The notes beneath the pieces are model-generated. The model was not told the origin of the DNA. It did no database searches and saw only the letters and a list, made by a program, of their open reading frames with translations. Positions 1 through 64,000 of a stretch of DNA of 64,000 nucleotides are shown here, piece after piece. Origin of the DNA: Gammaproteobacteria bacterium (GTDB taxonomy: Bacteria; Pseudomonadota; Gammaproteobacteria; Burkholderiales; Rhodocyclaceae); NCBI GenBank assembly GCA_029289235.1, contig JARFTZ010000039.1, forward strand, positions 1-64,000, given 5' to 3'. A program made the translations under genes and the position numbers. Numbering within the stretch: position 1 is the stretch's first letter; every line of letters begins with the position of its first letter.

Positions 1-1
1 C

Positions 2-454
2 CTGACCACGCACGCCTCCAGCCGCACCGGTGTCCGGGCGACCTGTCCGGATTGCCACGTGCCGAAGGCGTTCGGGCCGAAGATGTACGCCAAGATCCGG
101 GCCTCCAAGGACGTCTATCACAACATCCTCGGTACCATCGATACGCCGGAGAAATTCGACGCCTATCGCTCGAAGATGGCCGAGGCCGTATGGGCGCGGA
201 TGAAGGAGACTGACTCGCGCGAATGCCGCGGTTGCCATGACGACCAGAGCTTCGACTACGCGAAGCAGAGCCGTCGCGCGGCGGAAGTCCACCAGGAGGG
301 GCTGAACGCCGGGCAGACCTGCATCGACTGCCACAAGGGCATCGCCCACCGCCTGCCGAACGTCGAACAGTCGATCGGTGCCGAGAAGGGGGGCGTGTCT
401 CAGGACGTTTTCCATCCGGCGCCCATGGTGACGAACGAGGGGAAGGGTAAATAG
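2..454 (+). CDS. NapC/NirT-family multiheme cytochrome c, C-terminal part (gene starts before the window)
   Basis: The reading frame is open from base 2, so only the C-terminal 150 residues are visible. Three c-type heme motifs can be seen: CPDCH at the very start, CRGCH in the middle and CIDCH about 45 residues before the end. NapC/NirT proteins have four hemes and an N-terminal membrane anchor, so the anchor and the first heme site should lie upstream. These proteins pass electrons from quinol to periplasmic reductases such as NapAB. The molybdenum-cofactor operon that follows supports a nitrate-reductase context, since Nap needs Mo-bis-MGD. The tail after the last heme is hydrophilic. I cannot separate NapC from NirT or CymA without the upstream genes. 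Confidence 0.85.
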   Translation: MTTHASSRTGVRATCPDCHVPKAFGPKMYAKIRASKDVYHNILGTIDTPEKFDAYRSKMAEAVWARMKETDSRECRGCHDDQSFDYAKQSRRAAEVHQEGLNAGQTCIDCHKGIAHRLPNVEQSIGAEKGGVSQDVFHPAPMVTNEGKGK

Positions 455-571
455 GGAACGGCCGGCCGACCGGCCGGTCAACTAGCGAGGGCGTGGAGTG
501 AGTTGAAGCAGCACACAAGGCCGCCCGACCTGCGGTACTCTTCCTTTTTTTGCTATCGAGGCTCGTCGCCG

Positions 572-1597
572 ATGTATCCCGTAACCGATACACTGCAGCG
601 CCCCTTACGCGACCTGCGGATCTCGGTGACGGATCGTTGCAACATGCGCTGCACTTACTGCATGCCGCGCGAGGCGTTCGGCAAGAATTTTGTTTTTCTG
701 CAACGCGCGGAATTGCTCGGCTTCGAGGAAATCACCCGGCTGGCGCGGCTGTTCGTCGGGCTGGGCGTGCGCAAGCTGCGTCTGTCCGGTGGCGAGCCGC
801 TGCTGCGCCATGGCGTCGAGCGGCTGATCGAACAATTGGCCCGGCTCGAGGACGATCGCGGCCGCCCCGTCGAAGTCGCCCTGACCACCAACGGCACCCT
901 GCTCGCGGCCAAGGCACACAGCCTCAAGGACGCCGGCCTGACCCGGCTGACTGTCAGCCTCGATGCCCTGAGTGCGGAAGTCTTCCGCAAGATGAGCGAC
1001 TCCGGCGTCGCCGTCGGACGCGTCCTCGACGGCATCGCCGCCGCGCAAGCCGTGGGGCTGGCGCCGGTCAAGGTCAACACCGTGGTCAAGCGCGGCGTCA
1101 ATGAAGGCGAGATCCTGCCGCTGGTGCGGCACTTCCGGCTCAGCGGCGTCATCCTGCGCTTCATCGAATTCATGGACGTCGGCACCACCAACGGCTGGCG
1201 GCTCGACGACGTCGTTACCGCGCAGGAAATTCTGGAGCGGATCGACCGTGCCCACCCGCTCCGTCCGGTTGACCCCAACTACGTCGGCGAAGTCGCCAAG
1301 CGCTGGGCGTTTGTTGATGGTGGCGGCGAGATCGGCGTGATCGCCTCGGTGACCCAGGCCTTCTGCCACGAATGCACCCGTCTGCGCCTGTCGACCGACG
1401 GCCGGCTTTATACTTGCCTCTTCGCGAACGAGGGCTACGACCTGCGCAGCCCGTTGCGCGGCGGCGAGGGCGATCAACACCTGCGCGAGCGGGTCGTCGC
1501 ACTCTGGTCGCGCCGGGGTGACCGCTACTCGCAGTTGCGCCATGACGCGACGGCGTTGCCGGTAAAGAAAATCGAAATGTCGTACATCGGCGGCTGA
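572..1597 (+). CDS. moaA: GTP 3',8-cyclase MoaA (molybdopterin step 1)
   Basis: Radical-SAM enzyme that starts Moco synthesis by converting GTP to 3',8-cH2GTP. The radical-SAM cluster motif CNMRCTYC gives C23, C27 and C30. A second cluster site near the C-terminus is seen in FCHECTRLRL followed by YTC. The protein ends in the conserved Gly-Gly. I chose ATG 572, with GAGG upstream, because family homology begins there; the frame stays open to a TTG at 503 but the extra 23 residues do not look like MoaA. It has 341 residues, normal for the family. It is the first gene of an eight-gene Moco operon, with moaC 22 bases downstream. Confidence 0.96.
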   Translation: MYPVTDTLQRPLRDLRISVTDRCNMRCTYCMPREAFGKNFVFLQRAELLGFEEITRLARLFVGLGVRKLRLSGGEPLLRHGVERLIEQLARLEDDRGRPVEVALTTNGTLLAAKAHSLKDAGLTRLTVSLDALSAEVFRKMSDSGVAVGRVLDGIAAAQAVGLAPVKVNTVVKRGVNEGEILPLVRHFRLSGVILRFIEFMDVGTTNGWRLDDVVTAQEILERIDRAHPLRPVDPNYVGEVAKRWAFVDGGGEIGVIASVTQAFCHECTRLRLSTDGRLYTCLFANEGYDLRSPLRGGEGDQHLRERVVALWSRRGDRYSQLRHDATALPVKKIEMSYIGG

Positions 1598-1619
1598 GCG
1601 CTGCCAGACAGGAATCGCC

Positions 1620-2141
1620 TTGAACGAAACCCAGGATCTCACCCATTTTTCCGCGACCGGGCGGGCGCGCATGGTCGACGTCTCCGGCAAGGATGAAACG
1701 CGCCGCGTCGCTGTCGCCAGCGGTCTCCTGCGCATGCAGCCGGCAACGCTGGAACGCATTCGCGCCGGCACCATCGCCAAGGGCAACGTCCTAGCGGTGG
1801 CCGACGTCGCCGCCGTGATGGCCGCGAAGCGCACACCGGAAATGATCCCGATGTGCCATTCGCTGCCGCTCTCTGGCGTCGAGGTTGCCTTTGCCGAAAT
1901 CGCGAACGCCGACGGTGAAGGCTGTGTCGGCATCAAGGCAATGGTGACCGCCACCTGCGTCGGGCAGACCGGCGTCGAGATGGAGGCATTGTGTGCGGTA
2001 AGCGCCGCGTTGCTTACCATCTACGACATGTGCAAGGCCATCGACCGCGGCATGCGCATCGAAAACGTGCAGCTTGAGGAAAAGCGCGGCGGCAAGAGCG
2101 GCGTGTGGTTGCGCAACAGCACGCCGGGAGGCCTTGCATGA
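1620..2141 (+). CDS. moaC: Cyclic pyranopterin monophosphate synthase MoaC
   Basis: Converts 3',8-cH2GTP into cyclic pyranopterin monophosphate, acting directly after MoaA. The family N-terminus (LTHF...GRARMVDVSGK) and the active-site stretch MCHSLPLSGVEV are present, as is the late DMCKAIDRGM segment. It has 173 residues, slightly longer than usual because of a short C-terminal tail. The best start is TTG 1620, preceded by AGGAA; the next ATG would remove the conserved LTHF segment. Its stop codon overlaps the moaD start (ATGA), which suggests translational coupling. Confidence 0.95.
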   Translation: MNETQDLTHFSATGRARMVDVSGKDETRRVAVASGLLRMQPATLERIRAGTIAKGNVLAVADVAAVMAAKRTPEMIPMCHSLPLSGVEVAFAEIANADGEGCVGIKAMVTATCVGQTGVEMEALCAVSAALLTIYDMCKAIDRGMRIENVQLEEKRGGKSGVWLRNSTPGGLA

Positions 2142-2380
2142 TCACCGTGCTGTTCTTCGGCCCGGTGGCCGACCGCGTCGGCGAGCGCCAGATCGACGTG
2201 CCGTTCCGCGAGGGCATGTGCTGGCAGGACGTGCGCGATGAACTGACACCGCGCTACCCCGAAGCCTTCGCGTTGGTCTCGATCGCCGCGGTGAACGGCG
2301 AACGGGTGCGCGACGATGTCCGCACGCCGCTGGCCGACGGCGCGGAGATCGTCTTCATGTCGCGTTTTTCCGGAGGCTGA
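2138..2380 (+). CDS. moaD: Molybdopterin synthase sulfur-carrier subunit MoaD
   Basis: Small ubiquitin-like sulfur carrier of molybdopterin synthase. It has 80 residues and ends in FSGG; the terminal Gly-Gly is adenylated and thiocarboxylated in this family. ATG 2138 overlaps the moaC stop by four bases. A longer frame exists upstream, but it would add residues lying over moaC and is not expected. The MoaE partner follows at once, one base after the moaD stop, as in most Moco operons. Confidence 0.93.
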   Translation: MITVLFFGPVADRVGERQIDVPFREGMCWQDVRDELTPRYPEAFALVSIAAVNGERVRDDVRTPLADGAEIVFMSRFSGG

Positions 2381-2381
2381 G

Positions 2382-2807
2382 ATGAACGACGCGGTTCGAC
2401 TGCAACTGGAGGACTTCTCGCAGGATGAGGAAGTCTGCGCCCTGCGCGCTGGCTCAATGCGCATGGGCGGGATCGCCACCTTTCTCGGCTGCGCGCGCGA
2501 CTTCTCCGAAGGCCGCGAGGTCTGCGAGATCGGCTTCGACGCCTACCGCCCGATGGCGCTGGCCGAGCTGCAGAAACTGCGCACCGAGGCCATCGAACGC
2601 TTCGGCCTGATCGAGGCGCGTATCGTGCATCGGCTCGGCACCGTCCGCGCCGGCGACAATATCGTCTTCATCGCCACCGGTGCCGAACACCGCGCCCCCG
2701 CGCTGGAGGCCTGTCGCTGGCTGATCGACGAACTGAAGGAACGCGTGCCGATCTGGAAGAAGGAAATCACCCCGAGCGGCGAAGCGTGGGTGACGCCGCA
2801 TCCCTGA
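2382..2807 (+). CDS. moaE: Molybdopterin synthase catalytic subunit MoaE
   Basis: Catalytic subunit that takes sulfur from MoaD thiocarboxylate to build the dithiolene of molybdopterin. Typical MoaE features are visible: GGIATFLGCAR-like text near the start, the LTHR-equivalent IVHRLG stretch, and the conserved C-terminal pattern VPIWKKE near the active-site lysines. It has 141 residues, normal length. ATG 2382 follows the moaD stop directly; the frame is open further upstream but that part is a shadow of moaD. Confidence 0.94.
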   Translation: MNDAVRLQLEDFSQDEEVCALRAGSMRMGGIATFLGCARDFSEGREVCEIGFDAYRPMALAELQKLRTEAIERFGLIEARIVHRLGTVRAGDNIVFIATGAEHRAPALEACRWLIDELKERVPIWKKEITPSGEAWVTPHP

Positions 2808-2815
2808 GGAACCCT

Positions 2816-3310
2816 ATGACCCCACCCGTATTCATCTTCGTTGGCCACTCCAATTCCGGCAAGACGACCTTCGTCGAGAAACTCATTCCGCAACTGACCG
2901 CTCGCGGCCGGCGCGTGGCGACGATCAAGCACGCGCACCACAAGGTCGAGCTCGACAGCGAAGGCAAGGACAGCTGGCGCTACAAGAACGCCGGTGCCGA
3001 GATGAGCATGCTGGTGACCACCACGGCGCTGCAGCTGGTGGCAGACGCCGTCGATCGCCGCGAACCGTTGCAACTGGCCGAGCGCTTTCTCGGCGAAGCC
3101 GACCTGGTGCTCGCCGAAGGTTTCTCGCATGCGGCGGGGCCGAAGCTCGAGGTGCTGCGCCGCGCCAACGGCAAGCCGCCGCGTTGCGCGCTCGAAGACG
3201 GGCTGATCGCCATCGTCACCGATTGCCCGGAGGTCTACCCGGAGCTGCCGCATTTCGCGCTCGACGATGCGGCCGGGGTGGCCGAATTCCTGCTCTCGCG
3301 CGCGCCGTGA
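2816..3310 (+). CDS. mobB: Molybdopterin-guanine dinucleotide biosynthesis adaptor MobB
   Basis: P-loop GTPase-like accessory protein that assists MobA in attaching GMP to molybdopterin. The Walker A motif GHSNSGKTT lies at residues 10-18, followed by the family stretch TIKHAHH. It has 164 residues. ATG 2816 sits eight bases after moaE with AGGA just upstream. It overlaps the next gene by four bases (GTGA). MobB is not strictly required in other bacteria, but its place beside mobA fits a bis-MGD pathway serving NasA and probably Nap. Confidence 0.93.
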   Translation: MTPPVFIFVGHSNSGKTTFVEKLIPQLTARGRRVATIKHAHHKVELDSEGKDSWRYKNAGAEMSMLVTTTALQLVADAVDRREPLQLAERFLGEADLVLAEGFSHAAGPKLEVLRRANGKPPRCALEDGLIAIVTDCPEVYPELPHFALDDAAGVAEFLLSRAP

Positions 3311-3906
3311 TCTCCGATTGCACGGGGCTGGTGCTGGCCGGCGGCGAGTCGCGCCGGATGGGCGTCGACAAGCCCGGATTGGCGTTCGGCGGGAGCACCT
3401 TGCTCGACCGCATGGTCGGGCGGCTGCAGGCTGTTTTTCCGCGCGTCATCGTCAGCGTGCGGACGCCGCGACCCGACGTCGCCGTGCCGCAGGTCTGCGA
3501 TGCCCATCCCGCCGGCGGCCCGCTGGCCGGCCTGTGCGCCGGCATCGCGGCGGTGAGCACGCCCTGGGTCTTCGCCGTTGCCGCCGACATGCCCTTCCTG
3601 CACCCCGCGGTGATCCGGCACCTGGCTGCGCGGCGTGAAGGGGTTCAGGCCGTCGTGCCGGTGATCGGCGGCTTTCCGCAGCCGCTGGCGGCCTACTACG
3701 CGACGAGCGCGTTGCCGACGATCCGCGCGCTGCTCGATGCGCCCGGCAAACACAGCCTGCGCGCCGCGCTGGAACGGCTGCGCGTCTGTCTTGTCGATGA
3801 AGACGAACTGCAGGCGATCGATCCCGGTCTGCACAGTTTTTTCGACCTCGATACGCCGGCCGATCTGGCGGCGGCGAGGCACCATGAAGACGAGGTGAAA
3901 CAGTGA
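3307..3906 (+). CDS. mobA: Molybdenum cofactor guanylyltransferase MobA
   Basis: Transfers GMP from GTP to molybdopterin to give MGD, the form used by DMSO-reductase-family enzymes such as NasA. The nucleotidyltransferase signature LAGGESRRMGVDK is near the N-terminus. A ladder of family motifs follows (VCDAHPAGGPLAGLCAGI, AADMPFL, FDLDTPADL). I chose GTG 3307, which overlaps the mobB stop, because residues encoded upstream show no MobA similarity. It has 199 residues. The gene overlaps moeA by four bases. Confidence 0.94.
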   Translation: MISDCTGLVLAGGESRRMGVDKPGLAFGGSTLLDRMVGRLQAVFPRVIVSVRTPRPDVAVPQVCDAHPAGGPLAGLCAGIAAVSTPWVFAVAADMPFLHPAVIRHLAARREGVQAVVPVIGGFPQPLAAYYATSALPTIRALLDAPGKHSLRAALERLRVCLVDEDELQAIDPGLHSFFDLDTPADLAAARHHEDEVKQ

Positions 3907-5162
3907 GCGAGAACAACAACCTGTCGGTCAGCGCGGCGCAGGCCTGCGTGCTGGGCTTCGCGGAAACCGACGGCAGCGAGGAAATCCCGCTGGAGCGCGC
4001 ACTCGGCCGCGTTCTGGCCGAGGACGTGCGCGCCAACCGCGACCAGCCGCCGTACGACGTCTCGGCGATGGACGGCTTCGCCGTGCGCAGCGCCGATCTT
4101 GCGACCGGCGGCGTCCTGCTGACCGTCATCGAGGACATCAAGGCCGGCGATCTGCCCAAAAAGACCGTGGCCAGCGGCCAGTGCGCGCGCATCATGACCG
4201 GCGCGCCGGTGCCGCCCGGCGCCGATGCGGTGATCCGCGTCGAAGACACCCGGATGCTCACCGATGACTCCGTCGAAATCACCGTGCCGGTCAAGGCCGG
4301 CAACGACATCCGCGTGCGCGGCGAGAACATGCGCCACGGCGACGTCGTGCTGCACGCCGGTACCGAGATCACCCCGGGCGTGATCGGCCTGCTGGCGACG
4401 GTCAAGCGTGCCCGCGTCAACGTCCATCGCCGGCCGCGCGTGGCGATCCTTTCAAGCGGCGACGAGCTCGAAGCGCTGGAAGCGCCGTTCGACGCCGACA
4501 AGATTCCCGAATCGAACAGCCACGCGCTGATGGCGCAGCTGCAGGCGCTCGGCATCGAGCCGGTGCGTCTCGGCATCGCCCGCGACGACCCGGCGGAACT
4601 CGCCGGCTTCCTCCGGCAGGGGCTCGACTACGACGTCCTGCTGGTCTCCGGCGGTTCCTCGGTCGGCGTGCACGATCACGTGCGGCCGACGCTCGAAGCG
4701 CTCGGCGTCGCCATGCATTTCTGGCGCGTCGAGATGAAGCCGGGGCACCCGCTGGCCTTCGGCACGCGCGGCGGAACGCTGGTCTTCGGCCTGCCCGGCA
4801 ATCCGGTGTCGAGCATGGTCTGCTTCGAACAGTTCGTCCTGCCGGCGCTGCGGCGGAGGATGGGCCACCCGGCCCTGTTCCGGCGCACCGTCACGGCCAC
4901 CCTGGCGCATCCGCTCAAGCATCGCCCGGGGCGCATGGAATTCATCCGCGTCACCCTGGCGACGGAGGCGAACGGGCGTCTGCGGGCGACCTCCACCGGT
5001 GCGCAGAGCAGCGGCGATCTCTGCTCGATGGCTCGCGCCGACGGCCTGCTCGTGGTGCCGGCGGAAAGCGGCAACCTGGCGGCAGGCGACCTTGTACAGG
5101 TGCAGTTGCTCGACGGCAGCCTGTACCAGCGCACGGCCGGTTTTGTGGAGGAGGCTGCATGA
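3903..5162 (+). CDS. moeA: Molybdopterin molybdotransferase MoeA
   Basis: Inserts molybdate into adenylylated molybdopterin to form Moco. Visible family motifs include PPYDVSAMDGFAV, RIMTGAPVPPGADAV, the central VSGGSSVGVHD stretch and FGLPGNPVSSMVCF. It has 419 residues, full length. The start is GTG 3903, overlapping the mobA stop in a GTGA junction. The stop overlaps mogA. Together moeA and mogA carry out the last two steps of Moco formation. Confidence 0.96.
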   Translation: MSENNNLSVSAAQACVLGFAETDGSEEIPLERALGRVLAEDVRANRDQPPYDVSAMDGFAVRSADLATGGVLLTVIEDIKAGDLPKKTVASGQCARIMTGAPVPPGADAVIRVEDTRMLTDDSVEITVPVKAGNDIRVRGENMRHGDVVLHAGTEITPGVIGLLATVKRARVNVHRRPRVAILSSGDELEALEAPFDADKIPESNSHALMAQLQALGIEPVRLGIARDDPAELAGFLRQGLDYDVLLVSGGSSVGVHDHVRPTLEALGVAMHFWRVEMKPGHPLAFGTRGGTLVFGLPGNPVSSMVCFEQFVLPALRRRMGHPALFRRTVTATLAHPLKHRPGRMEFIRVTLATEANGRLRATSTGAQSSGDLCSMARADGLLVVPAESGNLAAGDLVQVQLLDGSLYQRTAGFVEEAA

Positions 5163-5707
5163 ACACAGCAATGAACGCGCGGATCGGCATCCTGACGGTC
5201 TCCGACCGTGCCAGCCGCGGCGATTACGAGGACAAGGGCGGACCGGCGATCCGCGCCTGGCTGACGCAGGCGCTGAGCAGCCCGTGGGAGGCCGTCGCGC
5301 GGGTGATACCCGACGAACAGCCGCTGATCGAGGCGGCGCTGATCGAGATGGCCGACACGGCGGGATGCAGCCTGGTGGTGACGACTGGCGGCACCGGGCC
5401 GGCGCTGCGCGACGTGACGCCGGAAGCCACCGAGGCGGTGTGCAGCAAGATGCTGCCCGGCTTCGGTGAACTGATGCGCACGGCGTCGCTGAAGTTCGTC
5501 CCGACGGCGATCCTCTCGCGCCAGACTGCCGGCATCCGCGGCCGCTGCCTGATCGTCAATCTGCCCGGCAAGCCGTCGGCGATCGATGATTGCCTGCAGG
5601 CGGTGTTCCCGGCCATTCCCTACTGCATCGACCTGATCGAGGGCGCCTGGCTGGAGGCCGATCCGGACTTCTGCAAAGCCTTCCGGCCGGCGCACGCGAA
5701 GAAGTGA
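5159..5707 (+). CDS. mogA: Molybdopterin adenylyltransferase MogA
   Basis: Adenylylates molybdopterin so that MoeA can insert molybdenum. The MoCF-domain signature TTGGTGPALRDVTPEA is clear, as is the N-terminal IGILTVSDRAS. It has 182 residues; the closely related MoaB is similar, but the length and the position after moeA favour MogA. ATG 5159 overlaps the moeA stop. It is the last gene of the operon and is followed eight bases later by a 138-bp repeat whose palindromes may end the transcript. Confidence 0.92.
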   Translation: MNTAMNARIGILTVSDRASRGDYEDKGGPAIRAWLTQALSSPWEAVARVIPDEQPLIEAALIEMADTAGCSLVVTTGGTGPALRDVTPEATEAVCSKMLPGFGELMRTASLKFVPTAILSRQTAGIRGRCLIVNLPGKPSAIDDCLQAVFPAIPYCIDLIEGAWLEADPDFCKAFRPAHAKK

Positions 5708-5714
5708 GTGGCGA

Positions 5715-5852
5715 TTATTGCTTCGGCACGATGAAGCATAAAGACCTCGTCATACCGGCGCAGGCCGGTATCCAGTATCGGAGAGCAATCGCCGGCTGGA
5801 CCCCGGCCTTCGCCGGGGTGACGAATTCAAACATTACCTTGCCGAATCAATA
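5715..5852 (+). repeat. 138-bp dispersed repeat, copy A (inverted partner at 27434-27571)
   Basis: This block is the reverse complement of 27434-27571 with three differences in 138 positions by my alignment. Its core holds two palindromic arms, 5748-5775 and 5796-5823, of the CGTCATNCCGGC...GCCGGNATCCAG type found elsewhere in the window. It lies between mogA and thpR. The unique flanks beyond the palindromic core are also shared with copy B, so the whole unit, not only the core, was duplicated. Confidence 0.93.
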
Positions 5853-5865
5853 ACCGGCGACAGGC

Positions 5866-6384
5866 ATGCGTCTTTTTTTTGCCATTTGGCCGCCAGCACC
5901 GGTAGCCCTGTCGCTGGCAAGGCTGGCTGATACGCTGGCGCAACGGTTTGGCGGCCGCGCGACCCGGCGGGAAACGATTCATCTGACACTGGCGTTTCTC
6001 GGTGACGTCGAGGAGGAGCAACTGCCGGCGGTACTGGATGTGGCGCGCGAGGTGACGGCAAAGTCTTTTGAAATGACCTTTGACCGGTTGGGGTTCTGGC
6101 GCCATAACCGCTTGATCTGGGCGGGGGGCGCGTCAGTGCCCCCGGAATTGCAGACACTGGTGGTCGCTCTGCGAGAACGATTGCTTGCGGCGTCCCTGCC
6201 GTGCGATGCCTCGCAGTCATTCGTGCCGCACCTCACGCTAGTGCGCAAGGTGGGCGACAGCCATCCCGTGCTGCCGCAACTTTCCTCGATGAATTGGGCG
6301 TGCGATCGCTTCGTCCTGGTGCGGTCGCAACTCGGCGCGGGCGGGGCGGGGTACGCCATCGTGGCTGAGTTTCCTTTGGCGTAA
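5866..6384 (+). CDS. thpR: RNA 2',3'-cyclic phosphodiesterase (ThpR/LigT family)
   Basis: Member of the 2H phosphoesterase family that opens 2',3'-cyclic phosphates on RNA and also has 2'-5' RNA ligase activity in vitro. Both catalytic HxTx motifs are present: HLTL at residue 39 and HLTL at residue 122. The N-terminus MRLFFAIWPP is typical. It has 172 residues, normal. The start ATG follows the repeat closely, so its promoter may lie inside or before the repeat. It converges on the IF-1 gene with a 25-base gap. Confidence 0.93.
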   Translation: MRLFFAIWPPAPVALSLARLADTLAQRFGGRATRRETIHLTLAFLGDVEEEQLPAVLDVAREVTAKSFEMTFDRLGFWRHNRLIWAGGASVPPELQTLVVALRERLLAASLPCDASQSFVPHLTLVRKVGDSHPVLPQLSSMNWACDRFVLVRSQLGAGGAGYAIVAEFPLA

Positions 6385-6409
6385 TAACGGCCAAAGGCTA
6401 AAGGCGGGT

Positions 6410-6670
6410 TTAGCGCCGGCGCGGTGTTCTCGCGGGCGCCGGCGAGCGGCCTTCGAGATGGCGGAAGTTGATGCGGCCCTTGCTCAGGTCGTAGGGTGAC
6501 AGTTCGAGCGTCACCTTGTCACCTGCCAGGATGCGGATGCTGTGCTTGCGCATCTTGCCGGCCGTATAGGCGACCAGCTTATGTCCGTTGTCGAGCAGGA
6601 CGAGATAGCGTGCGTCGGGCAGGACTTCCATGACGACGCCTTGCATTTCAAGTAGTTCTTCTTTGGCCAT
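6410..6670 (-). CDS. infA: Translation initiation factor IF-1, extended variant
   Basis: S1/OB-fold factor that binds the ribosomal A site during initiation. The canonical text is present: [32 protein letters not shown] and [15 protein letters not shown]. It has 86 residues, against about 72 for the usual protein, because of a Pro/Arg-rich tail (APARTPRRR). A very strong GGAGGT site precedes ATG. It is not in a ribosomal-protein operon but next to a cold-shock gene. Betaproteobacteria often carry such a second IF-1; I infer, but cannot show, that a standard copy exists elsewhere. Confidence 0.94.
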
Positions 6671-6700
6671 GAAAGCACCTCCGGAAAAAATGAAAAAACA

Positions 6701-6722
6701 AAACCCGGCATAGGCCGGGTTT
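6701..6722 (-). terminator. Intrinsic terminator downstream of the cold-shock gene
   Basis: Read on the minus strand, a short GC-rich hairpin (AAACCCGGC / GCCGGGTTT arms) is followed by a T-rich run. It lies between the end of the cold-shock gene (6777) and the start of infA (6670), so most cold-shock transcripts should stop before infA. Confidence 0.75.
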
Positions 6723-6776
6723 TCTCGGTGGCGCAGAAGGGCGGACGCTGTCCGCCGAAATGGGCCGCAGTGCGGT

Positions 6777-6983
6777 TTAGTCGGCTTCGCGGATGTTGGA
6801 AGCCTGCTTGCCTTTTTGTCCTTCGGTGATGTCGAAGGTCACGCGCTGGCCTTCTTTCAGGGTCTTGAAGCCTTTCGACTGGATCGCCGAGAAGTGCGCG
6901 AAGAGGTCTTCGCCGCCGTTGTCCTGAGAGATGAAGCCGAAGCCCTTGGCATCGTTAAACCACTTGACTGTACCTGTTGCCAT
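6777..6983 (-). CDS. Cold-shock-domain protein (CspA family)
   Basis: Single OB-fold nucleic-acid-binding protein of 68 residues. RNP1 (KGFGFI) and RNP2 (LFAHF) motifs are present, with the typical start [11 protein letters not shown]. It probably acts as an RNA chaperone. The upstream region is long and gene-free (6984-7225), as expected for a cold-shock gene with a long 5' leader. The family has many paralogs, so I give no specific gene letter. It is followed by an intrinsic terminator and then infA. Confidence 0.95.
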
Positions 6984-7134
6984 ATTCCTGTATTTCCAAA
7001 AAATGTAGAAAGGGGCTAACCCCTTGTTTGAAGGCGAGGATCAAGAAAGCGACGCGGAAAACGGGGAAGTGGTCTGCAGAACTGCAGGGGCTAACCAGAG
7101 AACAACAACACGAACTTGACAATCGCTGTGCGGC

Positions 7135-7163
7135 ACTATGCACCAAAAAACGGATGGATGCAA
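7135..7163 (-). promoter_or_regulatory. Candidate sigma-70 promoter for the cold-shock gene
   Basis: On the minus strand TTGCAT and CATAGT are separated by 17 bases. This would give a 5' leader of about 140 nt before the cold-shock start codon, a length typical of cspA-like genes. Both hexamers are imperfect, so this is a weak call. Confidence 0.3.
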
Positions 7164-7225
7164 GTAAATTGCTGATTTTTATAAAATTTGGAAAAAATGC
7201 CTTCCGTGCGTTGCAGGCTGGCGGT

Positions 7226-10036
7226 TCAGCCTTGAATCGAAGGGGGCGTTGTGCTGCCGCGATCGTGCGCCAGCCATCGCGCATCGGGCTTCCAGCGGCG
7301 GGTCCACGCGGGAATTTCCTCCGCCGGCATCGGGCGGGCGATGCCGTAGCCTTGAGCCAGTTCGCATCCGAGAGAGAGCAGCTTCAGTCCGTGTTCTACA
7401 GTCTCGACGCCTTCGGCGATCACCTGGCGGTTGAAAGCCCTGGCGAAGCCGATGATGCCGGTGACGATGGCCAGGTCGTTCGCATCGTCGAGCATGCCGC
7501 CCACGAAACTGCGGTCGATTTTCAGCACGTCGGCGGGGAGGCCTCGGAGATAGGTGAGGGATGAATAGCCGGTGCCGAAATCATCCAGCGCGAAGCGGAT
7601 GCCAAGGTCGCGGCAGGCGCGCACGACTTCGGATGTCCGGGCGATATCGTCCAGCGCGCTGGTCTCCAGAATTTCGAGTTCCAGGTGCTCGGTCGGCATG
7701 TCCTGATGTCGCGCCAGCGCCTCCCTCAGGCGGTCCATGAAGTCTTCCTGCAGCAACTGACGCGCTCCGATATTGACGCTGACCGGGAGGTTCAGTCCTG
7801 CGTTGCTCCATGCCTCGACCTGCTTCAGCGCTGAGTTGATTACCCATTCCCCCACGTCCACGCAGATAGGGCGGTTCTCGACAAAGGGCAGGAAATCGCC
7901 TGGCAGCAGAAGCCCTCGCTCGGGATGTTGCCAACGGATGAGGGCTTCCGCGCCGACTACGGCGCCGGTCGCCATGTTGACCTTGGGTTGGTAGTGGAGC
8001 CTGAATTCGCCGCGGGCGAGTCCGGTGCGAATCTCCTCAGCATTCCGCGACAGACTGGCCGCTGCGACGTCCCCGGCGACGTCGAATACGGCATGGCGAT
8101 TCCTGCCCGCCTGCTTTGCCTGATACATCGCCTGGTCGGCATGGCGCATGAGTTGTTCGGCATCGACGTTGTCCTCCGGATAGAAGGTGAGGCCGATGCT
8201 GGCCGATACCTGCAGCGTGTGGCCGTCGATGAGGAACGGGCTGGACGCCGCACGGAGCAGTCGATCGAGTACCGGGAAGCAATCCCGTTCGTCCGCCAGG
8301 TCCATCAGAACGGCGACGAACTCGTCGCCACCGATGCGGGCAATCGTGTCACCGTCTCGCAACGCATTCTTCATCGCCCCGGAGATGGCAACCAGCAGTT
8401 TGTCGCCCAATTCGTGACCGTGGCGGTCATTGATCGATTTGAAACCGTCGAGATCTAGATAGATGACCGCCAGCGAAAGACCGCGACGGAGGCTCTGGGC
8501 CATGGCGTGGCGCATGCGGTCTGCAAGCAGCACACGGTTCGGCAGTTCGGTCAGCGAATCGAAGTGGGCGATGCGCTCAAGTCGCCGCTGGTAGTCCTTC
8601 ATCTCCGAAATATCGGAGAACAGGGCGACATAGTTCTGCGGCGTGCCCGCCGCATCGCCGACGGCAGTGACGTTGCACAGCGCGATGAAAGTTTCGCCAT
8701 TTTTCTTGCGGCTGACTATTTCGCCTTGCCAGTGGCCGCCTCGGGCGAGCGCGCGGCGCATGCGGGCGTAGAGTCGCTTGCCTCCCGGCAGCGGTCCGAA
8801 CATCCGCGGAGTTTGTCCGACGACCTCTTCACGGGCGAAGCCGGTAATGCGTGTGAATGCATCGTTGACTTCCGTGATCGTGCCGCTGGCGTTGGCGATC
8901 AGGATGCCTTCCGTAGCGTGCGAGAACACCTTGGCTGCACGTCGCAGGCGGTCTTCGCGTTCGAGCACGGCATTGGCCATGCGGCGCATATGCTGCGAGA
9001 GTGTTTCGATTTCGTCGATGCCCGAATGAGGGATCGACGCCCGGTAGTTGCCGTCTGCCACCGCTTCCAGGTGTGCCGCGAATAGCCCGATTCGCCGCAT
9101 CATGCGCTGGCTGGCGACCAGCGCGGCGAATACGGCGATCACCAGGGCCATGGCGCATCCCACCGCCAGCGCGACGAGGGTCGAGCGGACGATGGCAAAG
9201 GCCCTCTCGGCCGGCTGGGCGACCAGGGCGGTCCACCCGGTCGCAGGAATCGGCGTGATGCTCCCGAGGTAGTCGATGGACTCGATGGTGAAACGCTCGA
9301 TCCTCTGCGCGTCGGAGGGTCCGCTCAACGGTACCAGATGCTTGAGATTCTCCTGGTGCAGTGCGCGCGCCGCGTCCGGGTGGCCGACGACATTGCCGCG
9401 CCGGTCGACGATGATGGTCAGCAATTCGTCGGTGCCGCTCAACAGGCGGGCGAAATGCGAGACCTCGTTCAGGTTGAGTTCGCCGACGAGGACGCCATGG
9501 GTTGCGGGGGCGCCCGGCGTCCTGCCCGGAAATGTCAGCGGCAGGGCGAGGGCGACGACGATGTTTCCGCGCACGGAGAGGTACGTGCCCGACCACGCCT
9601 CGCTGCGCGTCTCGCGGGCCGCGCGCACAAAGCGCCGGCCGGAAAAATCGATGCCGATCTGGTCGTTGCGCAGGGCCCGGTGCGCGATCGGCAGCCCGGC
9701 TTCCACGACGCGGTCGTTGTCGTCGACGACGTACAGCGACTCGATGCCCTTCTCGGCCTGGGCGATGGCATCGACCATCAGGCGCAGCCGGTCCCCTTCC
9801 AGTGTCGGGCGGGAGGCAATGTCGTCGCAGAGGCTGCTCATCCGGGACGAGAAACTGGCGAGAAAGTCGTTGATCTGCGCCGCCGCGGCCTTGCCGAGCG
9901 TGCGGCTCTGGGTTTCGACCTTGGCGTTGAGTCGCGGAACCAGCGCGCCGAGGACGACGAGGGTCACCAAGAGGATCGCCACGGCGACCAGCGTCGCCAG
10001 ACCCAGCGAGAGCCAGAAACGCAGGGAGCGGCGCAT
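7226..10036 (-). CDS. Membrane dCACHE-HAMP-PAS-GGDEF-EAL cyclic-di-GMP enzyme
   Basis: Sensor enzyme of 936 residues that can make or break cyclic di-GMP. The order is: membrane segment at about 8-32, periplasmic double-CACHE-like sensor at about 40-280, second membrane segment at about 283-308, HAMP at about 310-360, PAS at about 365-480, GGDEF at about 485-650 and EAL at about 665-915. The GGDEF site is intact (569-573) with an RxxD inhibitory site (RDGD, 560-563). The EAL site is intact (EAL at 697-699, then DDFGTGYSS and AEGVE). Both activities are therefore possible. It starts 13 bases after a lipoprotein binding protein, suggesting joint signalling. Confidence 0.93.
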   Translation of the reverse strand: MRRSLRFWLSLGLATLVAVAILLVTLVVLGALVPRLNAKVETQSRTLGKAAAAQINDFLASFSSRMSSLCDDIASRPTLEGDRLRLMVDAIAQAEKGIESLYVVDDNDRVVEAGLPIAHRALRNDQIGIDFSGRRFVRAARETRSEAWSGTYLSVRGNIVVALALPLTFPGRTPGAPATHGVLVGELNLNEVSHFARLLSGTDELLTIIVDRRGNVVGHPDAARALHQENLKHLVPLSGPSDAQRIERFTIESIDYLGSITPIPATGWTALVAQPAERAFAIVRSTLVALAVGCAMALVIAVFAALVASQRMMRRIGLFAAHLEAVADGNYRASIPHSGIDEIETLSQHMRRMANAVLEREDRLRRAAKVFSHATEGILIANASGTITEVNDAFTRITGFAREEVVGQTPRMFGPLPGGKRLYARMRRALARGGHWQGEIVSRKKNGETFIALCNVTAVGDAAGTPQNYVALFSDISEMKDYQRRLERIAHFDSLTELPNRVLLADRMRHAMAQSLRRGLSLAVIYLDLDGFKSINDRHGHELGDKLLVAISGAMKNALRDGDTIARIGGDEFVAVLMDLADERDCFPVLDRLLRAASSPFLIDGHTLQVSASIGLTFYPEDNVDAEQLMRHADQAMYQAKQAGRNRHAVFDVAGDVAAASLSRNAEEIRTGLARGEFRLHYQPKVNMATGAVVGAEALIRWQHPERGLLLPGDFLPFVENRPICVDVGEWVINSALKQVEAWSNAGLNLPVSVNIGARQLLQEDFMDRLREALARHQDMPTEHLELEILETSALDDIARTSEVVRACRDLGIRFALDDFGTGYSSLTYLRGLPADVLKIDRSFVGGMLDDANDLAIVTGIIGFARAFNRQVIAEGVETVEHGLKLLSLGCELAQGYGIARPMPAEEIPAWTRRWKPDARWLAHDRGSTTPPSIQG

Positions 10037-10049
10037 CTTTCCCGCTCCC

Positions 10050-11165
10050 TCAGTCCAGGCGAACGAATGCGCCGTCGCGAATCACGGTCATGAATGTCTC
10101 CCGCGTTGCGTCGCCCGTCGCGTCGAAGCAGATCTCCGATTGGGCTCCGGGAAACGCGCCGCGTTCGAGGATGGCCTGCTTCAAGGTTTGTCCGTCCTTC
10201 ATCACCGCCAGCGCGTCGAGCACGACATTGGCGGCATCGAATCCGGTGATGCCGGCGAATCCCGGCTCCAGTTCGAATCGATCTACATAGGCATTGCGAA
10301 AGGCCACGTAAGCCGGATGCCGGCTGTTGCGGTCGAGAAACTGGGCGATGGCCATGCCCTCCACGGCCTTGCCGCCCAACTCCGTCAGGCGCTCGGTCGC
10401 GGCCCATTCCGCCGCGGTGATGTGGATGAGCGGATCGCGCTTGCGCAGTTGCTGGGCGAGCATGGCCGCGTCAACCGAATTGGCGATGACCAGCACGGCG
10501 TCGGGGCGCTCCTCGAGGAGGCGCTCGGCGAGGCGGGTGAAATCGGTTTCGTCGCCGGAGACGTAGGGCTCGCTCCTGATCAGCGTGCCGCCAAGGGCGA
10601 CAAAGGTGGCCTGGTAGTCGGCCAGCCAGCTCTCGGAATAGGCGCGGTTGCGCAGATCGTAAACCGCTGCGATGCGCCGATAGCCCTGGCGGCTGAAATG
10701 ATGATTGGCGTTCTTGCGGGCGTAATCGGTGGTCGGTGCGATGACACGCAGAAAATGGTCATCCAGTTTCGACAGCGCTGGCGTCGTCACCGTCGGACTG
10801 ACCATCACCATCCGGGCTGCATTGATCAGCGGCACGCTGTCGATGGCGATCTGGCTGGTCATCGGGCCGATGATTGCGTCGACCTTGCGCGCGATCAGCC
10901 GCGAAACCGCCTGCTTGGCAACGTCGGAATCCTGCTTGTCGTCCTCGACGACAAGCTCGATCTTCCGGCCGTTGATACCGCCCGCCGCGTTGCGCATCTC
11001 GATTGCCAGCGCGGCGCCGTTGCGGCCGCCGATCCCGAGGTCGGCATAGCGGCCGGAAATGCCGCCGAGGAACCCGATGCGATACGGCTCCGGTGGGGCG
11101 CATCCGCCAAGGATGCTGGCTGAAACAAGCAGAATGAGCAGGCGCATCAAGCTCAAGCCGGCCAT
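10050..11165 (-). CDS. Periplasmic binding lipoprotein, type I (branched-chain amino acid-like)
   Basis: Protein of 371 residues with a lipoprotein signal (LILLVSASILGGC), so it should be anchored by lipid in the periplasm. The rest matches the LivJ/K-type ligand-binding fold: YRIGFLGGISG near the start, VDAIIGPMTS and GITGFDAANVVLDAL. I chose ATG 11165 because GGGAGGAG stands at a good distance upstream; an ATG at 11147 is also possible. No ABC permease or ATPase is adjacent. Instead the next gene is a GGDEF/EAL protein 13 bases away, so it may be a ligand sensor rather than a transport protein. Confidence 0.85.
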   Translation of the reverse strand: MAGLSLMRLLILLVSASILGGCAPPEPYRIGFLGGISGRYADLGIGGRNGAALAIEMRNAAGGINGRKIELVVEDDKQDSDVAKQAVSRLIARKVDAIIGPMTSQIAIDSVPLINAARMVMVSPTVTTPALSKLDDHFLRVIAPTTDYARKNANHHFSRQGYRRIAAVYDLRNRAYSESWLADYQATFVALGGTLIRSEPYVSGDETDFTRLAERLLEERPDAVLVIANSVDAAMLAQQLRKRDPLIHITAAEWAATERLTELGGKAVEGMAIAQFLDRNSRHPAYVAFRNAYVDRFELEPGFAGITGFDAANVVLDALAVMKDGQTLKQAILERGAFPGAQSEICFDATGDATRETFMTVIRDGAFVRLD

Positions 11166-11276
11166 GGCAGTGATCTCCTCCCTGGTTATTATGTCGACCG
11201 ACAGGTACGGCTTTATGCTACCAGTTTTCGGTGTCCAAGCTTTCTGTGCCGACTTGCCTCTTTCCCCCGCCAAACC

Positions 11277-11783
11277 ATGAATCGTTGCGACATTCCCGCT
11301 ATCCTCGCCGGTTATCCCGCCGGACTCGTCGAGCCCGTTCTGCATCTGCTCGCCGAGGGCAGGCTGGGCGACGCGCTGCAGCGCAGGTATCCACTGCGTC
11401 ATGCCGTGCGCTCGGATCGCGCGCTTTATGACTACGTACACGCGATCAAGAACGAATGCCTGCGCAATACGCCACCGCTGAGCAAGGTGGTCTATGACAA
11501 TTCGCTGAAGCTCCTCCGCCAGGCGCTGGGAACGCACACGCGCGTTTCGCGGGTGCAGGGCGGAAGACTGAAGGCGAAAAACGAGATTCGCATCGCCACA
11601 GTTTTCCGCGAGGCGCCGGAAGCGTTCCTGCGCATGATCGTCGTGCATGAGCTTGCCCACCTCCGGGAACGCGAGCACGACAAGGAGTTTTACCAGCTCT
11701 GCCGCTACATGGAACCCGCATATCACCAGCTCGAGTTCGATCTGCGTGTCTGGTTGTTGTGGCGGGACGCCGCTGCGATGTGA
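11277..11783 (+). CDS. YgjP-like (DUF45/WLM-type) zinc metalloprotease
   Basis: Protein of 168 residues with the zinc site HELAH at 124-128 and a third likely ligand, His134, in the REREHDKEF stretch. This spacing is that of the YgjP/DUF45 group of small cytosolic metallopeptidase-like proteins. It has no signal peptide. It is transcribed away from the binding-protein gene, with 111 bases between them that must hold both promoters. The substrate is unknown. Confidence 0.8.
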   Translation: MNRCDIPAILAGYPAGLVEPVLHLLAEGRLGDALQRRYPLRHAVRSDRALYDYVHAIKNECLRNTPPLSKVVYDNSLKLLRQALGTHTRVSRVQGGRLKAKNEIRIATVFREAPEAFLRMIVVHELAHLREREHDKEFYQLCRYMEPAYHQLEFDLRVWLLWRDAAAM

Positions 11784-11885
11784 GCGTCCGGGCGCGAACA
11801 GGTTGATATTCCATCCGGATCTCGGCACGATGCGCCTCTCGCCGGATCGTTCCCCCTTTCCCGTTGCTCCCAGGATTTCCCCGAT

Positions 11886-12386
11886 ATGCTTGCTCTACGC
11901 GTTTCGTTGTGGCTGTTCGCCGCTTTGTTTCCGCCCGCCGTCGCTGCGTCGGACGAGAAGGTCGAAATCCGGGAATTCACGACGGATGGATGCAGCCGCT
12001 TCCCCGACCATTCGCTCATCTCGAACGATGACTGGTGCCATTGCTGCGTTGCCCACGACCTCGCCTACTGGCGCGGAGGCACCGCGGCAGAGCGTCGCGC
12101 AGCCGACGAAAAGCTGCGCGACTGCGTCGAAAAAACCACCCGCAATCGCGCCCTGGCCGACGTAATGTTCGCTGGCGTGCGCGCGGGTGGCGGCCCGTAC
12201 TTCTTCACGAGCTATCGCTGGGGCTACGGCTGGAAGTACGGACGCAACTACCGGCCGCTGTCACCTGCGGAGCGGGCTGTGGCCGACATGATGCAGGCCG
12301 GGTACCTGGCGACGAACCCGGGGTTGTCGTGTTCGCCTGGTCAGCCTGAGGTGGGCGAGGAGGCAGCGCGGGCTGTCGCGGAATAG
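11886..12386 (+). CDS. Secreted protein with a phospholipase-A2-like Cys-Cys-x-x-His-Asp motif
   Basis: Protein of 166 residues with a clear signal peptide ending near AVAASD (residue 21). The segment CHCCVAHDLAYW (51-62) resembles the catalytic CCxxHDxCY motif of phospholipase A2, with His57 and Asp58 as candidate catalytic dyad; a later LRDC could supply the second-helix cysteine. The remainder includes an aromatic stretch (SYRWGYGWKYGRNYRP). Assignment to PLA2 rests only on this motif, and the calcium loop is not obvious. Its 3' end overlaps the convergent nasA by 46 bases. Confidence 0.6.
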   Translation: MLALRVSLWLFAALFPPAVAASDEKVEIREFTTDGCSRFPDHSLISNDDWCHCCVAHDLAYWRGGTAAERRAADEKLRDCVEKTTRNRALADVMFAGVRAGGGPYFFTSYRWGYGWKYGRNYRPLSPAERAVADMMQAGYLATNPGLSCSPGQPEVGEEAARAVAE

Positions 12387-15193
12387 GGCGTCGCGCCGCT
12401 TGCCGCGATCAGCCTCCGGACCTCCGTCAGGCACGATCCGCACGACGTGCCGCATTTGAGCTTTTCCTGGATCTCGGGCAGCGCCTTGCCCTGGCGGACT
12501 TCCGCCTCGATCGCGGCGGCGCTCACGTCGAAGCAGTTGCAGACGACCCGGCGCGGCGTGGCGGTTGCGGTTGGCGGTGTGGCGCGGGGAGCGAAGATCC
12601 AGCGGCGCAGTTCGTCGATGGCGATGCCGTCGCGCAGCGCCGCGCGCAGCCAGCCGATACCCGCGTCTTCCCCGGCGAGCAGGATGCCGGTCAGGCGGCC
12701 ATTCTCGACGATGGCGCGCTTGGTGATGTGGCGGGCGCTGTCGCGGTAGTTGAGGCTGGCGGATTCGGAAAGCGCCAGCGCGACGGCGATGCGCTCGATG
12801 CGTTCGTCGTCCAGCGGTTCCCTGGTGGCGACGCGCAGGGCAACGAACGGGCGGTCGCGGCCGTCGAGCGTCAGCGCGGCGTAGGCTCCGGTCTCCAATC
12901 CGGCCAGCAGAGGTTCGAGGGCGGCCCGCCAGCGCTGCACCTGTTCGTCGGCGCCGAGTCCGCCGCCCGGCGAGCGCAAAATGGCGAGCCGCCACGGCAA
13001 ATCGGCCGGCTCGATGCGCACGGCGGCGTGCTTGAGTTCCGGCTGTTTCGACACGGGGTCGAAGGCGGGGAGCGTCAGCGCGTTGACGCCATCGTGGGCG
13101 AGCGTGCGCCGCCCCCAGTGCATGGCGACAAAGGCTTGCCCGGGGCGTACGTCGTCGCTGGCGGCAAGCGGGAGAACGATTTCGCCGCGCCGGCTGCGAA
13201 GGTTCATCAGCGTGCCTTCGCGCCAGCCGCGCCGCGCCATGTCGGCCGGATGCAGGCGGACAGCGGGCTCCGGTTCGTGCGCATAGAGGCGCGGGACGCG
13301 CCCGGTGCGGCTCATGCCGTGCCACTGGTCGCGCAGGCGACCGGTGACGAGACGGAAGGGATGGCGGGCGTCGGGCGACTCGGCGGTCAGGCCCGTGGCG
13401 ACGGGGATGAAGCGTGCCTTGCCGTCGTCGAAGGCGAAGCGGTGGTCGATGAACAGGCGCGCCTCGCCGGTTTTTGCGCCGGCCGGGAACGGCCACTGTT
13501 GGGGGCCGAGGCGGTCGAGCGCGGCGTGCGACAGGCCGCCGATGTCGAGGTCGCGGCCGAGGGTGGTGGCGACGTGCTCGGCGTAGACCTCGGCGGGGGT
13601 GGTGAAGGGGAAGAGGGTTTCGGCCGTCATTCCGGTGGAGGCTGGAATTGAGGCTTCCGGGGCTTTTCCTGGATCCCGGCTTTCGCCGGGATGACGGGGT
13701 TCTGTTAGGCGTGCGCTCAGGGCGAGCGCGAAATCCCGCGCGATACGCCAGTCGGCGCGGGCTTCGCCGGGAGGCGGGACGGCGGCGCGGACGCGGCTGA
13801 TGCGGCGTTCGGAGTTGGTCACCGTGCCGTCCTTCTCGCCCCAGGTGGCGGCGGGCAGCAGGAGGTCGGCGAAGGCGGCGGTTTCGGTGTCGGCCCAGGC
13901 GTCCTGGACGACTACGAATTCGGCGGTCTGCAGCGCTTCGCGCACACGGGCGAGGTCGGGCAAGGATTGGGCCGGGTTGGTGCAGGCGATCCAGATTGCT
14001 TTGATGCTGCCGTCGCGTACGGCGTCGAACATTTCGACGGCGGTCTTGCCGGGCCGTTCGGGCAGCGCGGGGATGCCCCACAGCGCGGCGAGTTCGGCGC
14101 GGTCGGCGGCGTCGAGGAGGTTGCGGTGGCCGGGGAGCAGGTTGGCCATCGCGCCGGCCTCGCGCCCGCCCATTGCGTTGGGCTGGCCGGTCAGCGAGAA
14201 GGGGCCCATGCCGGGCTTGCCGATGGTGCCGGTGGCGAGGTGAAGGTGGATCAGCGCGGCGCCGTTGGCCGTGCCGTGGGTCGACTGGTTGAGTCCCTGG
14301 CACCAGAACGAGAGCGGCGCTTTGGCCTGGCCGAACCAGCGCGCGGCGGTGACGATGTCGTCGGCCTTCACCCCGCAGACGGGGGCGACGGTGCCCGGCG
14401 TCAACTCGGCGAGTTGCTTGCGCAGGTCGGCGAAGCCGGTGGTGTGTTCGGCGATGAAGTTGTCATCGATCATGCCTTCCCACAGCAGCACGTGCAGCAT
14501 CGCCGAGTAGAGCAGCACGTCGCTGCCCGGCGTGATCGCCAGGTGCAGGTCGGCGTCCGCCGCGGTGTCGGTGCGGCGCGGGTCGACGACGATCAGCTTG
14601 AGGTCTGGATTGGCCGCGCGCGCGGCTTCGATGCGGCGGTAGACGATCGGGTGGGCGAAGGCCGGGTTGGCACCGGCGATCAGGATCAGGTCGGCGAGGT
14701 CGATGTCTTCGTAGCTGCACGGCACGGCATCGGAGCCGAGTGTGGCCTTGTAGGCGGCCACCGCCGAGGACATGCACAGGCGCGAGTTGGAGTCGATGTT
14801 GTTCGTGCCGACCAGCGCGCGCGCCAGCTTGTTGAAGACGTAGTAGTCCTCGGTCAACAACTGGCCGGAGATGTAGAAGCCGACGGCGTCCGGGCCGTGC
14901 TCGTGGATGATCGCGGCGAAACGTTCGGCGGCGGTGGCGAGGGCGTGATCCCAGGTGGCGGGTTTTCTCGGTGCGTCCCGTGATTCACGCAGCATCGGCA
15001 CGGTGGCGCGCCCCGTTTGGACGGCGGCGAGGTGCAGCGTGTTGCCCTTGGTGCACAGCTTGCCGAAGTTGGCCGGGTGCTCCGGGTCGCCTTCGACGCC
15101 GACAATGCGATTGCCGGCCGAATGGATGATCACGCCGCAGCCGGTGCCGCAGTAGCAACAGGTGCTGCGGGTGTGCCGCAGGCCGGGGTTCAT
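12341..15193 (-). CDS. nasA: Assimilatory nitrate reductase catalytic subunit NasA
   Basis: Cytoplasmic Mo-bis-MGD enzyme reducing nitrate to nitrite, 950 residues. The N-terminal [4Fe-4S] motif CCYCGTGCG (C12, C15, C19) and a fourth Cys in GKLCTKGN are present. The C-terminus carries a fused BFD-like [2Fe-2S] domain (VCNCFDVS ... CGTSCGSC), as in several proteobacterial NasA proteins. Residues around 500-524 are encoded by a palindromic repeat inserted in frame (13623-13697). The start ATG 15193 overlaps the nirD stop (TGATG); upstream in-frame ATGs lie within nirD. It is the last gene of the nas operon. Confidence 0.95.
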   Translation of the reverse strand: MNPGLRHTRSTCCYCGTGCGVIIHSAGNRIVGVEGDPEHPANFGKLCTKGNTLHLAAVQTGRATVPMLRESRDAPRKPATWDHALATAAERFAAIIHEHGPDAVGFYISGQLLTEDYYVFNKLARALVGTNNIDSNSRLCMSSAVAAYKATLGSDAVPCSYEDIDLADLILIAGANPAFAHPIVYRRIEAARAANPDLKLIVVDPRRTDTAADADLHLAITPGSDVLLYSAMLHVLLWEGMIDDNFIAEHTTGFADLRKQLAELTPGTVAPVCGVKADDIVTAARWFGQAKAPLSFWCQGLNQSTHGTANGAALIHLHLATGTIGKPGMGPFSLTGQPNAMGGREAGAMANLLPGHRNLLDAADRAELAALWGIPALPERPGKTAVEMFDAVRDGSIKAIWIACTNPAQSLPDLARVREALQTAEFVVVQDAWADTETAAFADLLLPAATWGEKDGTVTNSERRISRVRAAVPPPGEARADWRIARDFALALSARLTEPRHPGESRDPGKAPEASIPASTGMTAETLFPFTTPAEVYAEHVATTLGRDLDIGGLSHAALDRLGPQQWPFPAGAKTGEARLFIDHRFAFDDGKARFIPVATGLTAESPDARHPFRLVTGRLRDQWHGMSRTGRVPRLYAHEPEPAVRLHPADMARRGWREGTLMNLRSRRGEIVLPLAASDDVRPGQAFVAMHWGRRTLAHDGVNALTLPAFDPVSKQPELKHAAVRIEPADLPWRLAILRSPGGGLGADEQVQRWRAALEPLLAGLETGAYAALTLDGRDRPFVALRVATREPLDDERIERIAVALALSESASLNYRDSARHITKRAIVENGRLTGILLAGEDAGIGWLRAALRDGIAIDELRRWIFAPRATPPTATATPRRVVCNCFDVSAAAIEAEVRQGKALPEIQEKLKCGTSCGSCLTEVRRLIAASGATPYSATARAASSPTSG
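13623..13697 (-). repeat. Palindromic dispersed repeat inside nasA (in frame)
   Basis: A 75-base copy of the GTCATTCCGGC-type element. One arm, 13669-13697, is perfect; the other, 13623-13651, is degenerate. Its length is exactly 25 codons, so the reading frame of nasA is kept. The translated text starts RHPGESRDPG, a hallmark of such repeats when they fall in coding sequence. It sits between two domains of the enzyme rather than in a catalytic motif. Confidence 0.88.
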
Positions 15194-15501
15194 CAGAGAG
15201 CGATCCATACGTCGTCCCCGACGCGTTTGACCGAGAACGGCGGCGTGCAGCCGACGTCGGGTGCGATCGCCTCGCCGCTCTGGAGATCGATCTTCCAGCC
15301 ATGCAGCGGGCACGTTACGATTTTTCCCGAGACGATCCCCTGCGACAATGGCCCGCCCTTGTGCGGGCACTTGTCGTGTACCGCGAAGACTTCATCGTCA
15401 GCCAGACGGAAGATGGCGATGTCGCCGTGTGCCGATTCGATGACGCGGCTGCCGAGGCGCGGGATTTCGTCGAGGGGGCAGAGTTTTTTCCAGTCGCTCA
15501 T
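15193..15501 (-). CDS. nirD: Nitrite reductase small subunit NirD (Rieske type)
   Basis: Small subunit of NADH-dependent assimilatory nitrite reductase, 102 residues. It has the Rieske fold with CPHKGG and CPLHGW; in NirD proteins these sites may or may not bind a [2Fe-2S] cluster, but all four ligands (two Cys, two His) are present here. It stands between nirB and nasA, with a TGATG overlap to nasA. A palindromic repeat occupies the gap to nirB. Confidence 0.95.
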   Translation of the reverse strand: MSDWKKLCPLDEIPRLGSRVIESAHGDIAIFRLADDEVFAVHDKCPHKGGPLSQGIVSGKIVTCPLHGWKIDLQSGEAIAPDVGCTPPFSVKRVGDDVWIAL

Positions 15502-15531
15502 GGCGTGTCCTTGGCAAAGGTGGATGAAAAT

Positions 15532-15621
15532 CCGTCATTCCGGCGAAAGCCGGAATCCAGAAGCGGCGTATCCCGGGACATCGACGGCTGTACTGGGTAC
15601 CGGCTTTCGCCGGTACGACGG
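15532..15621. repeat. Palindromic dispersed repeat between nirB and nirD
   Basis: Two inverted arms, 15532-15560 and 15593-15621, belong to the GTCATTCCGGC...GCCGGAATCCAG family, and each arm is itself a palindrome. The element fills most of the 133-base gap between the nirB stop and the nirD start. Confidence 0.88.
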
Positions 15622-15634
15622 GGTAAGCGAACGC

Positions 15635-18094
15635 TCATGGATTGACCTCCAGCTTTTCGTATTCGCGGCGGACAGCCGGTTTCTGCACCGCCGCGTTCCA
15701 CGGGTCTTCGTAGTTCTGCAGGGCATAGAGCAGGGCTTCGTACAGTTCCTTGCGGCGTGCTGCGTCGTCGAGGACGATCCTTTTCACATGATCGAGGCCG
15801 ACGCGGCTGACGTAGTGGCAGGTGCGTTCCAGGTAGAAGCCCTCCTCGCGGTACAGCTGCAGGAAGGCGCCGGCGTATTCGAGCACTTCGTCGTCGGTCG
15901 CCACCTTGCACAGGAACTGCGCCACCTCGGTCTTGATGCCGCCGTTGCCGGCGACGTAGATTTCATACCCCGAATCGACGCCGATCACGCCGACGTCCTT
16001 GATGCCGGCTTCGGCGCAGTTGCGCGGGCAGCCGGAGACGGCGAGCTTGACCTTGTGCGGCGACCACATGCCGAACAGCATCTTCTCCAGCTTGACGCCC
16101 ATACTCATCGACAACTGCGTGCCGAAGCGGCAGTGCTCCGCGCCGACGCAGGTCTTCACGGTGCGGATCGACTTGCCGTAGGCATGGCCGGAGACCATGC
16201 CTACGGCGCCCAGATCGGCCCACACCTTGGGCAGGTCGGCCTTCTTGATGCCGAGCAGGTCGACGCGCGCGCCGCCGGTCATCTTTACGGTCGGCACGTT
16301 GTATTTTTCGGCAACGTCGGCGATCACGCGCAGCTCCTTCGGGCTGGTGAGGCCGCCCCACATGCGCGGCACGACCGAGAAGGTGCCGTCCTTCTGGATG
16401 TTGGCGTGGGCACGCTCGTTGATGAAGCGCGACTGCGGGTCGTCCTGCGCCTCGTGCGGCCAGGTCGAGATCAGGTAGTAGTTGAGCGCCGGGCGGCACG
16501 AGGCGCAGCCGTTCGGCGTTTTCCAATCGAGAAAGCTCATCACCTCGGGAATGGTCAGCAGGTGCTGTTCGCGGATCGCCGCGCGCACTTCGCCGTGCGA
16601 ATGGTCGGTGCAGCCGCACACCGGCTTGTCCTTGCTCTGCACCGGCTGGTAGGCGCCGCCGACGGTCGAGGCGAGGATCTGTTCGACGAGGCCGGTGCAG
16701 GAGCCACACGAGGACGAGGCCTTGGTGTGCTTGCGCACGTCATCGACGGTGAATAGCCCCTTCTCCTTGATCGCCTTGACGATGGTGCCCTTGCACACGC
16801 CGTTGCAGCCGCACACTTCGGCCGTGTCGGGCATCGCGGCCGCCTTGCTTTGCCCCTGGTGCCCGACATCGCCGACGTGATTCTGGCCGAACATCAGATG
16901 GTCGCGCAGTTCGGCGATGTTCTGCTTGTCCTTGAGCAACTGGAAGTACCAGGCGCCGTCGGCCGTGTCGCCGTAGAGCACCGCGCCGACGAGCTTGTCG
17001 CCCTCGATGACGAGCCGTTTGTATACGCCGCCGGACGGGTCGGAGAGGACGATGTCCTCGGTCTTCTCTCCACCGGCGAAGTTGCCGGCCGAGAAGACGT
17101 CGATGCCGGTGACCTTGAGCTTGGTCGAAGTCACCGAACCCTGGTAGCGGCTGATGCCGAAGCGGGCGAGGTGGTTGGCGCAGACCTTGGCCTGCTCGAA
17201 CAGCGGCGCGACCAAGCCGTACGCCGTGCCGCGGTGCGCGGCGCATTCGCCGACGGCGTAGATCTTCGGGTCGTAGGTCTGCAGCGTGTCGTTGACCACG
17301 ATGCCGCTGTTTTTGCCAACCCCGCAGTGGATGCCGGCCGATTCAGCGAGCGTGGTGTTCGGGCGGATACCGACGGCCATGACCACGAGATCGGCCGGGA
17401 TCGCTTCGCCGTTCTTGAAGCGGATCAGCGCGACGCGCCCGGATTCGCCTGCAACCAACTCGGCCGTCTGCTTGCCGAGCAGGAACTTCAGACCCTTGGC
17501 TTCTAGCGATTTCTGCAACAGGTCGGCAGCAGTCTTGTCGAGCTGGCGCTCCATGATCCATTCGCCGAGATGCACCACGGTTACGTCCATGCCGCGCAGG
17601 CGCAGGCCGTTGGCCGCTTCCAGGCCGAGCAGGCCGGCGCCGACGACGACAGCGTGGGTATGCGTCTTCGCTGCCTCGATCATCGCCTCGGTGTCGGCGA
17701 TGTCGCGGTAGGCGATCACGCCCGGCAGGTCCTTGCCCGGCACCGGCAGGATGAACGGCGAGGAGCCTGTGGCCAGCAGCAGGCGGTCGTACTCCGCTTC
17801 GGTGCCGTCCTCGGCAAGCACGCGGCGGTGGATGCGGTCGATCCGGGTGACCTTCTTGCCGGCGTGCAGGGTAATGCCGTTGTTTTTGTACCAGGCGTGG
17901 TCGTTGAGCACGATGTCCGGCAGCGTCATCTCGCCAGCCAGCACCGGCGAGAGCAGGATGCGGTTGTAGTTCGGATGCGGTTCGGCGCCGAACACGGTGA
18001 TGTCGTACAGGTCCGGTTCGAGCTTGAGCAGCTCTTCCAGGGTGCGGCAGCCGGCCATGCCGTTGCCGATCATCACGAGTTTTTGCTTGGTCAT
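15635..18094 (-). CDS. nirB: Nitrite reductase [NAD(P)H] large subunit NirB
   Basis: Reduces nitrite to ammonium using NAD(P)H, siroheme and FAD, 819 residues. In order: FAD/NAD disulfide-oxidoreductase domain with GNGMAGCR at the N-terminus; two BFD-like [2Fe-2S] modules (CGCNGVCKG ... CGSC and CGCTDHSHGE ... CASC); then the ferredoxin-like half-domain and the siroheme/[4Fe-4S] site (TCVGAEHCRFG ... SGCPRNCAEAG). ATG 18094 is preceded by GAGGGA; a longer frame to 18127 lies partly in a repeat and is unlikely. Together with NirD it completes nitrate assimilation to ammonium. Confidence 0.96.
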   Translation of the reverse strand: MTKQKLVMIGNGMAGCRTLEELLKLEPDLYDITVFGAEPHPNYNRILLSPVLAGEMTLPDIVLNDHAWYKNNGITLHAGKKVTRIDRIHRRVLAEDGTEAEYDRLLLATGSSPFILPVPGKDLPGVIAYRDIADTEAMIEAAKTHTHAVVVGAGLLGLEAANGLRLRGMDVTVVHLGEWIMERQLDKTAADLLQKSLEAKGLKFLLGKQTAELVAGESGRVALIRFKNGEAIPADLVVMAVGIRPNTTLAESAGIHCGVGKNSGIVVNDTLQTYDPKIYAVGECAAHRGTAYGLVAPLFEQAKVCANHLARFGISRYQGSVTSTKLKVTGIDVFSAGNFAGGEKTEDIVLSDPSGGVYKRLVIEGDKLVGAVLYGDTADGAWYFQLLKDKQNIAELRDHLMFGQNHVGDVGHQGQSKAAAMPDTAEVCGCNGVCKGTIVKAIKEKGLFTVDDVRKHTKASSSCGSCTGLVEQILASTVGGAYQPVQSKDKPVCGCTDHSHGEVRAAIREQHLLTIPEVMSFLDWKTPNGCASCRPALNYYLISTWPHEAQDDPQSRFINERAHANIQKDGTFSVVPRMWGGLTSPKELRVIADVAEKYNVPTVKMTGGARVDLLGIKKADLPKVWADLGAVGMVSGHAYGKSIRTVKTCVGAEHCRFGTQLSMSMGVKLEKMLFGMWSPHKVKLAVSGCPRNCAEAGIKDVGVIGVDSGYEIYVAGNGGIKTEVAQFLCKVATDDEVLEYAGAFLQLYREEGFYLERTCHYVSRVGLDHVKRIVLDDAARRKELYEALLYALQNYEDPWNAAVQKPAVRREYEKLEVNP

Positions 18095-18120
18095 GTTGCG
18101 TCCCTCATTAGCCTGTTTCT

Positions 18121-18194
18121 CCGTCATCCCGGCGGAAGCCGGGATCCAGTGCGTGCTCCGAAATCCTGGATTCCGGCTTTCGCCGGAATGACGG
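18121..18194. repeat. Palindromic dispersed repeat between nrtD and nirB
   Basis: Arms 18121-18149 and 18166-18194 are inverted copies of the GTCATNCCGGC-type unit. The element occupies most of the 120-base gap between the nrtD stop (18215) and the nirB start (18094). Confidence 0.9.
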
Positions 18195-18214
18195 TTTTCA
18201 ATTCACTTCTCGTC

Positions 18215-19009
18215 CTATGCCGCCAGCGGATGCTGCTGCTTGGCGTAAAGGAACTCGATCACCTTCGAGCGGCAATCCATGTACTTCGCGTCGTGCGCCA
18301 GTTCGAGGCGCTGGCGCGGGCGTGGCAGGTCGACCGAGAGGACTTCGCCGATCGTTGCCGCCGGACCGTTGGTCATCATCACGATGCGGTCGGAGAGCAG
18401 CACGGCCTCGTCGACGTCGTGGGTGACCATCACCGTCGTCGCCTGTGTCTTGGTGCAGATGGCCATCAGTTCGTCCTGCAGGCGGGCGCGGGTCAGCGCG
18501 TCGAGCGCGCCGAAGGGCTCGTCCATCAGCAGCACCTTGGGTTCCATGGCCAGCGCGCGGGCGATGCCGACGCGCTGCTTCATGCCGCCTGAAATCTCGC
18601 CGGGATACTTGTGCATGGCATGCGCCAGGCCGACCATTTCCAGAACGGCTTGTGTGCGCGCCTTGAGTTCGGCCTTGCCTTCGTTCCTGCCGAAGACGCG
18701 TTCGACGGCGAGCATGACGTTGTCGAAGCAGGTCAGCCAGGGCAGCAGCGAGTGGTTCTGGAAGACGACCGCGCGTTCCGGTCCGGGGCCGGGGATCTCG
18801 CGGCCGGCGCAGATCAGCGCGCCGGTCGTCGGCAGCGTCAGGCCGGCGATCAGGTTGAGCAGCGTCGATTTTCCACAACCCGAGTGGCCGATCAGCGAGA
18901 CGAATTCGCCTTGGCGGATGTTGAGGTTGATGTCGCGCAGAGCGACGAACTTGCCCTTCTTTGTATCGAAGGTCATGCCGGCGTTTTCAATACTGACATA
19001 GCGTTCCAT
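18215..19009 (-). CDS. nrtD: Nitrate ABC transporter ATP-binding protein
   Basis: ATPase of the nitrate/nitrite ABC importer, 264 residues. Walker A GHSGCGKST, the ABC signature SGGMKQR and Walker B VLLMDEPFGALD are present, with the NrtD/SsuB/TauB-type Q-loop text FQNHSLLPWLT. ATG 19009 is two bases after the nrtB stop. Unlike cyanobacterial NrtC it lacks a fused binding-protein domain. It sits in the nas operon between nrtB and nirB. Confidence 0.93.
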   Translation of the reverse strand: MERYVSIENAGMTFDTKKGKFVALRDINLNIRQGEFVSLIGHSGCGKSTLLNLIAGLTLPTTGALICAGREIPGPGPERAVVFQNHSLLPWLTCFDNVMLAVERVFGRNEGKAELKARTQAVLEMVGLAHAMHKYPGEISGGMKQRVGIARALAMEPKVLLMDEPFGALDALTRARLQDELMAICTKTQATTVMVTHDVDEAVLLSDRIVMMTNGPAATIGEVLSVDLPRPRQRLELAHDAKYMDCRSKVIEFLYAKQQHPLAA

Positions 19010-19011
19010 GA

Positions 19012-19923
19012 TCAGCCCTCCGTGTGCAGGCGCTTGGCAAGCAGCAGCAAGGCTTGCTCGAGGATTAGTCCGACGATGCCGATCACGAAGATGGCGATGA
19101 TGATGTGCTCGACCTTGAGGTTGTTCCATTCGTCCCACACCCAGAAACCGATGCCGACACCGCCAGTGAGCATTTCCGCGGCGACGATGACCAGCCAGGC
19201 GGTACCAATCGACAGGCGGATGCCGGTGAGCATGTACGGCAGCACGCTGGGGAAGAGGATCCTGGTGACGATCTTCCACTCGGAGAGGTTGAGCACGCGC
19301 GCCACGTTGAGGTAGTCCTGCGGCACGCGCTGCACGCCTTGTGCGGTATTCATGATCATCGGCCAGATCGAGCAGATGAAGATGGTCCAGGTCGCCGCCG
19401 GGTCGGCGCGCTTGAACACCAGGAGGCCGATCGGCAGCCAGGCCAGCGGCGAGACCGGGCGCAGCAGGCTGATCAGCGGATTGACCAGGCTGGAGAGCAG
19501 GGCAAAGCGCCCGAGCAGGAAGCCGGCGGGAATGCCGACCAGCGCGGCGAAGCCGAATCCGATGCCGACGCGTTCGAGCGAGGCGAGGATGTTCCAGCCG
19601 ATACCCTGATCGTTCGGGCCGTTGCTGTAGAACGGGTCAGCGAACAGCTTGGCCGCCGCCTCCCATGTCTTCGCCGGCGACGGAATTGTGGCACCAGCAG
19701 CGCCGCCCTTCATCGTCGCAACATGCCAGATGCCGATCAGCAGCAGCACGCCGAGGATCGGCGGCAGGACCGCGGCGAAGAAGGCGCGCATCGCCGCCGC
19801 ATGTTCGGTGGCGCTGCTCGGCGCGGCGGCGATTTCAAGTTGCTTCGCCGTCGGCCGCGTCAGGCGCAGACTCGCCTCGTTCGTCGGGACGTTCGGCATG
19901 GCGTCTATCGTGATGGCCGTCAT
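19012..19923 (-). CDS. nrtB: Nitrate ABC transporter permease NrtB
   Basis: Membrane subunit of the nitrate importer, 303 residues, with a hydrophilic N-terminal stretch of about 55 residues followed by six or so membrane segments. The family region around IPAGFLLGR and SIGTAWLVIVAAEML matches NrtB/SsuC-type permeases. I preferred ATG 19923, which has AAGGAAA upstream, over ATG 19953 or 19947, which would lack a ribosome site. It is followed two bases later by nrtD. Confidence 0.93.
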   Translation of the reverse strand: MTAITIDAMPNVPTNEASLRLTRPTAKQLEIAAAPSSATEHAAAMRAFFAAVLPPILGVLLLIGIWHVATMKGGAAGATIPSPAKTWEAAAKLFADPFYSNGPNDQGIGWNILASLERVGIGFGFAALVGIPAGFLLGRFALLSSLVNPLISLLRPVSPLAWLPIGLLVFKRADPAATWTIFICSIWPMIMNTAQGVQRVPQDYLNVARVLNLSEWKIVTRILFPSVLPYMLTGIRLSIGTAWLVIVAAEMLTGGVGIGFWVWDEWNNLKVEHIIIAIFVIGIVGLILEQALLLLAKRLHTEG

Positions 19924-19960
19924 GGGAGTTTCCTTGTATCGATTCATCTTCATTGAGGTT

Positions 19961-20030
19961 CGTCATTCCGGCGAAAGCCGGAATCCAGAAAGGACTACGA
20001 ACTGGGCCCCGGCTTTCGCCGGGGCGACGG
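19961..20030. repeat. Palindromic dispersed repeat between nrtA and nrtB
   Basis: Arms 19961-19988 and 20002-20030 are inverted copies of the GTCATTCCGGC-type unit. The element lies just after the nrtA stop (20045) and before the nrtB start, where it could stabilise the nrtA message or dampen downstream expression. Confidence 0.88.
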
Positions 20031-20044
20031 ACCGTTCCATTTCC

Positions 20045-21322
20045 TTAGCCCTTGACCTTGAAGCCGTCGGCGTACGCCTTCGGGTCTTTCGCGTTCCAGA
20101 CGACGCCGTCGATCAGCTTCGATTCGCGCAGCTCGTTCTTCGGGATCGGCGCCTTGACCTGCGCGGCGGCTTCCTTGTACAGCGCGATCTGGTTGACCTT
20201 CTTCGCCACGGCGAGGTAGTCCGGGTGATCCTTGAGCAGCCCCCAGCGCTTGTGCTGGGTCATGAACCACATGCCGTCGGAGAGGTAGGGGAAATTCACC
20301 GCGCCGTCGTTGTAGAACTTCATGAAGTTCTTCTCCGACCAGCTCTTGCCCAGGCCGTTTTCGTACTGACCGATCATGCGGCTGCGGATCACGTCGACGT
20401 CGGTATTGACGTAGGCCTTGGCGGCGATCGTCTCGGCGGTCTTGCTGCGATTGGCGGCCGAAGCGTCGATCCACATCGAGGCTTCGAGCACGGCCATGAT
20501 GATCGCGCGCGCCGTGTTTGGATACTTCTGCACGAAGTCGGCGGTGGTGCCGAGCACCTTCTCCGGATGATCGACCCACACGTCCTGCGAGGTGGCGGCG
20601 GTAAAGCCGATCTTGTCGATGATCGCGCGCTGGTTCCACGGCTCGCCGACGCAGCAGCCGTCCATGTTGCCGATGCGCATGTTGGCGACCATCTGCGGCG
20701 GCGGCACGACGATGCTCTTCACATCCTTGACCGGATTGATGCCGTAGGTCGCCAGCCAGTAGTAGAGCCACATGGCGTGCGTGCCGGTGGGAAAGGTCTG
20801 CGCGAAGGTGTAGTCGCGTTCCTTCTTCGCGACCAGGGCGGCCAGCGTCGGCCCGTCGGTGACGCCCTTGTCCTTCAGCTGGTTGGAGAGAGTGATGCCC
20901 TGGCCGTTGTTGTTGATGGTCATCAGCGAGGCCATGTCCTTCTTCGGCCCGCCGATGCCGAGCTGCACGCCGTAGATCAGGCCGTACAGCACGTGCGCCG
21001 CGTCGAGCTCGCCGTTGACCAGCTTGTCGCGCACGCCGGCCCAGGAAGCCTCCTTGGTTGGTGTGATCCTGATCCCGTGCTTCTTGTCGAAGCCCATCAC
21101 CGAGGCCATGACGACCGAGGCGCAGTCGGTCAGCGGGATGAAGCCGATGCGGACTTCTTCCTTTTCCGGTTTGTCGGACCCCGCGGCCCAGGCTGCCGAG
21201 CGGACTCCGGGGGCGATGCCGCTCATGAGCGCGGCTCCCGTGGCAAGTTGCAGGCTTCGGCGCAGGAAGTCGCGCCGATCCGTTTCTGCGGCGAGTGGTT
21301 TGGCTGTGGTTTCATGGGTCAT
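20045..21322 (-). CDS. nrtA: Nitrate-binding protein NrtA (Tat-exported)
   Basis: Periplasmic binding protein of the nitrate/nitrite ABC importer, 425 residues. A twin-arginine signal is visible (RRDFLRRSLQLATG), ending near AAWAAGSD. The body matches the NrtA/NasS family: IGFIPLTDCASVVMA, GYGI-like ligand-loop text and DGCCVGEPWN. ATG 21322 is the first start after a leader terminator; GGAG precedes it. NasS, the cytosolic partner of NasT, is a homologue of NrtA; the Tat signal here argues for the transport protein. It heads the nas operon. Confidence 0.94.
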   Translation of the reverse strand: MTHETTAKPLAAETDRRDFLRRSLQLATGAALMSGIAPGVRSAAWAAGSDKPEKEEVRIGFIPLTDCASVVMASVMGFDKKHGIRITPTKEASWAGVRDKLVNGELDAAHVLYGLIYGVQLGIGGPKKDMASLMTINNNGQGITLSNQLKDKGVTDGPTLAALVAKKERDYTFAQTFPTGTHAMWLYYWLATYGINPVKDVKSIVVPPPQMVANMRIGNMDGCCVGEPWNQRAIIDKIGFTAATSQDVWVDHPEKVLGTTADFVQKYPNTARAIIMAVLEASMWIDASAANRSKTAETIAAKAYVNTDVDVIRSRMIGQYENGLGKSWSEKNFMKFYNDGAVNFPYLSDGMWFMTQHKRWGLLKDHPDYLAVAKKVNQIALYKEAAAQVKAPIPKNELRESKLIDGVVWNAKDPKAYADGFKVKG

Positions 21323-21341
21323 CTCGAACTCCAGGAGGCAA

Positions 21342-21395
21342 TAAAAAAACGGCGTCCGATTCCTGCCGGGGGGATTGCAGGAATCAGACGCCGTT
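21342..21395 (-). terminator. Leader terminator (attenuator) of the nas operon
   Basis: Read on the minus strand, 19-base arms at 21395-21377 and 21366-21348 pair with a single T-G wobble around a loop of about ten bases, then a run of seven T follows. This is a textbook intrinsic terminator. It ends about 20 bases before the nrtA start codon and after the expected promoter, so it must be overcome for the operon to be expressed. Its placement is that of ANTAR-controlled nas leaders. Confidence 0.9.
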
Positions 21396-21403
21396 GTCGG
21401 TGA

Positions 21404-21453
21404 GTCGGGCCGCCGTTGGCTCGACACTTGGCTATCAATTAGCAGTAAGCGTG
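21404..21453 (-). promoter_or_regulatory. Tandem hairpins P1-P2, candidate ANTAR (NasT) binding site
   Basis: On the minus strand P2 (21425-21404) forms GTCG-a-GCC / GGC-c-CGAC around the hexaloop AACGGC, with A at position 1 and G at position 4. Just before it, P1 (about 21453-21425) forms GCTA/TAGC around ATTGA, also with A1 and G4 but one base short of a hexaloop, on a lower stem with bulges. ANTAR proteins are known to bind two adjacent hairpins with A1/G4 hexaloops. The 7-mer AACGGCG occurs both in P2 and in the terminator's 5' arm, so alternative pairing is possible. Confidence 0.7.
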
Positions 21454-21764
21454 CCTGTTGCTGCCCGTATTGGGGTTCTTGTTTTAATTCAGCATGTTGC
21501 AGGTGTCTTGATGTGCGTTCCGGCATTTTGTGGCGGTTGCGTGGCGCACAGCTTGGGGGCGGTCGGTCGGTTTTTCGCCCAATCACGGGGCAGTGGAGTG
21601 AAGCCTGGCGACATGCTTGGCGTGGCTGGACAGTCTGCGATTTTTCAGCGCGGCTGCCGATGCTTTTGACTATTCTTAACGGGTAAGTGTCGGTCACGCC
21701 GGCGGTTGGACGGAAGTGCGTCGTTTGTGTGTGCCCTGCTTTTATCCATGAGGAGTCGCAGCCT

Positions 21765-22892
21765 ATGTCCGGTCAACGTGGAGCCTGTTCCCTTTTCCTG
21801 TGTGCCGCGGCCGTGGTCCTGGCGGCTTGCGAGGAGCCGGCGCCGCCGGTGCCTGTGGTGCCGGAGGTTGTCGTGGAAACCCTGAGCGGACGCACGACGC
21901 CGCTGACGGCTGACGTCGTCGCCGAGGTCAAGGCCTATCGCGAGGTCGATATCTATTCGCGCATCACCGGGCAGTCGTTCAAGCAGGCGTTCAAGCCGGG
22001 ACAGATGGTCAAGGAAGGCGACCTCTTGTTCAGCATCGACCCGCGCGCCTATGACGAGGCGGTCATCGACGCCCAGGCCAGGCTGGCCGAGTCCGAGGCG
22101 GTGCTGGCGCGTGCGCGGCAGGACGTGGCGCGCTACAAGCCGCTGTTGCCGGACAACGCGATCCCCCGGCAGACCTACGACCAGGCCGTGGCGTCGGAAC
22201 AGCAGAACGCGGCCGTCGTGCAGGCGCGGCGCGCCGGGCTGGAGCGGGCGCGGCTCGATCGCTCGTACGCCGAGGTGCGTTCGCCGATCTCCGGGCAGAT
22301 CGGCCTGCAGAAGCTCGAAGTCGGCGCCCTGGCCACGGCCGGGCAGACCGTGCTGGCGACCGTGTCGACGCTCGACCCGGTGGTGGCTTATTTCAGCATC
22401 CCGGAAGTCGACTACATCAATCTGGCCAGGCGCTTCATGCAGGACAAGAAGGAAGGCGAAGCAAAGAGCCCGATCGAGCTGATCCTCGCCGATGGTTCGG
22501 TCTATGGCGAAGCCGGCCAGATCGATTTTGCCGATCGGGCGCTGAATGCGGCGACGGGTACGCTGACCCTGCGCGCCGTCTTCCCCAATCCGTCCGGACT
22601 GCTCCGCCCCGGCATGAATACGCGCGTGCGCATCGTCTACGAAGTTGCGCAGGACGCATTGCTGATCCCGCAGAAGGCGGTGACCGAGTTGCTCGGCAAG
22701 CAGTTCGTCGCTGTTGTCGGCGAGGGCGACAAGGTCGAGCAGCGGCCGATCACGACCGGGGCGAGGCTCGGCGAACTGTGGCTGGTGCGAAGCGGTCTCA
22801 AGGCCGGCGAGCGCATCGTCGTCGAGGGCGTGCAGAAGGCGCAGGCCGGGGTGGTGGTCAAACCCGTGGCAAGTCCGGCTGGCAAGCCGTAG
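21765..22892 (+). CDS. RND efflux periplasmic adaptor (membrane fusion lipoprotein)
   Basis: Membrane fusion protein of 375 residues of the AcrA/MexA type. A lipoprotein signal is visible (AAAVVLAAC), so it should be lipid-anchored. It has a beta-barrel and lipoyl region (FKPGQMVKEGDLLFSIDPR), a coiled-coil hairpin (about residues 95-165) and the second lipoyl half (SYAEVRSPISGQIG). ATG 21765 has AGGAG upstream; the frame is open to 21687 but those residues precede the signal. It heads a three-gene efflux operon; the pump gene starts nine bases after its stop. Confidence 0.93.
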   Translation: MSGQRGACSLFLCAAAVVLAACEEPAPPVPVVPEVVVETLSGRTTPLTADVVAEVKAYREVDIYSRITGQSFKQAFKPGQMVKEGDLLFSIDPRAYDEAVIDAQARLAESEAVLARARQDVARYKPLLPDNAIPRQTYDQAVASEQQNAAVVQARRAGLERARLDRSYAEVRSPISGQIGLQKLEVGALATAGQTVLATVSTLDPVVAYFSIPEVDYINLARRFMQDKKEGEAKSPIELILADGSVYGEAGQIDFADRALNAATGTLTLRAVFPNPSGLLRPGMNTRVRIVYEVAQDALLIPQKAVTELLGKQFVAVVGEGDKVEQRPITTGARLGELWLVRSGLKAGERIVVEGVQKAQAGVVVKPVASPAGKP

Positions 22893-22901
22893 GAGCCGGC
22901 T

Positions 22902-25900
22902 ATGGCCAGATTCTTCATCTTCCGCCCGGTCTTCGCGATCGTCACCGCGATCGTCCTGACGCTGGCCGGCATCATCGCCGGAATCAACCTGCCGATCGCG
23001 CAGTATCCGCAGATCACCCTGCCGACCATCCGCGTCAGTGCCGTCTATCCCGGCGCCAGCGCGGAAGTCGTCGAGCAGGCCGTCGCCCAGCCGATCGAGG
23101 AGCAGGTCAACGGCGTCGAGGGCATGCTGTACATGACCTCGAGTTCGTCCGGCAACGGCGGCTACAACCTCGACGTCACCTTCGGTCTGGAAGACAACGC
23201 CGACATCGCCGCCGTGCAGGTGCAGAACCGGGCCTCGCAGGCCAACGCCCGCCTGCCGTCGGAGGCGATCAGCGCCGGCATCACCACCAAGAAGCAGACG
23301 CCCGACGTGCTGATGTACCTGGCGCTCGTCTCGCCCAAGGGCACCTACGACGAACTGTTCCTGGCCAACTACGCGACGATCAACGTGGTCGAAGCGCTCA
23401 AGCGGATCAAGGGCGTCGGCAACGTCAGCCTGTTCGGCGCGGAGTTCGGCATGCGCCTGTGGCTGCGGCCCGACCGCATGGCCAGCCTGGGCGTGACGCC
23501 GACCGACATCTACCGCGCCATCCAGGAACAGAACGCGCAGGCGCCGGCCGGGCAGGTCGGGCAGATGCCGGCGCCGAAGACGCAGCAGTTCCAGTACGGC
23601 GTCGAGGTGCGCGGACGTTTGTCGGAGGTCAGCGAGTTCGAGGAGGTGATCATCCGCGCGCAGAAAGACGGCTCGTTCATTCGTGTGCGCGACGTGGCGC
23701 GCGTCGAGCTGGGCGCCAAGGATTATGTCTTCCAGTCGCGGCTCAACGGCCAGCCGGCAGCGGCTTTCTCGATCAACCTGACGCCGGACGCCAGCGCGCT
23801 GGAAACGGCGGCGCTGATCAACGCCGAGCTGAAATCGCTGTCGGCATCATTCCCGACTGACCTGACCTACGACGTGGTGCTCGACAACACGGTCTTCGTC
23901 CAGGCCTCGCTGACGGAAGTCGTCCACACCTTCTTCGAGGCGCTGGCGCTGGTGCTGATCGTCGTCTTCCTCTTCCTGCAGAACTGGCGGGCGACACTGA
24001 TTCCGATGCTCGCCGTGCCGGTGTCGCTGGTTGGCACCTTCGCCGCCTTCACCCTGCTGGGCTTCACGATCAACACGCTGACGCTGTTCGGCATGGTGCT
24101 GGCCATCGGCATCGTTGTTGACGACGCCATCGTCGTCGTCGAGGCGGTCGAGCATCACATGGAACACAGCCACCTGAACGCGCGCGATGCGACGATTCGC
24201 GCGATGGAAGAAGTATCCGGCCCGGTCGTCGCCATGACGCTGATCCTCGCCGCCGTGTTTGTGCCGGTCGCCTTTCTCGGCGGCATCTCCGGCGTCATGT
24301 ACAAGCAGTTCGCCATCACCGTGGCGACGTCGACGGCGCTCTCCGGCTTCGTCGCCTTGTCGCTGACCCCGGCGCTGTGCGCACTGATCCTGAAACCCCG
24401 CGAAGCCGGCCGGGGTGGATGGGTCCGGCGCTTCTTCGATGCCTTCAACCGCGTGTTCGAGCGACTGACGGCAGGCTACGGCCGCAGAGTCCAGGCGATG
24501 ATCCGCCGCACGCTGCTCTCGCTGATGCTGCTCGGCATCCTCATCCTGGCCGCCTTCGGCCTGATGAACAATGTGCCGGGCGGCTTCGTGCCGGCCGAGG
24601 ATCAGGGCTATTTCCTCGGCAGCGTGCAGCTGCCGGCCGCCGCGTCGCTCAACCGCACGGCAGAACTGTCGGCGAAGGTCGATGACATCCTGAAGAGCTA
24701 TCCGGCCGTGGAGAAACGGTTGATCATCAACGGCTACAACATTCTCAACGGCGCGCCGCAGTCCGACAGCGCCCTGTTCGTGACGACACTGAAGCCGTGG
24801 CAGGAACGAACGGCAGACGCCGATTCGCTGCGCTCCATCCTCCTGGGCACCTACCAGCAGGCGGCGAAGCTGCCGGGGGCCGTGGTCATGGCCTTCAATC
24901 CGCCGCCGATTCCCGGCCTGGGCTCGACCGGCGGCTTCTCGTTCAAGCTGCAGGCACGCGCCGGCGGCACGCCGCAGGAACTGGCCAAGGTGGCCGACGA
25001 CTTCATGGCCGAGGCACGCAAACGACCGGAGATCGGTAGCATCTACTCGAAGTTCAATCCACGCACACCGGCGTTCCGGCTGGAAGTCGACCGCGAGAAG
25101 GCCAAGAAGATGGGCGTGCCGATCTCCGACATCACCAACGCGCTGCAGACCTTCCTCGGCGGACTCAACGTCAACGATTTCAGCCGCTTCGGGCGCAGCT
25201 ACAAGGTCACCATGCAGGCCGAGCCCGAGTACCGCAGCGACATCCAGCAGGTCGGCCTGATCCACGTGCGCAACGGCGACAACCAGATGATCCCGCTGTC
25301 GACGCTGGTGACGCCGGTATCCACGAGCGCGCCGACCGTGCTCGAGCGCTACAACCTGTATCGCACGGCCGAACTCGGCGGCAATCCCGGCGCCGGTTTC
25401 AGCTCGGGTGACGCCATCGCGGCGATGGAGCAGGTGGCGGCGACGGCCCTGCCGCCGGGCTACGGCTTCGAGTGGTCGGGCATCAGCCGGCAGGAGAAGG
25501 AATCCGCCGGCAAGGCACCGGTCGTTTTCGGTCTGGCGATCGTTTTCGTTTTCCTCTTTCTCGCCGCGCTGTACGAGAGCTGGGCGGTGCCGTTCGCCGT
25601 GCTTCTGGCGGTGCCGCTCGGCGTGTTCGGCGCCATGCTCGGCCTCTGGCTGACCGGGCTGAACAATAACATCTACGCGCAGATCGGGCTGGTGCTGCTG
25701 ATCGGACTGGCGGCGAAAAACGCGATCCTGATCGTCGAGTTCGCCAAGATGAAGCTCGAACAGGGCGAAGACGCCGTTTCCGCGGCGGTGGGCGCGGCCA
25801 AGCTGCGCCTGCGCCCGATCATCATGACCTCGTTCGCCTTCATCCTCGGCGTTGTGCCGCTGATCATCGCCTCGGGGGCTGGCGCCGCCGCGCGTGTCTC

Positions 25901-26042
25901 GATGGGCATCACGGTATTCGGCGGCATGCTGGCGGCGACGCTGCTGGCGATCTTCATGGTGCCGGTGCTGTTCGTCACCGTCGATCGCGTCGTCAGTCGC
26001 TTCTCGCGAGGGAAGTCGAGCCGGAAGGGGGTTGAAGCATGA
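22902..26042 (+). CDS. RND multidrug efflux permease (AcrB/MexB type, HAE1)
   Basis: Inner-membrane proton-driven pump of 1046 residues, the usual length for HAE1. The N-terminus MARFFIFRPVFA and the first periplasmic text (SAVYPGASAEVVEQ) are typical. The proton-relay residues are present: the Asp-Asp pair in GIVVDDAIVVVE of TM4 and the Lys in AAKNAILIVEFAK of TM10. It overlaps the outer-membrane gene by four bases (ATGA). The substrate range cannot be told from sequence. No TetR or LysR regulator is adjacent. Confidence 0.96.
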   Translation: MARFFIFRPVFAIVTAIVLTLAGIIAGINLPIAQYPQITLPTIRVSAVYPGASAEVVEQAVAQPIEEQVNGVEGMLYMTSSSSGNGGYNLDVTFGLEDNADIAAVQVQNRASQANARLPSEAISAGITTKKQTPDVLMYLALVSPKGTYDELFLANYATINVVEALKRIKGVGNVSLFGAEFGMRLWLRPDRMASLGVTPTDIYRAIQEQNAQAPAGQVGQMPAPKTQQFQYGVEVRGRLSEVSEFEEVIIRAQKDGSFIRVRDVARVELGAKDYVFQSRLNGQPAAAFSINLTPDASALETAALINAELKSLSASFPTDLTYDVVLDNTVFVQASLTEVVHTFFEALALVLIVVFLFLQNWRATLIPMLAVPVSLVGTFAAFTLLGFTINTLTLFGMVLAIGIVVDDAIVVVEAVEHHMEHSHLNARDATIRAMEEVSGPVVAMTLILAAVFVPVAFLGGISGVMYKQFAITVATSTALSGFVALSLTPALCALILKPREAGRGGWVRRFFDAFNRVFERLTAGYGRRVQAMIRRTLLSLMLLGILILAAFGLMNNVPGGFVPAEDQGYFLGSVQLPAAASLNRTAELSAKVDDILKSYPAVEKRLIINGYNILNGAPQSDSALFVTTLKPWQERTADADSLRSILLGTYQQAAKLPGAVVMAFNPPPIPGLGSTGGFSFKLQARAGGTPQELAKVADDFMAEARKRPEIGSIYSKFNPRTPAFRLEVDREKAKKMGVPISDITNALQTFLGGLNVNDFSRFGRSYKVTMQAEPEYRSDIQQVGLIHVRNGDNQMIPLSTLVTPVSTSAPTVLERYNLYRTAELGGNPGAGFSSGDAIAAMEQVAATALPPGYGFEWSGISRQEKESAGKAPVVFGLAIVFVFLFLAALYESWAVPFAVLLAVPLGVFGAMLGLWLTGLNNNIYAQIGLVLLIGLAAKNAILIVEFAKMKLEQGEDAVSAAVGAAKLRLRPIIMTSFAFILGVVPLIIASGAGAAARVSMGITVFGGMLAATLLAIFMVPVLFVTVDRVVSRFSRGKSSRKGVEA

Positions 26043-27439
26043 TCGCGCGCCGTATTGCCATACCGCTGCTCGGCGCGTTGCTGGCCGGTTGTGCCGTCGG
26101 CCCGGACTATCGCCGGCCGGAAGTCGATCTGCCTGGCCGCTTTGCCGGTGTGGCGGACGGAGAAGCGGACGGCAAGACAGATGCGGTCTCGCTGGCCAGC
26201 CATAACTGGCGCGAGGTTTTCACCGATCCGGCGTTGCAGCAACTGATCGACGAGGCGCTGACCGCCGGGCCGGATGCGCTGCTTGCCGCCGCGCGCATCC
26301 GCGAGGCCGAGGCGCTGGCTGGCGTCAGCCGGGCGCCATTCTACCCACAGGCGTCGGTGTCGCTGAACACCTCGCCGACCGTTCGCCAGGCCGGCGACAG
26401 CCAGACCTCCAGCTATCTCGGCGGTGCCGGCATTTCCTGGGAAATCGACCTGTGGGGGCGTTATCGCCGGGCCAGTGAAGCGGCGCGTGCCGATCTGCTG
26501 GCCAGCGAGGAGGCCCGCTACGGCATGCAGGCCTCGCTCGTCGCCGGCGTTGCCCGTTACTACTTCCAGCTGGCGACGCTGCACGACATCTACCGCATCA
26601 CCGAGCGCGGCGCGAACAATCAGGCCGAGGTCCTGCGCCTGGTCCGGCGCCTTTCCGCGGCCGGCATCTCCACCGCGGCCGAGGAGCGCCAGCAGGAAAG
26701 CGCACTGGCGACGACGGAGGCGAGCCTGCCGACACTGCGCCGACAGATCGCCGAAACCGGGAATGCGCTGGCCGTGCTGATCGGGCGCCATCCTGGGGCG
26801 TTGCCGGTGGACACGCCGCCGGTGCTGAACCTGCCCGGCCAGATTCCCGCGGGACTGCCCTCCAGCCTGCTCGAACAGCGGCCGGATATCCGCCAGGCGG
26901 AAGCGCGACTGGTAGCCGCCAACGCGCGTGTCGGCGAAGCCAAGGCGATGTTCTTCCCGAGCCTGTCGCTGACCGCCTTCTTCGGCGGCATCAGCACCAG
27001 TCTCTCGGATGTCATCAAGGGCCGCGCGCCCGACGTCGTTTCGGTCGGCCCGAACCTGCTGCTGCCGCTGTTTGCCGGCGGACAACTCTACTTCAATCTC
27101 GAAGCCGCGCAGGCCCGGCTCGATCAGGCGGTGATCAGCTATCGCAAGACCTTCCTGAACGCGCTTGGCGAAGTGGCGAACGGACTCGTCGCCTACGAGA
27201 CCAGCCACGACCTGATGGCCAAACAGGCCGCCCGCGTCGCTGCGTCACGCGAAGCCATGCGCCTGGCCGAACTGCGCTTCCGCGCCGGGACGGCCAACTT
27301 CATCGAAGTGCTCGACGCGCAGCGCCAGTTGCTGGCCGCCGAGACGGAGGAGGCGCAGGCGCTGCTGGAGCGGCGTCTGGCGCTGGTGAATATTTATCTT
27401 GCGTTGGGGGGCGGGTGGCAAGCTGCGCTGCGCTATTGA
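26039..27439 (+). CDS. Outer-membrane efflux lipoprotein (OprM/NodT family)
   Basis: TolC-like channel of 466 residues completing the tripartite pump. A lipoprotein signal (GALLAGCAVGPDYRRP) gives the usual NodT-family N-terminus. Two repeated outer-membrane-efflux domains can be seen, the second beginning near LLEQRPDIRQAEA. ATG 26039 overlaps the pump stop. The stop codon lies within copy B of the 138-bp repeat, so the last one or two codons may have been set by repeat insertion; the final residues WQAALRY look normal. Confidence 0.95.
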   Translation: MIARRIAIPLLGALLAGCAVGPDYRRPEVDLPGRFAGVADGEADGKTDAVSLASHNWREVFTDPALQQLIDEALTAGPDALLAAARIREAEALAGVSRAPFYPQASVSLNTSPTVRQAGDSQTSSYLGGAGISWEIDLWGRYRRASEAARADLLASEEARYGMQASLVAGVARYYFQLATLHDIYRITERGANNQAEVLRLVRRLSAAGISTAAEERQQESALATTEASLPTLRRQIAETGNALAVLIGRHPGALPVDTPPVLNLPGQIPAGLPSSLLEQRPDIRQAEARLVAANARVGEAKAMFFPSLSLTAFFGGISTSLSDVIKGRAPDVVSVGPNLLLPLFAGGQLYFNLEAAQARLDQAVISYRKTFLNALGEVANGLVAYETSHDLMAKQAARVAASREAMRLAELRFRAGTANFIEVLDAQRQLLAAETEEAQALLERRLALVNIYLALGGGWQAALRY

Positions 27440-27571
27440 TTCGGCAAGGTAATGTTTGAATTCGTCACCCCGGCGAAGGCCGGGGTCCAGCCGGCGGTTG
27501 CTCTCCGATACTGGATACCGGCCTGCGCCGGTATGACGAAGTCTTTATGCTTCATTGTGCCGAAGCAATAA
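27434..27571 (-). repeat. 138-bp dispersed repeat, copy B (inverted partner at 5715-5852)
   Basis: Reverse complement of 5715-5852 with three mismatches in 138. The palindromic core arms are 27463-27491 and 27511-27538. The repeat includes the stop codon of the outer-membrane efflux gene and ends four bases before the nasT stop, so it fills the entire gap between these convergent genes and could act as a two-way terminator. Confidence 0.93.
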
Positions 27572-27574
27572 GAG

Positions 27575-28150
27575 CTATAAAAGCACGTCCGCCATGTCGA
27601 CCAGGTTCCCCGCGACCTTGGCCAGCGGTTGCGAGCGTTCCATGGCCAGTTTCCTGAGCGTTGCGTAGGCGGTTTCCTCGTCGATGCTGCGTGTTTTCAT
27701 CAGGATGCCCTTGGCTTTCTCGATGATTTTCCGTTCGCTGAGCTTGCGGCTGGTCTCCGCCAGTTCCTGGCGCAAGGCCTGGTGTTCCTCGAAGTGGGCG
27801 ATGGCGACGTCGACGACCGGCTTCAGGCGGTCGATGTCGAAGCCGTCGACGACATAGGCCGCGACACCGGAGCGGATGGCCGAGCGGATGGTGGTCTGGT
27901 CGCTGTCCTGCGAGAACATGATCACCGGGCGCGGCATGTCCCGGTTCATCACCGCCAGGTGCTCGAGCGTGTCGCGCGACGGCGATTCGGTCTCGATCAG
28001 GATGATGTCGGGCCGGATTTCCTGGATGCGTTCGGCGAGCTCCAGTGACGACGGCAACACCGCGGCGACCTGATGCCCGGCCTGGATCAGCCCGGTGCAG
28101 ATCTCCACGGCCCGTTGTTGCGATTCATCGATGACCAGTACGCTTGCCAT
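27575..28150 (-). CDS. nasT: ANTAR-domain antitermination regulator (NasT type)
   Basis: Protein of 191 residues with an N-terminal receiver-like domain and a C-terminal ANTAR RNA-binding domain (from about residue 125; RKIIEKAKGILMKTR is the hallmark stretch). Order and text match NasT, which lets polymerase pass the leader terminator of nas genes when nitrate or nitrite is present. The residue that would accept phosphate appears to be Glu (LIETESPSRD) rather than Asp, so control by phosphorylation is doubtful; NasT proteins are usually controlled by the NasS sensor, which is not seen here. ATG 28150 begins MASVLVIDES; a frame running to 28474 is not expected. Confidence 0.9.
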   Translation of the reverse strand: MASVLVIDESQQRAVEICTGLIQAGHQVAAVLPSSLELAERIQEIRPDIILIETESPSRDTLEHLAVMNRDMPRPVIMFSQDSDQTTIRSAIRSGVAAYVVDGFDIDRLKPVVDVAIAHFEEHQALRQELAETSRKLSERKIIEKAKGILMKTRSIDEETAYATLRKLAMERSQPLAKVAGNLVDMADVLL

Positions 28151-28325
28151 GCTGTTCCAGTGCAATGTTGCAATTTCCGCTGCTGGCGTTGCCTTGGGCC
28201 AGCCGAGGGGGCCTCGAATGGACAGCGTTCTCTCCGGGTTCGTTCCTTGTTCCGTGGCCCCGGGTTGTTCGTGCGTTAATGCGCGTAAAATTCCACGGTC
28301 TTCCCCGGTCTTTTGTGAGGCTCCC

Positions 28326-28829
28326 ATGAAATCACTGAAATCTTCGCTCGTTGCCCTTGTCGTGGCCGTCTGTCTGGCGCCCGCCGCCGTTCTTGCCGAG
28401 AAGGGCGGCAAGCATGAAAAGGAGAAGGGGCCCGGCAACAAAGGGCGTCCGGAGCGTGTCGAGTCGCGGAACAACGGGCGCTCCCCCGCGCCGGCGCAAA
28501 ATGACCGGATGAGTGTCGAGTTCCGCTTCGGCGAGCAGGAGCGGTACGTCGTGCGGGACTATTATGGCGCCCAGGCACGGGGCGGGAAATGTCCGCCCGG
28601 GCTGGCCAAGAAGGGGAACGGCTGCATGCCGCCGGGTCAGGCGAAAAAATGGGCGATGGGACGGCCCCTGCCGCGCGATCTCGTCTATCACGACCTGCCG
28701 TACGACCTGATGGTCCGCTTGCCGGCGCCTCCCGCCGGGCATCGTTATGTACAGGTGGCCGGCGATGTGCTGCTGATCGCCGTCGGCACCTCGATGGTTG
28801 TCGACGCGATTCAGGACATCCTGCGCTAA
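28326..28829 (+). CDS. RcnB-like secreted protein
   Basis: Protein of 167 residues with a signal peptide ending near AVLAEKG. A basic, low-complexity stretch follows (KHEKEKGPGNKG), then KCPPGLAKKGNGCMPPGQ, and a C-terminal RcnB-like region (LPYDLMVRLPAPPAGHRYV, then DVLLIAVGT). RcnB itself is a periplasmic protein linked to nickel and cobalt export, but the wider family is poorly defined. GAGG stands upstream of ATG 28326. It diverges from nasT with 175 bases between. Confidence 0.75.
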   Translation: MKSLKSSLVALVVAVCLAPAAVLAEKGGKHEKEKGPGNKGRPERVESRNNGRSPAPAQNDRMSVEFRFGEQERYVVRDYYGAQARGGKCPPGLAKKGNGCMPPGQAKKWAMGRPLPRDLVYHDLPYDLMVRLPAPPAGHRYVQVAGDVLLIAVGTSMVVDAIQDILR

Positions 28830-28945
28830 GGCGTTCGATCTGACGGATTGACGGATGGCAGCCCGTCGCGCGGGCGTGTCATCCGTCGAGGGCGTTCATG
28901 CGTTAGGAGGTTTTTCGCCCTCCCTCCAGCTGGTTTCGTTTCCCT

Positions 28946-29812
28946 GTGAATATCAAGAATCTCTCCGGTCTTCTCCTGTTTCCCCTGGCGTTGCTGATCT
29001 TCGCCATTTCCGATGCCACCGCGAAGTACATGTCCGCCTACTTCGCCGTCCCGTTGCTGGTCTGGGTGCGTTACGTGACGCAACTGGTGTTCATGCTGGC
29101 GACCGTGGCGCCGGGCATGGGGCGGGAGATCGTGGTGACGTCGCGGCCGGGGATGATGATCCTGCGCGGCTGCATGCAGGTGGCCAGCACGATGCTTGGG
29201 CTGTTGGCCTTCCGTACCCTGCCGCTGGCCGAGACGACCGCCCTGGTGTTCATCACGCCCCTGCTGGTGGCGCTGCTGGCCGGGCCGATGCTCGGCGAGA
29301 AGATTCACCTGCGCAGCTGGCTGGCGACGGTGGCGGGATTGGCCGGGGTGTTGCTGATTGCCCGCCCGAGCGGCTACATGGATGGCGTCGGGGTGATCTA
29401 CGCGCTCGGTGCGGCGCTGTGCTATTCGCTGTATCAGATCCTGACACGGAAGCTGGCGGCCAGCGAGCCGCCGATGCGCCAGCTGTTTTACCTCGCGCTG
29501 GTCGGGACGTTCATCATGTCGCTGTTCCTGCCGTTGTTCTGGACCGACACCGTGCCGACGCTGAAACAGGCGGTGCTGATCCTTTCGCTCGGGCTGTACG
29601 GCGGCGCCGGGCATTTCCTGTTGATCCGCGCTTTCCACGAATCGCCGGCGTCCCGCCTGGCGCCGATGCTGTACCTCCAGATCGTCTGGGCGATGCTGCT
29701 CGGCTGGATGGTTTTCGGCCACTTCCCCGACCGGATGTCCATCATCGGGATGGCGATCATCGGCATGGCCGGCTTGAGCCTCGTTTTCGGGAATCGTCCG
29801 GCCCGCGCCTGA
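28946..29812 (+). CDS. EamA/DMT-family transporter
   Basis: Protein of 288 residues with about ten membrane segments in two EamA halves. Typical family text is seen in the first half (VRYVTQLVFM, LRGCMQVASTMLGLLAF, PLAETTALVFITPLLVALLAG). The start is GTG 28946. Members export or import small metabolites such as amino acids or nucleotides; the substrate is unknown. It is followed by a two-way terminator and is convergent with cydX. Confidence 0.88.
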   Translation: MNIKNLSGLLLFPLALLIFAISDATAKYMSAYFAVPLLVWVRYVTQLVFMLATVAPGMGREIVVTSRPGMMILRGCMQVASTMLGLLAFRTLPLAETTALVFITPLLVALLAGPMLGEKIHLRSWLATVAGLAGVLLIARPSGYMDGVGVIYALGAALCYSLYQILTRKLAASEPPMRQLFYLALVGTFIMSLFLPLFWTDTVPTLKQAVLILSLGLYGGAGHFLLIRAFHESPASRLAPMLYLQIVWAMLLGWMVFGHFPDRMSIIGMAIIGMAGLSLVFGNRPARA

Positions 29813-29833
29813 TTTTCCCTCCTCCTGAAAAAC

Positions 29834-29863
29834 AAACAGCCGCAGAGCGATCTGCGGCTGTTT
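29834..29863. terminator. Two-way terminator between the EamA transporter and cydX
   Basis: A 12-base inverted repeat (AAACAGCCGCAG / CTGCGGCTGTTT) with a six-base loop. A and T runs flank it, so it can stop transcription from both sides of this convergent pair. Confidence 0.8.
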
Positions 29864-29884
29864 CGTTACGGGGAGGTGTTTCTG

Positions 29885-29986
29885 CTACTTCTCGTTCGCG
29901 TCGTCCTGCGCCTCCAGCCAGAGGGCGTTGACGATGGCCAGCAGGACGGCGAAGCCGAGGCCGAGAATCCAGGTGAAATACCACAT
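29885..29986 (-). CDS. cydX: Cytochrome bd small subunit CydX
   Basis: A 33-residue single-span membrane protein starting MWYFTWILGLGFAV and ending with an acidic tail (AQDDANEK). CydX stabilises the CydAB hemes in other bacteria. It lies 22 bases after cydB on the same strand, in its usual position. It is easily missed because of its size. Confidence 0.93.
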   Translation of the reverse strand: MWYFTWILGLGFAVLLAIVNALWLEAQDDANEK

Positions 29987-30008
29987 GGTCGTTGTTCCTT
30001 TCCGTTGA

Positions 30009-31145
30009 TCAGTAGACGGTCTTGTCGTTCTTGACGATGAAGTCGCGGGTGACCTTGCCGGACATCACGCGGTAGGCCCAGCCGGTGTAGGCGACGACGA
30101 GCGGCGTGAAGATCAATGCCACCCAGAACATCACGTTCAGCGTGAAGTGGCTCGACGTGGCGTCCCAGGCAGTGAGGCTGGCCTTGGGCATTTCCGACGA
30201 GGGCAGGACGAAGGGGAACAGCGCCACGCCGGCGGTCAGGATCACCGAGACGCAGGCCAGCGACGAGCCGACGAAGGCCAGCAGCGTCCAGCCGGCGCGC
30301 ACGCAGGCGATGACCAGCAGTCCGCCGAGGTAGGCCAGCGCCGGGATCAGCCAGAGGATCGGCGTCTTGTCGTAGTTGGCGAACCAGGCGCCCGGCGCGC
30401 GGCTGACTTCCTTCATCAGCGGGTTGATCGACGCGCCGACGTCGGCGATCGAATCGATCACGTAGCCGTCGATGCGCGAGACCCAGAAGCCGGCGAGGGA
30501 GAAGGCGACGAGCAGGATGATCGCGACGAGGCTCGCCGTTTTCTTTGCCCGCGCCTGCAGGTCGCCCTCGGTGCGGTGCGCGAGGAAGGTCGCCCCCTGC
30601 AGCGTGAGCAGCATCAGGCTGGTGATGCCGACGAGCAGGGCGAAGGGGTTGAGCAGCGCCCAGAACGAGCCGGAGTAGAACGAACGCATCGTCTCGTCGA
30701 GGCGGAACGGCACGCCGAGGAACAGGTTGCCGAAGGCCACGCCGAAGACCAGCGCCGGGATCGCGCTGCCGGCGAACAGGCCCCAGTCCCAGGATTGGCG
30801 CCAGGTCGGGCTGGGCAGCTTGGAGCGGTACTCGAAGCCGACCGGGCGGAAGAACAGGGCGAACAGCACCAGCAGCAGCGCCCAGTACAGGCCCGAGAAG
30901 GCGGTGGCATAGACGAATGGCCAGGCGGCGAAGACGGCGCCTCCGGCGGTGATGAACCACACCTGGTTGCCGTCCCAGTGCGGGGCGATGGTGTTGATCA
31001 TCACCCGCCGCTCGGTGTCGTCCTTGCCAAGGAAGTTGAGCAGGATGCCGACGCCCATGTCGTGGCCGTCCATGATGGCGAAGCCGATCAGCAGCACGCC
31101 GACGAGCAGCCACCAGATGAGTTTCAGGGTTTCGTAGTCAAACAT
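30009..31145 (-). CDS. cydB: Cytochrome bd ubiquinol oxidase subunit II CydB
   Basis: Membrane subunit of the high-affinity, non-proton-pumping bd oxidase, 378 residues with eight or nine spans. The family start MFDYETLKLIWW and the conserved FAIMDGHDMGVG and HWDGNQVWFITAGGA stretches are clear. It follows cydA by 12 bases and precedes cydX. CydDC, needed to assemble the enzyme, is not in the window. Confidence 0.96.
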   Translation of the reverse strand: MFDYETLKLIWWLLVGVLLIGFAIMDGHDMGVGILLNFLGKDDTERRVMINTIAPHWDGNQVWFITAGGAVFAAWPFVYATAFSGLYWALLLVLFALFFRPVGFEYRSKLPSPTWRQSWDWGLFAGSAIPALVFGVAFGNLFLGVPFRLDETMRSFYSGSFWALLNPFALLVGITSLMLLTLQGATFLAHRTEGDLQARAKKTASLVAIILLVAFSLAGFWVSRIDGYVIDSIADVGASINPLMKEVSRAPGAWFANYDKTPILWLIPALAYLGGLLVIACVRAGWTLLAFVGSSLACVSVILTAGVALFPFVLPSSEMPKASLTAWDATSSHFTLNVMFWVALIFTPLVVAYTGWAYRVMSGKVTRDFIVKNDKTVY

Positions 31146-31157
31146 TGGTCATCTCCC

Positions 31158-32693
31158 TCAGGCGTGGTTCGGTTGCAGGGCGGCCGGGCCAAGGCGGGCG
31201 TACTTGAACATCAGGTACATTTCCACGATCAGCAGCAGCGTGTAGAAGCCGACGAAGCCGGCGATCGAGCCGAGCAGGTCGCCGGCCGACAGGCTCGACG
31301 CCGAGAGATGGGTCGGCAGCATGCCGAACACCGTCCAGGGCTGGCGACCGTATTCGGCGATGAACCAGCCGCACATGATGGCGATCCACGGCGCCGGGAT
31401 GCTCCACACGAAGAGCTTGAGGAACAGCGGGTGCTTCTTGTGGGTGTTGTAGATCGACAGCCAGATGGCGACGATGAACAGGCCGAGCATCATGAAGCCG
31501 AGACCGACCATGATCCGGAAGCTCCAGAACAGCGGCGCCACTTTCGGCACGGAATCCCTCGCCGCCTGCTCGATCATTTCCGGCGTGGCCTGGCTGACGT
31601 CCGGCGCGTAGGCCTTGACCAGCAGGCCGTAGCCCATGTCGGCCCGGTGCTTCTCGAAAGTGTCCTTGGCGGCGGTGTCGTTCGGGTCCTTGCGCATGAC
31701 GTCCAGCGCCTTCAACGCCTCGATGCCGGAAACGATGCGTTCCTTGTTCTTGGCGCGGATCTCGCGGATGCCCGGCAGCACCTCGGTGGTCGAGCGGGTG
31801 GCGATCAGGCCGAGCATGTACGGCACCTTGATTGCCCAGTCGTTGGCCTGTTTTTCCTCGTTCGGCCAGGCCACGATGTTGAAGCCGGCCGGTGCGGGCT
31901 CGGTTTCCCACATGGCTTCGAGGGCGGCCAGTTTCGACTTCTGCGACTCGGAGACGGCGTAGCCCGACTCGTCGCCGAGCACGATCACCGAAAGGGTGCC
32001 GGCGATGCCGAAGGCGGCGGCGATGCGGAACGAGCGGCGGGCGAACTCGACGTGCTTGTTCTTGAGCAGGTACCAGGCCGAGATGCCGAGCACGAACAGC
32101 GCGCCGGTGACGTAGCCGGCGGCGACGGTATGCACGAACTTGGATTGCGCGACCGGGTTGAGAATGAGTGCCGCGAAGTCGGTCAACTCCATGCGCATCG
32201 TCACCGGGTTGAAGGTCGAGCCGACCGGGTCCTGCATCCAGGCGTTGGCGATCAGGATCAGGATCGCCGAGAGGTTGGAGCCCAGCGCCAGCAGCGTGGT
32301 GACGGCGAGGTGGCCGCGCTTGGAAAGGCGGTCCCAGCCGAAGAAGAACAGGCCGAACATCGTCGATTCGAGGAAGAAGGCCATCAGCCCCTCGATCGCC
32401 AGCGGCGCGCCGAAGATGTCGCCGACGTAATGCGAGTAGTAGGCCCAGTTGGTCCCGAACTGGAACTCCATGGTGATGCCGGTGGTGACCCCGAGTGCGA
32501 AGTTGATGCCGAACAGCTTGCCCCAGAACTGCGTCATCTCCTTGTAGATCGGCTTGCCGGTCATGACATACACCGATTCCATGATCACGAGGATCCATGA
32601 CAATCCAAGGGTCAGGGGGACGAAGATGAAGTGGTACATCGCTGTCGCTGCGAACTGCAGCCGCGACAGTTCAACGACCGTCGAGTCGATCAT
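31158..32693 (-). CDS. cydA: Cytochrome bd ubiquinol oxidase subunit I CydA
   Basis: Heme-bearing, quinol-oxidising subunit, 511 residues. His21 in the first span ([12 protein letters not shown]) is the likely heme b595 ligand. The GRQPW signature after the Q-loop ([12 protein letters not shown]) is intact, and the Q-loop is of the long type judging by length. It heads cydABX. The operon should support growth at low oxygen or under stress. The upstream region 32694-33388 must contain its promoter. Confidence 0.97.
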
Positions 32694-33388
32694 TTGCTTT
32701 CTCCTGGGGAGGTTGGGATACGGTAGCGGGAAACCGGGAGCGGGTTCGTCATGATGGAAAGGCGCGCAATAAACCGTGCGGCTGGCGAAGTTCTTGTCGA
32801 TGAGTCATTGTTGTTTATGATTATTTTCTAATGTTGCCAGGGGGCGATCAACCTTTTTTCTGGTTCTAGCCGAGGTTGCCGGCGAATACAAGTCGCTTGG
32901 CATGCCGGTGGATCGGGCGGCGCTGGCAAGACAGCGCCGCAGTGAATAAAGTTCCCCGAAAGTGCTTTGCTCCATCGCCGGACGTGGCGAATGGCTGTGA
33001 TGGCGAGGCTGTGCGGCATTTTGCCCGAACCGGGTGCGCTGTCGGCAACGCGGTTTTTACGCGGCTGGCCTCAGGGCTTCTTTTTGCACGCTTTTGGGGC
33101 GCCCCGTCTGGTGGTATGTTTCTGCCCGGGCACCGTGCTGGTGCTGTCCAGGCGGGAGAGGGGAACCGGATCTGTGCGGAGAAGCCGCTCAACTGTCTGA
33201 TGCTTGGCGTATCCCGTTGATTGTTCTACTGTTCTGTTTTTGGCATGGTTGATGCTAATGAACGGTTGCGAGTTTTCGACAAGATGCGAGTGCGTTGCCC
33301 CGGCTTGTGTGAGAGCCTGCAGGACCGGCTCGACGACTCGCGGGATTCTCCGGTTGATTCAAACAATATTCCTGAAGGAGTTCTGTTG
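32694..33388. other. Intergenic region between cydA and the LIV-type binding protein
   Basis: This 695-base stretch separates divergent genes and shows no convincing coding region. Open frames on both strands (for example 32876-33220) lack family similarity and a believable ribosome site. A short AT-rich patch around 32805-32835 is a likely promoter zone for cydA. An FNR-like sequence is noted at 33249-33262. The rest shows nothing I recognise. Confidence 0.6.
33249..33262. promoter_or_regulatory. Candidate FNR/ANR-type box
   Basis: TTGATGCTAATGAA matches the FNR consensus TTGAT-N4-ATCAA at nine of ten fixed positions. It lies about 125 bases before the binding-protein start codon and about 555 bases before cydA. 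One mismatch and an uncertain target make this a weak call. Confidence 0.25.
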
Positions 33389-34486
33389 ATGGGCAAAAAA
33401 ATACTTCTCGCCGGCATCGGCGCCCTGGCCATGTTTGGCGGTCAGGCTTACGCGGACCATCTCGTGGCCATCGCCGGTCCGATGACCGGTCAGTATGCCT
33501 CGGCCGGCGACCAGATCCGCAAGGGGGCCGAGATGGCCATCGCCGACATCAATGCCAAGGGCGGTGTGCTCGGGCAGAAACTCGTGCTGGAAGTGGGCGA
33601 CGATGCCTGCGATCCGAAGCAGGCCGTATCGGTGGCCAACACCATGGTCAACAAGAAGATCGTCTTCATGCACGGCCACTGGTGTTCCAGTTCGACGATC
33701 CCGGCATCGGACGTGTACAACGAGTCGCAGATACTGATGGCCACCGTGTCGACCAACCCGAAAGTCACCGAGCGCGGCCTGAAGAACATCTTCCGCATCA
33801 TGGGGCGTGACGACCAGCAGGGCCTCGTTGCTGGCGGCTATCTCGCCGATACCTTCAAGGGCAAGAAGATCGCCGTGGTCGACGACAAGAGCGCCTACGG
33901 CAAGGGCCTGGCCGACGAGATGGCCAAGGCGCTGCAGGGCAAGGGCGTGAAGCCGGCGCTGCGCGAGTCGATCACCGCCGGCGAGAAGGATTATTCGGGC
34001 CTCGTCAGCAAGCTGAAGTCGGCCGGCGTTGAAGTGATGGCCTACGGCGGTTACCACACCGAAGTTGCGCTCATCCTGCGCCAGGCGCAGCAGGCAGGCC
34101 TCAAGTTGACGGTGATGGGCGGCGATACGATGACCAACACCGAACTGGTCACGGCGGCCGGCCCGGCGGCCGACAACGTTCTCTTCACCTTCTCGCCCGA
34201 TCCGCGCAAGAACCCGGCGGCGGCCGACATCGTCAAGAAGTTCCGTGACGCCAAGGTCGAGCCGGAGGGTTACGTGATGTACGCCTATGCCGCGATGCAG
34301 CTCTTCGCGCAGGCCGCCGAACAAGCCAAGAGCGTGAAGTACGGCGATCTGGAGAAGGCGATGCGCGGCGGCAGCTTCGACACCGTCATCGGCAAGCTCT
34401 CCTTCGATGCCAAGGGTGACAACAAGCTGCCCGGCTTCATGGTCTATCAGTGGATGGGCGGCAAGTACGATTACGTAGCCAAGTAG
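33389..34486 (+). CDS. LIV-type ABC transporter substrate-binding protein
   Basis: Periplasmic amino-acid-binding protein of the LivK/BraC family, 365 residues, with a signal peptide ending near AYADH. The family text VAIAGPMTGQYASAGDQIRK and GHWCSSSTIPASDVY is clear. ATG 33389 has AAGGAG upstream; an open frame to 33221 adds only non-homologous residues. putA follows and then livHMGF, so the bound amino acid could be proline rather than leucine, isoleucine or valine; this is inference. Confidence 0.92.
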   Translation: MGKKILLAGIGALAMFGGQAYADHLVAIAGPMTGQYASAGDQIRKGAEMAIADINAKGGVLGQKLVLEVGDDACDPKQAVSVANTMVNKKIVFMHGHWCSSSTIPASDVYNESQILMATVSTNPKVTERGLKNIFRIMGRDDQQGLVAGGYLADTFKGKKIAVVDDKSAYGKGLADEMAKALQGKGVKPALRESITAGEKDYSGLVSKLKSAGVEVMAYGGYHTEVALILRQAQQAGLKLTVMGGDTMTNTELVTAAGPAADNVLFTFSPDPRKNPAAADIVKKFRDAKVEPEGYVMYAYAAMQLFAQAAEQAKSVKYGDLEKAMRGGSFDTVIGKLSFDAKGDNKLPGFMVYQWMGGKYDYVAK

Positions 34487-34581
34487 TCGCGCCCCTGACC
34501 GCCTCCTCGACTTCGGTCGGGGGGGCGTTCCCGAAGCACCTCCGGTTGCCGGCGTCCGTCGGAAACCAAAAGGAAAAAAAC

Positions 34582-37500
34582 ATGAGCGAATCCAACAGTA
34601 GCGCGCTTCGCGCGGCGCTGCGTGAGGCTTATCGCGCCGACGAAACGCACATTGTCGAGGTGTTGATCGACAAAGCGCGCTTCACGCCGGAGCAGCAACA
34701 ACGGATTTTCGAGCGGGCGCGGCCGCTCGTGCAGATCATCCGCGACAAGCGCCTGAAAACCACCGGCATCGACGCCTTCCTGAATACCTACGACCTTTCG
34801 TCACGCGAGGGCGTCGTCCTGATGTGCATGGCCGAGGCCCTGTTGCGCATCCCGGATACCGAAACCGTCGACCGCCTGATCCGCGACAAGATCGGCAACA
34901 CCGAGTGGGCCAACCGGCTCGGCGCCTCGCACAGCACCTTCGTCAATGCCGGGACCTGGGCGCTGATGCTCACCGGCCACATCGTCAGTCTCGACGGCGC
35001 CGAGAAGAACCTCGGCGGCACCTTGAAGCGCCTGATCACCCGCGTCGGCGAGCCGGTGATACGTCAGGCGATCATTACGGCGATGCGCATCCTCGGCAAG
35101 CAGTTCGTCATGGGGCGAACGATCACGGAGGCGCTCGATCGCGCGGTCGACGCGGAAAAGCACGGCTACCGTCACACCTTCGACATGCTTGGCGAGGCGG
35201 CACGCACGGCGGCCGATGCTCTGCGCTACTTCGAACTCTACGGCCTGGCCATTGACGCCATCGGTGCGGCGGGCGGCGGCCGTCCGGCGCTGGAGGCGCC
35301 GTCGGTCTCGATCAAGCTCTCCGCGCTGCATCCGCGCTACGAAGTGGCCAACGAGGAAGGCGTGCGCCGAGAGCTGTGGCCGGCGGTCAAGCAACTGGCC
35401 CTGAAGGCGAGGAAACACAACATCGGTTTTACCATCGACGCCGAGGAGATGGATCGTCTGGAACTCTCCCTCGACCTGATCGAATTCCTCGCCCTGGATT
35501 CCGAACTGGCTGGCTGGGACGGCCTGGGCATGGCCGTGCAGGCGTATCAGAAGCGCGCCTATGCGACCGTCGAATGGCTCGGCGACCTGGCGCATCGCTC
35601 CGGCCACCGCTTCGGCCTGCGTCTCGTCAAGGGCGCCTACTGGGATGCCGAGGTCAAGGCGACGCAGGAGCGCGGACTATCCGACTATCCGGTGTTTACC
35701 CGCAAGCTCAACACGGACGTGTCGTATCTGGCCTGCGCCAAGCGCCTGTTCGCCGATCCGGTGGCGTTCTACCCGGCCTTCGCCACGCACAACGCGCACA
35801 CGCTGGCGGCGATCGCCGAGATCGCCGGCGACAACAACGAGTGGGAATACCAGCGCCTGCACGGGATGGGCGAAGAACTCTACGACGAGGTCGTCGGGCC
35901 GCAGAAGTGGGGGCGCGCCTGCCGGATCTATGCGCCCGTCGGCAGCCACGAGGAACTGCTGGCCTACCTGGTGCGCCGCCTGCTGGAAAACGGGGCCAAT
36001 TCCTCCTTCGTCAACCGCATCGCCGACGAACGCCTGCCAATCGAGCAACTGGTTGCCGATCCGGTGGAAAAGGCCGCCGCGCTGGCGATCAAGCCGCACC
36101 CGGGCATCCCGCTGCCGCGCAATCTTTTCGGCGCCGAACGCGCCAACAGTGAAGGACTGGACATGAGCGACAAACCCACGCTCGACTCCCTGCGTCGGGC
36201 CATCGAGCACAGCACCACGGAACATTACGAAGCCCTGCCGTTGATTGGCGGCAAAGGGGTGAAAGGCAAGAGCAGCAAGGTTTGCGCACCGGCCGACCGG
36301 CGCGATGTGGTCGGCTACGTCAGCGAGGCGAGCAGCGAGGACGCGGCCGAGGCCATGGCCCGCGCCGCCAAGGCTTTCCGGGAGTGGTCGGATACGCCGG
36401 CCGGCGAACGTGCGGCGATCCTCGATCGTGCCGCCGACATGCTGCAGCAACGCCTGCCGGAACTCGTGGCACTGATCGTGCGCGAAGGCGGGCGAACGCA
36501 GGGCGACGCCGTTTCCGAAGTGCGCGAGGCAATCGATTTCTGCCGCTACTATGCGGCGCAGGCACGCGAGAAGTTCGCCGAACCGATCGCCCTGCCAGGA
36601 CCGACCGGCGAGCGCAACACACTGTCGCTGCACGGGCGCGGCGTGTTCGTCTGCATCAGTCCGTGGAATTTCCCGCTGGCCATCTTCGTCGGCCAAGTAG
36701 CTGCGGCGTTGGCCGCCGGCAACACCGTCGTCGCCAAACCGGCCGAGCAGACGCCGCTGGTCGCTTCGCTGGCGGTGCGCTTCCTGCACGCCGCCGGCGT
36801 GCCGGCCGATGCGCTGGCCTACCTGCCGGGCGGCGGGCGGATCGGCGCGGCACTGGTGGCCGATCCGCGCTGCGCCGGGGTGGCCTTCACCGGTTCGACC
36901 GAAGTGGCGCGGATGATTGCCCAGACGCTGGCGACCAAGCCTGGACCGATCGTTCCGTTGATTGCCGAGACGGGCGGACAGAACGCGATGATCGTCGATT
37001 CCTCGGCCCTTTCCGAGCAGGTCGTGCGCGACGTCGTCGCCTCGGCTTTCAACTCGGCCGGCCAGCGTTGCTCTGCGCTGCGCCTTCTGTTTCTGCAGGA
37101 AGATATCGCCGACAAGGTGGCGATGATGCTCTGCGGCGCGATGCAGACGCTGCGCATCGGCAATCCGGCGGACATTCGCACCGACGTCGGCCCGGTCATC
37201 GATGACGACGCGCGCTACATGCTCGAACGGCATGCGCGCAAGCTCGACAGCTTCGCCACGCCGATCTACACCTGCAAACTGGACGACGACCTGACCGCCA
37301 ACGGCAGTTTCTTCGCGCCGCGCGCCTACGAGATCGACGACATCTCGCGCCTGGAACATGAGGTGTTCGGGCCGATCCTGCACGTCGTGCGTTGGCGCTC
37401 CGACGAGTTGGACAAGGTCTGCGACGCGATCGCCAACACCGGTTTCGGCCTGACGCTCGGCATCCACAGCCGGATCGACGAGACGATCGAACGCATCACC

Positions 37501-37719
37501 CAACGCCTGCACGTCGGCAACACCTACGTGAACCGCAACATCATCGGCGCCGTGGTCGGCGTGCAGCCGTTCGGCGGCGAAGGCTTGTCCGGTACCGGCC
37601 CGAAGGCCGGCGGGCCTCACTATCTGTACCGCTTTGCCTGCGAACGTACTCTGTCGGTCGATACGACGGCGTCGGGTGGCAATGCGGTGCTGATGTCGCT
37701 GGATAAAGGAGACGAGTGA
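34582..37719 (+). CDS. putA: Bifunctional proline dehydrogenase / glutamate-semialdehyde dehydrogenase PutA
   Basis: Oxidises proline to glutamate in two steps, 1045 residues. The FAD-dependent proline dehydrogenase barrel spans about residues 150-480 (GLRLVKGAYWDAEVK, then YPAFATHNAHT). The aldehyde dehydrogenase part spans about 560-1030 with Glu796 (IAETGGQ) and catalytic Cys830 (SAGQRCSALR). The N-terminus lacks the ribbon-helix-helix DNA-binding domain of E. coli PutA, so it should not act as its own repressor. ATG 34582 has AAGGAA upstream. It lies inside a LIV-type transporter locus. Confidence 0.96.
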   Translation: MSESNSSALRAALREAYRADETHIVEVLIDKARFTPEQQQRIFERARPLVQIIRDKRLKTTGIDAFLNTYDLSSREGVVLMCMAEALLRIPDTETVDRLIRDKIGNTEWANRLGASHSTFVNAGTWALMLTGHIVSLDGAEKNLGGTLKRLITRVGEPVIRQAIITAMRILGKQFVMGRTITEALDRAVDAEKHGYRHTFDMLGEAARTAADALRYFELYGLAIDAIGAAGGGRPALEAPSVSIKLSALHPRYEVANEEGVRRELWPAVKQLALKARKHNIGFTIDAEEMDRLELSLDLIEFLALDSELAGWDGLGMAVQAYQKRAYATVEWLGDLAHRSGHRFGLRLVKGAYWDAEVKATQERGLSDYPVFTRKLNTDVSYLACAKRLFADPVAFYPAFATHNAHTLAAIAEIAGDNNEWEYQRLHGMGEELYDEVVGPQKWGRACRIYAPVGSHEELLAYLVRRLLENGANSSFVNRIADERLPIEQLVADPVEKAAALAIKPHPGIPLPRNLFGAERANSEGLDMSDKPTLDSLRRAIEHSTTEHYEALPLIGGKGVKGKSSKVCAPADRRDVVGYVSEASSEDAAEAMARAAKAFREWSDTPAGERAAILDRAADMLQQRLPELVALIVREGGRTQGDAVSEVREAIDFCRYYAAQAREKFAEPIALPGPTGERNTLSLHGRGVFVCISPWNFPLAIFVGQVAAALAAGNTVVAKPAEQTPLVASLAVRFLHAAGVPADALAYLPGGGRIGAALVADPRCAGVAFTGSTEVARMIAQTLATKPGPIVPLIAETGGQNAMIVDSSALSEQVVRDVVASAFNSAGQRCSALRLLFLQEDIADKVAMMLCGAMQTLRIGNPADIRTDVGPVIDDDARYMLERHARKLDSFATPIYTCKLDDDLTANGSFFAPRAYEIDDISRLEHEVFGPILHVVRWRSDELDKVCDAIANTGFGLTLGIHSRIDETIERITQRLHVGNTYVNRNIIGAVVGVQPFGGEGLSGTGPKAGGPHYLYRFACERTLSVDTTASGGNAVLMSLDKGDE

Positions 37720-37734
37720 CGTTGAATTAAAAAT

Positions 37735-37840
37735 CCACCGCGAAGGCGCAAAGAGGCAAAGGGACCGTAAAGACATTCCCTGGCATCCCGAATGAGCCTT
37801 TCTTTGCGTAACCTTTGCACCTTTGCGTCTTTGCGGTGGA
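37735..37840. repeat. Inverted repeat of a second family (CCACCGCGAAGGCGCAAAG type)
   Basis: Imperfect inverted arms, about 37735-37761 and 37813-37840, carry the text CCACCGC...GCAAAG and CTTTGCGTCTTTGCGGTGG. It differs from the GTCATTCCGGC family. It sits between putA and livH, where the folded RNA could act as a partial terminator or stabiliser. No other copy is visible in the window. Confidence 0.75.
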
Positions 37841-37939
37841 CGTTCCCGGCTTTCTCATCTCTACGTGTATTCAGGCGTAGGGGAGGGTAAACTGCGGGCC
37901 GGCTAAAAACTGGCGAATGCCCCTGCATTAGGAACTTTT

Positions 37940-38854
37940 ATGGCTCTTGCTCTCCAACAACTCATCAACGGATTGACGCTCGGTGCCGTCTACGGGCTGA
38001 TCGCGATCGGCTACACGATGGTGTACGGCATCATCGGCATGATCAATTTCGCCCACGGCGACATCTACATGGTCAGCGCCTTCATCGCCGTCACGGGCTT
38101 CACGCTGCTGACGGCCTTCGGCGTCACGTCGGTGCCGTTCGCCCTGCTCGTGGTGCTGATCGTCGCCGTGCTGTTCACCTCGGTCTACGGCTGGGCGGTC
38201 GAGCGGCTGGCCTATCGGCCGCTGCGCGGATCGACCCGTCTCGCGCCGCTCATCTCGGCGATCGGCATGTCGATCTTCCTGCAGAACATGGTGCAGCTGA
38301 CGCAGGGTGCCCGGGTCAAGCCGATTCCGCCGATGATCACCGGCGGGATCGACGTCCTGACCACCGACGGTTTTACTGCCCGCCTGTCGTACTCGCAGAT
38401 CCTGATCGTGCTGGTGACGGTGGCGTTGCTCGCGGCCTTCACCTGGCTGATCACCCGCACCTCGTTCGGCCGCCAGCAGCGCGCCTGCGAGCAGGATCGC
38501 ACGATGACCGCGCTGCTTGGCATTGACGTCGACCGCACGATCTCGCTCACTTTCATGCTCGGTGCCTCCCTCGCCGCTGTCGCCGGCGTCATGGTGACTA
38601 TGTACTACGGGGTGGTTGATTTCTATATCGGTTTCGTCGCCGGCATCAAGGCGTTTACCGCCGCTGTGCTCGGCGGCATCGGCTCGCTGCCGGGAGCGAT
38701 GCTCGGCGGGCTGATCATCGGCCTGATCGAGGCCTTCTGGTCGAACTACCTGTCCGCCGAATACAAGGACGTGGCCACCTTCAGCATCCTGATCCTGGTG
38801 CTGATGTTCCGCCCCTCCGGCCTGCTCGGCCGGCCCGAAGTGGAGAAAGTCTGA
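37940..38854 (+). CDS. livH: LIV-type ABC transporter permease LivH
   Basis: First membrane subunit of a branched-chain-type amino acid importer, 304 residues. The typical start LQQLINGLTLGAVYGLIAIG and the GMINFAHGDIYM stretch are present. It begins a tight livHMGF cluster with overlapping start and stop codons. It is separated from putA by 220 bases that hold an inverted repeat. Confidence 0.94.
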   Translation: MALALQQLINGLTLGAVYGLIAIGYTMVYGIIGMINFAHGDIYMVSAFIAVTGFTLLTAFGVTSVPFALLVVLIVAVLFTSVYGWAVERLAYRPLRGSTRLAPLISAIGMSIFLQNMVQLTQGARVKPIPPMITGGIDVLTTDGFTARLSYSQILIVLVTVALLAAFTWLITRTSFGRQQRACEQDRTMTALLGIDVDRTISLTFMLGASLAAVAGVMVTMYYGVVDFYIGFVAGIKAFTAAVLGGIGSLPGAMLGGLIIGLIEAFWSNYLSAEYKDVATFSILILVLMFRPSGLLGRPEVEKV

Positions 38855-40158
38855 TGTCGCCACTCGTTTTCGCCAACAATGCCCCGACGCTCGCCGAACG
38901 CTGCAAGGACGCCGCCGGCATTGCCTTAATCGCACTTCTGCTGGGCATTCCGATGATCGGCCTGACCACCGCCGACCAGGGCGGCTCGCTGCAGGTGCTG
39001 ACGCGCTGGCCGCTGCTTGGGGCCTTTGTCGCGGCGGCGTTCTGCGGCCGTCTGGCCCTGCGCTACGGGCTCGACATGCTGAAGCAGCGGCGCCAGACGC
39101 GCGACCGGGAGGCCGCCGCCAGACCGGGCAAGCGCGGCGTCCGAAGCATTCGCATTCTTGAATTGACCGGCTGGCTGGCCTTCGGCATTGCCCTCGTGCT
39201 GCCGATCCTCTTTTCCGACAACCGCTATGTCGTCGATACGGCGACGACCGTGCTGATCTACGTGATGCTCGGCTGGGGCCTGAACGTGGTGGTCGGCCTC
39301 GCCGGTCTGCTCGATCTCGGCCACGCGGCGTTCTATGCCGTCGGCGCATACGCCTATGCCTTGCTGTCGACGCAATTCGGCTGGGGCTTCTGGACGGCAT
39401 TGCCGGTCGCCGGACTGACCGCCGCGGTGTTCGGCCTCGCGCTCGGCTGGCCGAGCCTGCGTCTGCGCGGCGACTACCTGGCCATCGTTACCCTCGGCTT
39501 CGGCGAAATCATCCGCGTCGTGCTGACCAACTGGACCGACCTGTCGGGCGGGCCGAACGGCATCTCCTCGATTCCGCGGCCGACCTTCTTCGGGCTGCCG
39601 TTCGTGCCGTCCAGCGACACCGGTACCTTCGCCTCGTTCTTCGGGCTGGAGTTCTCGCCGATGCACCGGATCATCTTCCTCTATTACGTGATCCTGCTGC
39701 TCTCTCTGCTGACCAACGTGCTGGTCAAGCGGCTGCGCCGCCTGCCGATCGGGCGGGCCTGGGAGGCGATGCGCGAGGACGAGATCGCCTGCAAGGCGCT
39801 GGGGATGAACATCACCAACGTCAAGCTCTCGGCCTTCGCCCTCGGCGCGATGCTCGGCGGCGTGGCCGGCGTGTTCTTCGCCGCGCGGCAGGGCTTCATC
39901 TCGCCGGAATCCTTCACCTTCAACGAATCGGCGATCATCCTGGCCATCGTCGTGCTCGGCGGCATGGGCAGCCAGCTCGGGGTGGTGCTGGCCTCGGTGG
40001 TGCTGGTGCTGCTGCCCGAACTCGGGCGCGACTTCGCCGAGTACCGCATGCTGCTGTTCGGCGCGGCGATGATCCTGATCATGGTCTGGCGCCCGGGCGG
40101 CATCCTCTCGCATCGTGAGCCGACCCTGCGTCATCAACCGGCGGGAGAACAGGCATGA
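38854..40158 (+). CDS. livM: LIV-type ABC transporter permease LivM
   Basis: Second membrane subunit, 434 residues. Homology is clear from about residue 125 (VGLAGLLDLGHAAFYAVGAY, then GDYLAIVTLGFGEIIR). The N-terminal 100 residues are less conserved but include membrane segments, a form known for the longer LivM proteins. The start overlaps the livH stop (TGATG) and the stop overlaps livG (ATGA). Confidence 0.94.
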   Translation: MSPLVFANNAPTLAERCKDAAGIALIALLLGIPMIGLTTADQGGSLQVLTRWPLLGAFVAAAFCGRLALRYGLDMLKQRRQTRDREAAARPGKRGVRSIRILELTGWLAFGIALVLPILFSDNRYVVDTATTVLIYVMLGWGLNVVVGLAGLLDLGHAAFYAVGAYAYALLSTQFGWGFWTALPVAGLTAAVFGLALGWPSLRLRGDYLAIVTLGFGEIIRVVLTNWTDLSGGPNGISSIPRPTFFGLPFVPSSDTGTFASFFGLEFSPMHRIIFLYYVILLLSLLTNVLVKRLRRLPIGRAWEAMREDEIACKALGMNITNVKLSAFALGAMLGGVAGVFFAARQGFISPESFTFNESAIILAIVVLGGMGSQLGVVLASVVLVLLPELGRDFAEYRMLLFGAAMILIMVWRPGGILSHREPTLRHQPAGEQA

Positions 40159-41003
40159 GAGCGGGCATGAGCGCCGAAAACACCATCCTCAGCGTCGAGC
40201 ACCTGACCATGCGCTTCGGCGGCCTGGCGGCCATCGACGACCTGTCGCTGGCTGTCCCGGCCGGCAAGATCACCGGGGTGATCGGCCCCAACGGTGCCGG
40301 CAAGACGACCTTCTTCAACTGCCTGACCGGCTTCTACAAGCCGACCGAAGGCGTCGTCAGCCTCAATCACCCGACCCGCGGTGCGCTGCGCCTCGCCGAC
40401 CTGCCGAGTCATCAGGTGGCGCACGTCGCGCAGGTCGTTCGGACCTTCCAGAATATCCGCCTGTTTCCGAAGATGACGGTGCTGGAGAACCTCATCGTCG
40501 CGCAGCACAACGCGCTGCAGAAGGCGTCGGGCTTCTCGCTGGCGGGCATCCTCGGTCTGCCGTCGTACCGGAAGGCGGAGCAGCAGGCGGTCGCCAAGGC
40601 GGTCGATTGGCTGACCCGCCTCAACCTGATCGACAAGGCCGATACCCCAGCCGGCGCCTTGCCGTACGGCACGCAGCGGCGCGTGGAGATCGCGCGTGCG
40701 CTGTGCGTCGATCCGCTGCTGTTGTGCCTCGACGAGCCGGCGGCCGGCCTCAATCCGCGTGAGTCGGGCGAACTCAACGAGTTGCTGCTGCGCCTCGTCG
40801 CCGACGCGAAGCTGACGATCCTGCTGATCGAGCACGACATGAGCGTGGTGATGAACGTCTCCGACCACATCTGCGTCCTGAACTACGGACGCAAGATCGC
40901 CGAGGGCACGCCGAAGCAGATCCAGAACGATCCGAACGTGATCAAGGCCTATCTCGGTGAGGAAGACGCCGATGAACTGCTGCACGCGGAGGTGAGCGCA
41001 TGA
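40155..41003 (+). CDS. livG: LIV-type ABC transporter ATP-binding protein LivG
   Basis: ATPase subunit of 282 residues. Walker A GPNGAGKTT, the Q-loop RTFQNIRLFPKMTVLEN and Walker B LLLCLDEPAAGLN are present; the signature region reads LPYGTQRRVEIARAL, the usual LivG variant. It overlaps livM and livF by four bases at each end. Confidence 0.95.
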   Translation: MRAGMSAENTILSVEHLTMRFGGLAAIDDLSLAVPAGKITGVIGPNGAGKTTFFNCLTGFYKPTEGVVSLNHPTRGALRLADLPSHQVAHVAQVVRTFQNIRLFPKMTVLENLIVAQHNALQKASGFSLAGILGLPSYRKAEQQAVAKAVDWLTRLNLIDKADTPAGALPYGTQRRVEIARALCVDPLLLCLDEPAAGLNPRESGELNELLLRLVADAKLTILLIEHDMSVVMNVSDHICVLNYGRKIAEGTPKQIQNDPNVIKAYLGEEDADELLHAEVSA

Positions 41004-41722
41004 TGCTGCAACTCTCGGGCGTACATGCCCACTATGGCCACATCCACGCGCTGCGCGGCATCGACCTCTCGGTGCAGGTCGGCGAGGTGGTCACGCTGAT
41101 CGGCGCCAACGGGGCGGGCAAGTCGACGCTGCTGATGTCGCTGTTCGGGCAGCCGCGCGTCTCCGCCGGGCGCATCGTCTTCGACAACGAGGACATCACG
41201 CGCCTGCCGACGCACGTCATCGCCCGCCGCGACATCTCGCTGGTGCCGGAAGGACGGCGTATCTTTCCGCGCATGACGGTGCTGGAAAACCTGCAGATGG
41301 GCGCCGTGATGGCCGACCCGGACAACCTTCATGTCGATCTCAAGCGCATGTACGCGCTGTTTCCGATCCTCGAAGAGCGTCTGGAGCAGCGCGCTGGCAC
41401 GCTTTCCGGCGGCGAACAGCAGATGCTGGCCATCGCCCGCGCGCTGATGGCGCGGCCCAAGCTGCTGCTGCTCGACGAGCCGTCGCTGGGTCTGGCGCCG
41501 CTGTACATCAAGAAAATCTTCCAGACGATCCGCGAACTCAACGAGGATCACGGAATGACCATCCTGCTCATCGAGCAGAATGCCCACCACGCCCTGCGCG
41601 CCGCGCATCGCGGTTATGTGATGCAGCACGGCCAGATCACCATGACCGGCACCGGTCGCGACCTGCTGGCCAGCGCCGAGGTGCGCGCGGCGTATCTGGA
41701 AGGGGGACATGCCGCGGCGTAA
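41000..41722 (+). CDS. livF: LIV-type ABC transporter ATP-binding protein LivF
   Basis: Second ATPase, 240 residues. Walker A GANGAGKST, signature LSGGEQQMLAIARAL and Walker B LLLLDEPSLGLAP are intact. ATG 41000 overlaps the livG stop; a second ATG follows at 41003. It ends the transporter cluster and is followed by a palindromic repeat. Confidence 0.95.
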   Translation: MMLQLSGVHAHYGHIHALRGIDLSVQVGEVVTLIGANGAGKSTLLMSLFGQPRVSAGRIVFDNEDITRLPTHVIARRDISLVPEGRRIFPRMTVLENLQMGAVMADPDNLHVDLKRMYALFPILEERLEQRAGTLSGGEQQMLAIARALMARPKLLLLDEPSLGLAPLYIKKIFQTIRELNEDHGMTILLIEQNAHHALRAAHRGYVMQHGQITMTGTGRDLLASAEVRAAYLEGGHAAA

Positions 41723-41730
41723 CCCCATGC

Positions 41731-41806
41731 CGTCATTCCTGCGGAAGCCGGAATCCACTTCGGCGGTGAAAAATCCCCTGGATCCCGGCCTTCGCCGGGA
41801 TGACGG
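41731..41806. repeat. Palindromic dispersed repeat after livF
   Basis: Arms 41731-41757 and 41778-41806 belong to the GTCATTCCGGC-type family. It separates livF from an EamA transporter on the same strand and may reduce read-through. Confidence 0.88.
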
Positions 41807-41833
41807 TAATCGTCGCCATCGCTGGGTGTGCCG

Positions 41834-42742
41834 ATGAGCCAGGATCATCTTCCTCCCCGCTGGCTCCCCTTCGTCGTCCTCGGCATCGGCCTGCTGGCGA
41901 TTTCCTTCGGCGCGATCCTGGCACGGGTGGCGCAGGGGCACGCGCTGCCCTCGCTGGCCATCGCCTCCCTGCGTCTGGGTCTGGCCGCGCTGATCATTTC
42001 GCCGTTCGCCCTGTGGCAATCGCGGCGCGCGCTGCTGGCGATCACCCGGCGCCAGATCGTGTTGACGCTCGGCGCGGGCTTCTTCCTCGCGCTGCATTTC
42101 GCCACCTGGATCAGCTCGCTCGAATACACCTCGGTGGCGAGCAGCACGGCGCTGGTGACGACCAACCCGATCTGGATCGCGTTCGCTTCGTTCCTGCTGT
42201 TCCGGGAGAAGCCAAGTGCGATGACGCTGGCCGGCATCGCCGTCTCGCTCTCCGGCAGCCTGCTGATCTTCTGGAGCGACAGCCGGGAAGCCGCCGCCGG
42301 CAGCAACGCGCTGCTCGGCAACCTGCTGGCCCTGGTCGGCAGCTGGTGTTTTTCTGCATACCTGTTGCTCGGTCGCCGTTTGCGCGCCGACATGCCGTTG
42401 CCGGCGTACATCTGGCTGGCCTACGGCGCCGCGGCGCTCTTTCTGCTGCTCGGCTGCGCCGGGGCGGGCGTGACGCTCGTCGGCTACACGGCGCCGGCGT
42501 ATCTCGCGGCGCTGGGCATGGCGCTCGGGCCGCAGTTGCTCGGGCATTCGGCCTACAACTGGTCGCTGCGCTTCGTCTCACCGACCTTCGTCGCCGTCGT
42601 CACCCTCGGCGAGCCGGTCGGCAGCGCGCTGCTGGCCTGGCTGTTTCTCGGTGAGACCTTCGCTCCGGTGCAGGCCGCCGGATTTACCATGCTCCTGGCC
42701 GGCATTTATCTGGCGGCGGTCGGCGAAGGGCGCCGGCGCTGA
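41834..42742 (+). CDS. EamA/DMT-family transporter
   Basis: Protein of 302 residues with about ten membrane segments in two EamA domains. The second half ends with the usual text (VVTLGEPVGSALLAWLFLGE). ATG 41834 (MSQDHLPPRW) or GTG 41828 could be the start. The substrate is unknown. It shares little sequence with the other EamA protein at 28946, so it is not a recent duplicate. Confidence 0.88.
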   Translation: MSQDHLPPRWLPFVVLGIGLLAISFGAILARVAQGHALPSLAIASLRLGLAALIISPFALWQSRRALLAITRRQIVLTLGAGFFLALHFATWISSLEYTSVASSTALVTTNPIWIAFASFLLFREKPSAMTLAGIAVSLSGSLLIFWSDSREAAAGSNALLGNLLALVGSWCFSAYLLLGRRLRADMPLPAYIWLAYGAAALFLLLGCAGAGVTLVGYTAPAYLAALGMALGPQLLGHSAYNWSLRFVSPTFVAVVTLGEPVGSALLAWLFLGETFAPVQAAGFTMLLAGIYLAAVGEGRRR

Positions 42743-42758
42743 ATTTTCCGAGGTGACG

Positions 42759-43205
42759 ATGAAGCGATTGCTCTTTCTCGCGTGGCTGTATTTCGCCAGC
42801 ACGCGCGTTTTTTCCTTTGAAGTCGCAACTGCCGAGTTCGGTGTTTTCGATGCCAGCGATCCGCAACGCGTGGTGTTTTCACCGACTCAGGTTGTGCCGC
42901 GCAAGGAAGGACAACGCTACGGCTGGATGATCGAACTGCGCGGGGTGAAGCGTTCGGTCAGTGTGCGCGAGGAGTACGTGCTGCCGGGGACTGCGATCGA
43001 GCATCGCACCGATTCGGCGGAAGGAACGAAGCTGGTCATTCCGCTGGACCGCCGCAGCCAGGTCAGCCAGCGTCAGCTGGTGCCGGTCGACGGGCGGATC
43101 TTCGGCGAGTGGGAAATCGGCCCGCAGGAACCCGCCGGGCGGCGGCAACTGGACGTCGTCGTCGAAGGGCGGATCGCGGCGAGTTTCGAGTTCGAGGTCA
43201 GATGA
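42759..43205 (+). CDS. Secreted protein of unknown function
   Basis: Protein of 148 residues with a signal peptide (KRLLFLAWLYFASTRVFS). The mature part is rich in beta-prone and charged residues (VPRKEGQRYGWMIELRG, REEYVLPG) and could form a small beta-sandwich, but I recognise no family. GAGG lies upstream of ATG 42759, 16 bases after the transporter stop, so the two may be co-transcribed. Confidence 0.7.
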   Translation: MKRLLFLAWLYFASTRVFSFEVATAEFGVFDASDPQRVVFSPTQVVPRKEGQRYGWMIELRGVKRSVSVREEYVLPGTAIEHRTDSAEGTKLVIPLDRRSQVSQRQLVPVDGRIFGEWEIGPQEPAGRRQLDVVVEGRIAASFEFEVR

Positions 43206-43275
43206 CCTGACCCGTTGCCCGCCGTTCCCGTTAGAATCCCCGGGTCAGACATTTCAGACCGATCAGGAGAATCGA

Positions 43276-44193
43276 ATGGGTGCAAACGCAGTGGCCGTCG
43301 TCGGCCTGGGCAACATGGGCACGCCGATTGCCCGCAATCTTCTCGCCAGCGGCTATGCCGTTACCGTCTACAACCGTTCGCGCGACAAGGCCGAACCGCT
43401 CGCCGCCGAGGGGGGCGCGATCGCCGACAGTCCGGCCGCTGCGGTGACGTCCGGTGGCGTGGTCATCAGCCTGCTGTCCAACGACGCGGTTCTGGAACAG
43501 GCGGCGCTGGGGGCTGGCGGCTTCGCCGATGCGCTGGGGGCGGGCGGGTTGCACATCTCGATGAGTACCGTGTCGCCGGAAACCTCGCGCAAGCTGGCGG
43601 AAGAGCACGCCAAACGCGGCAGCCTGTTCGTCGCCGCGCCAGTGTTCGGCCGCCCCGACGCGGCGGCCATCCGCAAGCTGTGGATCTGCCTCTCGGGTGC
43701 GCCGGAGGCCAAGGCGCGGGCGCTGCCGATCCTCAACGAACTCGGGCAGCGCGTGCAGGACTTCGGCGATGACCCCGGTGGCGCGAACATCGTCAAGCTT
43801 TCCGGCAACTTCATGATCCTCGCGGCGATCGAGGCGATGGCCGAAACGATGGCCTTGTGCGAGAAGAACGGGATCGAGCGCCAGACGGTGTACGACTTCT
43901 TCACCAGCGCCAATTTCGCCTGCCCGGCGTACCAGAGCTACGGGCGGATCATCGCGCAACGCGCCTACGAGCCGGCGGGCTTCGTCCTCGAACTGGGGAT
44001 GAAGGACATCCGTCTCGCGCGCGAGACCGCGGCCGCCTCGAAGGTGCCGATGCCGGTCGCTGATTTCCTCTTCCTGCGCCTGCAGGATGCGGTGGCGCAG
44101 GGTCGGAGCAAGCTCGACTGGTCGGCGATCGAACTGGCGACCGCGGAGGCCGCGGGAATTCCCGTGCCGGCGCCGCTGTCGAAGGCATCGTGA
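43276..44193 (+). CDS. 3-hydroxyisobutyrate dehydrogenase-family oxidoreductase
   Basis: NAD(P)-dependent beta-hydroxyacid dehydrogenase of 305 residues. The Rossmann motif GLGNMGTPIARNL is at the N-terminus and the substrate/catalytic region includes GGANIVKLSGNFM, with the Lys of the family's catalytic site. AGGAGAATCG precedes ATG 43276. Members reduce or oxidise 3-hydroxyisobutyrate, tartronate semialdehyde or succinic semialdehyde; the exact substrate is not clear. It overlaps the GTG start of thiD by four bases. Confidence 0.88.
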   Translation: MGANAVAVVGLGNMGTPIARNLLASGYAVTVYNRSRDKAEPLAAEGGAIADSPAAAVTSGGVVISLLSNDAVLEQAALGAGGFADALGAGGLHISMSTVSPETSRKLAEEHAKRGSLFVAAPVFGRPDAAAIRKLWICLSGAPEAKARALPILNELGQRVQDFGDDPGGANIVKLSGNFMILAAIEAMAETMALCEKNGIERQTVYDFFTSANFACPAYQSYGRIIAQRAYEPAGFVLELGMKDIRLARETAAASKVPMPVADFLFLRLQDAVAQGRSKLDWSAIELATAEAAGIPVPAPLSKAS

Positions 44194-45071
44194 GCGAACC
44201 GGATGCAAGAAGCCCCATGACCGTTGTTGCACTGAAATACGAGTATCACCGCGTTCTTTCCATCGCCGGTTCCGACAGCGGTGGCGGAGCAGGCATCCAG
44301 GCCGACCTGAAGACCTTTGCGGCGCTCGGCTGCTACGGGATGACGGCGATTACCGCGCTGACCGCGCAGAACACCTGTGGCGTGCGCAGCATCCACAGCG
44401 TGCCGCCGCAGATGCTGCGCGACCAGATCGACGCGGTGATCGAGGATATCGGTGCGCACGCGGTGAAGATCGGCATGCTGCACGCGCCGGAAATCGTGCG
44501 CACGGTCGCCGAGGCCATCGACCGGCACGCGCTGCCGAACGTCGTCTTTGATCCGGTCATGGTGGCGACGAGCGGCGCGGTGCTGATCGAACAGGCGGCG
44601 ACCGACGCGCTGGTGCGCGAACTGTTCCCGCGCTCTGCGCTGATTACCCCGAATCTCGACGAGGCGGGGCTGCTGGTCGGCCGGCCGCTGCGTTCGACCG
44701 ACGACATGGCCCGGGCGGCGCGACAACTGCGGGAGCAGGGCGCCCGGGCGGTGCTGGTCAAGGGCGGTCACCTGCCCGGCGAAGCGGTGATCGACCTGTT
44801 GCTGACCGCCGATGGCGAGATGCACTGGATGGAGGGCGAGCGCATTCCCAGTCCGAATACGCACGGCACGGGCTGTACCTTGTCCAGCGCGATCGCCGCG
44901 CATCTGGCGTTGGGGGCTTCCCTGGCTGAAGCCGTGGAGGGCGGGCGCGCCTTCGTACGCGCGGCGCTCGCCGCCGGGGCCGAGGTGCGTACGGGCCAAG
45001 GGGGCGGGCCGCTCAACCATGGCCATGCGCCGATCGCCACGCGCCGCCTCCAGCTCAAGGACGCGCGATGA
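44190..45071 (+). CDS. thiD: Hydroxymethylpyrimidine/phosphomethylpyrimidine kinase ThiD
   Basis: Phosphorylates HMP and HMP-P for thiamine synthesis, 293 residues from GTG 44190. The signature SIAGSDSGGGAGIQADLK is at the start, and NTHGTGCTLSSAIAAHLA near the end holds the catalytic Asn/Gly loop. ATG 44217 is an alternative start that would give 284 residues. No TPP riboswitch or other thi gene is next to it. It overlaps the following hypothetical gene by four bases. Confidence 0.94.
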   Translation: MSEPDARSPMTVVALKYEYHRVLSIAGSDSGGGAGIQADLKTFAALGCYGMTAITALTAQNTCGVRSIHSVPPQMLRDQIDAVIEDIGAHAVKIGMLHAPEIVRTVAEAIDRHALPNVVFDPVMVATSGAVLIEQAATDALVRELFPRSALITPNLDEAGLLVGRPLRSTDDMARAARQLREQGARAVLVKGGHLPGEAVIDLLLTADGEMHWMEGERIPSPNTHGTGCTLSSAIAAHLALGASLAEAVEGGRAFVRAALAAGAEVRTGQGGGPLNHGHAPIATRRLQLKDAR

Positions 45072-45520
45072 CTTCGGTTTCCCGCATTTTCTCCGGCTTG
45101 TTCCGCGCTTCGCGGCAGGATAGACTGCGGACCGACTCTTCTCGTGGCTTTTTGAACTTGCTCATCACTCCGTCCTGTTTTCGCTGGTTTGTCGCCCTTC
45201 TGGCCGCGTTGTCGTTCGCCGTTCCCGCAGTGATGCCGACCGCGGTGGCGGCCGAATCCGCGCGGAGTGCGATGAGCGTGCCGATCGCCGATGCCGACAG
45301 TCTCGTGGCAGATGTCGACGCGGAACACGCGGCCGATGCCGCGGAGAACTCCGTCGAAACGTTTTTCGGCGATTATCCTCACGAAACGGACAAGATTCTC
45401 TTGATCTCCGCCTTGCAATGGGCGTCAACCACCGCGGTGTGGGGCAGTTTCTACATCGGCGCCCAGCCGCCTGATCCGGTGTTTTTCTTCGAACGTCCAC
45501 CGAAGCCGTTCGTTGCCTGA
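45068..45520 (+). CDS. Secreted or membrane protein of unknown function
   Basis: Protein of 150 residues. After a basic N-terminus of about 38 residues comes a hydrophobic stretch (WFVALLAALSFAVPAVM) with a possible cleavage site at AVAAES, then an acidic region rich in Asp and Ala, and a second weakly hydrophobic stretch (ILLISALQWAS) before a Pro-rich end. No family recognised. ATG 45068 overlaps the thiD stop. A weak terminator-like hairpin follows at about 45522-45542. Confidence 0.55.
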   Translation: MTSVSRIFSGLFRASRQDRLRTDSSRGFLNLLITPSCFRWFVALLAALSFAVPAVMPTAVAAESARSAMSVPIADADSLVADVDAEHAADAAENSVETFFGDYPHETDKILLISALQWASTTAVWGSFYIGAQPPDPVFFFERPPKPFVA

Positions 45521-45665
45521 TCCGGGCTGTCGTGCCCGGTTTGCCCTTGCCGCTTCCACGGCAAGGCGCAGGTTCTCCCGTTTTGTCCTTTGTTGTTAAC
45601 CAATGCCGGTTCGGGCGGAGTGTTACATTTCTTGCTCTACCGAATCGCAGAAATGGAGTAATTCG

Positions 45666-46526
45666 ATGAAAAAAATGTTGATGGCGATGTTCCTTTCGGT
45701 CATGGCGCTGGGCCTGACCGCGGGCGATGCGGAAGCCAGACGTCTCGGCGGTGGAAAAACCTTCGGCATGCAGCGGCAGGCCGTTCAGCCGGCACCGACC
45801 CGGCCGACGCAGCAGGCGGCGCCGGCTTCGACCGCCTCGACGGCGACAGCTGCCGCACCCAAGCGCAACTGGATGGGGCCGATCGCCGGTCTGGCCGCCG
45901 GTCTCGGCCTGGCGGCGCTGTTTTCGCATCTCGGTCTGGGCGAGGAGATGGCTAATATCGTGATGATCGGTTTGCTGCTGATGGCGGCGCTGTTCGTGTT
46001 CCGCATGTTGTTCCGGCGGAACGCGTCGACAGCGCACTCGCCCGGAATGCAGTATGCCGGTGCAGGCAACGCAGCAAATGCGGCACCAAGGACGGCAACG
46101 GAGATGCCGTTCGGCGGCGCCTCGTCAGCCTCCGCACCGGTCCAGTCGGCAGTACCCGCCGATTTCGACGCCGAGGCCTTCCTGCGTGTGGCGAAGCTCA
46201 ATTTTGTCCGCCTGCAAGCGGCCAACGATGCGAAGAATATCGACGACATACGGGAGTTCACCAGCCCGGAAATGTTCGCCGAGATCCGCATGCAGATGAC
46301 CGAGCGCGGTGATGCCGCGCAACAGACCGACGTCGTGAGGCTGGATGCCGAACTGTTGGAAGTCGTGACGGAGGGCGAACGGCACATCGTCAGCGTTCGC
46401 TTCAGCGGCCTGATCCGTGAGGAAGCCGATGGCCAGGCTCTGCCGTTCGACGAGGTGTGGCATCTCAGCAAGCCGCTGGCCGGTGACAAGGGCTGGGTCG
46501 TCGCCGGCATCCAGCAGACCAACTGA
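45666..46526 (+). CDS. Tim44-like-domain protein
   Basis: Protein of 286 residues with a signal peptide or membrane anchor (MKKMLMAMFLSVMALGLTAGDAEA split across its core), a Pro/Ala/Gln-rich linker, a pair of membrane segments at about residues 75-120, and a C-terminal Tim44-like domain (AFLRVAKLNFVRLQAAND, then EVVTEGERHIVSVRFSGL). Related bacterial proteins are of unclear function. ATG 45666 is preceded by GGAG. It ends before a strong two-way terminator. Confidence 0.8.
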   Translation: MKKMLMAMFLSVMALGLTAGDAEARRLGGGKTFGMQRQAVQPAPTRPTQQAAPASTASTATAAAPKRNWMGPIAGLAAGLGLAALFSHLGLGEEMANIVMIGLLLMAALFVFRMLFRRNASTAHSPGMQYAGAGNAANAAPRTATEMPFGGASSASAPVQSAVPADFDAEAFLRVAKLNFVRLQAANDAKNIDDIREFTSPEMFAEIRMQMTERGDAAQQTDVVRLDAELLEVVTEGERHIVSVRFSGLIREEADGQALPFDEVWHLSKPLAGDKGWVVAGIQQTN

Positions 46527-46554
46527 GCATCATCATTGGCCGGTTTTCCGGCAC

Positions 46555-46587
46555 AAAAAAACCCGGGCCTTCGCGCCCGGGTTTTTT
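46555..46587. terminator. Two-way terminator between the Tim44-like gene and dctM
   Basis: Arms AAAAAACCCGGGC and GCCCGGGTTTTTT pair around a short loop. A and T runs on both sides make it effective in both directions at this convergent junction. Confidence 0.88.
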
Positions 46588-46604
46588 ATGGGAGAGCCTG
46601 GCGA

Positions 46605-48179
46605 TCAGGGATTGACGGTTACCGTGATCGTCGATTTCTCGGGGCCGCCGCGGAAGTCGTCGGCGGTGTACTCGAGCACTGCCTTGCCGGTGAAGTCTGG
46701 TGCCGGGGTAAAGAGTACCGCGCCGTCGGCATTGACCATGGCTTCGCCCTTGCCTTCGAGAATGACGACCTTGGTGATCGTCAGCGGGTTCTTTTCCTTA
46801 TCCGAATCATTCTTCAGCGCGTCGATGGCGACCGGCTGTCCCTTGGCCGTCGTCGCCACATCTGCGACGACCTCCGGCGGGTAGTTCAGTTCGCCGGTCA
46901 GTCGTGGCAACCACAGGGAAATCTGCGGCACATAGGTAATGACCAGAAGGACGGAGAACAAGGCGACGAAGAATGGCGCCATCGCCCGGGTCACGGTTTC
47001 CATCTTCTGGTTCGACACCGCGCTGGCGACGAACAGGACCGAGCCTACCGGTGGCGTGATCAGGCCAATACCGAGGTTGACCATCATGATCATGCCGAAA
47101 TGCACGGGGTGAACGCCAAGCTTGGTGACCACCGGCAACAGAATCGGGGTGAGGATCAGGATCAGCGGAGCCATGTCCATCAGCGTACCGAGGATCAGCA
47201 ACAGGACGTTGATCGCCAGCAGCACGACGTAGGGGTTATCGGAGATGCCGGTGAAGAAGTTGGAGATCTGCAGCGGCAGCGACAGCATGGTCAGGATATG
47301 GCCGAACGCCGCAGCGAAGCCGATCAGGATCATCACGATGGTGACGGTCTTGACCGTGCGATGCACCAGGATCGGCAACTGGTTCCACTTGTAGTCGCGG
47401 TAGTAGAACATCGTCACCAGGAATGCCCAGACGCAAGCCATGGCCGCCGATTCGGTGGCGGTGTACCAGCCCGACAGGATGCCGCCGAGGATGATGACCA
47501 CGGTGAACAGACCGGGCAGCGCGTCGAGCATGATCTTCAGCGCCTCCTTGATGGGGATCGCCTGTCCTTTCGGATAGCCGCGCCTCTTGGCGAAGAAGAT
47601 GCACATGGTCATCAACGTTACGCCGAGCAGAATACCGGGCATGACGCCGGCGAGGAACAAGGCGCCGATCGAGATGCTGCCGCCAGCGGCCAGCGAGTAA
47701 ATGACCGAGTTGTGGCTGGGCGGGATCAGAATCGCCTGCACCGAGCCGGAGGCCGTGACGGCCGCAGCGTAGGGACGCGGATAACCGTGTTTCTCCATTT
47801 CGGGGATCATCACCGAGCCGATCGACGCCGTGTCCGCCACGGAGGATCCGGAGATGGCGCCGAAAAAGGTCGAGGCAAGGATGTTGACCAGCGACAGGCC
47901 GCCGCGAATGAAGCCGACGAAGATCGAGGCGAAGTTGACCAGGCGCGAGGCGATGCCGCCTTCGGCCATGATGGCGCCGGCCAGGACGAAGAACGGAATG
48001 GCCAGCAGGGTGAATTTATTGACGCCGTCGCCCATCTTGAGCATGACGATGGTCATGAACGACATGTCCCCGCTGAAATAGACCGCGCCGACGAGCGCCG
48101 TCATTCCCAGCGTATAGGCCACCGGAAGGCCCACCGCCAGCAGCAGGAAGAACGTTCCCATTATTACGAGTGCATCCAT
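46605..48179 (-). CDS. TRAP transporter large permease with a C-terminal cadherin/Ig-like domain
   Basis: Large membrane subunit of a TRAP carboxylate transporter, 524 residues. Residues 1-429 are normal DctM (MDALVIMGTFFLLLAVGLP, GAISGSSVADTASIG, LITPPVGSVLFVA). Residues 430-524 form an extra domain with the pattern of bacterial cadherin-like/Big_9 repeats: KNDSDKEKNPLTITKV, VNADGAVLFTPAPDFTGK and a final TITVTVNP. DctM proteins normally end near residue 430. Nothing suggests a frameshift: the frame is continuous and the terminator follows 18 bases after the stop. The extra domain may bind a carbohydrate or another protein. Confidence 0.93.
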   Translation of the reverse strand: MDALVIMGTFFLLLAVGLPVAYTLGMTALVGAVYFSGDMSFMTIVMLKMGDGVNKFTLLAIPFFVLAGAIMAEGGIASRLVNFASIFVGFIRGGLSLVNILASTFFGAISGSSVADTASIGSVMIPEMEKHGYPRPYAAAVTASGSVQAILIPPSHNSVIYSLAAGGSISIGALFLAGVMPGILLGVTLMTMCIFFAKRRGYPKGQAIPIKEALKIMLDALPGLFTVVIILGGILSGWYTATESAAMACVWAFLVTMFYYRDYKWNQLPILVHRTVKTVTIVMILIGFAAAFGHILTMLSLPLQISNFFTGISDNPYVVLLAINVLLLILGTLMDMAPLILILTPILLPVVTKLGVHPVHFGMIMMVNLGIGLITPPVGSVLFVASAVSNQKMETVTRAMAPFFVALFSVLLVITYVPQISLWLPRLTGELNYPPEVVADVATTAKGQPVAIDALKNDSDKEKNPLTITKVVILEGKGEAMVNADGAVLFTPAPDFTGKAVLEYTADDFRGGPEKSTITVTVNP

Positions 48180-48210
48180 GGATCGGATTCCTTATTTCAA
48201 GAGGGCGGTA

Positions 48211-48726
48211 TCAGCCGTGGCTGCCGATCTTGACGATCGGGCGGTCGTGCTGGGATCCGAAGAGGATCGCCTCGATGACGAAGAGCAAGGTGGCCAGGGA
48301 ACCGATCGGCAACGGCAGATAGGTCCAGGATACTTGCAACGAGGGGAAGTCCGGCAAACTCTGCCCGGTACTCATGAAGAACAGGACGCGGTCGCCGCCG
48401 TAGTAGATGACGAAGATGGCGATCAGGGCCATCAGGATGTCGACGATGCGTGCTGCCACGACCTTGGCCTTCGGCGGCAGACGGTCGGTGAGCATGGTGA
48501 CGGCGATGTGGCTGCCAGCGCGATAGGCGGCGGCAGCGCCGATGAATGTGAATACGATCATGCAGACGAGGGCGGCGGGTTCGGGCCACGACAGTCCCGA
48601 GTCGAACCACTTGCGCGCGGCGACCTGGACGGGGATGACCAGTACCATGACCGTCATGGCCAGGCCGGCGATCCAGATGCACAGCCAATAGATCGCATCC
48701 ATGGCCTTGCAGTAGGCTTCTTTCAT
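48211..48726 (-). CDS. TRAP transporter small permease (DctQ)
   Basis: Small membrane subunit of 171 residues with four membrane segments; the DctQ pattern is seen in GLSWPEPAALVCMIVFTFIGAAAAYR. It is 31 bases upstream of the large permease on the same strand. A hairpin separates it from dctP. Confidence 0.9.
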   Translation of the reverse strand: MKEAYCKAMDAIYWLCIWIAGLAMTVMVLVIPVQVAARKWFDSGLSWPEPAALVCMIVFTFIGAAAAYRAGSHIAVTMLTDRLPPKAKVVAARIVDILMALIAIFVIYYGGDRVLFFMSTGQSLPDFPSLQVSWTYLPLPIGSLATLLFVIEAILFGSQHDRPIVKIGSHG

Positions 48727-48752
48727 TTGAAACTACCTCCGGGGGTACGATG

Positions 48753-48793
48753 AAACCGCGCGGGCCAATTGGTCCAACTGGCCCGCGCGGTTT
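48753..48793 (-). terminator. Hairpin between dctP and dctQ (likely attenuator)
   Basis: A long inverted repeat (AAACCGCGCGGGCCA / TGGCCCGCGCGGTTT) in the 79-base gap. Only a short T run follows on the minus strand. Such hairpins in TRAP operons commonly let the binding protein be made in excess over the permeases. Confidence 0.7.
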
Positions 48794-48805
48794 TGCAGAG
48801 CTTTG

Positions 48806-49786
48806 TTACTTGACGGCCTGGATGCGGTTGATCAGGTCGGCATAGGCAGCGCCGTACTTGTCACGCACGGGCTGGGTGGCCTTGAAGAAGGCGGGCTGGT
48901 CGACGTCCTCGACGATGGTCACGCCGGCGGCCTTCATCTTCGCGAGCGAGTCGGCGACCTTCTCGTCCCACAGCTTGCGCTGCTCGAGTTGCGCTTCGCG
49001 GGCCAGCTTGCGGACCAGTGCCTGGTCTTCGGCGCTCAGCTTGTTGAACTTGGCCTTCGAGAACACCAGGACTTCCGGGATGATCAGGTGGGCGGTGCGG
49101 TTATAGTACTTGGCGACCGTGAAGTGGTTCTGCGTCACGTAGGTCGGCTCGTTGTTTTCCGCGCCATCGACCACGCCGGTCTGCATCGAGCTGAACAGTT
49201 CGGCCATCCCCATCGAGACGCCGCTGCCGCCCATGGCGTTCATGGTGTCGACGAAGAGCGGGTTGCCCATCATGCGGATCTTCTGGCCACCGAGGTCGGC
49301 CGGCTTGCGAACCGCCTTCTTGGAGTACAGGTTGCGCGTACCACCGTCCATCCAGGCGAGGCCGACGAGGTTCACCGAGCTGTCGCTGATCTTCTTCAGG
49401 ATTTCGTCGCCGATCGGTCCGTCGATGACGGCGCGCATGTGCGCTGCGTTGCGGAACACGAACGGCATGTTGAAGACGTTGACGTCCGGAACGACCGGGC
49501 CCATCGGGCCGAGCGAGGTGCGCAGGATGTCGATGCCACCGGCCTGGGTCTGCTCGATCATGGATTTCTCGTCGCCGAGAGCCATGTTCGGATACATCTT
49601 CAGCTTGATGCGGCCGTTGGTCGCGGCTTCGAGCTTCTTGCCCATGTTCTGGACGGCAACCACGGTCGGGTAGCCTTCGGGGTGAACGTCCGCCGCTTTC
49701 AGTTCCTGGGCAACGGCCGTGGCGCTGACACTGCCGATCAGCGTGGCGAAGCAGATGCTCAATGCGCTTTTACGAAACGAGATCAT
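48806..49786 (-). CDS. TRAP transporter substrate-binding protein (DctP family)
   Basis: Periplasmic binding protein of 326 residues with a signal peptide ending near ATAVAQE. DctP-family text includes DVHPEGYPTVVAVQNMG and GGQKIRMMGNPLF with the conserved Arg that binds the carboxylate. ATG 49786 has a strong AGGAGG upstream. uxaC and a LysR regulator nearby suggest a hexuronate substrate; several DctP proteins of this subgroup are known to bind glucuronate or galacturonate. The substrate is inferred, not shown. Confidence 0.93.
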   Translation of the reverse strand: MISFRKSALSICFATLIGSVSATAVAQELKAADVHPEGYPTVVAVQNMGKKLEAATNGRIKLKMYPNMALGDEKSMIEQTQAGGIDILRTSLGPMGPVVPDVNVFNMPFVFRNAAHMRAVIDGPIGDEILKKISDSSVNLVGLAWMDGGTRNLYSKKAVRKPADLGGQKIRMMGNPLFVDTMNAMGGSGVSMGMAELFSSMQTGVVDGAENNEPTYVTQNHFTVAKYYNRTAHLIIPEVLVFSKAKFNKLSAEDQALVRKLAREAQLEQRKLWDEKVADSLAKMKAAGVTIVEDVDQPAFFKATQPVRDKYGAAYADLINRIQAVK

Positions 49787-50067
49787 AAGTCCTCCTGGTT
49801 GATTGAATGGCTTTCGCCATGGTTTGCAAGCAGATAGGCGGGACTGTCCCGATCGCGAAAACACGCAATCGCATTCGCTCTCGCTACATAACCCGCTGAC
49901 AATCGGCTTTCAAAAAACTACTTGTGCGGTCCGCCGTTTTTTCCTGGTCTGTATCCGCAGAAGCTGCATCTCAATATACGACAAGCTCAATGGCTGTTCA
50001 AGCTGTTTTTGGAACGCCATTCCATTTTTTCTTTGCCGCAGACATCTGTCTGCTCCCGCATCATTGG

Positions 50068-51027
50068 CTAATCGCGGATTTTTTCCAGTATGCGTTCGAG
50101 GACGCGCAGGTTGCGCAGCGATTCCTCAAGGCCCAGTCTGGGCTGTCGTCCTTCCAGAACAGCCGTGCTGAAATCGCGAATTTCCTCGCCGTAGCGGTCG
50201 GAGGCGGCGACGGCGATCGATTCGCTGCCCTGTTTGGTTAGCAGGGTGAGTTGACCGGCATCGTCGAGAAAGGTGTCCGGGATGAGCAGGGCGCCATCGG
50301 TGCCGACGATTTCGCTGTAGTTGCGCCCGAATGCATTGAAGCCGCAGTGCAGCGTGGCGATCAGTCCGTCGGCGTAGCGCAGCACGGCGGACAGATTGAC
50401 GTCGACGCCATTCGACTTCGCACATTCGACGGCGATGGCCTCGGGTTCGGATTGAGTGATGAGGCCGATCAGGTTGAGCGGATAGCAGCCGACATCGTAC
50501 AGCGCGCCGCCGCCGAGTTCCGGCTGTTCCTTGATCGTGTTCTGCCGGTCGAGGAAGAAGCGGAACGTCGAGTTGATGCAGCGGATCGGGCCGAGAAGGC
50601 CGCTGGCGAGGATTTCCTCCACCTTGCCCATGCGCGCGGTGTAGCGGTACATGAAAGCTTCCATCAGCAGCACCCCGCACTCGCGGGAAATGCGGATCAT
50701 CTCCTCGGCTTCGGCGGCGTCAAGGGCCAGCGGCTTTTCGCAGAGTACGTGCTTGCCGGCGCGCATCGCGCGGATGGCCCACTCGCGATGCAGCGAATTG
50801 GGCAGGGGGACGTAGACGGCGTCAAGGTTCGGGTCGTCGATCAGCGTGTCGTAGCCGGCGTGGGCCTTGAAATCGCCGAACAGCGAACGGAACTCCTCGA
50901 GTTTCCCGGCATCGCGGGAGGCGACAGCGGCGAGTTCCGCCTCGCGGCAGCGCAGGATCGCCGGAACGACCTGCAGGCGCGCGATGCGGGCGCAACCCAG
51001 AATTCCCCAACGTGCTCGGTGATTCAA
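50068..51027 (-). CDS. Gfo/Idh/MocA-family oxidoreductase
   Basis: NAD(P)-dependent sugar oxidoreductase of 319 residues. The Rossmann motif WGILGCARIA is at the N-terminus, and the family EKP motif appears in HVLCEKPLALD. The C-terminal domain includes GGGALYDVGCYPLN. Members oxidise or reduce sugars and inositols. Its place upstream of a TRAP transporter and near uxaC suggests sugar-acid metabolism. The gap to dctP (49787-50067, 281 bases) probably holds the TRAP promoter. Confidence 0.9.
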   Translation of the reverse strand: MNHRARWGILGCARIARLQVVPAILRCREAELAAVASRDAGKLEEFRSLFGDFKAHAGYDTLIDDPNLDAVYVPLPNSLHREWAIRAMRAGKHVLCEKPLALDAAEAEEMIRISRECGVLLMEAFMYRYTARMGKVEEILASGLLGPIRCINSTFRFFLDRQNTIKEQPELGGGALYDVGCYPLNLIGLITQSEPEAIAVECAKSNGVDVNLSAVLRYADGLIATLHCGFNAFGRNYSEIVGTDGALLIPDTFLDDAGQLTLLTKQGSESIAVAASDRYGEEIRDFSTAVLEGRQPRLGLEESLRNLRVLERILEKIRD

Positions 51028-51166
51028 TGCTGTATTCCTTCCCCCGGTGGTTGCTTTGGCAACCGTTTTGTTGAGCGCTGGCGATTATGTGGAATTAGCC
51101 GGGGAGCTTCCAATGCTATTTCCTAATGAGGGACATACAGAATCGGTATGAGCGGACGGAGGAGGG

Positions 51167-51865
51167 TCACACGTCGCGCGGGATGGCGCGCTGCAAGAGT
51201 TCGCCGAGCAATTCGCTGGCGCCGTCCCAGACGATCTGCACGCCCAGGCAGAGCAGGATGAACGCCGAGAGCCGCAGCAGGACGGCAGCTCCGCTGTCGC
51301 CGAGCAGCCGCAGGAGGCGGCTGGCGTTGGCGAACGCGAGGTAGATCAACGAGGCGATCAGGGCGAGGGCGAGCAACGCGCCGCTGGTACTGGCCAGTGA
51401 CAGAAGCACCCTTTCCTGGTAGAGGGCGACACCCACGGTGATGGCGACGGAGATGGAACCGGGGCCGCAGCTGACCGGGAATGTCAGCGGATAGAACGCC
51501 TGGCGGCGGGCGTGCTCGGGGGTGAAGGACTCGACGAGGGCTGCCCGGCTGTCGTCCATCTGTGGCGATGCGCTGAGCAGGCGCCAGGCCATCGCCGCGA
51601 GGATCAGGCCGCCGCCAACCCGGACGATGGGGAGGGAAATGCCGAAGAAACCGAGGACGTACGAGCCGACGAGCATCGATCCGGCCATCAGCCAGAAGAT
51701 GTTCCCGGCGATGCGCCGCGCGAGCGCGTTGCGCGTCCGGGCCGAGGCGCCTTCGGTCAGGCTGAGGAAGATCGGTGCGGACGCGGCCGGGTTGAGGATG
51801 GGGATCATCGTGGCCAGTACGAAGAGGAAACTCTTGCCGAGCGTCGTAACGAGTTCGACGGTCAT
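51167..51865 (-). CDS. MarC-family integral membrane protein
   Basis: Protein of 232 residues with about six membrane segments, matching MarC (FVLATMIPILNPAASAPIFL, PLTFPVSCGPGSISVAI). The function of MarC proteins is not settled. I chose ATG 51865, placed five bases after GAGGAA; an ATG at 51871 lies too close to that site. Its start overlaps the end of the LysR gene, so the two are co-transcribed. Confidence 0.9.
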   Translation of the reverse strand: MTVELVTTLGKSFLFVLATMIPILNPAASAPIFLSLTEGASARTRNALARRIAGNIFWLMAGSMLVGSYVLGFFGISLPIVRVGGGLILAAMAWRLLSASPQMDDSRAALVESFTPEHARRQAFYPLTFPVSCGPGSISVAITVGVALYQERVLLSLASTSGALLALALIASLIYLAFANASRLLRLLGDSGAAVLLRLSAFILLCLGVQIVWDGASELLGELLQRAIPRDV

Positions 51866-51867
51866 CG

Positions 51868-52785
51868 TCATTCCTCGCCGGGATGGTTCGCCACTTCGCT
51901 CTCGGTGGCGTGGTGGCGGTAATTGCGCACGCAATAGAGCAGTTCGTCGAGCAGCGGGGACTCCTCGTCCTTGCGGTAGGCGAAATGCAGGTCGATCATG
52001 CAATCAATATCGGTAACCAGCGGCCGATAGATCACGTTGGGCAGGCGCAGGTTGAGAATTGATTCGGGCAGCAGCGCGGAGCCAAAACCACCGGAAACCA
52101 TGATGGTTGCAGCGATCAGGTCTGCAGCCTTCTGTACGACGACAGGCTCGAAATGATGGTGGGTGAAAAGCTCGCGGCAGGCGATGGAGACGCTCGGATC
52201 CTGTTCGTCGATCAATGGTTCTTTGCGCAGGTCGTCGATGCCGATGCGCGGTTGCCGGCTGAGCGGGTTGTCGCAGTGCAGCGCAACCCACAGCGGTTCG
52301 CGGCAGACGCGGACAGTGGCAATGTTCGGGAGTTCGGGCAGGTAGCGGTCGAAGGCGCCGAGGATGCGCCCTTGTTGCAGGGCGTTGATCTGCTTCTCTT
52401 TCGGTGTGTTGTGCAGGACGATCCTGACGTCGGGGTGCGTGGCCGAGAACGCGCTGAGCAGCTTCGGGATGATGTTCAGCATTGCCGAGCCGAAGACGCC
52501 GATGTCGATGCGTCCCGCCTGACCTGAGGCGACGCGGCGAATCTGTTCGGTGGCCAGTTCGATGTGCGCGCTGATATTGTGCGCGTGCTTGAGCAGGGCC
52601 GTGCCGGCCTGGGTCAGTTCGACGCCCCAGCTGGTACGGGTGAACAAAAGAACGCCGAGTTCCTCCTCCAGTGACTGGATGTGTCGGGTCAGGGGGGGCT
52701 GGGTGATGTGCAGCCGTTCAGCGGCACGGCTGATGCTCCGCTCTTCTGCGGTCACGATGAAGTATTTCAGTCGCCGGACGTCCAT
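51868..52785 (-). CDS. LysR-family transcriptional regulator
   Basis: Regulator of 305 residues. The N-terminal winged helix-turn-helix is clear (SISRAAERLHITQPPLTRHIQSLE), and the C-terminal part has the LysR substrate-binding fold. It diverges from uxaC with a 212-base gap, the usual arrangement when a LysR protein controls the opposite gene. A uronate-pathway inducer is a reasonable guess. marC follows with a small overlap. Confidence 0.92.
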   Translation of the reverse strand: MDVRRLKYFIVTAEERSISRAAERLHITQPPLTRHIQSLEEELGVLLFTRTSWGVELTQAGTALLKHAHNISAHIELATEQIRRVASGQAGRIDIGVFGSAMLNIIPKLLSAFSATHPDVRIVLHNTPKEKQINALQQGRILGAFDRYLPELPNIATVRVCREPLWVALHCDNPLSRQPRIGIDDLRKEPLIDEQDPSVSIACRELFTHHHFEPVVVQKAADLIAATIMVSGGFGSALLPESILNLRLPNVIYRPLVTDIDCMIDLHFAYRKDEESPLLDELLYCVRNYRHHATESEVANHPGEE

Positions 52786-52997
52786 GTGTTGTTCTCGCCA
52801 AACCCGACAGCCGGACTATAGCAGAGCGGGGGTATGAAACCGGGTTCGCCATACCGATTTCGTATGGGCGAGTTCCTTAATAGCATTGGCTGGCGCGATT
52901 CGAGTTGATCATAATGCGCGAAAAAATGCCGGTCCCGGCCTGCCTTCCCGGATCATCAAAGACGGGCCCAACCTCGAATAAACGTACGGAGACACCG

Positions 52998-54419
52998 ATG
53001 AAACCGTTCATGAACGCCGACTTTCTCCTCCCCGACCCGTGTTCGCAGCGCCTGTACCACGACTATGCGGCGCAGATGCCGATCATCGACTACCACTGCC
53101 ACCTTCCGCCGGCGGATATCGCCAACAACGCCTGCTTCCGCGACCTGGCGCACGCCTGGCTCGGCGGCGATCACTACAAGTGGCGCGCGATGCGCTCGAA
53201 CGGCGTGGCGGAAGAGGACATCACCGGCCATCCTGCCGACTACCGGACGTTCATGGCCTGGGCGCGCAGCGTGCCGAAACTGATCGGCAACCCGCTCTAC
53301 CACTGGACGCATCTGGAGCTGCAGCGCTACTTCGGCATCGACGCCCCGCTTTCGGAAAAGACCGCGCCGATGATCTGGGAAGCCTGCAACGCCCAGCTTG
53401 TCAAGCCGGAGTTCGGCGCCCGCTCGCTGCTGCAGAAGATGAATGTGAAGGCCGTCGGCACGACCGACGATCCCGCCGACAGCCTCGAATACCACATCGC
53501 CTACGCCAAGGTGCGCCAGCCGGGCGAGCCGGTGATGGTGCCCAGCTACCGCCCGGACAAGGCGCTGGCCGTGGAAGACCCGGTGGCCTGGAAAGCCTAC
53601 CTCGGCAAGCTCAGTGCAGCGGCCGACATGACCATCGGCTCGTACAAGGAACTCGTTGCCGCCCTGCAGAAGCGCCATGACGCCTTCCACGAACTCGGCT
53701 GCCGCGCCTCCGACCACGCGCTGGTCGCGCCGTTCGCCGTGTTCGTGTCCGAGCAGGCGCTCGAAGCGCTCTTCGCCAAGTGCCTTGGCGGCACGGCACC
53801 GACGGCCGAGGAAGCCGAAGCCTTCAAGACCGGCCTGCTGCTCGACATCGGGCGGATGAACGCCCGTCGCGGCTGGGCCATGCAGTTGCACATGGCGGCG
53901 GTTCGCAACCTCAACACGGCGATGTTCCAGCGCCTCGGTCCCGATACCGGCTACGACGCCGTCGCCGACCGGCCGATCGCCGAGAAGCTCGGACTGTTCC
54001 TCAACGCCCTGCAGGTCGACAACCTGCTGCCGAAGACGATCCTCTATTCGCTGAACCCGAACGACCTCGAAGTGCTCGGCACGGTGATGGGCTGCTTCCA
54101 GGACGGTTCGATCGCCGGCAAGATCCAGTGCGGCTCGGCCTGGTGGTTCAACGACCACATCGAAGGCATGCGCCGGCAGATGGTCAGCCTGGCCAATCTC
54201 GGACTCCTGTCACGCTTTGTCGGCATGCTCACCGACTCGCGCAGCTTCCTGTCCTTCCCGCGCCACGAATACTTCCGTCGCATCCTCTGCGCGCTGGTCG
54301 GCGGCTGGATGGAGTCGGGCGAGATTCCGGCCGATTTCGACACCTTTGGCGGCATGGTGCAGGACATCTGCTACAACAACGCGAAGAACTATTTCTGCAT
54401 CCCGGGCGTGGAAGGTTGA
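52998..54419 (+). CDS. uxaC: Glucuronate/galacturonate isomerase UxaC
   Basis: Converts D-glucuronate to D-fructuronate and D-galacturonate to D-tagaturonate, 473 residues. The metal-site motif DYHCHL (His33, His35) and the stretch ARSLLQKMNVKAVGTTDDP are typical. The C-terminus GMVQDICYNNAKNYF is conserved. ATG 52998 has GGAGA upstream; the frame to 52905 adds no homology. gnd follows. The usual next enzymes (UxuB/UxaB, UxuA/UxaA) are not in the window. Confidence 0.95.
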   Translation: MKPFMNADFLLPDPCSQRLYHDYAAQMPIIDYHCHLPPADIANNACFRDLAHAWLGGDHYKWRAMRSNGVAEEDITGHPADYRTFMAWARSVPKLIGNPLYHWTHLELQRYFGIDAPLSEKTAPMIWEACNAQLVKPEFGARSLLQKMNVKAVGTTDDPADSLEYHIAYAKVRQPGEPVMVPSYRPDKALAVEDPVAWKAYLGKLSAAADMTIGSYKELVAALQKRHDAFHELGCRASDHALVAPFAVFVSEQALEALFAKCLGGTAPTAEEAEAFKTGLLLDIGRMNARRGWAMQLHMAAVRNLNTAMFQRLGPDTGYDAVADRPIAEKLGLFLNALQVDNLLPKTILYSLNPNDLEVLGTVMGCFQDGSIAGKIQCGSAWWFNDHIEGMRRQMVSLANLGLLSRFVGMLTDSRSFLSFPRHEYFRRILCALVGGWMESGEIPADFDTFGGMVQDICYNNAKNYFCIPGVEG

Positions 54420-54489
54420 TGTAATCTCCTGCATTGCGTTTCTCGCAACGGCCGGAACGGTCGTCGATCCGCTTTCGAAAGGACAGAGA

Positions 54490-55962
54490 ATGGAACCCCA
54501 GGCAGACATTGCGCTGATCGGACTCGCCGTAATGGGTCAGAACCTGATCCTGAACATGAACGATCACGGCTTCACGGTGGTGGCCTACAACCGTTCGACC
54601 GAAAAAGTCGACCAGTTCCTGGCCAACGAAGCGAAGGGCACCCGCGTCCTCGGCGCACATTCGGTCGAGGAAATGGTGGCGAAGCTCAAGAAACCGCGGC
54701 GGGTGATGATGCTCGTCAAGGCCGGCAAGCCGGTCGACGAGTTCATCGACCAGATCATTCCGCATCTTGAAGCCGGAGACATCATAATCGACGGCGGCAA
54801 CTCACTGTTCGAAGACACCAACCGTCGCCAGAAGTACGTCGAAAGCAAGGGCCTGCTCTACGTCGGCACAGGCGTTTCGGGGGGCGAGGAGGGGGCGCGT
54901 CATGGCCCGAGCATCATGCCCGGCGGCTCGCCTGCGGCCTGGCCTTATGTGAAAGACATCTTCCAGGCCGTCTCGGCCAAGGTCGATGACGGCACGCCCT
55001 GTTGCGAATGGGTCGGCGAAATGGGCGCCGGGCACTACGTCAAGATGGTGCACAACGGCATCGAGTACGGCGACATGCAGCTCATTTGCGAAGCCTACAA
55101 CCTCATGAAGACCGGCCTCGGCATGAGCGCCGGCGAGATGCACGAAGTTTTCGCCGAATGGAACAAAGGCGACCTCGATAGCTACCTGATCGAAATCAGC
55201 CGCGACATCCTCGGCAAGCTGGACGACGACGGCCAGCCGCTCGTCGAGAAGATCCTCGATACCGCCGGGCAGAAAGGCACCGGCAAGTGGACGGTGATCA
55301 ACTCGCAGGACCTCGGCATCCCGATCACCCTGATGGCAGAAGCGGTCTATGCCCGCTGCGTTTCAGCGCTCAAGGACGAACGCGTGCGGGCGTCCGCGGT
55401 GCTCGAAGGGCCGTCCCCCGCAATGGTGGAGATCGCCGCCGATCCGGCCGGGAAGGCCGCCTTCATAGAGGACATCCGCCATGCCCTCTACGCCTCCAAG
55501 ATCGTCAGCTACGCCCAAGGTTACATGCTCATGCGCGCGGCGGCGAAAGAGTACGGCTGGAACCTCAATTACGGCGGCATCGCCCTGATGTGGCGCGGCG
55601 GTTGCATCATCCGCTCGCGCTTCCTCGGCAAGATCAAGGAAGCCTTCGACAGGAACCCGGCGCTTTCGAACCTGTTGCTCGACGACTATTTCCGCGGCGA
55701 AATCCACAAGGGGCAGTGGGGCTGGCGCAACGTCGTCGCCACGGCGGCGCTGCGGGGTATCCCGGTTCCGGCTTTCAGCACCGCGCTGGCCTTCTTCGAC
55801 CAGTACCGCAACGCCGTGTTGCCGGCCAACCTGTTGCAGGCGCAGCGCGACTACTTCGGGGCGCACACCTACGAGCGCATCGACCGGCCGCGCGGCGAGT
55901 TCTTCCACACCAACTGGACTGGCAAGGGTGGCACGACGGCGTCGAGCACGTATAACGTCTGA
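54490..55962 (+). CDS. gnd: 6-phosphogluconate dehydrogenase, decarboxylating
   Basis: Oxidises 6-phosphogluconate to ribulose 5-phosphate with loss of CO2, 490 residues. The NADP site GLAVMGQNLILNM, the VSGGEEGARHGPSIMPGG loop and the catalytic Lys in GHYVKMVHNGIEYGDM are present. The C-terminus TNWTGKGG matches the long form. It starts 70 bases after uxaC and ends at a two-way terminator. It links sugar-acid breakdown to the pentose phosphate pathway. Confidence 0.96.
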   Translation: MEPQADIALIGLAVMGQNLILNMNDHGFTVVAYNRSTEKVDQFLANEAKGTRVLGAHSVEEMVAKLKKPRRVMMLVKAGKPVDEFIDQIIPHLEAGDIIIDGGNSLFEDTNRRQKYVESKGLLYVGTGVSGGEEGARHGPSIMPGGSPAAWPYVKDIFQAVSAKVDDGTPCCEWVGEMGAGHYVKMVHNGIEYGDMQLICEAYNLMKTGLGMSAGEMHEVFAEWNKGDLDSYLIEISRDILGKLDDDGQPLVEKILDTAGQKGTGKWTVINSQDLGIPITLMAEAVYARCVSALKDERVRASAVLEGPSPAMVEIAADPAGKAAFIEDIRHALYASKIVSYAQGYMLMRAAAKEYGWNLNYGGIALMWRGGCIIRSRFLGKIKEAFDRNPALSNLLLDDYFRGEIHKGQWGWRNVVATAALRGIPVPAFSTALAFFDQYRNAVLPANLLQAQRDYFGAHTYERIDRPRGEFFHTNWTGKGGTTASSTYNV

Positions 55963-55977
55963 TCGGGGCTGAAAATG

Positions 55978-56010
55978 CAAACGGGGCGCAGACTTTCTGC
56001 GCCCCGTTTG
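55978..56010. terminator. Two-way terminator between gnd and nqrM
   Basis: Fifteen-base arms (CAAACGGGGCGCAGA / TCTGCGCCCCGTTTG) with a three-base loop at a convergent junction. T-rich tracts lie beyond both arms. Confidence 0.85.
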
Positions 56011-56036
56011 TTGTGGCGTTGTCGGAATGGTCCGGG

Positions 56037-56225
56037 TTACTGCGGGGCGGCGTTCTCGATTTTCAGCCGTTGCTTGCGCTTGGTGCAGGGATCCTTGCAA
56101 GAGCAAACAGAATCTCCCGCGCCTCCACAACTGCCGGCGATTGGCTTGCGGCCGAGAAGAACTCCGGAGGCCAGTCCGAGGAATGCCAGAGCAACAACCA
56201 GAAACGTCACGAAGAAGGTGCCCAT
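56037..56225 (-). CDS. nqrM: NQR maturation protein NqrM
   Basis: Small protein of 62 residues with one membrane span (FFVTFLVVALAFLGLASGVLL) followed by a Cys-rich tail (SCGGAG, CSCKDPC). NqrM is needed to put the iron centre into Na+-NQR. It starts one base after the nqrF stop. In many bacteria apbE lies between nqrF and nqrM; here it is absent. ATG 56225 is preferred; the frame is open to 56270 but those bases are in nqrF. Confidence 0.93.
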   Translation of the reverse strand: MGTFFVTFLVVALAFLGLASGVLLGRKPIAGSCGGAGDSVCSCKDPCTKRKQRLKIENAAPQ

Positions 56226-56226
56226 A

Positions 56227-57456
56227 TCAACCTCCAAAATCGTCAAGCATGATGTTCTCGCGCTCGACACCGAGATCCAGCAACATCTTGATCACGGCAG
56301 CGTTCATCATGGGTGGTCCGCACATGTAGAACTCGCAATCTTCAGGCGCCGAGTGATCCTTCAGATAGTTCTCGTAAAGCACGTTATGGATGAACCCAGT
56401 ATAGCCCTTCCAGTTATCCTCGGGTAGCGGATCGGAAAGCGCCAGGAACCATTTGAAGTTCGGATTCTCCTCCTGCAGCTTGTCGAACTCTTCGACATAG
56501 AAGGCTTCGCGCAACGAGCGTGCGCCATACCAGAACGTAATCTTGCGCTTGGTGTGGAGGCGCTTGAGCTGGTCGAAGATGTGTGACCGCATCGGCGCCA
56601 TCCCCGCACCGCCGCCGATGAAGACCATCTCGTTGTCTGTTTCCCGGGCAAAGAACTCGCCAAAGGGACCGTAGACCGTCACCTTGTCGCCCGGCTTGAG
56701 CCCGAACACCCAGCTGGACATCTTGCCCGGGGGGATATCGTCCCGGTTCGGGGGCGGCGTGGCAACCCGGATGTTGAACTTCACTACGCCATGCTCTTCC
56801 GGATAGTTCGCCATCGAGTAGGCACGAATCACCGTCTCGTCGACCTTGGAGACATAGCGCCACACGTTGAACTTGTCCCAGTCTGCGCGGTACTCGGGCT
56901 GGATGTCGAAATCCTTGTAGTTGACCACGTGGGGTGGGCATTCAAGCTGGACATAGCCGCCGGCCCGGAAATCGACATTTTCGCCTTCCGGGAGGCGGAG
57001 CGTCAGCTCCTTGATGAACGTGGCAACGTTCGGATTCGACTCGACCGTGCATTCCCATTTCTTGACGCCGAACACCTCTTCCGGAACCTGGATCTTCATG
57101 TCGGCCTTGACCGGCGTCTGGCAGGCCAGCCGCCAGCCGGCGCGCGCCTCGCGCTTGGAAAAGTGGGGCGCCTCCGTCGGGAGAATCTCGCCGCCCCCCG
57201 ATTCGACGATGCACTTGCACTGAGCGCATGTGCCGGCGCCGCCACAGGCGGAAGAGAGGAAAATCTCGTTTTCCGCCAGCGTCTGGAGCAGCTTCCCGCC
57301 AGCGGCTGTCGTGATGTTGTGGTGTCCGCCGTTGATGTCAATGGTTACATCTCCCGACGACACCAGCTTCTTCCTGGCCATGAGGATGAACATGGCCAAG
57401 GCCAGCACGATGCCGGTAAACATCGCGATGGCCAGTGTGATTTCCTGAATATTCAT
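56227..57456 (-). CDS. nqrF: Na+-translocating NADH:quinone reductase subunit F
   Basis: NADH-oxidising subunit of 409 residues. An N-terminal membrane span ([20 protein letters not shown]) precedes a [2Fe-2S] ferredoxin domain ([13 protein letters not shown]), an FAD domain ([12 protein letters not shown]) and an NADH domain ending in MLDDFGG. It is 12 bases after nqrE. Confidence 0.97.
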
Positions 57457-57468
57457 CTGAACTCTCTC

Positions 57469-58077
57469 CTAGAGCTGCACGCCGGAAAAGGACATGAAGC
57501 CCAAAGACATCAGGCCGATGGTGATGAAGGTGATGCCCAGGCCGCGCAATCCCTCTGGAATGTCGCTGTACTTGAGCTTCTCGCGTATGGCGGCCAGAAG
57601 GGAAATTGCAAGTGCAAAACCAGTTCCCGAGCCGAATCCATAAACGACACTCTCCGAAAAGTTGTAGTCCCTTTCGACCATGAAGAGCGAACCGCCGAGA
57701 ATCACGCAGTTCACCGTGATCAGCGGCAGGAAAATGCCCAGCGCGTGATAAAGGCTCGGTAGATACTTGTCGAGGAGCATCTCCAGAATCTGCACGATCG
57801 AGGCAATCAGGCCGATGTACGAGAGCAGTCCCAGATACGACAGATCGACATCCGGCAGGCCGGCCCATGCCAGCGCTCCGTCACGCAGCAGATAGGTGTA
57901 CATCAGGTTGTTGGCCGGAACGGTGATCGTCTGCACGACAACCACCGCGATCCCCAGGCTTATGGCCGTTTCCACCTTCTTGGATATGGCGATGAAGGAG
58001 CACATGCCCAGGAAGAACGATAGCGCCATGTTCTCGATGAACACTGCGCGAACGAAAAGACTGATCAGATGCTCCAT
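57469..58077 (-). CDS. nqrE: Na+-translocating NADH:quinone reductase subunit E
   Basis: Membrane subunit of 202 residues with six spans, start [18 protein letters not shown]. The two Cys-containing spans that hold the shared iron centre with NqrD are recognisable ([11 protein letters not shown] and [11 protein letters not shown]). ATG 58077 is chosen because family similarity begins there. Confidence 0.96.
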
Positions 58078-58078
58078 C

Positions 58079-58747
58079 TTAGATTCCTTCCTTGTCGCTG
58101 ACCTGGGGAGCCATGGCAAACACCAACGGCTCGACCTGATTTTTCTTCCACTGGCGCAGCACCCAGATGATCATGCCGATCAGGAAGAATGCCGAAGGCG
58201 GGAGGAGCAGCAGTCCGTTGGGCTCATACCACCCGCCATCCTTGGTTAAGGGAATGATGTCGATCCCGAAGAGCTTTCCGGCGCCGAACAGTTCGCGGAC
58301 AAATCCGAGCAGCAGCAGCATCGCGCTATAGCCCAGTCCGTTGCCGACTCCATCCAGGAAGGACAGGAGTGGCGGGTTTTGCATGGCGAATCCCTCCGCA
58401 CGGCCCATCACGATGCAGTTGGTGATGATCAGTCCGACGAACACCGACAATTGCTTGGCGATATTGAAGGCGTATGCGCGCAACACCTGATCGACAAGAA
58501 TCACCAGCGACGCGATGATGACCATCTGCACGATCATCCGGATCGAACTCGGGATCTGCACGCGGATCAGCGAAATGAACAGGTTGGCAAAGGCCGTGAC
58601 CAGCGTCAGGGCAATCGACATGACCAGCGCCGTGTTGAGACTGGACGTTACCGCCAGCGCGGAGCAGATGCCAAGAATCTGCAATGCGATCGGATTGTTG
58701 GCAAAGACCGGGTTGAACAGAACTTCCTTCATTGTTGGGTGTGACAT
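58079..58747 (-). CDS. nqrD: Na+-translocating NADH:quinone reductase subunit D
   Basis: Membrane subunit of 222 residues with six spans, homologous to RnfE in the next operon. The conserved Cys-bearing segments are seen in [17 protein letters not shown] and [14 protein letters not shown]. It is placed between nqrC and nqrE with gaps of one or two bases. Confidence 0.96.
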
Positions 58748-58749
58748 GA

Positions 58750-59538
58750 TCAGACTCCCTGGGCACGCAGTTTGGCAAGATAGGGGCCGAATCCCTGCTC
58801 GCCAAGCCAGAACTGAAGCAACCGATCGACGCCGTTGCTGGTCAGCGTTGCACCGGCCAGCGCATCGACTTGATAGGCCGCATTGGGATTCGACGGGTCG
58901 ACATTTCCCTTGACGATACGGATGGCCGGCTTGCCGGAAGCGTCAAAAAGCACTTTCCCCGGCCACAGTGCCTTCCATTTCGGATTGTCGACCTCGCCGC
59001 CGAGTCCGGGGGTTTCCGCATGCTGATAGAAACCGAACCCGATAACGGTTTTCAGGTCGCTCTTTACCGCCAGGAATCCGTGCAGGGTGGACCACAGGCC
59101 ATAGCCGCGGACCGGCAGGATCAGCGACTCCATCTTTCCGTCCCGTTCCACGGTATATACGGTGGTATAGCGCTCGCGCCGCTTGATCAGGGCGATATCC
59201 TCAGCCAGCGGGAGCGCGGTTGAAAGCTTCGGATCCCTGGCTGCCTTGAGTGGATCGAATGCCTGTGGGTCGAATTGGTCCGCGTAGTCTCCGGTTTGCA
59301 TATCAACGACCCGCGCCTTGATGCTCGAGGCGAAGAGTTCCTTGACTTCTTTCGAGGAAAGATCGGACTTGCCGACTCCGGCAATGCTCAGAATATTGCG
59401 CTGCTTGTCGATCAGGCGGTTCTCCAGCTGAATCGGCTTGAGCACGACCGCCGATCCCGCAACAAACACGGAACTGACAAGGCTGACGACCAGCGCAACC
59501 AGCAGGGTGCGTGGCGTCGATTGGTGTTTAGTGGACAT
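58750..59538 (-). CDS. nqrC: Na+-translocating NADH:quinone reductase subunit C
   Basis: Subunit with one N-terminal span and a periplasmic FMN domain, 262 residues. The covalent FMN site is in [13 protein letters not shown], where the second Thr is the attachment residue. [16 protein letters not shown] stretch is also typical. Its start overlaps the end of nqrB by 11 bases. FMN attachment needs ApbE, not seen in the window. Confidence 0.96.
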
Positions 59539-60742
59539 TGCGCCGCAGCCTCCTCTTGACGTTGGCCTGAATTACGAAGAAATCGATCAGCGGGGCACAG
59601 AGATTTCCGAACAAGATCGCCAGCATGATGCCTTCCGGGAAAGCCGGGTTCACGACCCGGACCAGGACGACCATGACCCCGATCAGTGCGCCAAAAATCA
59701 TCTTCCCGGTATTGGTCATGGCGGCGGAAACAGGGTCCGTGGACATGAAAACCATCCCGAACGCAAAGCCGCCCAGGACCAGGTGCCAGTACCAGGGCAT
59801 GGCGAACATCGGATTGGTCTTCGAGCCGATGACATTGAGCAGCAGGCTCGTGGCGATCATGCCGAGGAGCACGCCGCTGATGATCCGCCAGGAAGATATC
59901 TTCGAGATCACCAGGACGCAGCCCATGATCAGGATGATCAAGGTGCTGGTTTCGCCGACCGACCCCGGGACTACTCCGAGGAAGGCGTTCATCCAGCTCA
60001 CGCCGCTACCGACGATCGCGTCCACACCGCCCCCTGCCGCATTGCCGAGCGGGGTCGCCATCGTGAAGCCATCGACCACCGTCCATACGGCATCGCCTGA
60101 ACTCTGTGCCGGGTAGGCAAAATAGAGAAAGGCGCGACCTGCGAGAGCCGGGTTAAGGAAATTCTTTCCGGTTCCGCCAAAAACTTCCTTGGCAATCACC
60201 ACGCCGAAGCTGATCCCCAGTGCTACCTGCCAAAGCGGGATCGAGGGCGGCATGGTCAGCGCGAAGAGGACCGATGTTACAAAGAAGCCCTCGTTGACTT
60301 CATGCTTGCGTATCGAGGCGAAGAGCATTTCCCACGAGATGCCGACCACGAAGGTGACGATGTAGATCGGCAGGAACCAGACGGCTCCATGCACGATATT
60401 GTCCCAGATGCTGGACGGATCGACGCCCGCCAGCATCCGGATCAATGCCATGCGCCAGTGGTCCTGGGCTGCCAGCGTCTCCGGATTGGCGGCAAAGGCC
60501 GTATTGGCCTGGTAGCCGATATTCCACATGCCGAAGAAAATCACCGGGAAGGTACAGACCCAGACGGCAACCATCATCCGCTTGAGGTCGATTCCGTCGC
60601 GGACATGCGCTGTGGTTTTGGTCACGTTGGACGGGCGGTACAGGAAGGTATCGAAAGCCTCGAAAACCGAATGGAACTTTTCGTACTTCCCACCTTTTTC
60701 GACAAGATGGCTTACCTTGTCGAGCAATTCACGCAAACCCAT
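59528..60742 (-). CDS. nqrB: Na+-translocating NADH:quinone reductase subunit B
   Basis: Large membrane subunit of 404 residues with about ten spans. The covalent FMN site appears in [13 protein letters not shown] (SGAT-like motif). The conserved N-terminus ([21 protein letters not shown], within one conserved block) and the [17 protein letters not shown] stretch are present. It starts one base after the nqrA stop. Confidence 0.96.
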
Positions 60743-60743
60743 G

Positions 60744-62081
60744 TCAGCCCTCCTTCTCGATACGGGTCAGGTTATCCCGGAGAATGGGACCGTATTCATA
60801 CTTGCCTGCGCAGACATAGGTGCACAACGCCAAATCCTCCTCGTCAAGTTCCAGGCAGCCCAGCTTTTGCGCCATGTCTGTATCGCCTACCGCGAGATAA
60901 CGCAGCAGATGGGTTGCCAGGATGTCGAGCGGCATCACTTCTTCATAGTTTCCAACCGGAACGATGGCGCGCGGACTGCCGTTGGTCGTGGTGGTGAACT
61001 TGAATTTGCGGCCGCTGATCAGCTTTGAAACAAACACATTGAGAATCGAATGCTTGTTTACCCCGGCACGTGCCCAATGCATGAACTCACGGTCATTACC
61101 TTCCTTCAGGCAGGAAATTTGGTAGTGGTACCGCCCGAGATACGCGTACGGGCCCTGTGCCGTCCGGCCCCCCAGCAGCGAGCCGGATACCACCCGGTTG
61201 TTCCCGGGTTCAAGCTCCCCTGCGGAAAGATCCTCCAGGCTCGCCCCCTGCCGCGTCCGGAGAAGGCGCGGTTTTTTGACCACGGGGCCGCCCAGGGCGA
61301 CCACGCGTTCCACCCAGAGGCGTCCGGTCGAGAAGAGCTTGCCGATGGCAATCACTTCCTGGCTGTAGATCTGCCACACGCTGTGCGTGGCGCTGACCGG
61401 ATCGAGAAAGTGGATGTGCGTTCCGGGAAGCCCGGCAGGATGCGGTCCCGCAAAATGTTCGATCCGGACTCCGGGCAGGCCTTCCACCGAAACGGCGGAG
61501 CCTTCGGCTGCGCAGACGATGACCGGGGCGATGCGGGACAGCACCCGCAAGCCGCGACGAAAGTCATCGACGTGTGCCGTGATGACCAGCTCCGGATCGC
61601 CGGACAGCGGGTGCGTATCCATGGCCGTCACGAAAATGGAGGACGGGGCGGCCTCCGGATGAGGAACCTTGCTGAACGGGCGGGTCCGCAGCGCGGTCCA
61701 CAAGCCGGAGCGCAGCAAGTTTTCCCGGATGGCCGAGGGGGCAATCGCTTCCAGTTGGTCATCGGAGTAAGCGGTGAAGGTTTCTTCTTCACTGCCCTCC
61801 ACCTGGATGACCACCGACTGCAGCACGCGCTGTGCTCCCCGGTTGATCGCCACGACCGTTCCAGCTCCGGGGGATGTGAAGTTCACCCCGGGGTTTTTCT
61901 TGTCGGAAAAGAGAGTCTGCCCCAACTTGACCCTGTCTCCGACCTGAACAGCCATGGTCGGTTTCATCCCATGGTAGTCAGGTCCCAGCACGGCCACAGT
62001 CTTCACCAGGCGGGCCTCTTCGATGGACTGAACCGGTGCTCCGTCGGCCGGCAGATTCATTCCTCGCCTTATACGTATCAT
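60744..62081 (-). CDS. nqrA: Na+-translocating NADH:quinone reductase subunit A
   Basis: Cytoplasmic subunit of 445 residues that binds near the quinone site. The start [16 protein letters not shown] matches the family, so I chose ATG 62081; the frame is open to 62234 without homology. The [18 protein letters not shown] stretch is typical. It opens the nqrABCDEF-nqrM operon. The upstream gap of 238 bases to rnfH should hold its promoter. Confidence 0.96.
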
Positions 62082-62319
62082 TCCGTCAACCTGCTCTGTA
62101 ATGTGTTGTGGATTTTGGCCAGCCAAACGGCCGGCCCCCAAATTTTGCAACTTGGTATTGTGCCAGATTGATCGTTTTGTTGCGATGACTTGACGTAATG
62201 CCGGATGTCTGATCGCGCAAAAATTGCCGCGCATGCAGTCAACCCTGACCTTGGAGAGCGATACGGCAGATCAGCCGCCGAGGAGCAGGTATTTTTCGCG
62301 ACGCCCAGCGCGGAAACTC

Positions 62320-62595
62320 TCAGTCTTCGTCCCCCGACCCGTCCCGGCGCGGCACGGTCTGCGGGTCGCAGGTGATCGGTCGATAGATCTCGACGCGATC
62401 GCCGGGGCGCAACGCGGCTTCGGCCTTGACGATCTTGCCGAAGATGCCAACTTTCTGGGTGCTGAGATCAATGTGCGGGAACATGCGCAGGATGCCGGAG
62501 CGTTCGATCGCGTCGCCAACCGTGGCGCCGTCCGGCACGTCGATGGTCAGCCAGATCTGTTGCGCGGGTTCCGAGTAGGCGACGCCGATTTGCAT
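62320..62595 (-). CDS. rnfH: RnfH-family protein
   Basis: Small ubiquitin-fold protein of 91 residues (IGVAYSEPAQQIWLTIDV, then LRPGDRVEIYRPI). RnfH proteins accompany many rnf operons but their role is unclear; related RatB proteins act in toxin-antitoxin contexts. It follows rnfE by ten bases and ends the rnf operon. Confidence 0.92.
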   Translation of the reverse strand: MQIGVAYSEPAQQIWLTIDVPDGATVGDAIERSGILRMFPHIDLSTQKVGIFGKIVKAEAALRPGDRVEIYRPITCDPQTVPRRDGSGDED

Positions 62596-62605
62596 GTCTT
62601 TCTCC

Positions 62606-63286
62606 TCAGTGGCATCCGATCGCCGCTTCAGCGCGTGGCGCGGATGGTTCCTTCGCGCGGCGTTCGCAAGCCTGCTTCGCGGCCAGCAGCAGGCCGAGCA
62701 CGAGGAATCCGGCCGGCGGCAGGATCATCATCAGCACGCCGCCGTAGTCGGGCACGACGGTCGTTTCGAGGAAGGCGAACTTCGGTCCGAGCAGCAGGCT
62801 GGCCTGCGAGAACAGCGTGCCGGCACCGATCAGTTCGCGGATCAGGCCGATCGCCGTCAGCGCCAGGGTGAAGCCGAGGCCCATGCCCACGCCGTCGATC
62901 GCCGAGGTGATGACGCCGTTGCGCGACGCGAAGGACTCGGCGCGGCCGAGCACGGCGCAGTTGACCACGATCAGCGCGATGAACAGGCCGAGCACGCGGT
63001 ACAGGTCGTGCATCCAGGCGTTGAGGCTCATGTCGACGAGCGTGACGAGCGTGGCGATGAGGACGATGAAGACCGGGATGCGCACCTGCGGTGAAACGAA
63101 GTCGCGCAGCGACGAGATGATCACGTTGGCGCAGACGAGTACCGCGGTGGTCGCCAGCCCCATGCCGAGGCCGTTCGTGCCGCTGGTGGTGACGGCCATC
63201 GCGGGGCACATGCCGAGCATCTGCGAAAAGACGATGTTGTTGCCCCAGAGGCCGTCCTTGATGATCCGGCGCGTATCGATGCTCAT
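62606..63286 (-). CDS. rnfE: Electron transport complex subunit RnfE
   Basis: Membrane subunit of the RNF ferredoxin:NAD+ oxidoreductase, 226 residues, homologous to NqrD. Start IKDGLWGNNIVFSQMLGMCPA and IVVNCAVLGRAE hold the Cys residues for the shared iron centre. ATG 63286 has AAGGGAA upstream and lies one base after the rnfG stop. Confidence 0.95.
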   Translation of the reverse strand: MSIDTRRIIKDGLWGNNIVFSQMLGMCPAMAVTTSGTNGLGMGLATTAVLVCANVIISSLRDFVSPQVRIPVFIVLIATLVTLVDMSLNAWMHDLYRVLGLFIALIVVNCAVLGRAESFASRNGVITSAIDGVGMGLGFTLALTAIGLIRELIGAGTLFSQASLLLGPKFAFLETTVVPDYGGVLMMILPPAGFLVLGLLLAAKQACERRAKEPSAPRAEAAIGCH

Positions 63287-63287
63287 C

Positions 63288-63905
63288 TCATTTCCCTTCA
63301 AGAATTTCCTGGCGATGCGCGGCGTAGAAGGTCATGCCCTCTTTTACGGCCTTGACGACGGCGCGCGGGGTAATCGTGGCGCCGGCGAACTGGTCGAAGA
63401 CGCCGCCGTCCTTCTTGACAGCCCATTTCTCCGGCGGAGGCGACTCCAGTGACTTGCCCTCGAAGTCGCGTATCCACTTCGATTTCGCCAACTCGATCTT
63501 GTCGCCGAGCCCTGGCGTTTCCTTGTGCCGGATGACGCGTGCGCCGAGCAGGGTTCCCTTGGTGTCCACGCCGATGAGCACGATCAGCTCGCCGCCGTAG
63601 CCGCGTGCACCGTTCTGGAAAACCGCGCCGGTGACTGTGCCGGCCTTCCTCGCACGGTAGACGATCACCGGCTTGCCATCGTCGCCGGTCAAAGTCAGCG
63701 TGTCCTTCAGCAGGTTGTTGTCGGCGAAGCCTTCCGGCAACACTTCGATCAACGAGGTTTGCAGATCGCGCTCGTCGGCGGCGAAGATCGCCGGTTGCGT
63801 CAGCTGGTTGGCGACGACCAGCGCAGCGCTCGTCGCCAGCGCCACGACGCCGAGCGACAGTGGCTGATAGGAGAGGCGACCGCGCCATTCGGCCAGCGTA
63901 CTCAT
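63288..63905 (-). CDS. rnfG: Electron transport complex subunit RnfG
   Basis: Subunit with one membrane span and a periplasmic FMN domain, 205 residues, homologous to NqrC. The FMN attachment site is in FAGATITPRAVV. The RHKETPGLGDKIE stretch is typical. Its start overlaps the stop of rnfD (ATGA). Confidence 0.95.
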   Translation of the reverse strand: MSTLAEWRGRLSYQPLSLGVVALATSAALVVANQLTQPAIFAADERDLQTSLIEVLPEGFADNNLLKDTLTLTGDDGKPVIVYRARKAGTVTGAVFQNGARGYGGELIVLIGVDTKGTLLGARVIRHKETPGLGDKIELAKSKWIRDFEGKSLESPPPEKWAVKKDGGVFDQFAGATITPRAVVKAVKEGMTFYAAHRQEILEGK

Positions 63906-64000
63906 GATTTTCCCTTCTGCGTTGCCGGATCCAGCGGTGCGCCGCGCCAGTCGCGGCCCAGGATGCGCGGACGGATGTAGCGGTCGATGACCGGCGTCAT
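63902..64000 (-). CDS. rnfD: Electron transport complex subunit RnfD, C-terminal end (gene continues past the window)
   Basis: Only the last 32 codons are visible. The text PVIDRYIRPRILGRDW is the conserved C-terminus of RnfD. The TGA stop overlaps the rnfG start. The rest of the rnf operon (probably rnfC, rnfB, rnfA) should lie beyond the end of the window. Confidence 0.88.
   Translation of the reverse strand: MTPVIDRYIRPRILGRDWRGAPLDPATQKGKS

Follow-up and report, generated by a model that had tools for sequence, protein, structure and literature searches.

A probable NasT-dependent antitermination leader in front of a nitrate-assimilation operon in the Rhodocyclaceae

An intrinsic terminator lies upstream of nrtA, the first gene of a putative nitrate-assimilation operon, in the 64,000-nucleotide stretch of Rhodocyclaceae DNA analysed here (the window). 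A sequence-only reading had placed a leader of two hairpins and a terminator in front of the operon. The leader is real, but its first hairpin had been misnamed, and the true second hairpin and the promoter had been missed. The leader is probably an on/off RNA switch of the operon, and a dual-hairpin target of a known kind for an ANTAR protein (NasT).

Anatomy of the locus

The following features were assigned to the leader and to the genes behind it.

21441-21455, minus strand: sigma54-type -24/-12 promoter GGCACGCTTACTGCT, GG (21455/54)-N10-GC (21443/42)
21404-21425, minus strand: ANTAR hairpin P1, loop AACGGC (21417-21412), stem of 8 positions, one of them an A-C mismatch; -9.5 kcal/mol
21399-21403, minus strand: P1-P2 linker, 5 nt
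21387-21398, minus strand: ANTAR hairpin P2, GAC-AACGGC-GTC, loop 21395-21390, overlapping the terminator 5' arm
21343-21395, minus strand: intrinsic terminator with a 19-bp stem and a T run, -34.9 kcal/mol, mutually exclusive with P2
20045-21322, minus strand: nrtA, nitrate-binding-protein-like (NMT1_2; PF13379, 348.5 bits), twin-arginine signal, first gene of the operon
19012-19953, minus strand: permease gene, rest of the likely operon, start not refined
18215-19012, minus strand: ATPase gene, rest of the likely operon, start not refined
15635-18127, minus strand: nirB-like nitrite reductase gene, rest of the likely operon, start not refined
12341-15370, minus strand: gene for a molybdopterin nitrate-reductase-like protein, rest of the likely operon, start not refined

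The start codon of nrtA, read directly on the minus strand, is the ATG at 21322, and the N-terminus of its product reads RRDFLRR. The four genes between 12341 and 19953 would be co-transcribed with nrtA as an operon. No NCBIfam family scored above cut-off for nrtA or for the regulator gene nasT described below. Words resembling HPGESRDP or HSGESRNP recur in the translations at 12341-15370 (minus strand) and near 15500, 18114-18198 and 19950, which suggests a palindromic repeat; one copy apparently lies in frame within the nitrate-reductase-like reading frame.

The 19-bp terminator with its seven T and nrtA downstream, as originally described, was recovered both in the sequence and by folding. 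Its stem pairs 21395-21377 with 21366-21348, including one U-G pair, and the first two of the seven T (21349-21343) are also in the stem. The minimum free energy z-score of the region was -6.0, with the terminator dominating. Both hexaloops of the leader, each AACGGC, carry the A1 and G4 of ANTAR targets. The hairpin with its loop at 21417-21412, which had been called the second, exists and is P1; P2 has three contiguous base pairs in the window and is weak alone (-0.7 kcal/mol). The 7-mer AACGGCG does occur twice, as had been pointed out, because the ANTAR recognition loop occurs twice, as in the published model (PMC3369931).

Conservation of the leader and its relation to RF03032

Rfam family RF03032 (narK RNA) matched the full length of the leader with 42.7 bits (E = 5e-5; Rfam scan of 30 kb), 0.5 bits short of the gathering score of 43.2 bits. 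The leader closely resembles RF03032 and is formally not over its cut-off. Matches to RAGATH-10 and Xoo8 in the 30-kb scan lay far under their gathering scores and were taken as chance, and a second RF03032 match in the same genome (G000:C14, 26.2 bits) failed the strict anatomy defined below. In the family, RF03032 matched at E<=0.1 in 74 of 150 genomes and above gathering in three (G127, G040 and G080). The Rfam structure line of RF03032 holds one hairpin only, and the hexaloop hairpin is common to RF03032 and the leader. Placed on the window (21455-21385), the model opens with an apparent promoter of sigma54 type, which is an element of the DNA, and closes within the second ANTAR hairpin or terminator arm: its first ~15 positions are the -24/-12 elements and its last positions the P2/terminator 5' arm. 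In the Rhodocyclaceae, RF03032 is a probable NasT/NasR antitermination leader plus its own sigma54 promoter. No mention of RF03032, narK RNA, narK motif or narK-1 RNA was found in the open-access papers searched, and none of the open-access papers listed tied narK RNA to ANTAR.

Strict anatomy (promoter GG, P1, P2 box and terminator) was applied to the 99 RF03032 matches in the 150 family genomes and was passed by 61 of them; the 38 dropped matches comprised 27 in ANTAR genomes and 11 in others. All 61 strict elements (57/57 genomes) lie in ANTAR-encoding genomes, as against 93/150 overall, and 47/61 have an ANTAR domain on their own strand at a distance of under 1 kb upstream. A looser set gave 65/66 elements and 57/58 genomes with ANTAR (hypergeometric p = 2e-15, phylogeny ignored), and its single exception, L079, fails strict anatomy. 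One element, L094, is counted among the 61 and was excluded from the analyses of 60 leaders, its P1 being misplaced. Loci L027 (G011), L052 and L089 show promoter-like and hexaloop-like features, fail the terminator criterion and resemble variant leaders; the tandem hexaloops of L027 are CGAC-AAAGAC-GTCG and GATC-AACGGC-GATC.

A promoter-free RNA model, R1, was trained on 36 leaders, the window's own included. It scored the leader at 51.5 bits (E = 4e-12, 64 kb), with a runner-up of 13.1 bits; in the order-wide search the window leader, also part of the training set, was the fourth best match. Among 300 genomes of the order R1 gave 48 matches at E<=1e-4 (five from the training set; one, L144, looks coding), of which 47 were in ANTAR genomes compared with 148/300 overall; the exception came from a genome 67% complete. 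In named genomes, an R1 match stood beside nasT in 7/9 nearest loci and in 12/80 loci at E<=0.05.

The sigma54 consensus is TGGCAC-N5-TTGC-like, with GG-N10-GC, and its -24/-12 position numbering is followed here. The candidate promoter AGGCACGCTTACTGC has both GG and GC and departs twice from this consensus: the T preceding GG is replaced by A, and the T preceding TGC by C. Transcription is predicted to start at ~21430. The promoter GG, imposed by the script, is present in 61/61 strict elements; at the -12 element G was found in 61/61 and C in 60/61, neither imposed by the script, both contained in RF03032. The P1 loop lies 36-38 nt past the first promoter G in 53/61 strict leaders, and across 60 sequences (L094 omitted) P1 pairing is conserved from ~+4 of the predicted start and at background level upstream. 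Being promoter-free, R1 offers a cleaner test of the promoter than the RF03032-based counts: GG-N10-G(C/T) occurred at the expected offset in 25/48 R1 matches (E<=1e-4) and in 5/22 weaker ones. A -24/-12 match, a pattern with no shuffle control, was present upstream of P2 in 55/63 inspected R1 loci, these being 70 loci minus seven excluded by eye as coding-like or with the anatomy absent (L144, L153, L159, L162-L164 and L173). An extra hairpin displaces the promoter further upstream in some order-wide leaders.

One sigma54 protein and one NtrC above the curated cut-off are encoded in the window's genome. Palindromes upstream of the promoter were scored against the NtrC site consensus, giving one weak candidate in the window:

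21576-21592, minus strand: degenerate NtrC-site-like palindrome, 8/12 consensus positions, a score reached by ~55% of shuffles

NtrC-like palindromes with at least 10/12 positions were found in 26/61 family leaders versus 1.3% of shuffles, and 24 of these 26 precede the -24 G by 93-138 nt. The promoter is probably controlled by NtrC under nitrogen limitation.

Covariation in the relatives' leaders supported P1 (21425-21404), in which 7/8 pairs had changed on both sides among 36 leaders. Both helices together reached a covariation score of 0.473 compared with 0.214 when shuffled (36 leaders), and 93.6% of cells were paired, with slid controls reaching no more than 47.3%. The three inner pairs of P2 are near-invariant and hence gave no covariation signal; its fourth pair shows two-sided changes in 7/36 leaders and is unpaired in 10/36. 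The closing C-G and A1/G4 of P2, present in 61/61 leaders, were imposed by the search pattern, and the choice of P1 rewarded A1/G4, which makes the counts of loop features circular in part. In 45/60 leaders P1 and P2 carry different hexaloops; 34 leaders have a P2 loop other than AACGGC, only three of them with the same loop in P1.

Hairpin spacing tends to differ with the type of regulator, as assigned by hand (the receiver type was read in the sequence for 25/35 of the NasT class). The distance between the P1 and P2 loops is 27-64 nt in 12 leaders beside NIT-ANTAR (NasR-like) genes and 19-60 nt in 35 leaders beside other ANTAR genes (called NasT), 28/35 of the latter having 28 nt or less. 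The NasR-like spacing is longer (Mann-Whitney p = 1e-5; genus medians p = 7e-4; no tree correction), and a split at 33 nt is contradicted by two NasR and six NasT leaders. Linkers of more than 12 nt fold into a hairpin in 17/24 cases, nine of which beat 95% of shuffles. By eye, three tandem A1/G4 hexaloop hairpins, two of them before P2, were seen in ~15/63 inspected order-wide leaders. Such triple leaders, whose first hairpin is preceded by a -24/-12 element, occur in other families of the order (L108, L110, L112-L114, L118, L121, L139, L143 and others); in some, L150 and L172 among them, the loop of the middle hairpin is not of ANTAR type, and this hairpin looks like a spacer.

The regulator gene and alternative readings

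The regulator gene reported at 27575-28150 was confirmed by both of its domains, and it is separated from the leader by 6.1 kb containing an efflux operon, whereas for 47/61 strict family leaders the distance to an upstream ANTAR gene is under 1 kb.

27575-28150, minus strand: nasT, receiver-ANTAR regulator (PF03861, 65 bits; PF00072, 34.3 bits)
21687-27439, plus strand: tripartite RND efflux operon for a membrane fusion protein, an AcrB-like pump and an outer-membrane factor

No other ANTAR match was found in the window's genome (G000, 95% complete). The nasT reading frame is open and its product is 86% identical to that of a genome of the same genus (G141), where nasT stands beside its leader, with 166 bp from the end of the ANTAR domain to the element. 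This identity, together with the shared strand, suggests that the window's nasT still acts in trans. The closest named nasT (L184, 88%) belongs to Candidatus Accumulibacter sp. UBA704; the split between nasT and leader may be shared with it, since nrtA, an R1 match and RND genes were absent from the 3 kb downstream of that nasT.

A NasS-like PF13379 protein lacking an export signal was not found in the window's genome with the one profile used (genome 95% complete). Its single strong PF13379 match was the twin-arginine NrtA, the others scoring 29.6 and 23.6 bits. Such a nasT accompanied by no recognisable NasS was seen in 21/36 genomes with NasT-type leaders, the window's included; each of these 21 encodes just one PF13379 protein (E<=1e-40), and an RR signal is present in the protein encoded behind the leader. 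NasS-like genes with no visible RR signal lie beside nasT in a few genomes (L175, L176 and L177). Second PF13379 copies in L179 and L180 were rejected as NasS, as they carry RR signals and lack the NrtA/NasS motif used; in those of L182 and L183 this motif was not matched. The phospho-acceptor position of the NasT receiver is unconserved (among 25 matched sequences E in 12, D in 5, Q, H and N in 2 each, S and G in 1 each; the window has E), and this speaks against phosphorylation of NasT. NasT of this family might conceivably work with no NasS, the twin-arginine NrtA, folded in the cytoplasm before export, doubling as the nitrate sensor that holds NasT. We regard this as a rather unlikely proposal; if true, the receptor of the transporter would gate its own operon.

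Two other accounts of the leader were weighed against NasT-dependent antitermination. The anatomy first proposed took GCTA-ATTGA-TAGC as P1 and the AACGGC hairpin as P2, with the terminator 3' arm alternating between that P2 and its own 5' arm, and both hairpins and the repeated 7-mer are indeed present. The former hairpin (GCTAATTGATAGC, 21443-21431, -1.4 kcal/mol), however, has a 5-nt loop and falls at -13 to -1 of the conserved sigma54-type promoter, upstream of the predicted start, and is probably not transcribed. All four of its pairs recur with a 5-nt loop in 4/61 leaders, the window included, and with a 6-nt loop in 5/61, so that it forms no consistent hairpin in the relatives; it was rejected as an ANTAR hairpin on both position and conservation. 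Nor did the direct switch find support: among 60 leaders, the first loop and the terminator 3' arm matched in 348 pairs as against a shuffled mean of 351.5 (reached by 1862/2000 shuffles), which is an absence of covariation at low power, little loop variation limiting the test. Pairing of P2 with that arm gave 390 pairs versus 367.8 and was reached by 0/2000 shuffles, a figure inflated by placing the arm by its fit to P2, which does not affect the figure for the first loop; both sets of shuffles ignore relatedness. The 19-bp hairpin would also greatly outcompete a 7-bp pairing. The difference between the hexaloops in 45/60 leaders also counts against the switch. The version as a whole appears extremely improbable.

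The leader could instead have lost its response to NasT and act as a constitutive attenuator, nasT having been displaced and NasS being missing. The 6.1 kb and the RND operon between nasT and leader speak for this, as does the twin-arginine NrtA being the sole strong PF13379 protein, with no NasS found. The recognition features are nevertheless intact (R1 51.5 bits, from a model that the leader helped to train), nasT is open and close to the copy that stands beside its leader in G141, and nasT with no recognisable NasS is common in the family (21/36). Loss of response is accordingly considered very unlikely.

Proposed mechanism and comparison with known systems

Antitermination by an ANTAR protein before nrtA is strongly supported by the Rfam match, the conservation of the leader, the covariation of P1, the linkage to ANTAR genes and the terminator. 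It is very likely that NasT acts here by binding P1 and P2 on an RNA begun at the sigma54 promoter, P2 then excluding the terminator. RNA synthesis would start at ~21430 from this promoter, probably activated by NtrC under nitrogen limitation. With no active NasT, the 19-bp terminator would fold and RNA polymerase would halt before nrtA. Active NasT would bind P1 (21425-21404) and P2 (21398-21387), both of them A1/G4 hexaloop hairpins closed by C-G. Since the loop and 3' stem of P2 belong to the terminator 5' arm, a held P2 would block the terminator, and nrtA and the downstream nas genes would be transcribed.

This scheme follows the published dual-hairpin antiterminator of EutV, NasR and AmiR (PMC3369931). 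The common features are two A1/G4 hexaloop hairpins, a short linker (5 nt in the window; 5-12 nt in the E. faecalis eut leaders, PMC3369931), P2 within the terminator 5' arm and a nitrogen-related operon. The window differs from that model in having a sigma54-type promoter directly ahead, a receiver-ANTAR NasT and no recognisable NasS. The NasR SELEX motif likewise has a C-G closing pair and A1/G4 hexaloops (PMC3369931, PMC7496416). The nasF leader of K. oxytoca shares the tandem A1/G4 hexaloops, the C-G closing pair, the terminator and the nitrate assimilation operon (PMC7496416), as well as general nitrogen (Ntr) control (PMC5424462), which in the window would be exerted through the putative NtrC-activated promoter. 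Its regulator NasR carries a NIT sensor (PMC7496416), whereas that of the window is NasT-type, and a search of its genome for NIT proteins was negative. NasT itself binds the leader RNA of nas and nos genes in P. denitrificans and B. diazoefficiens, where NasS is the nitrate sensor (PMC3795266, PMC5424462, PMC6759348), in contrast to the window's genome, in which NasS was not found. The narK leader of B. diazoefficiens also has predicted NasT hairpins, and yet narK rises in a nasT mutant (PMC6759348); a hairpin alone is therefore no proof of NasT control.

The corrected anatomy redirects experiments to the two AACGGC loops instead of ATTGA, and to a transcript expected from ~21430. It raises the questions of how NasT would sense nitrate where NasS was not found and why hairpin spacing tends to differ between NasR and NasT. 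The Rfam family RF03032 (narK RNA) gains a probable function, the open-access papers searched having yielded no functional account of it.
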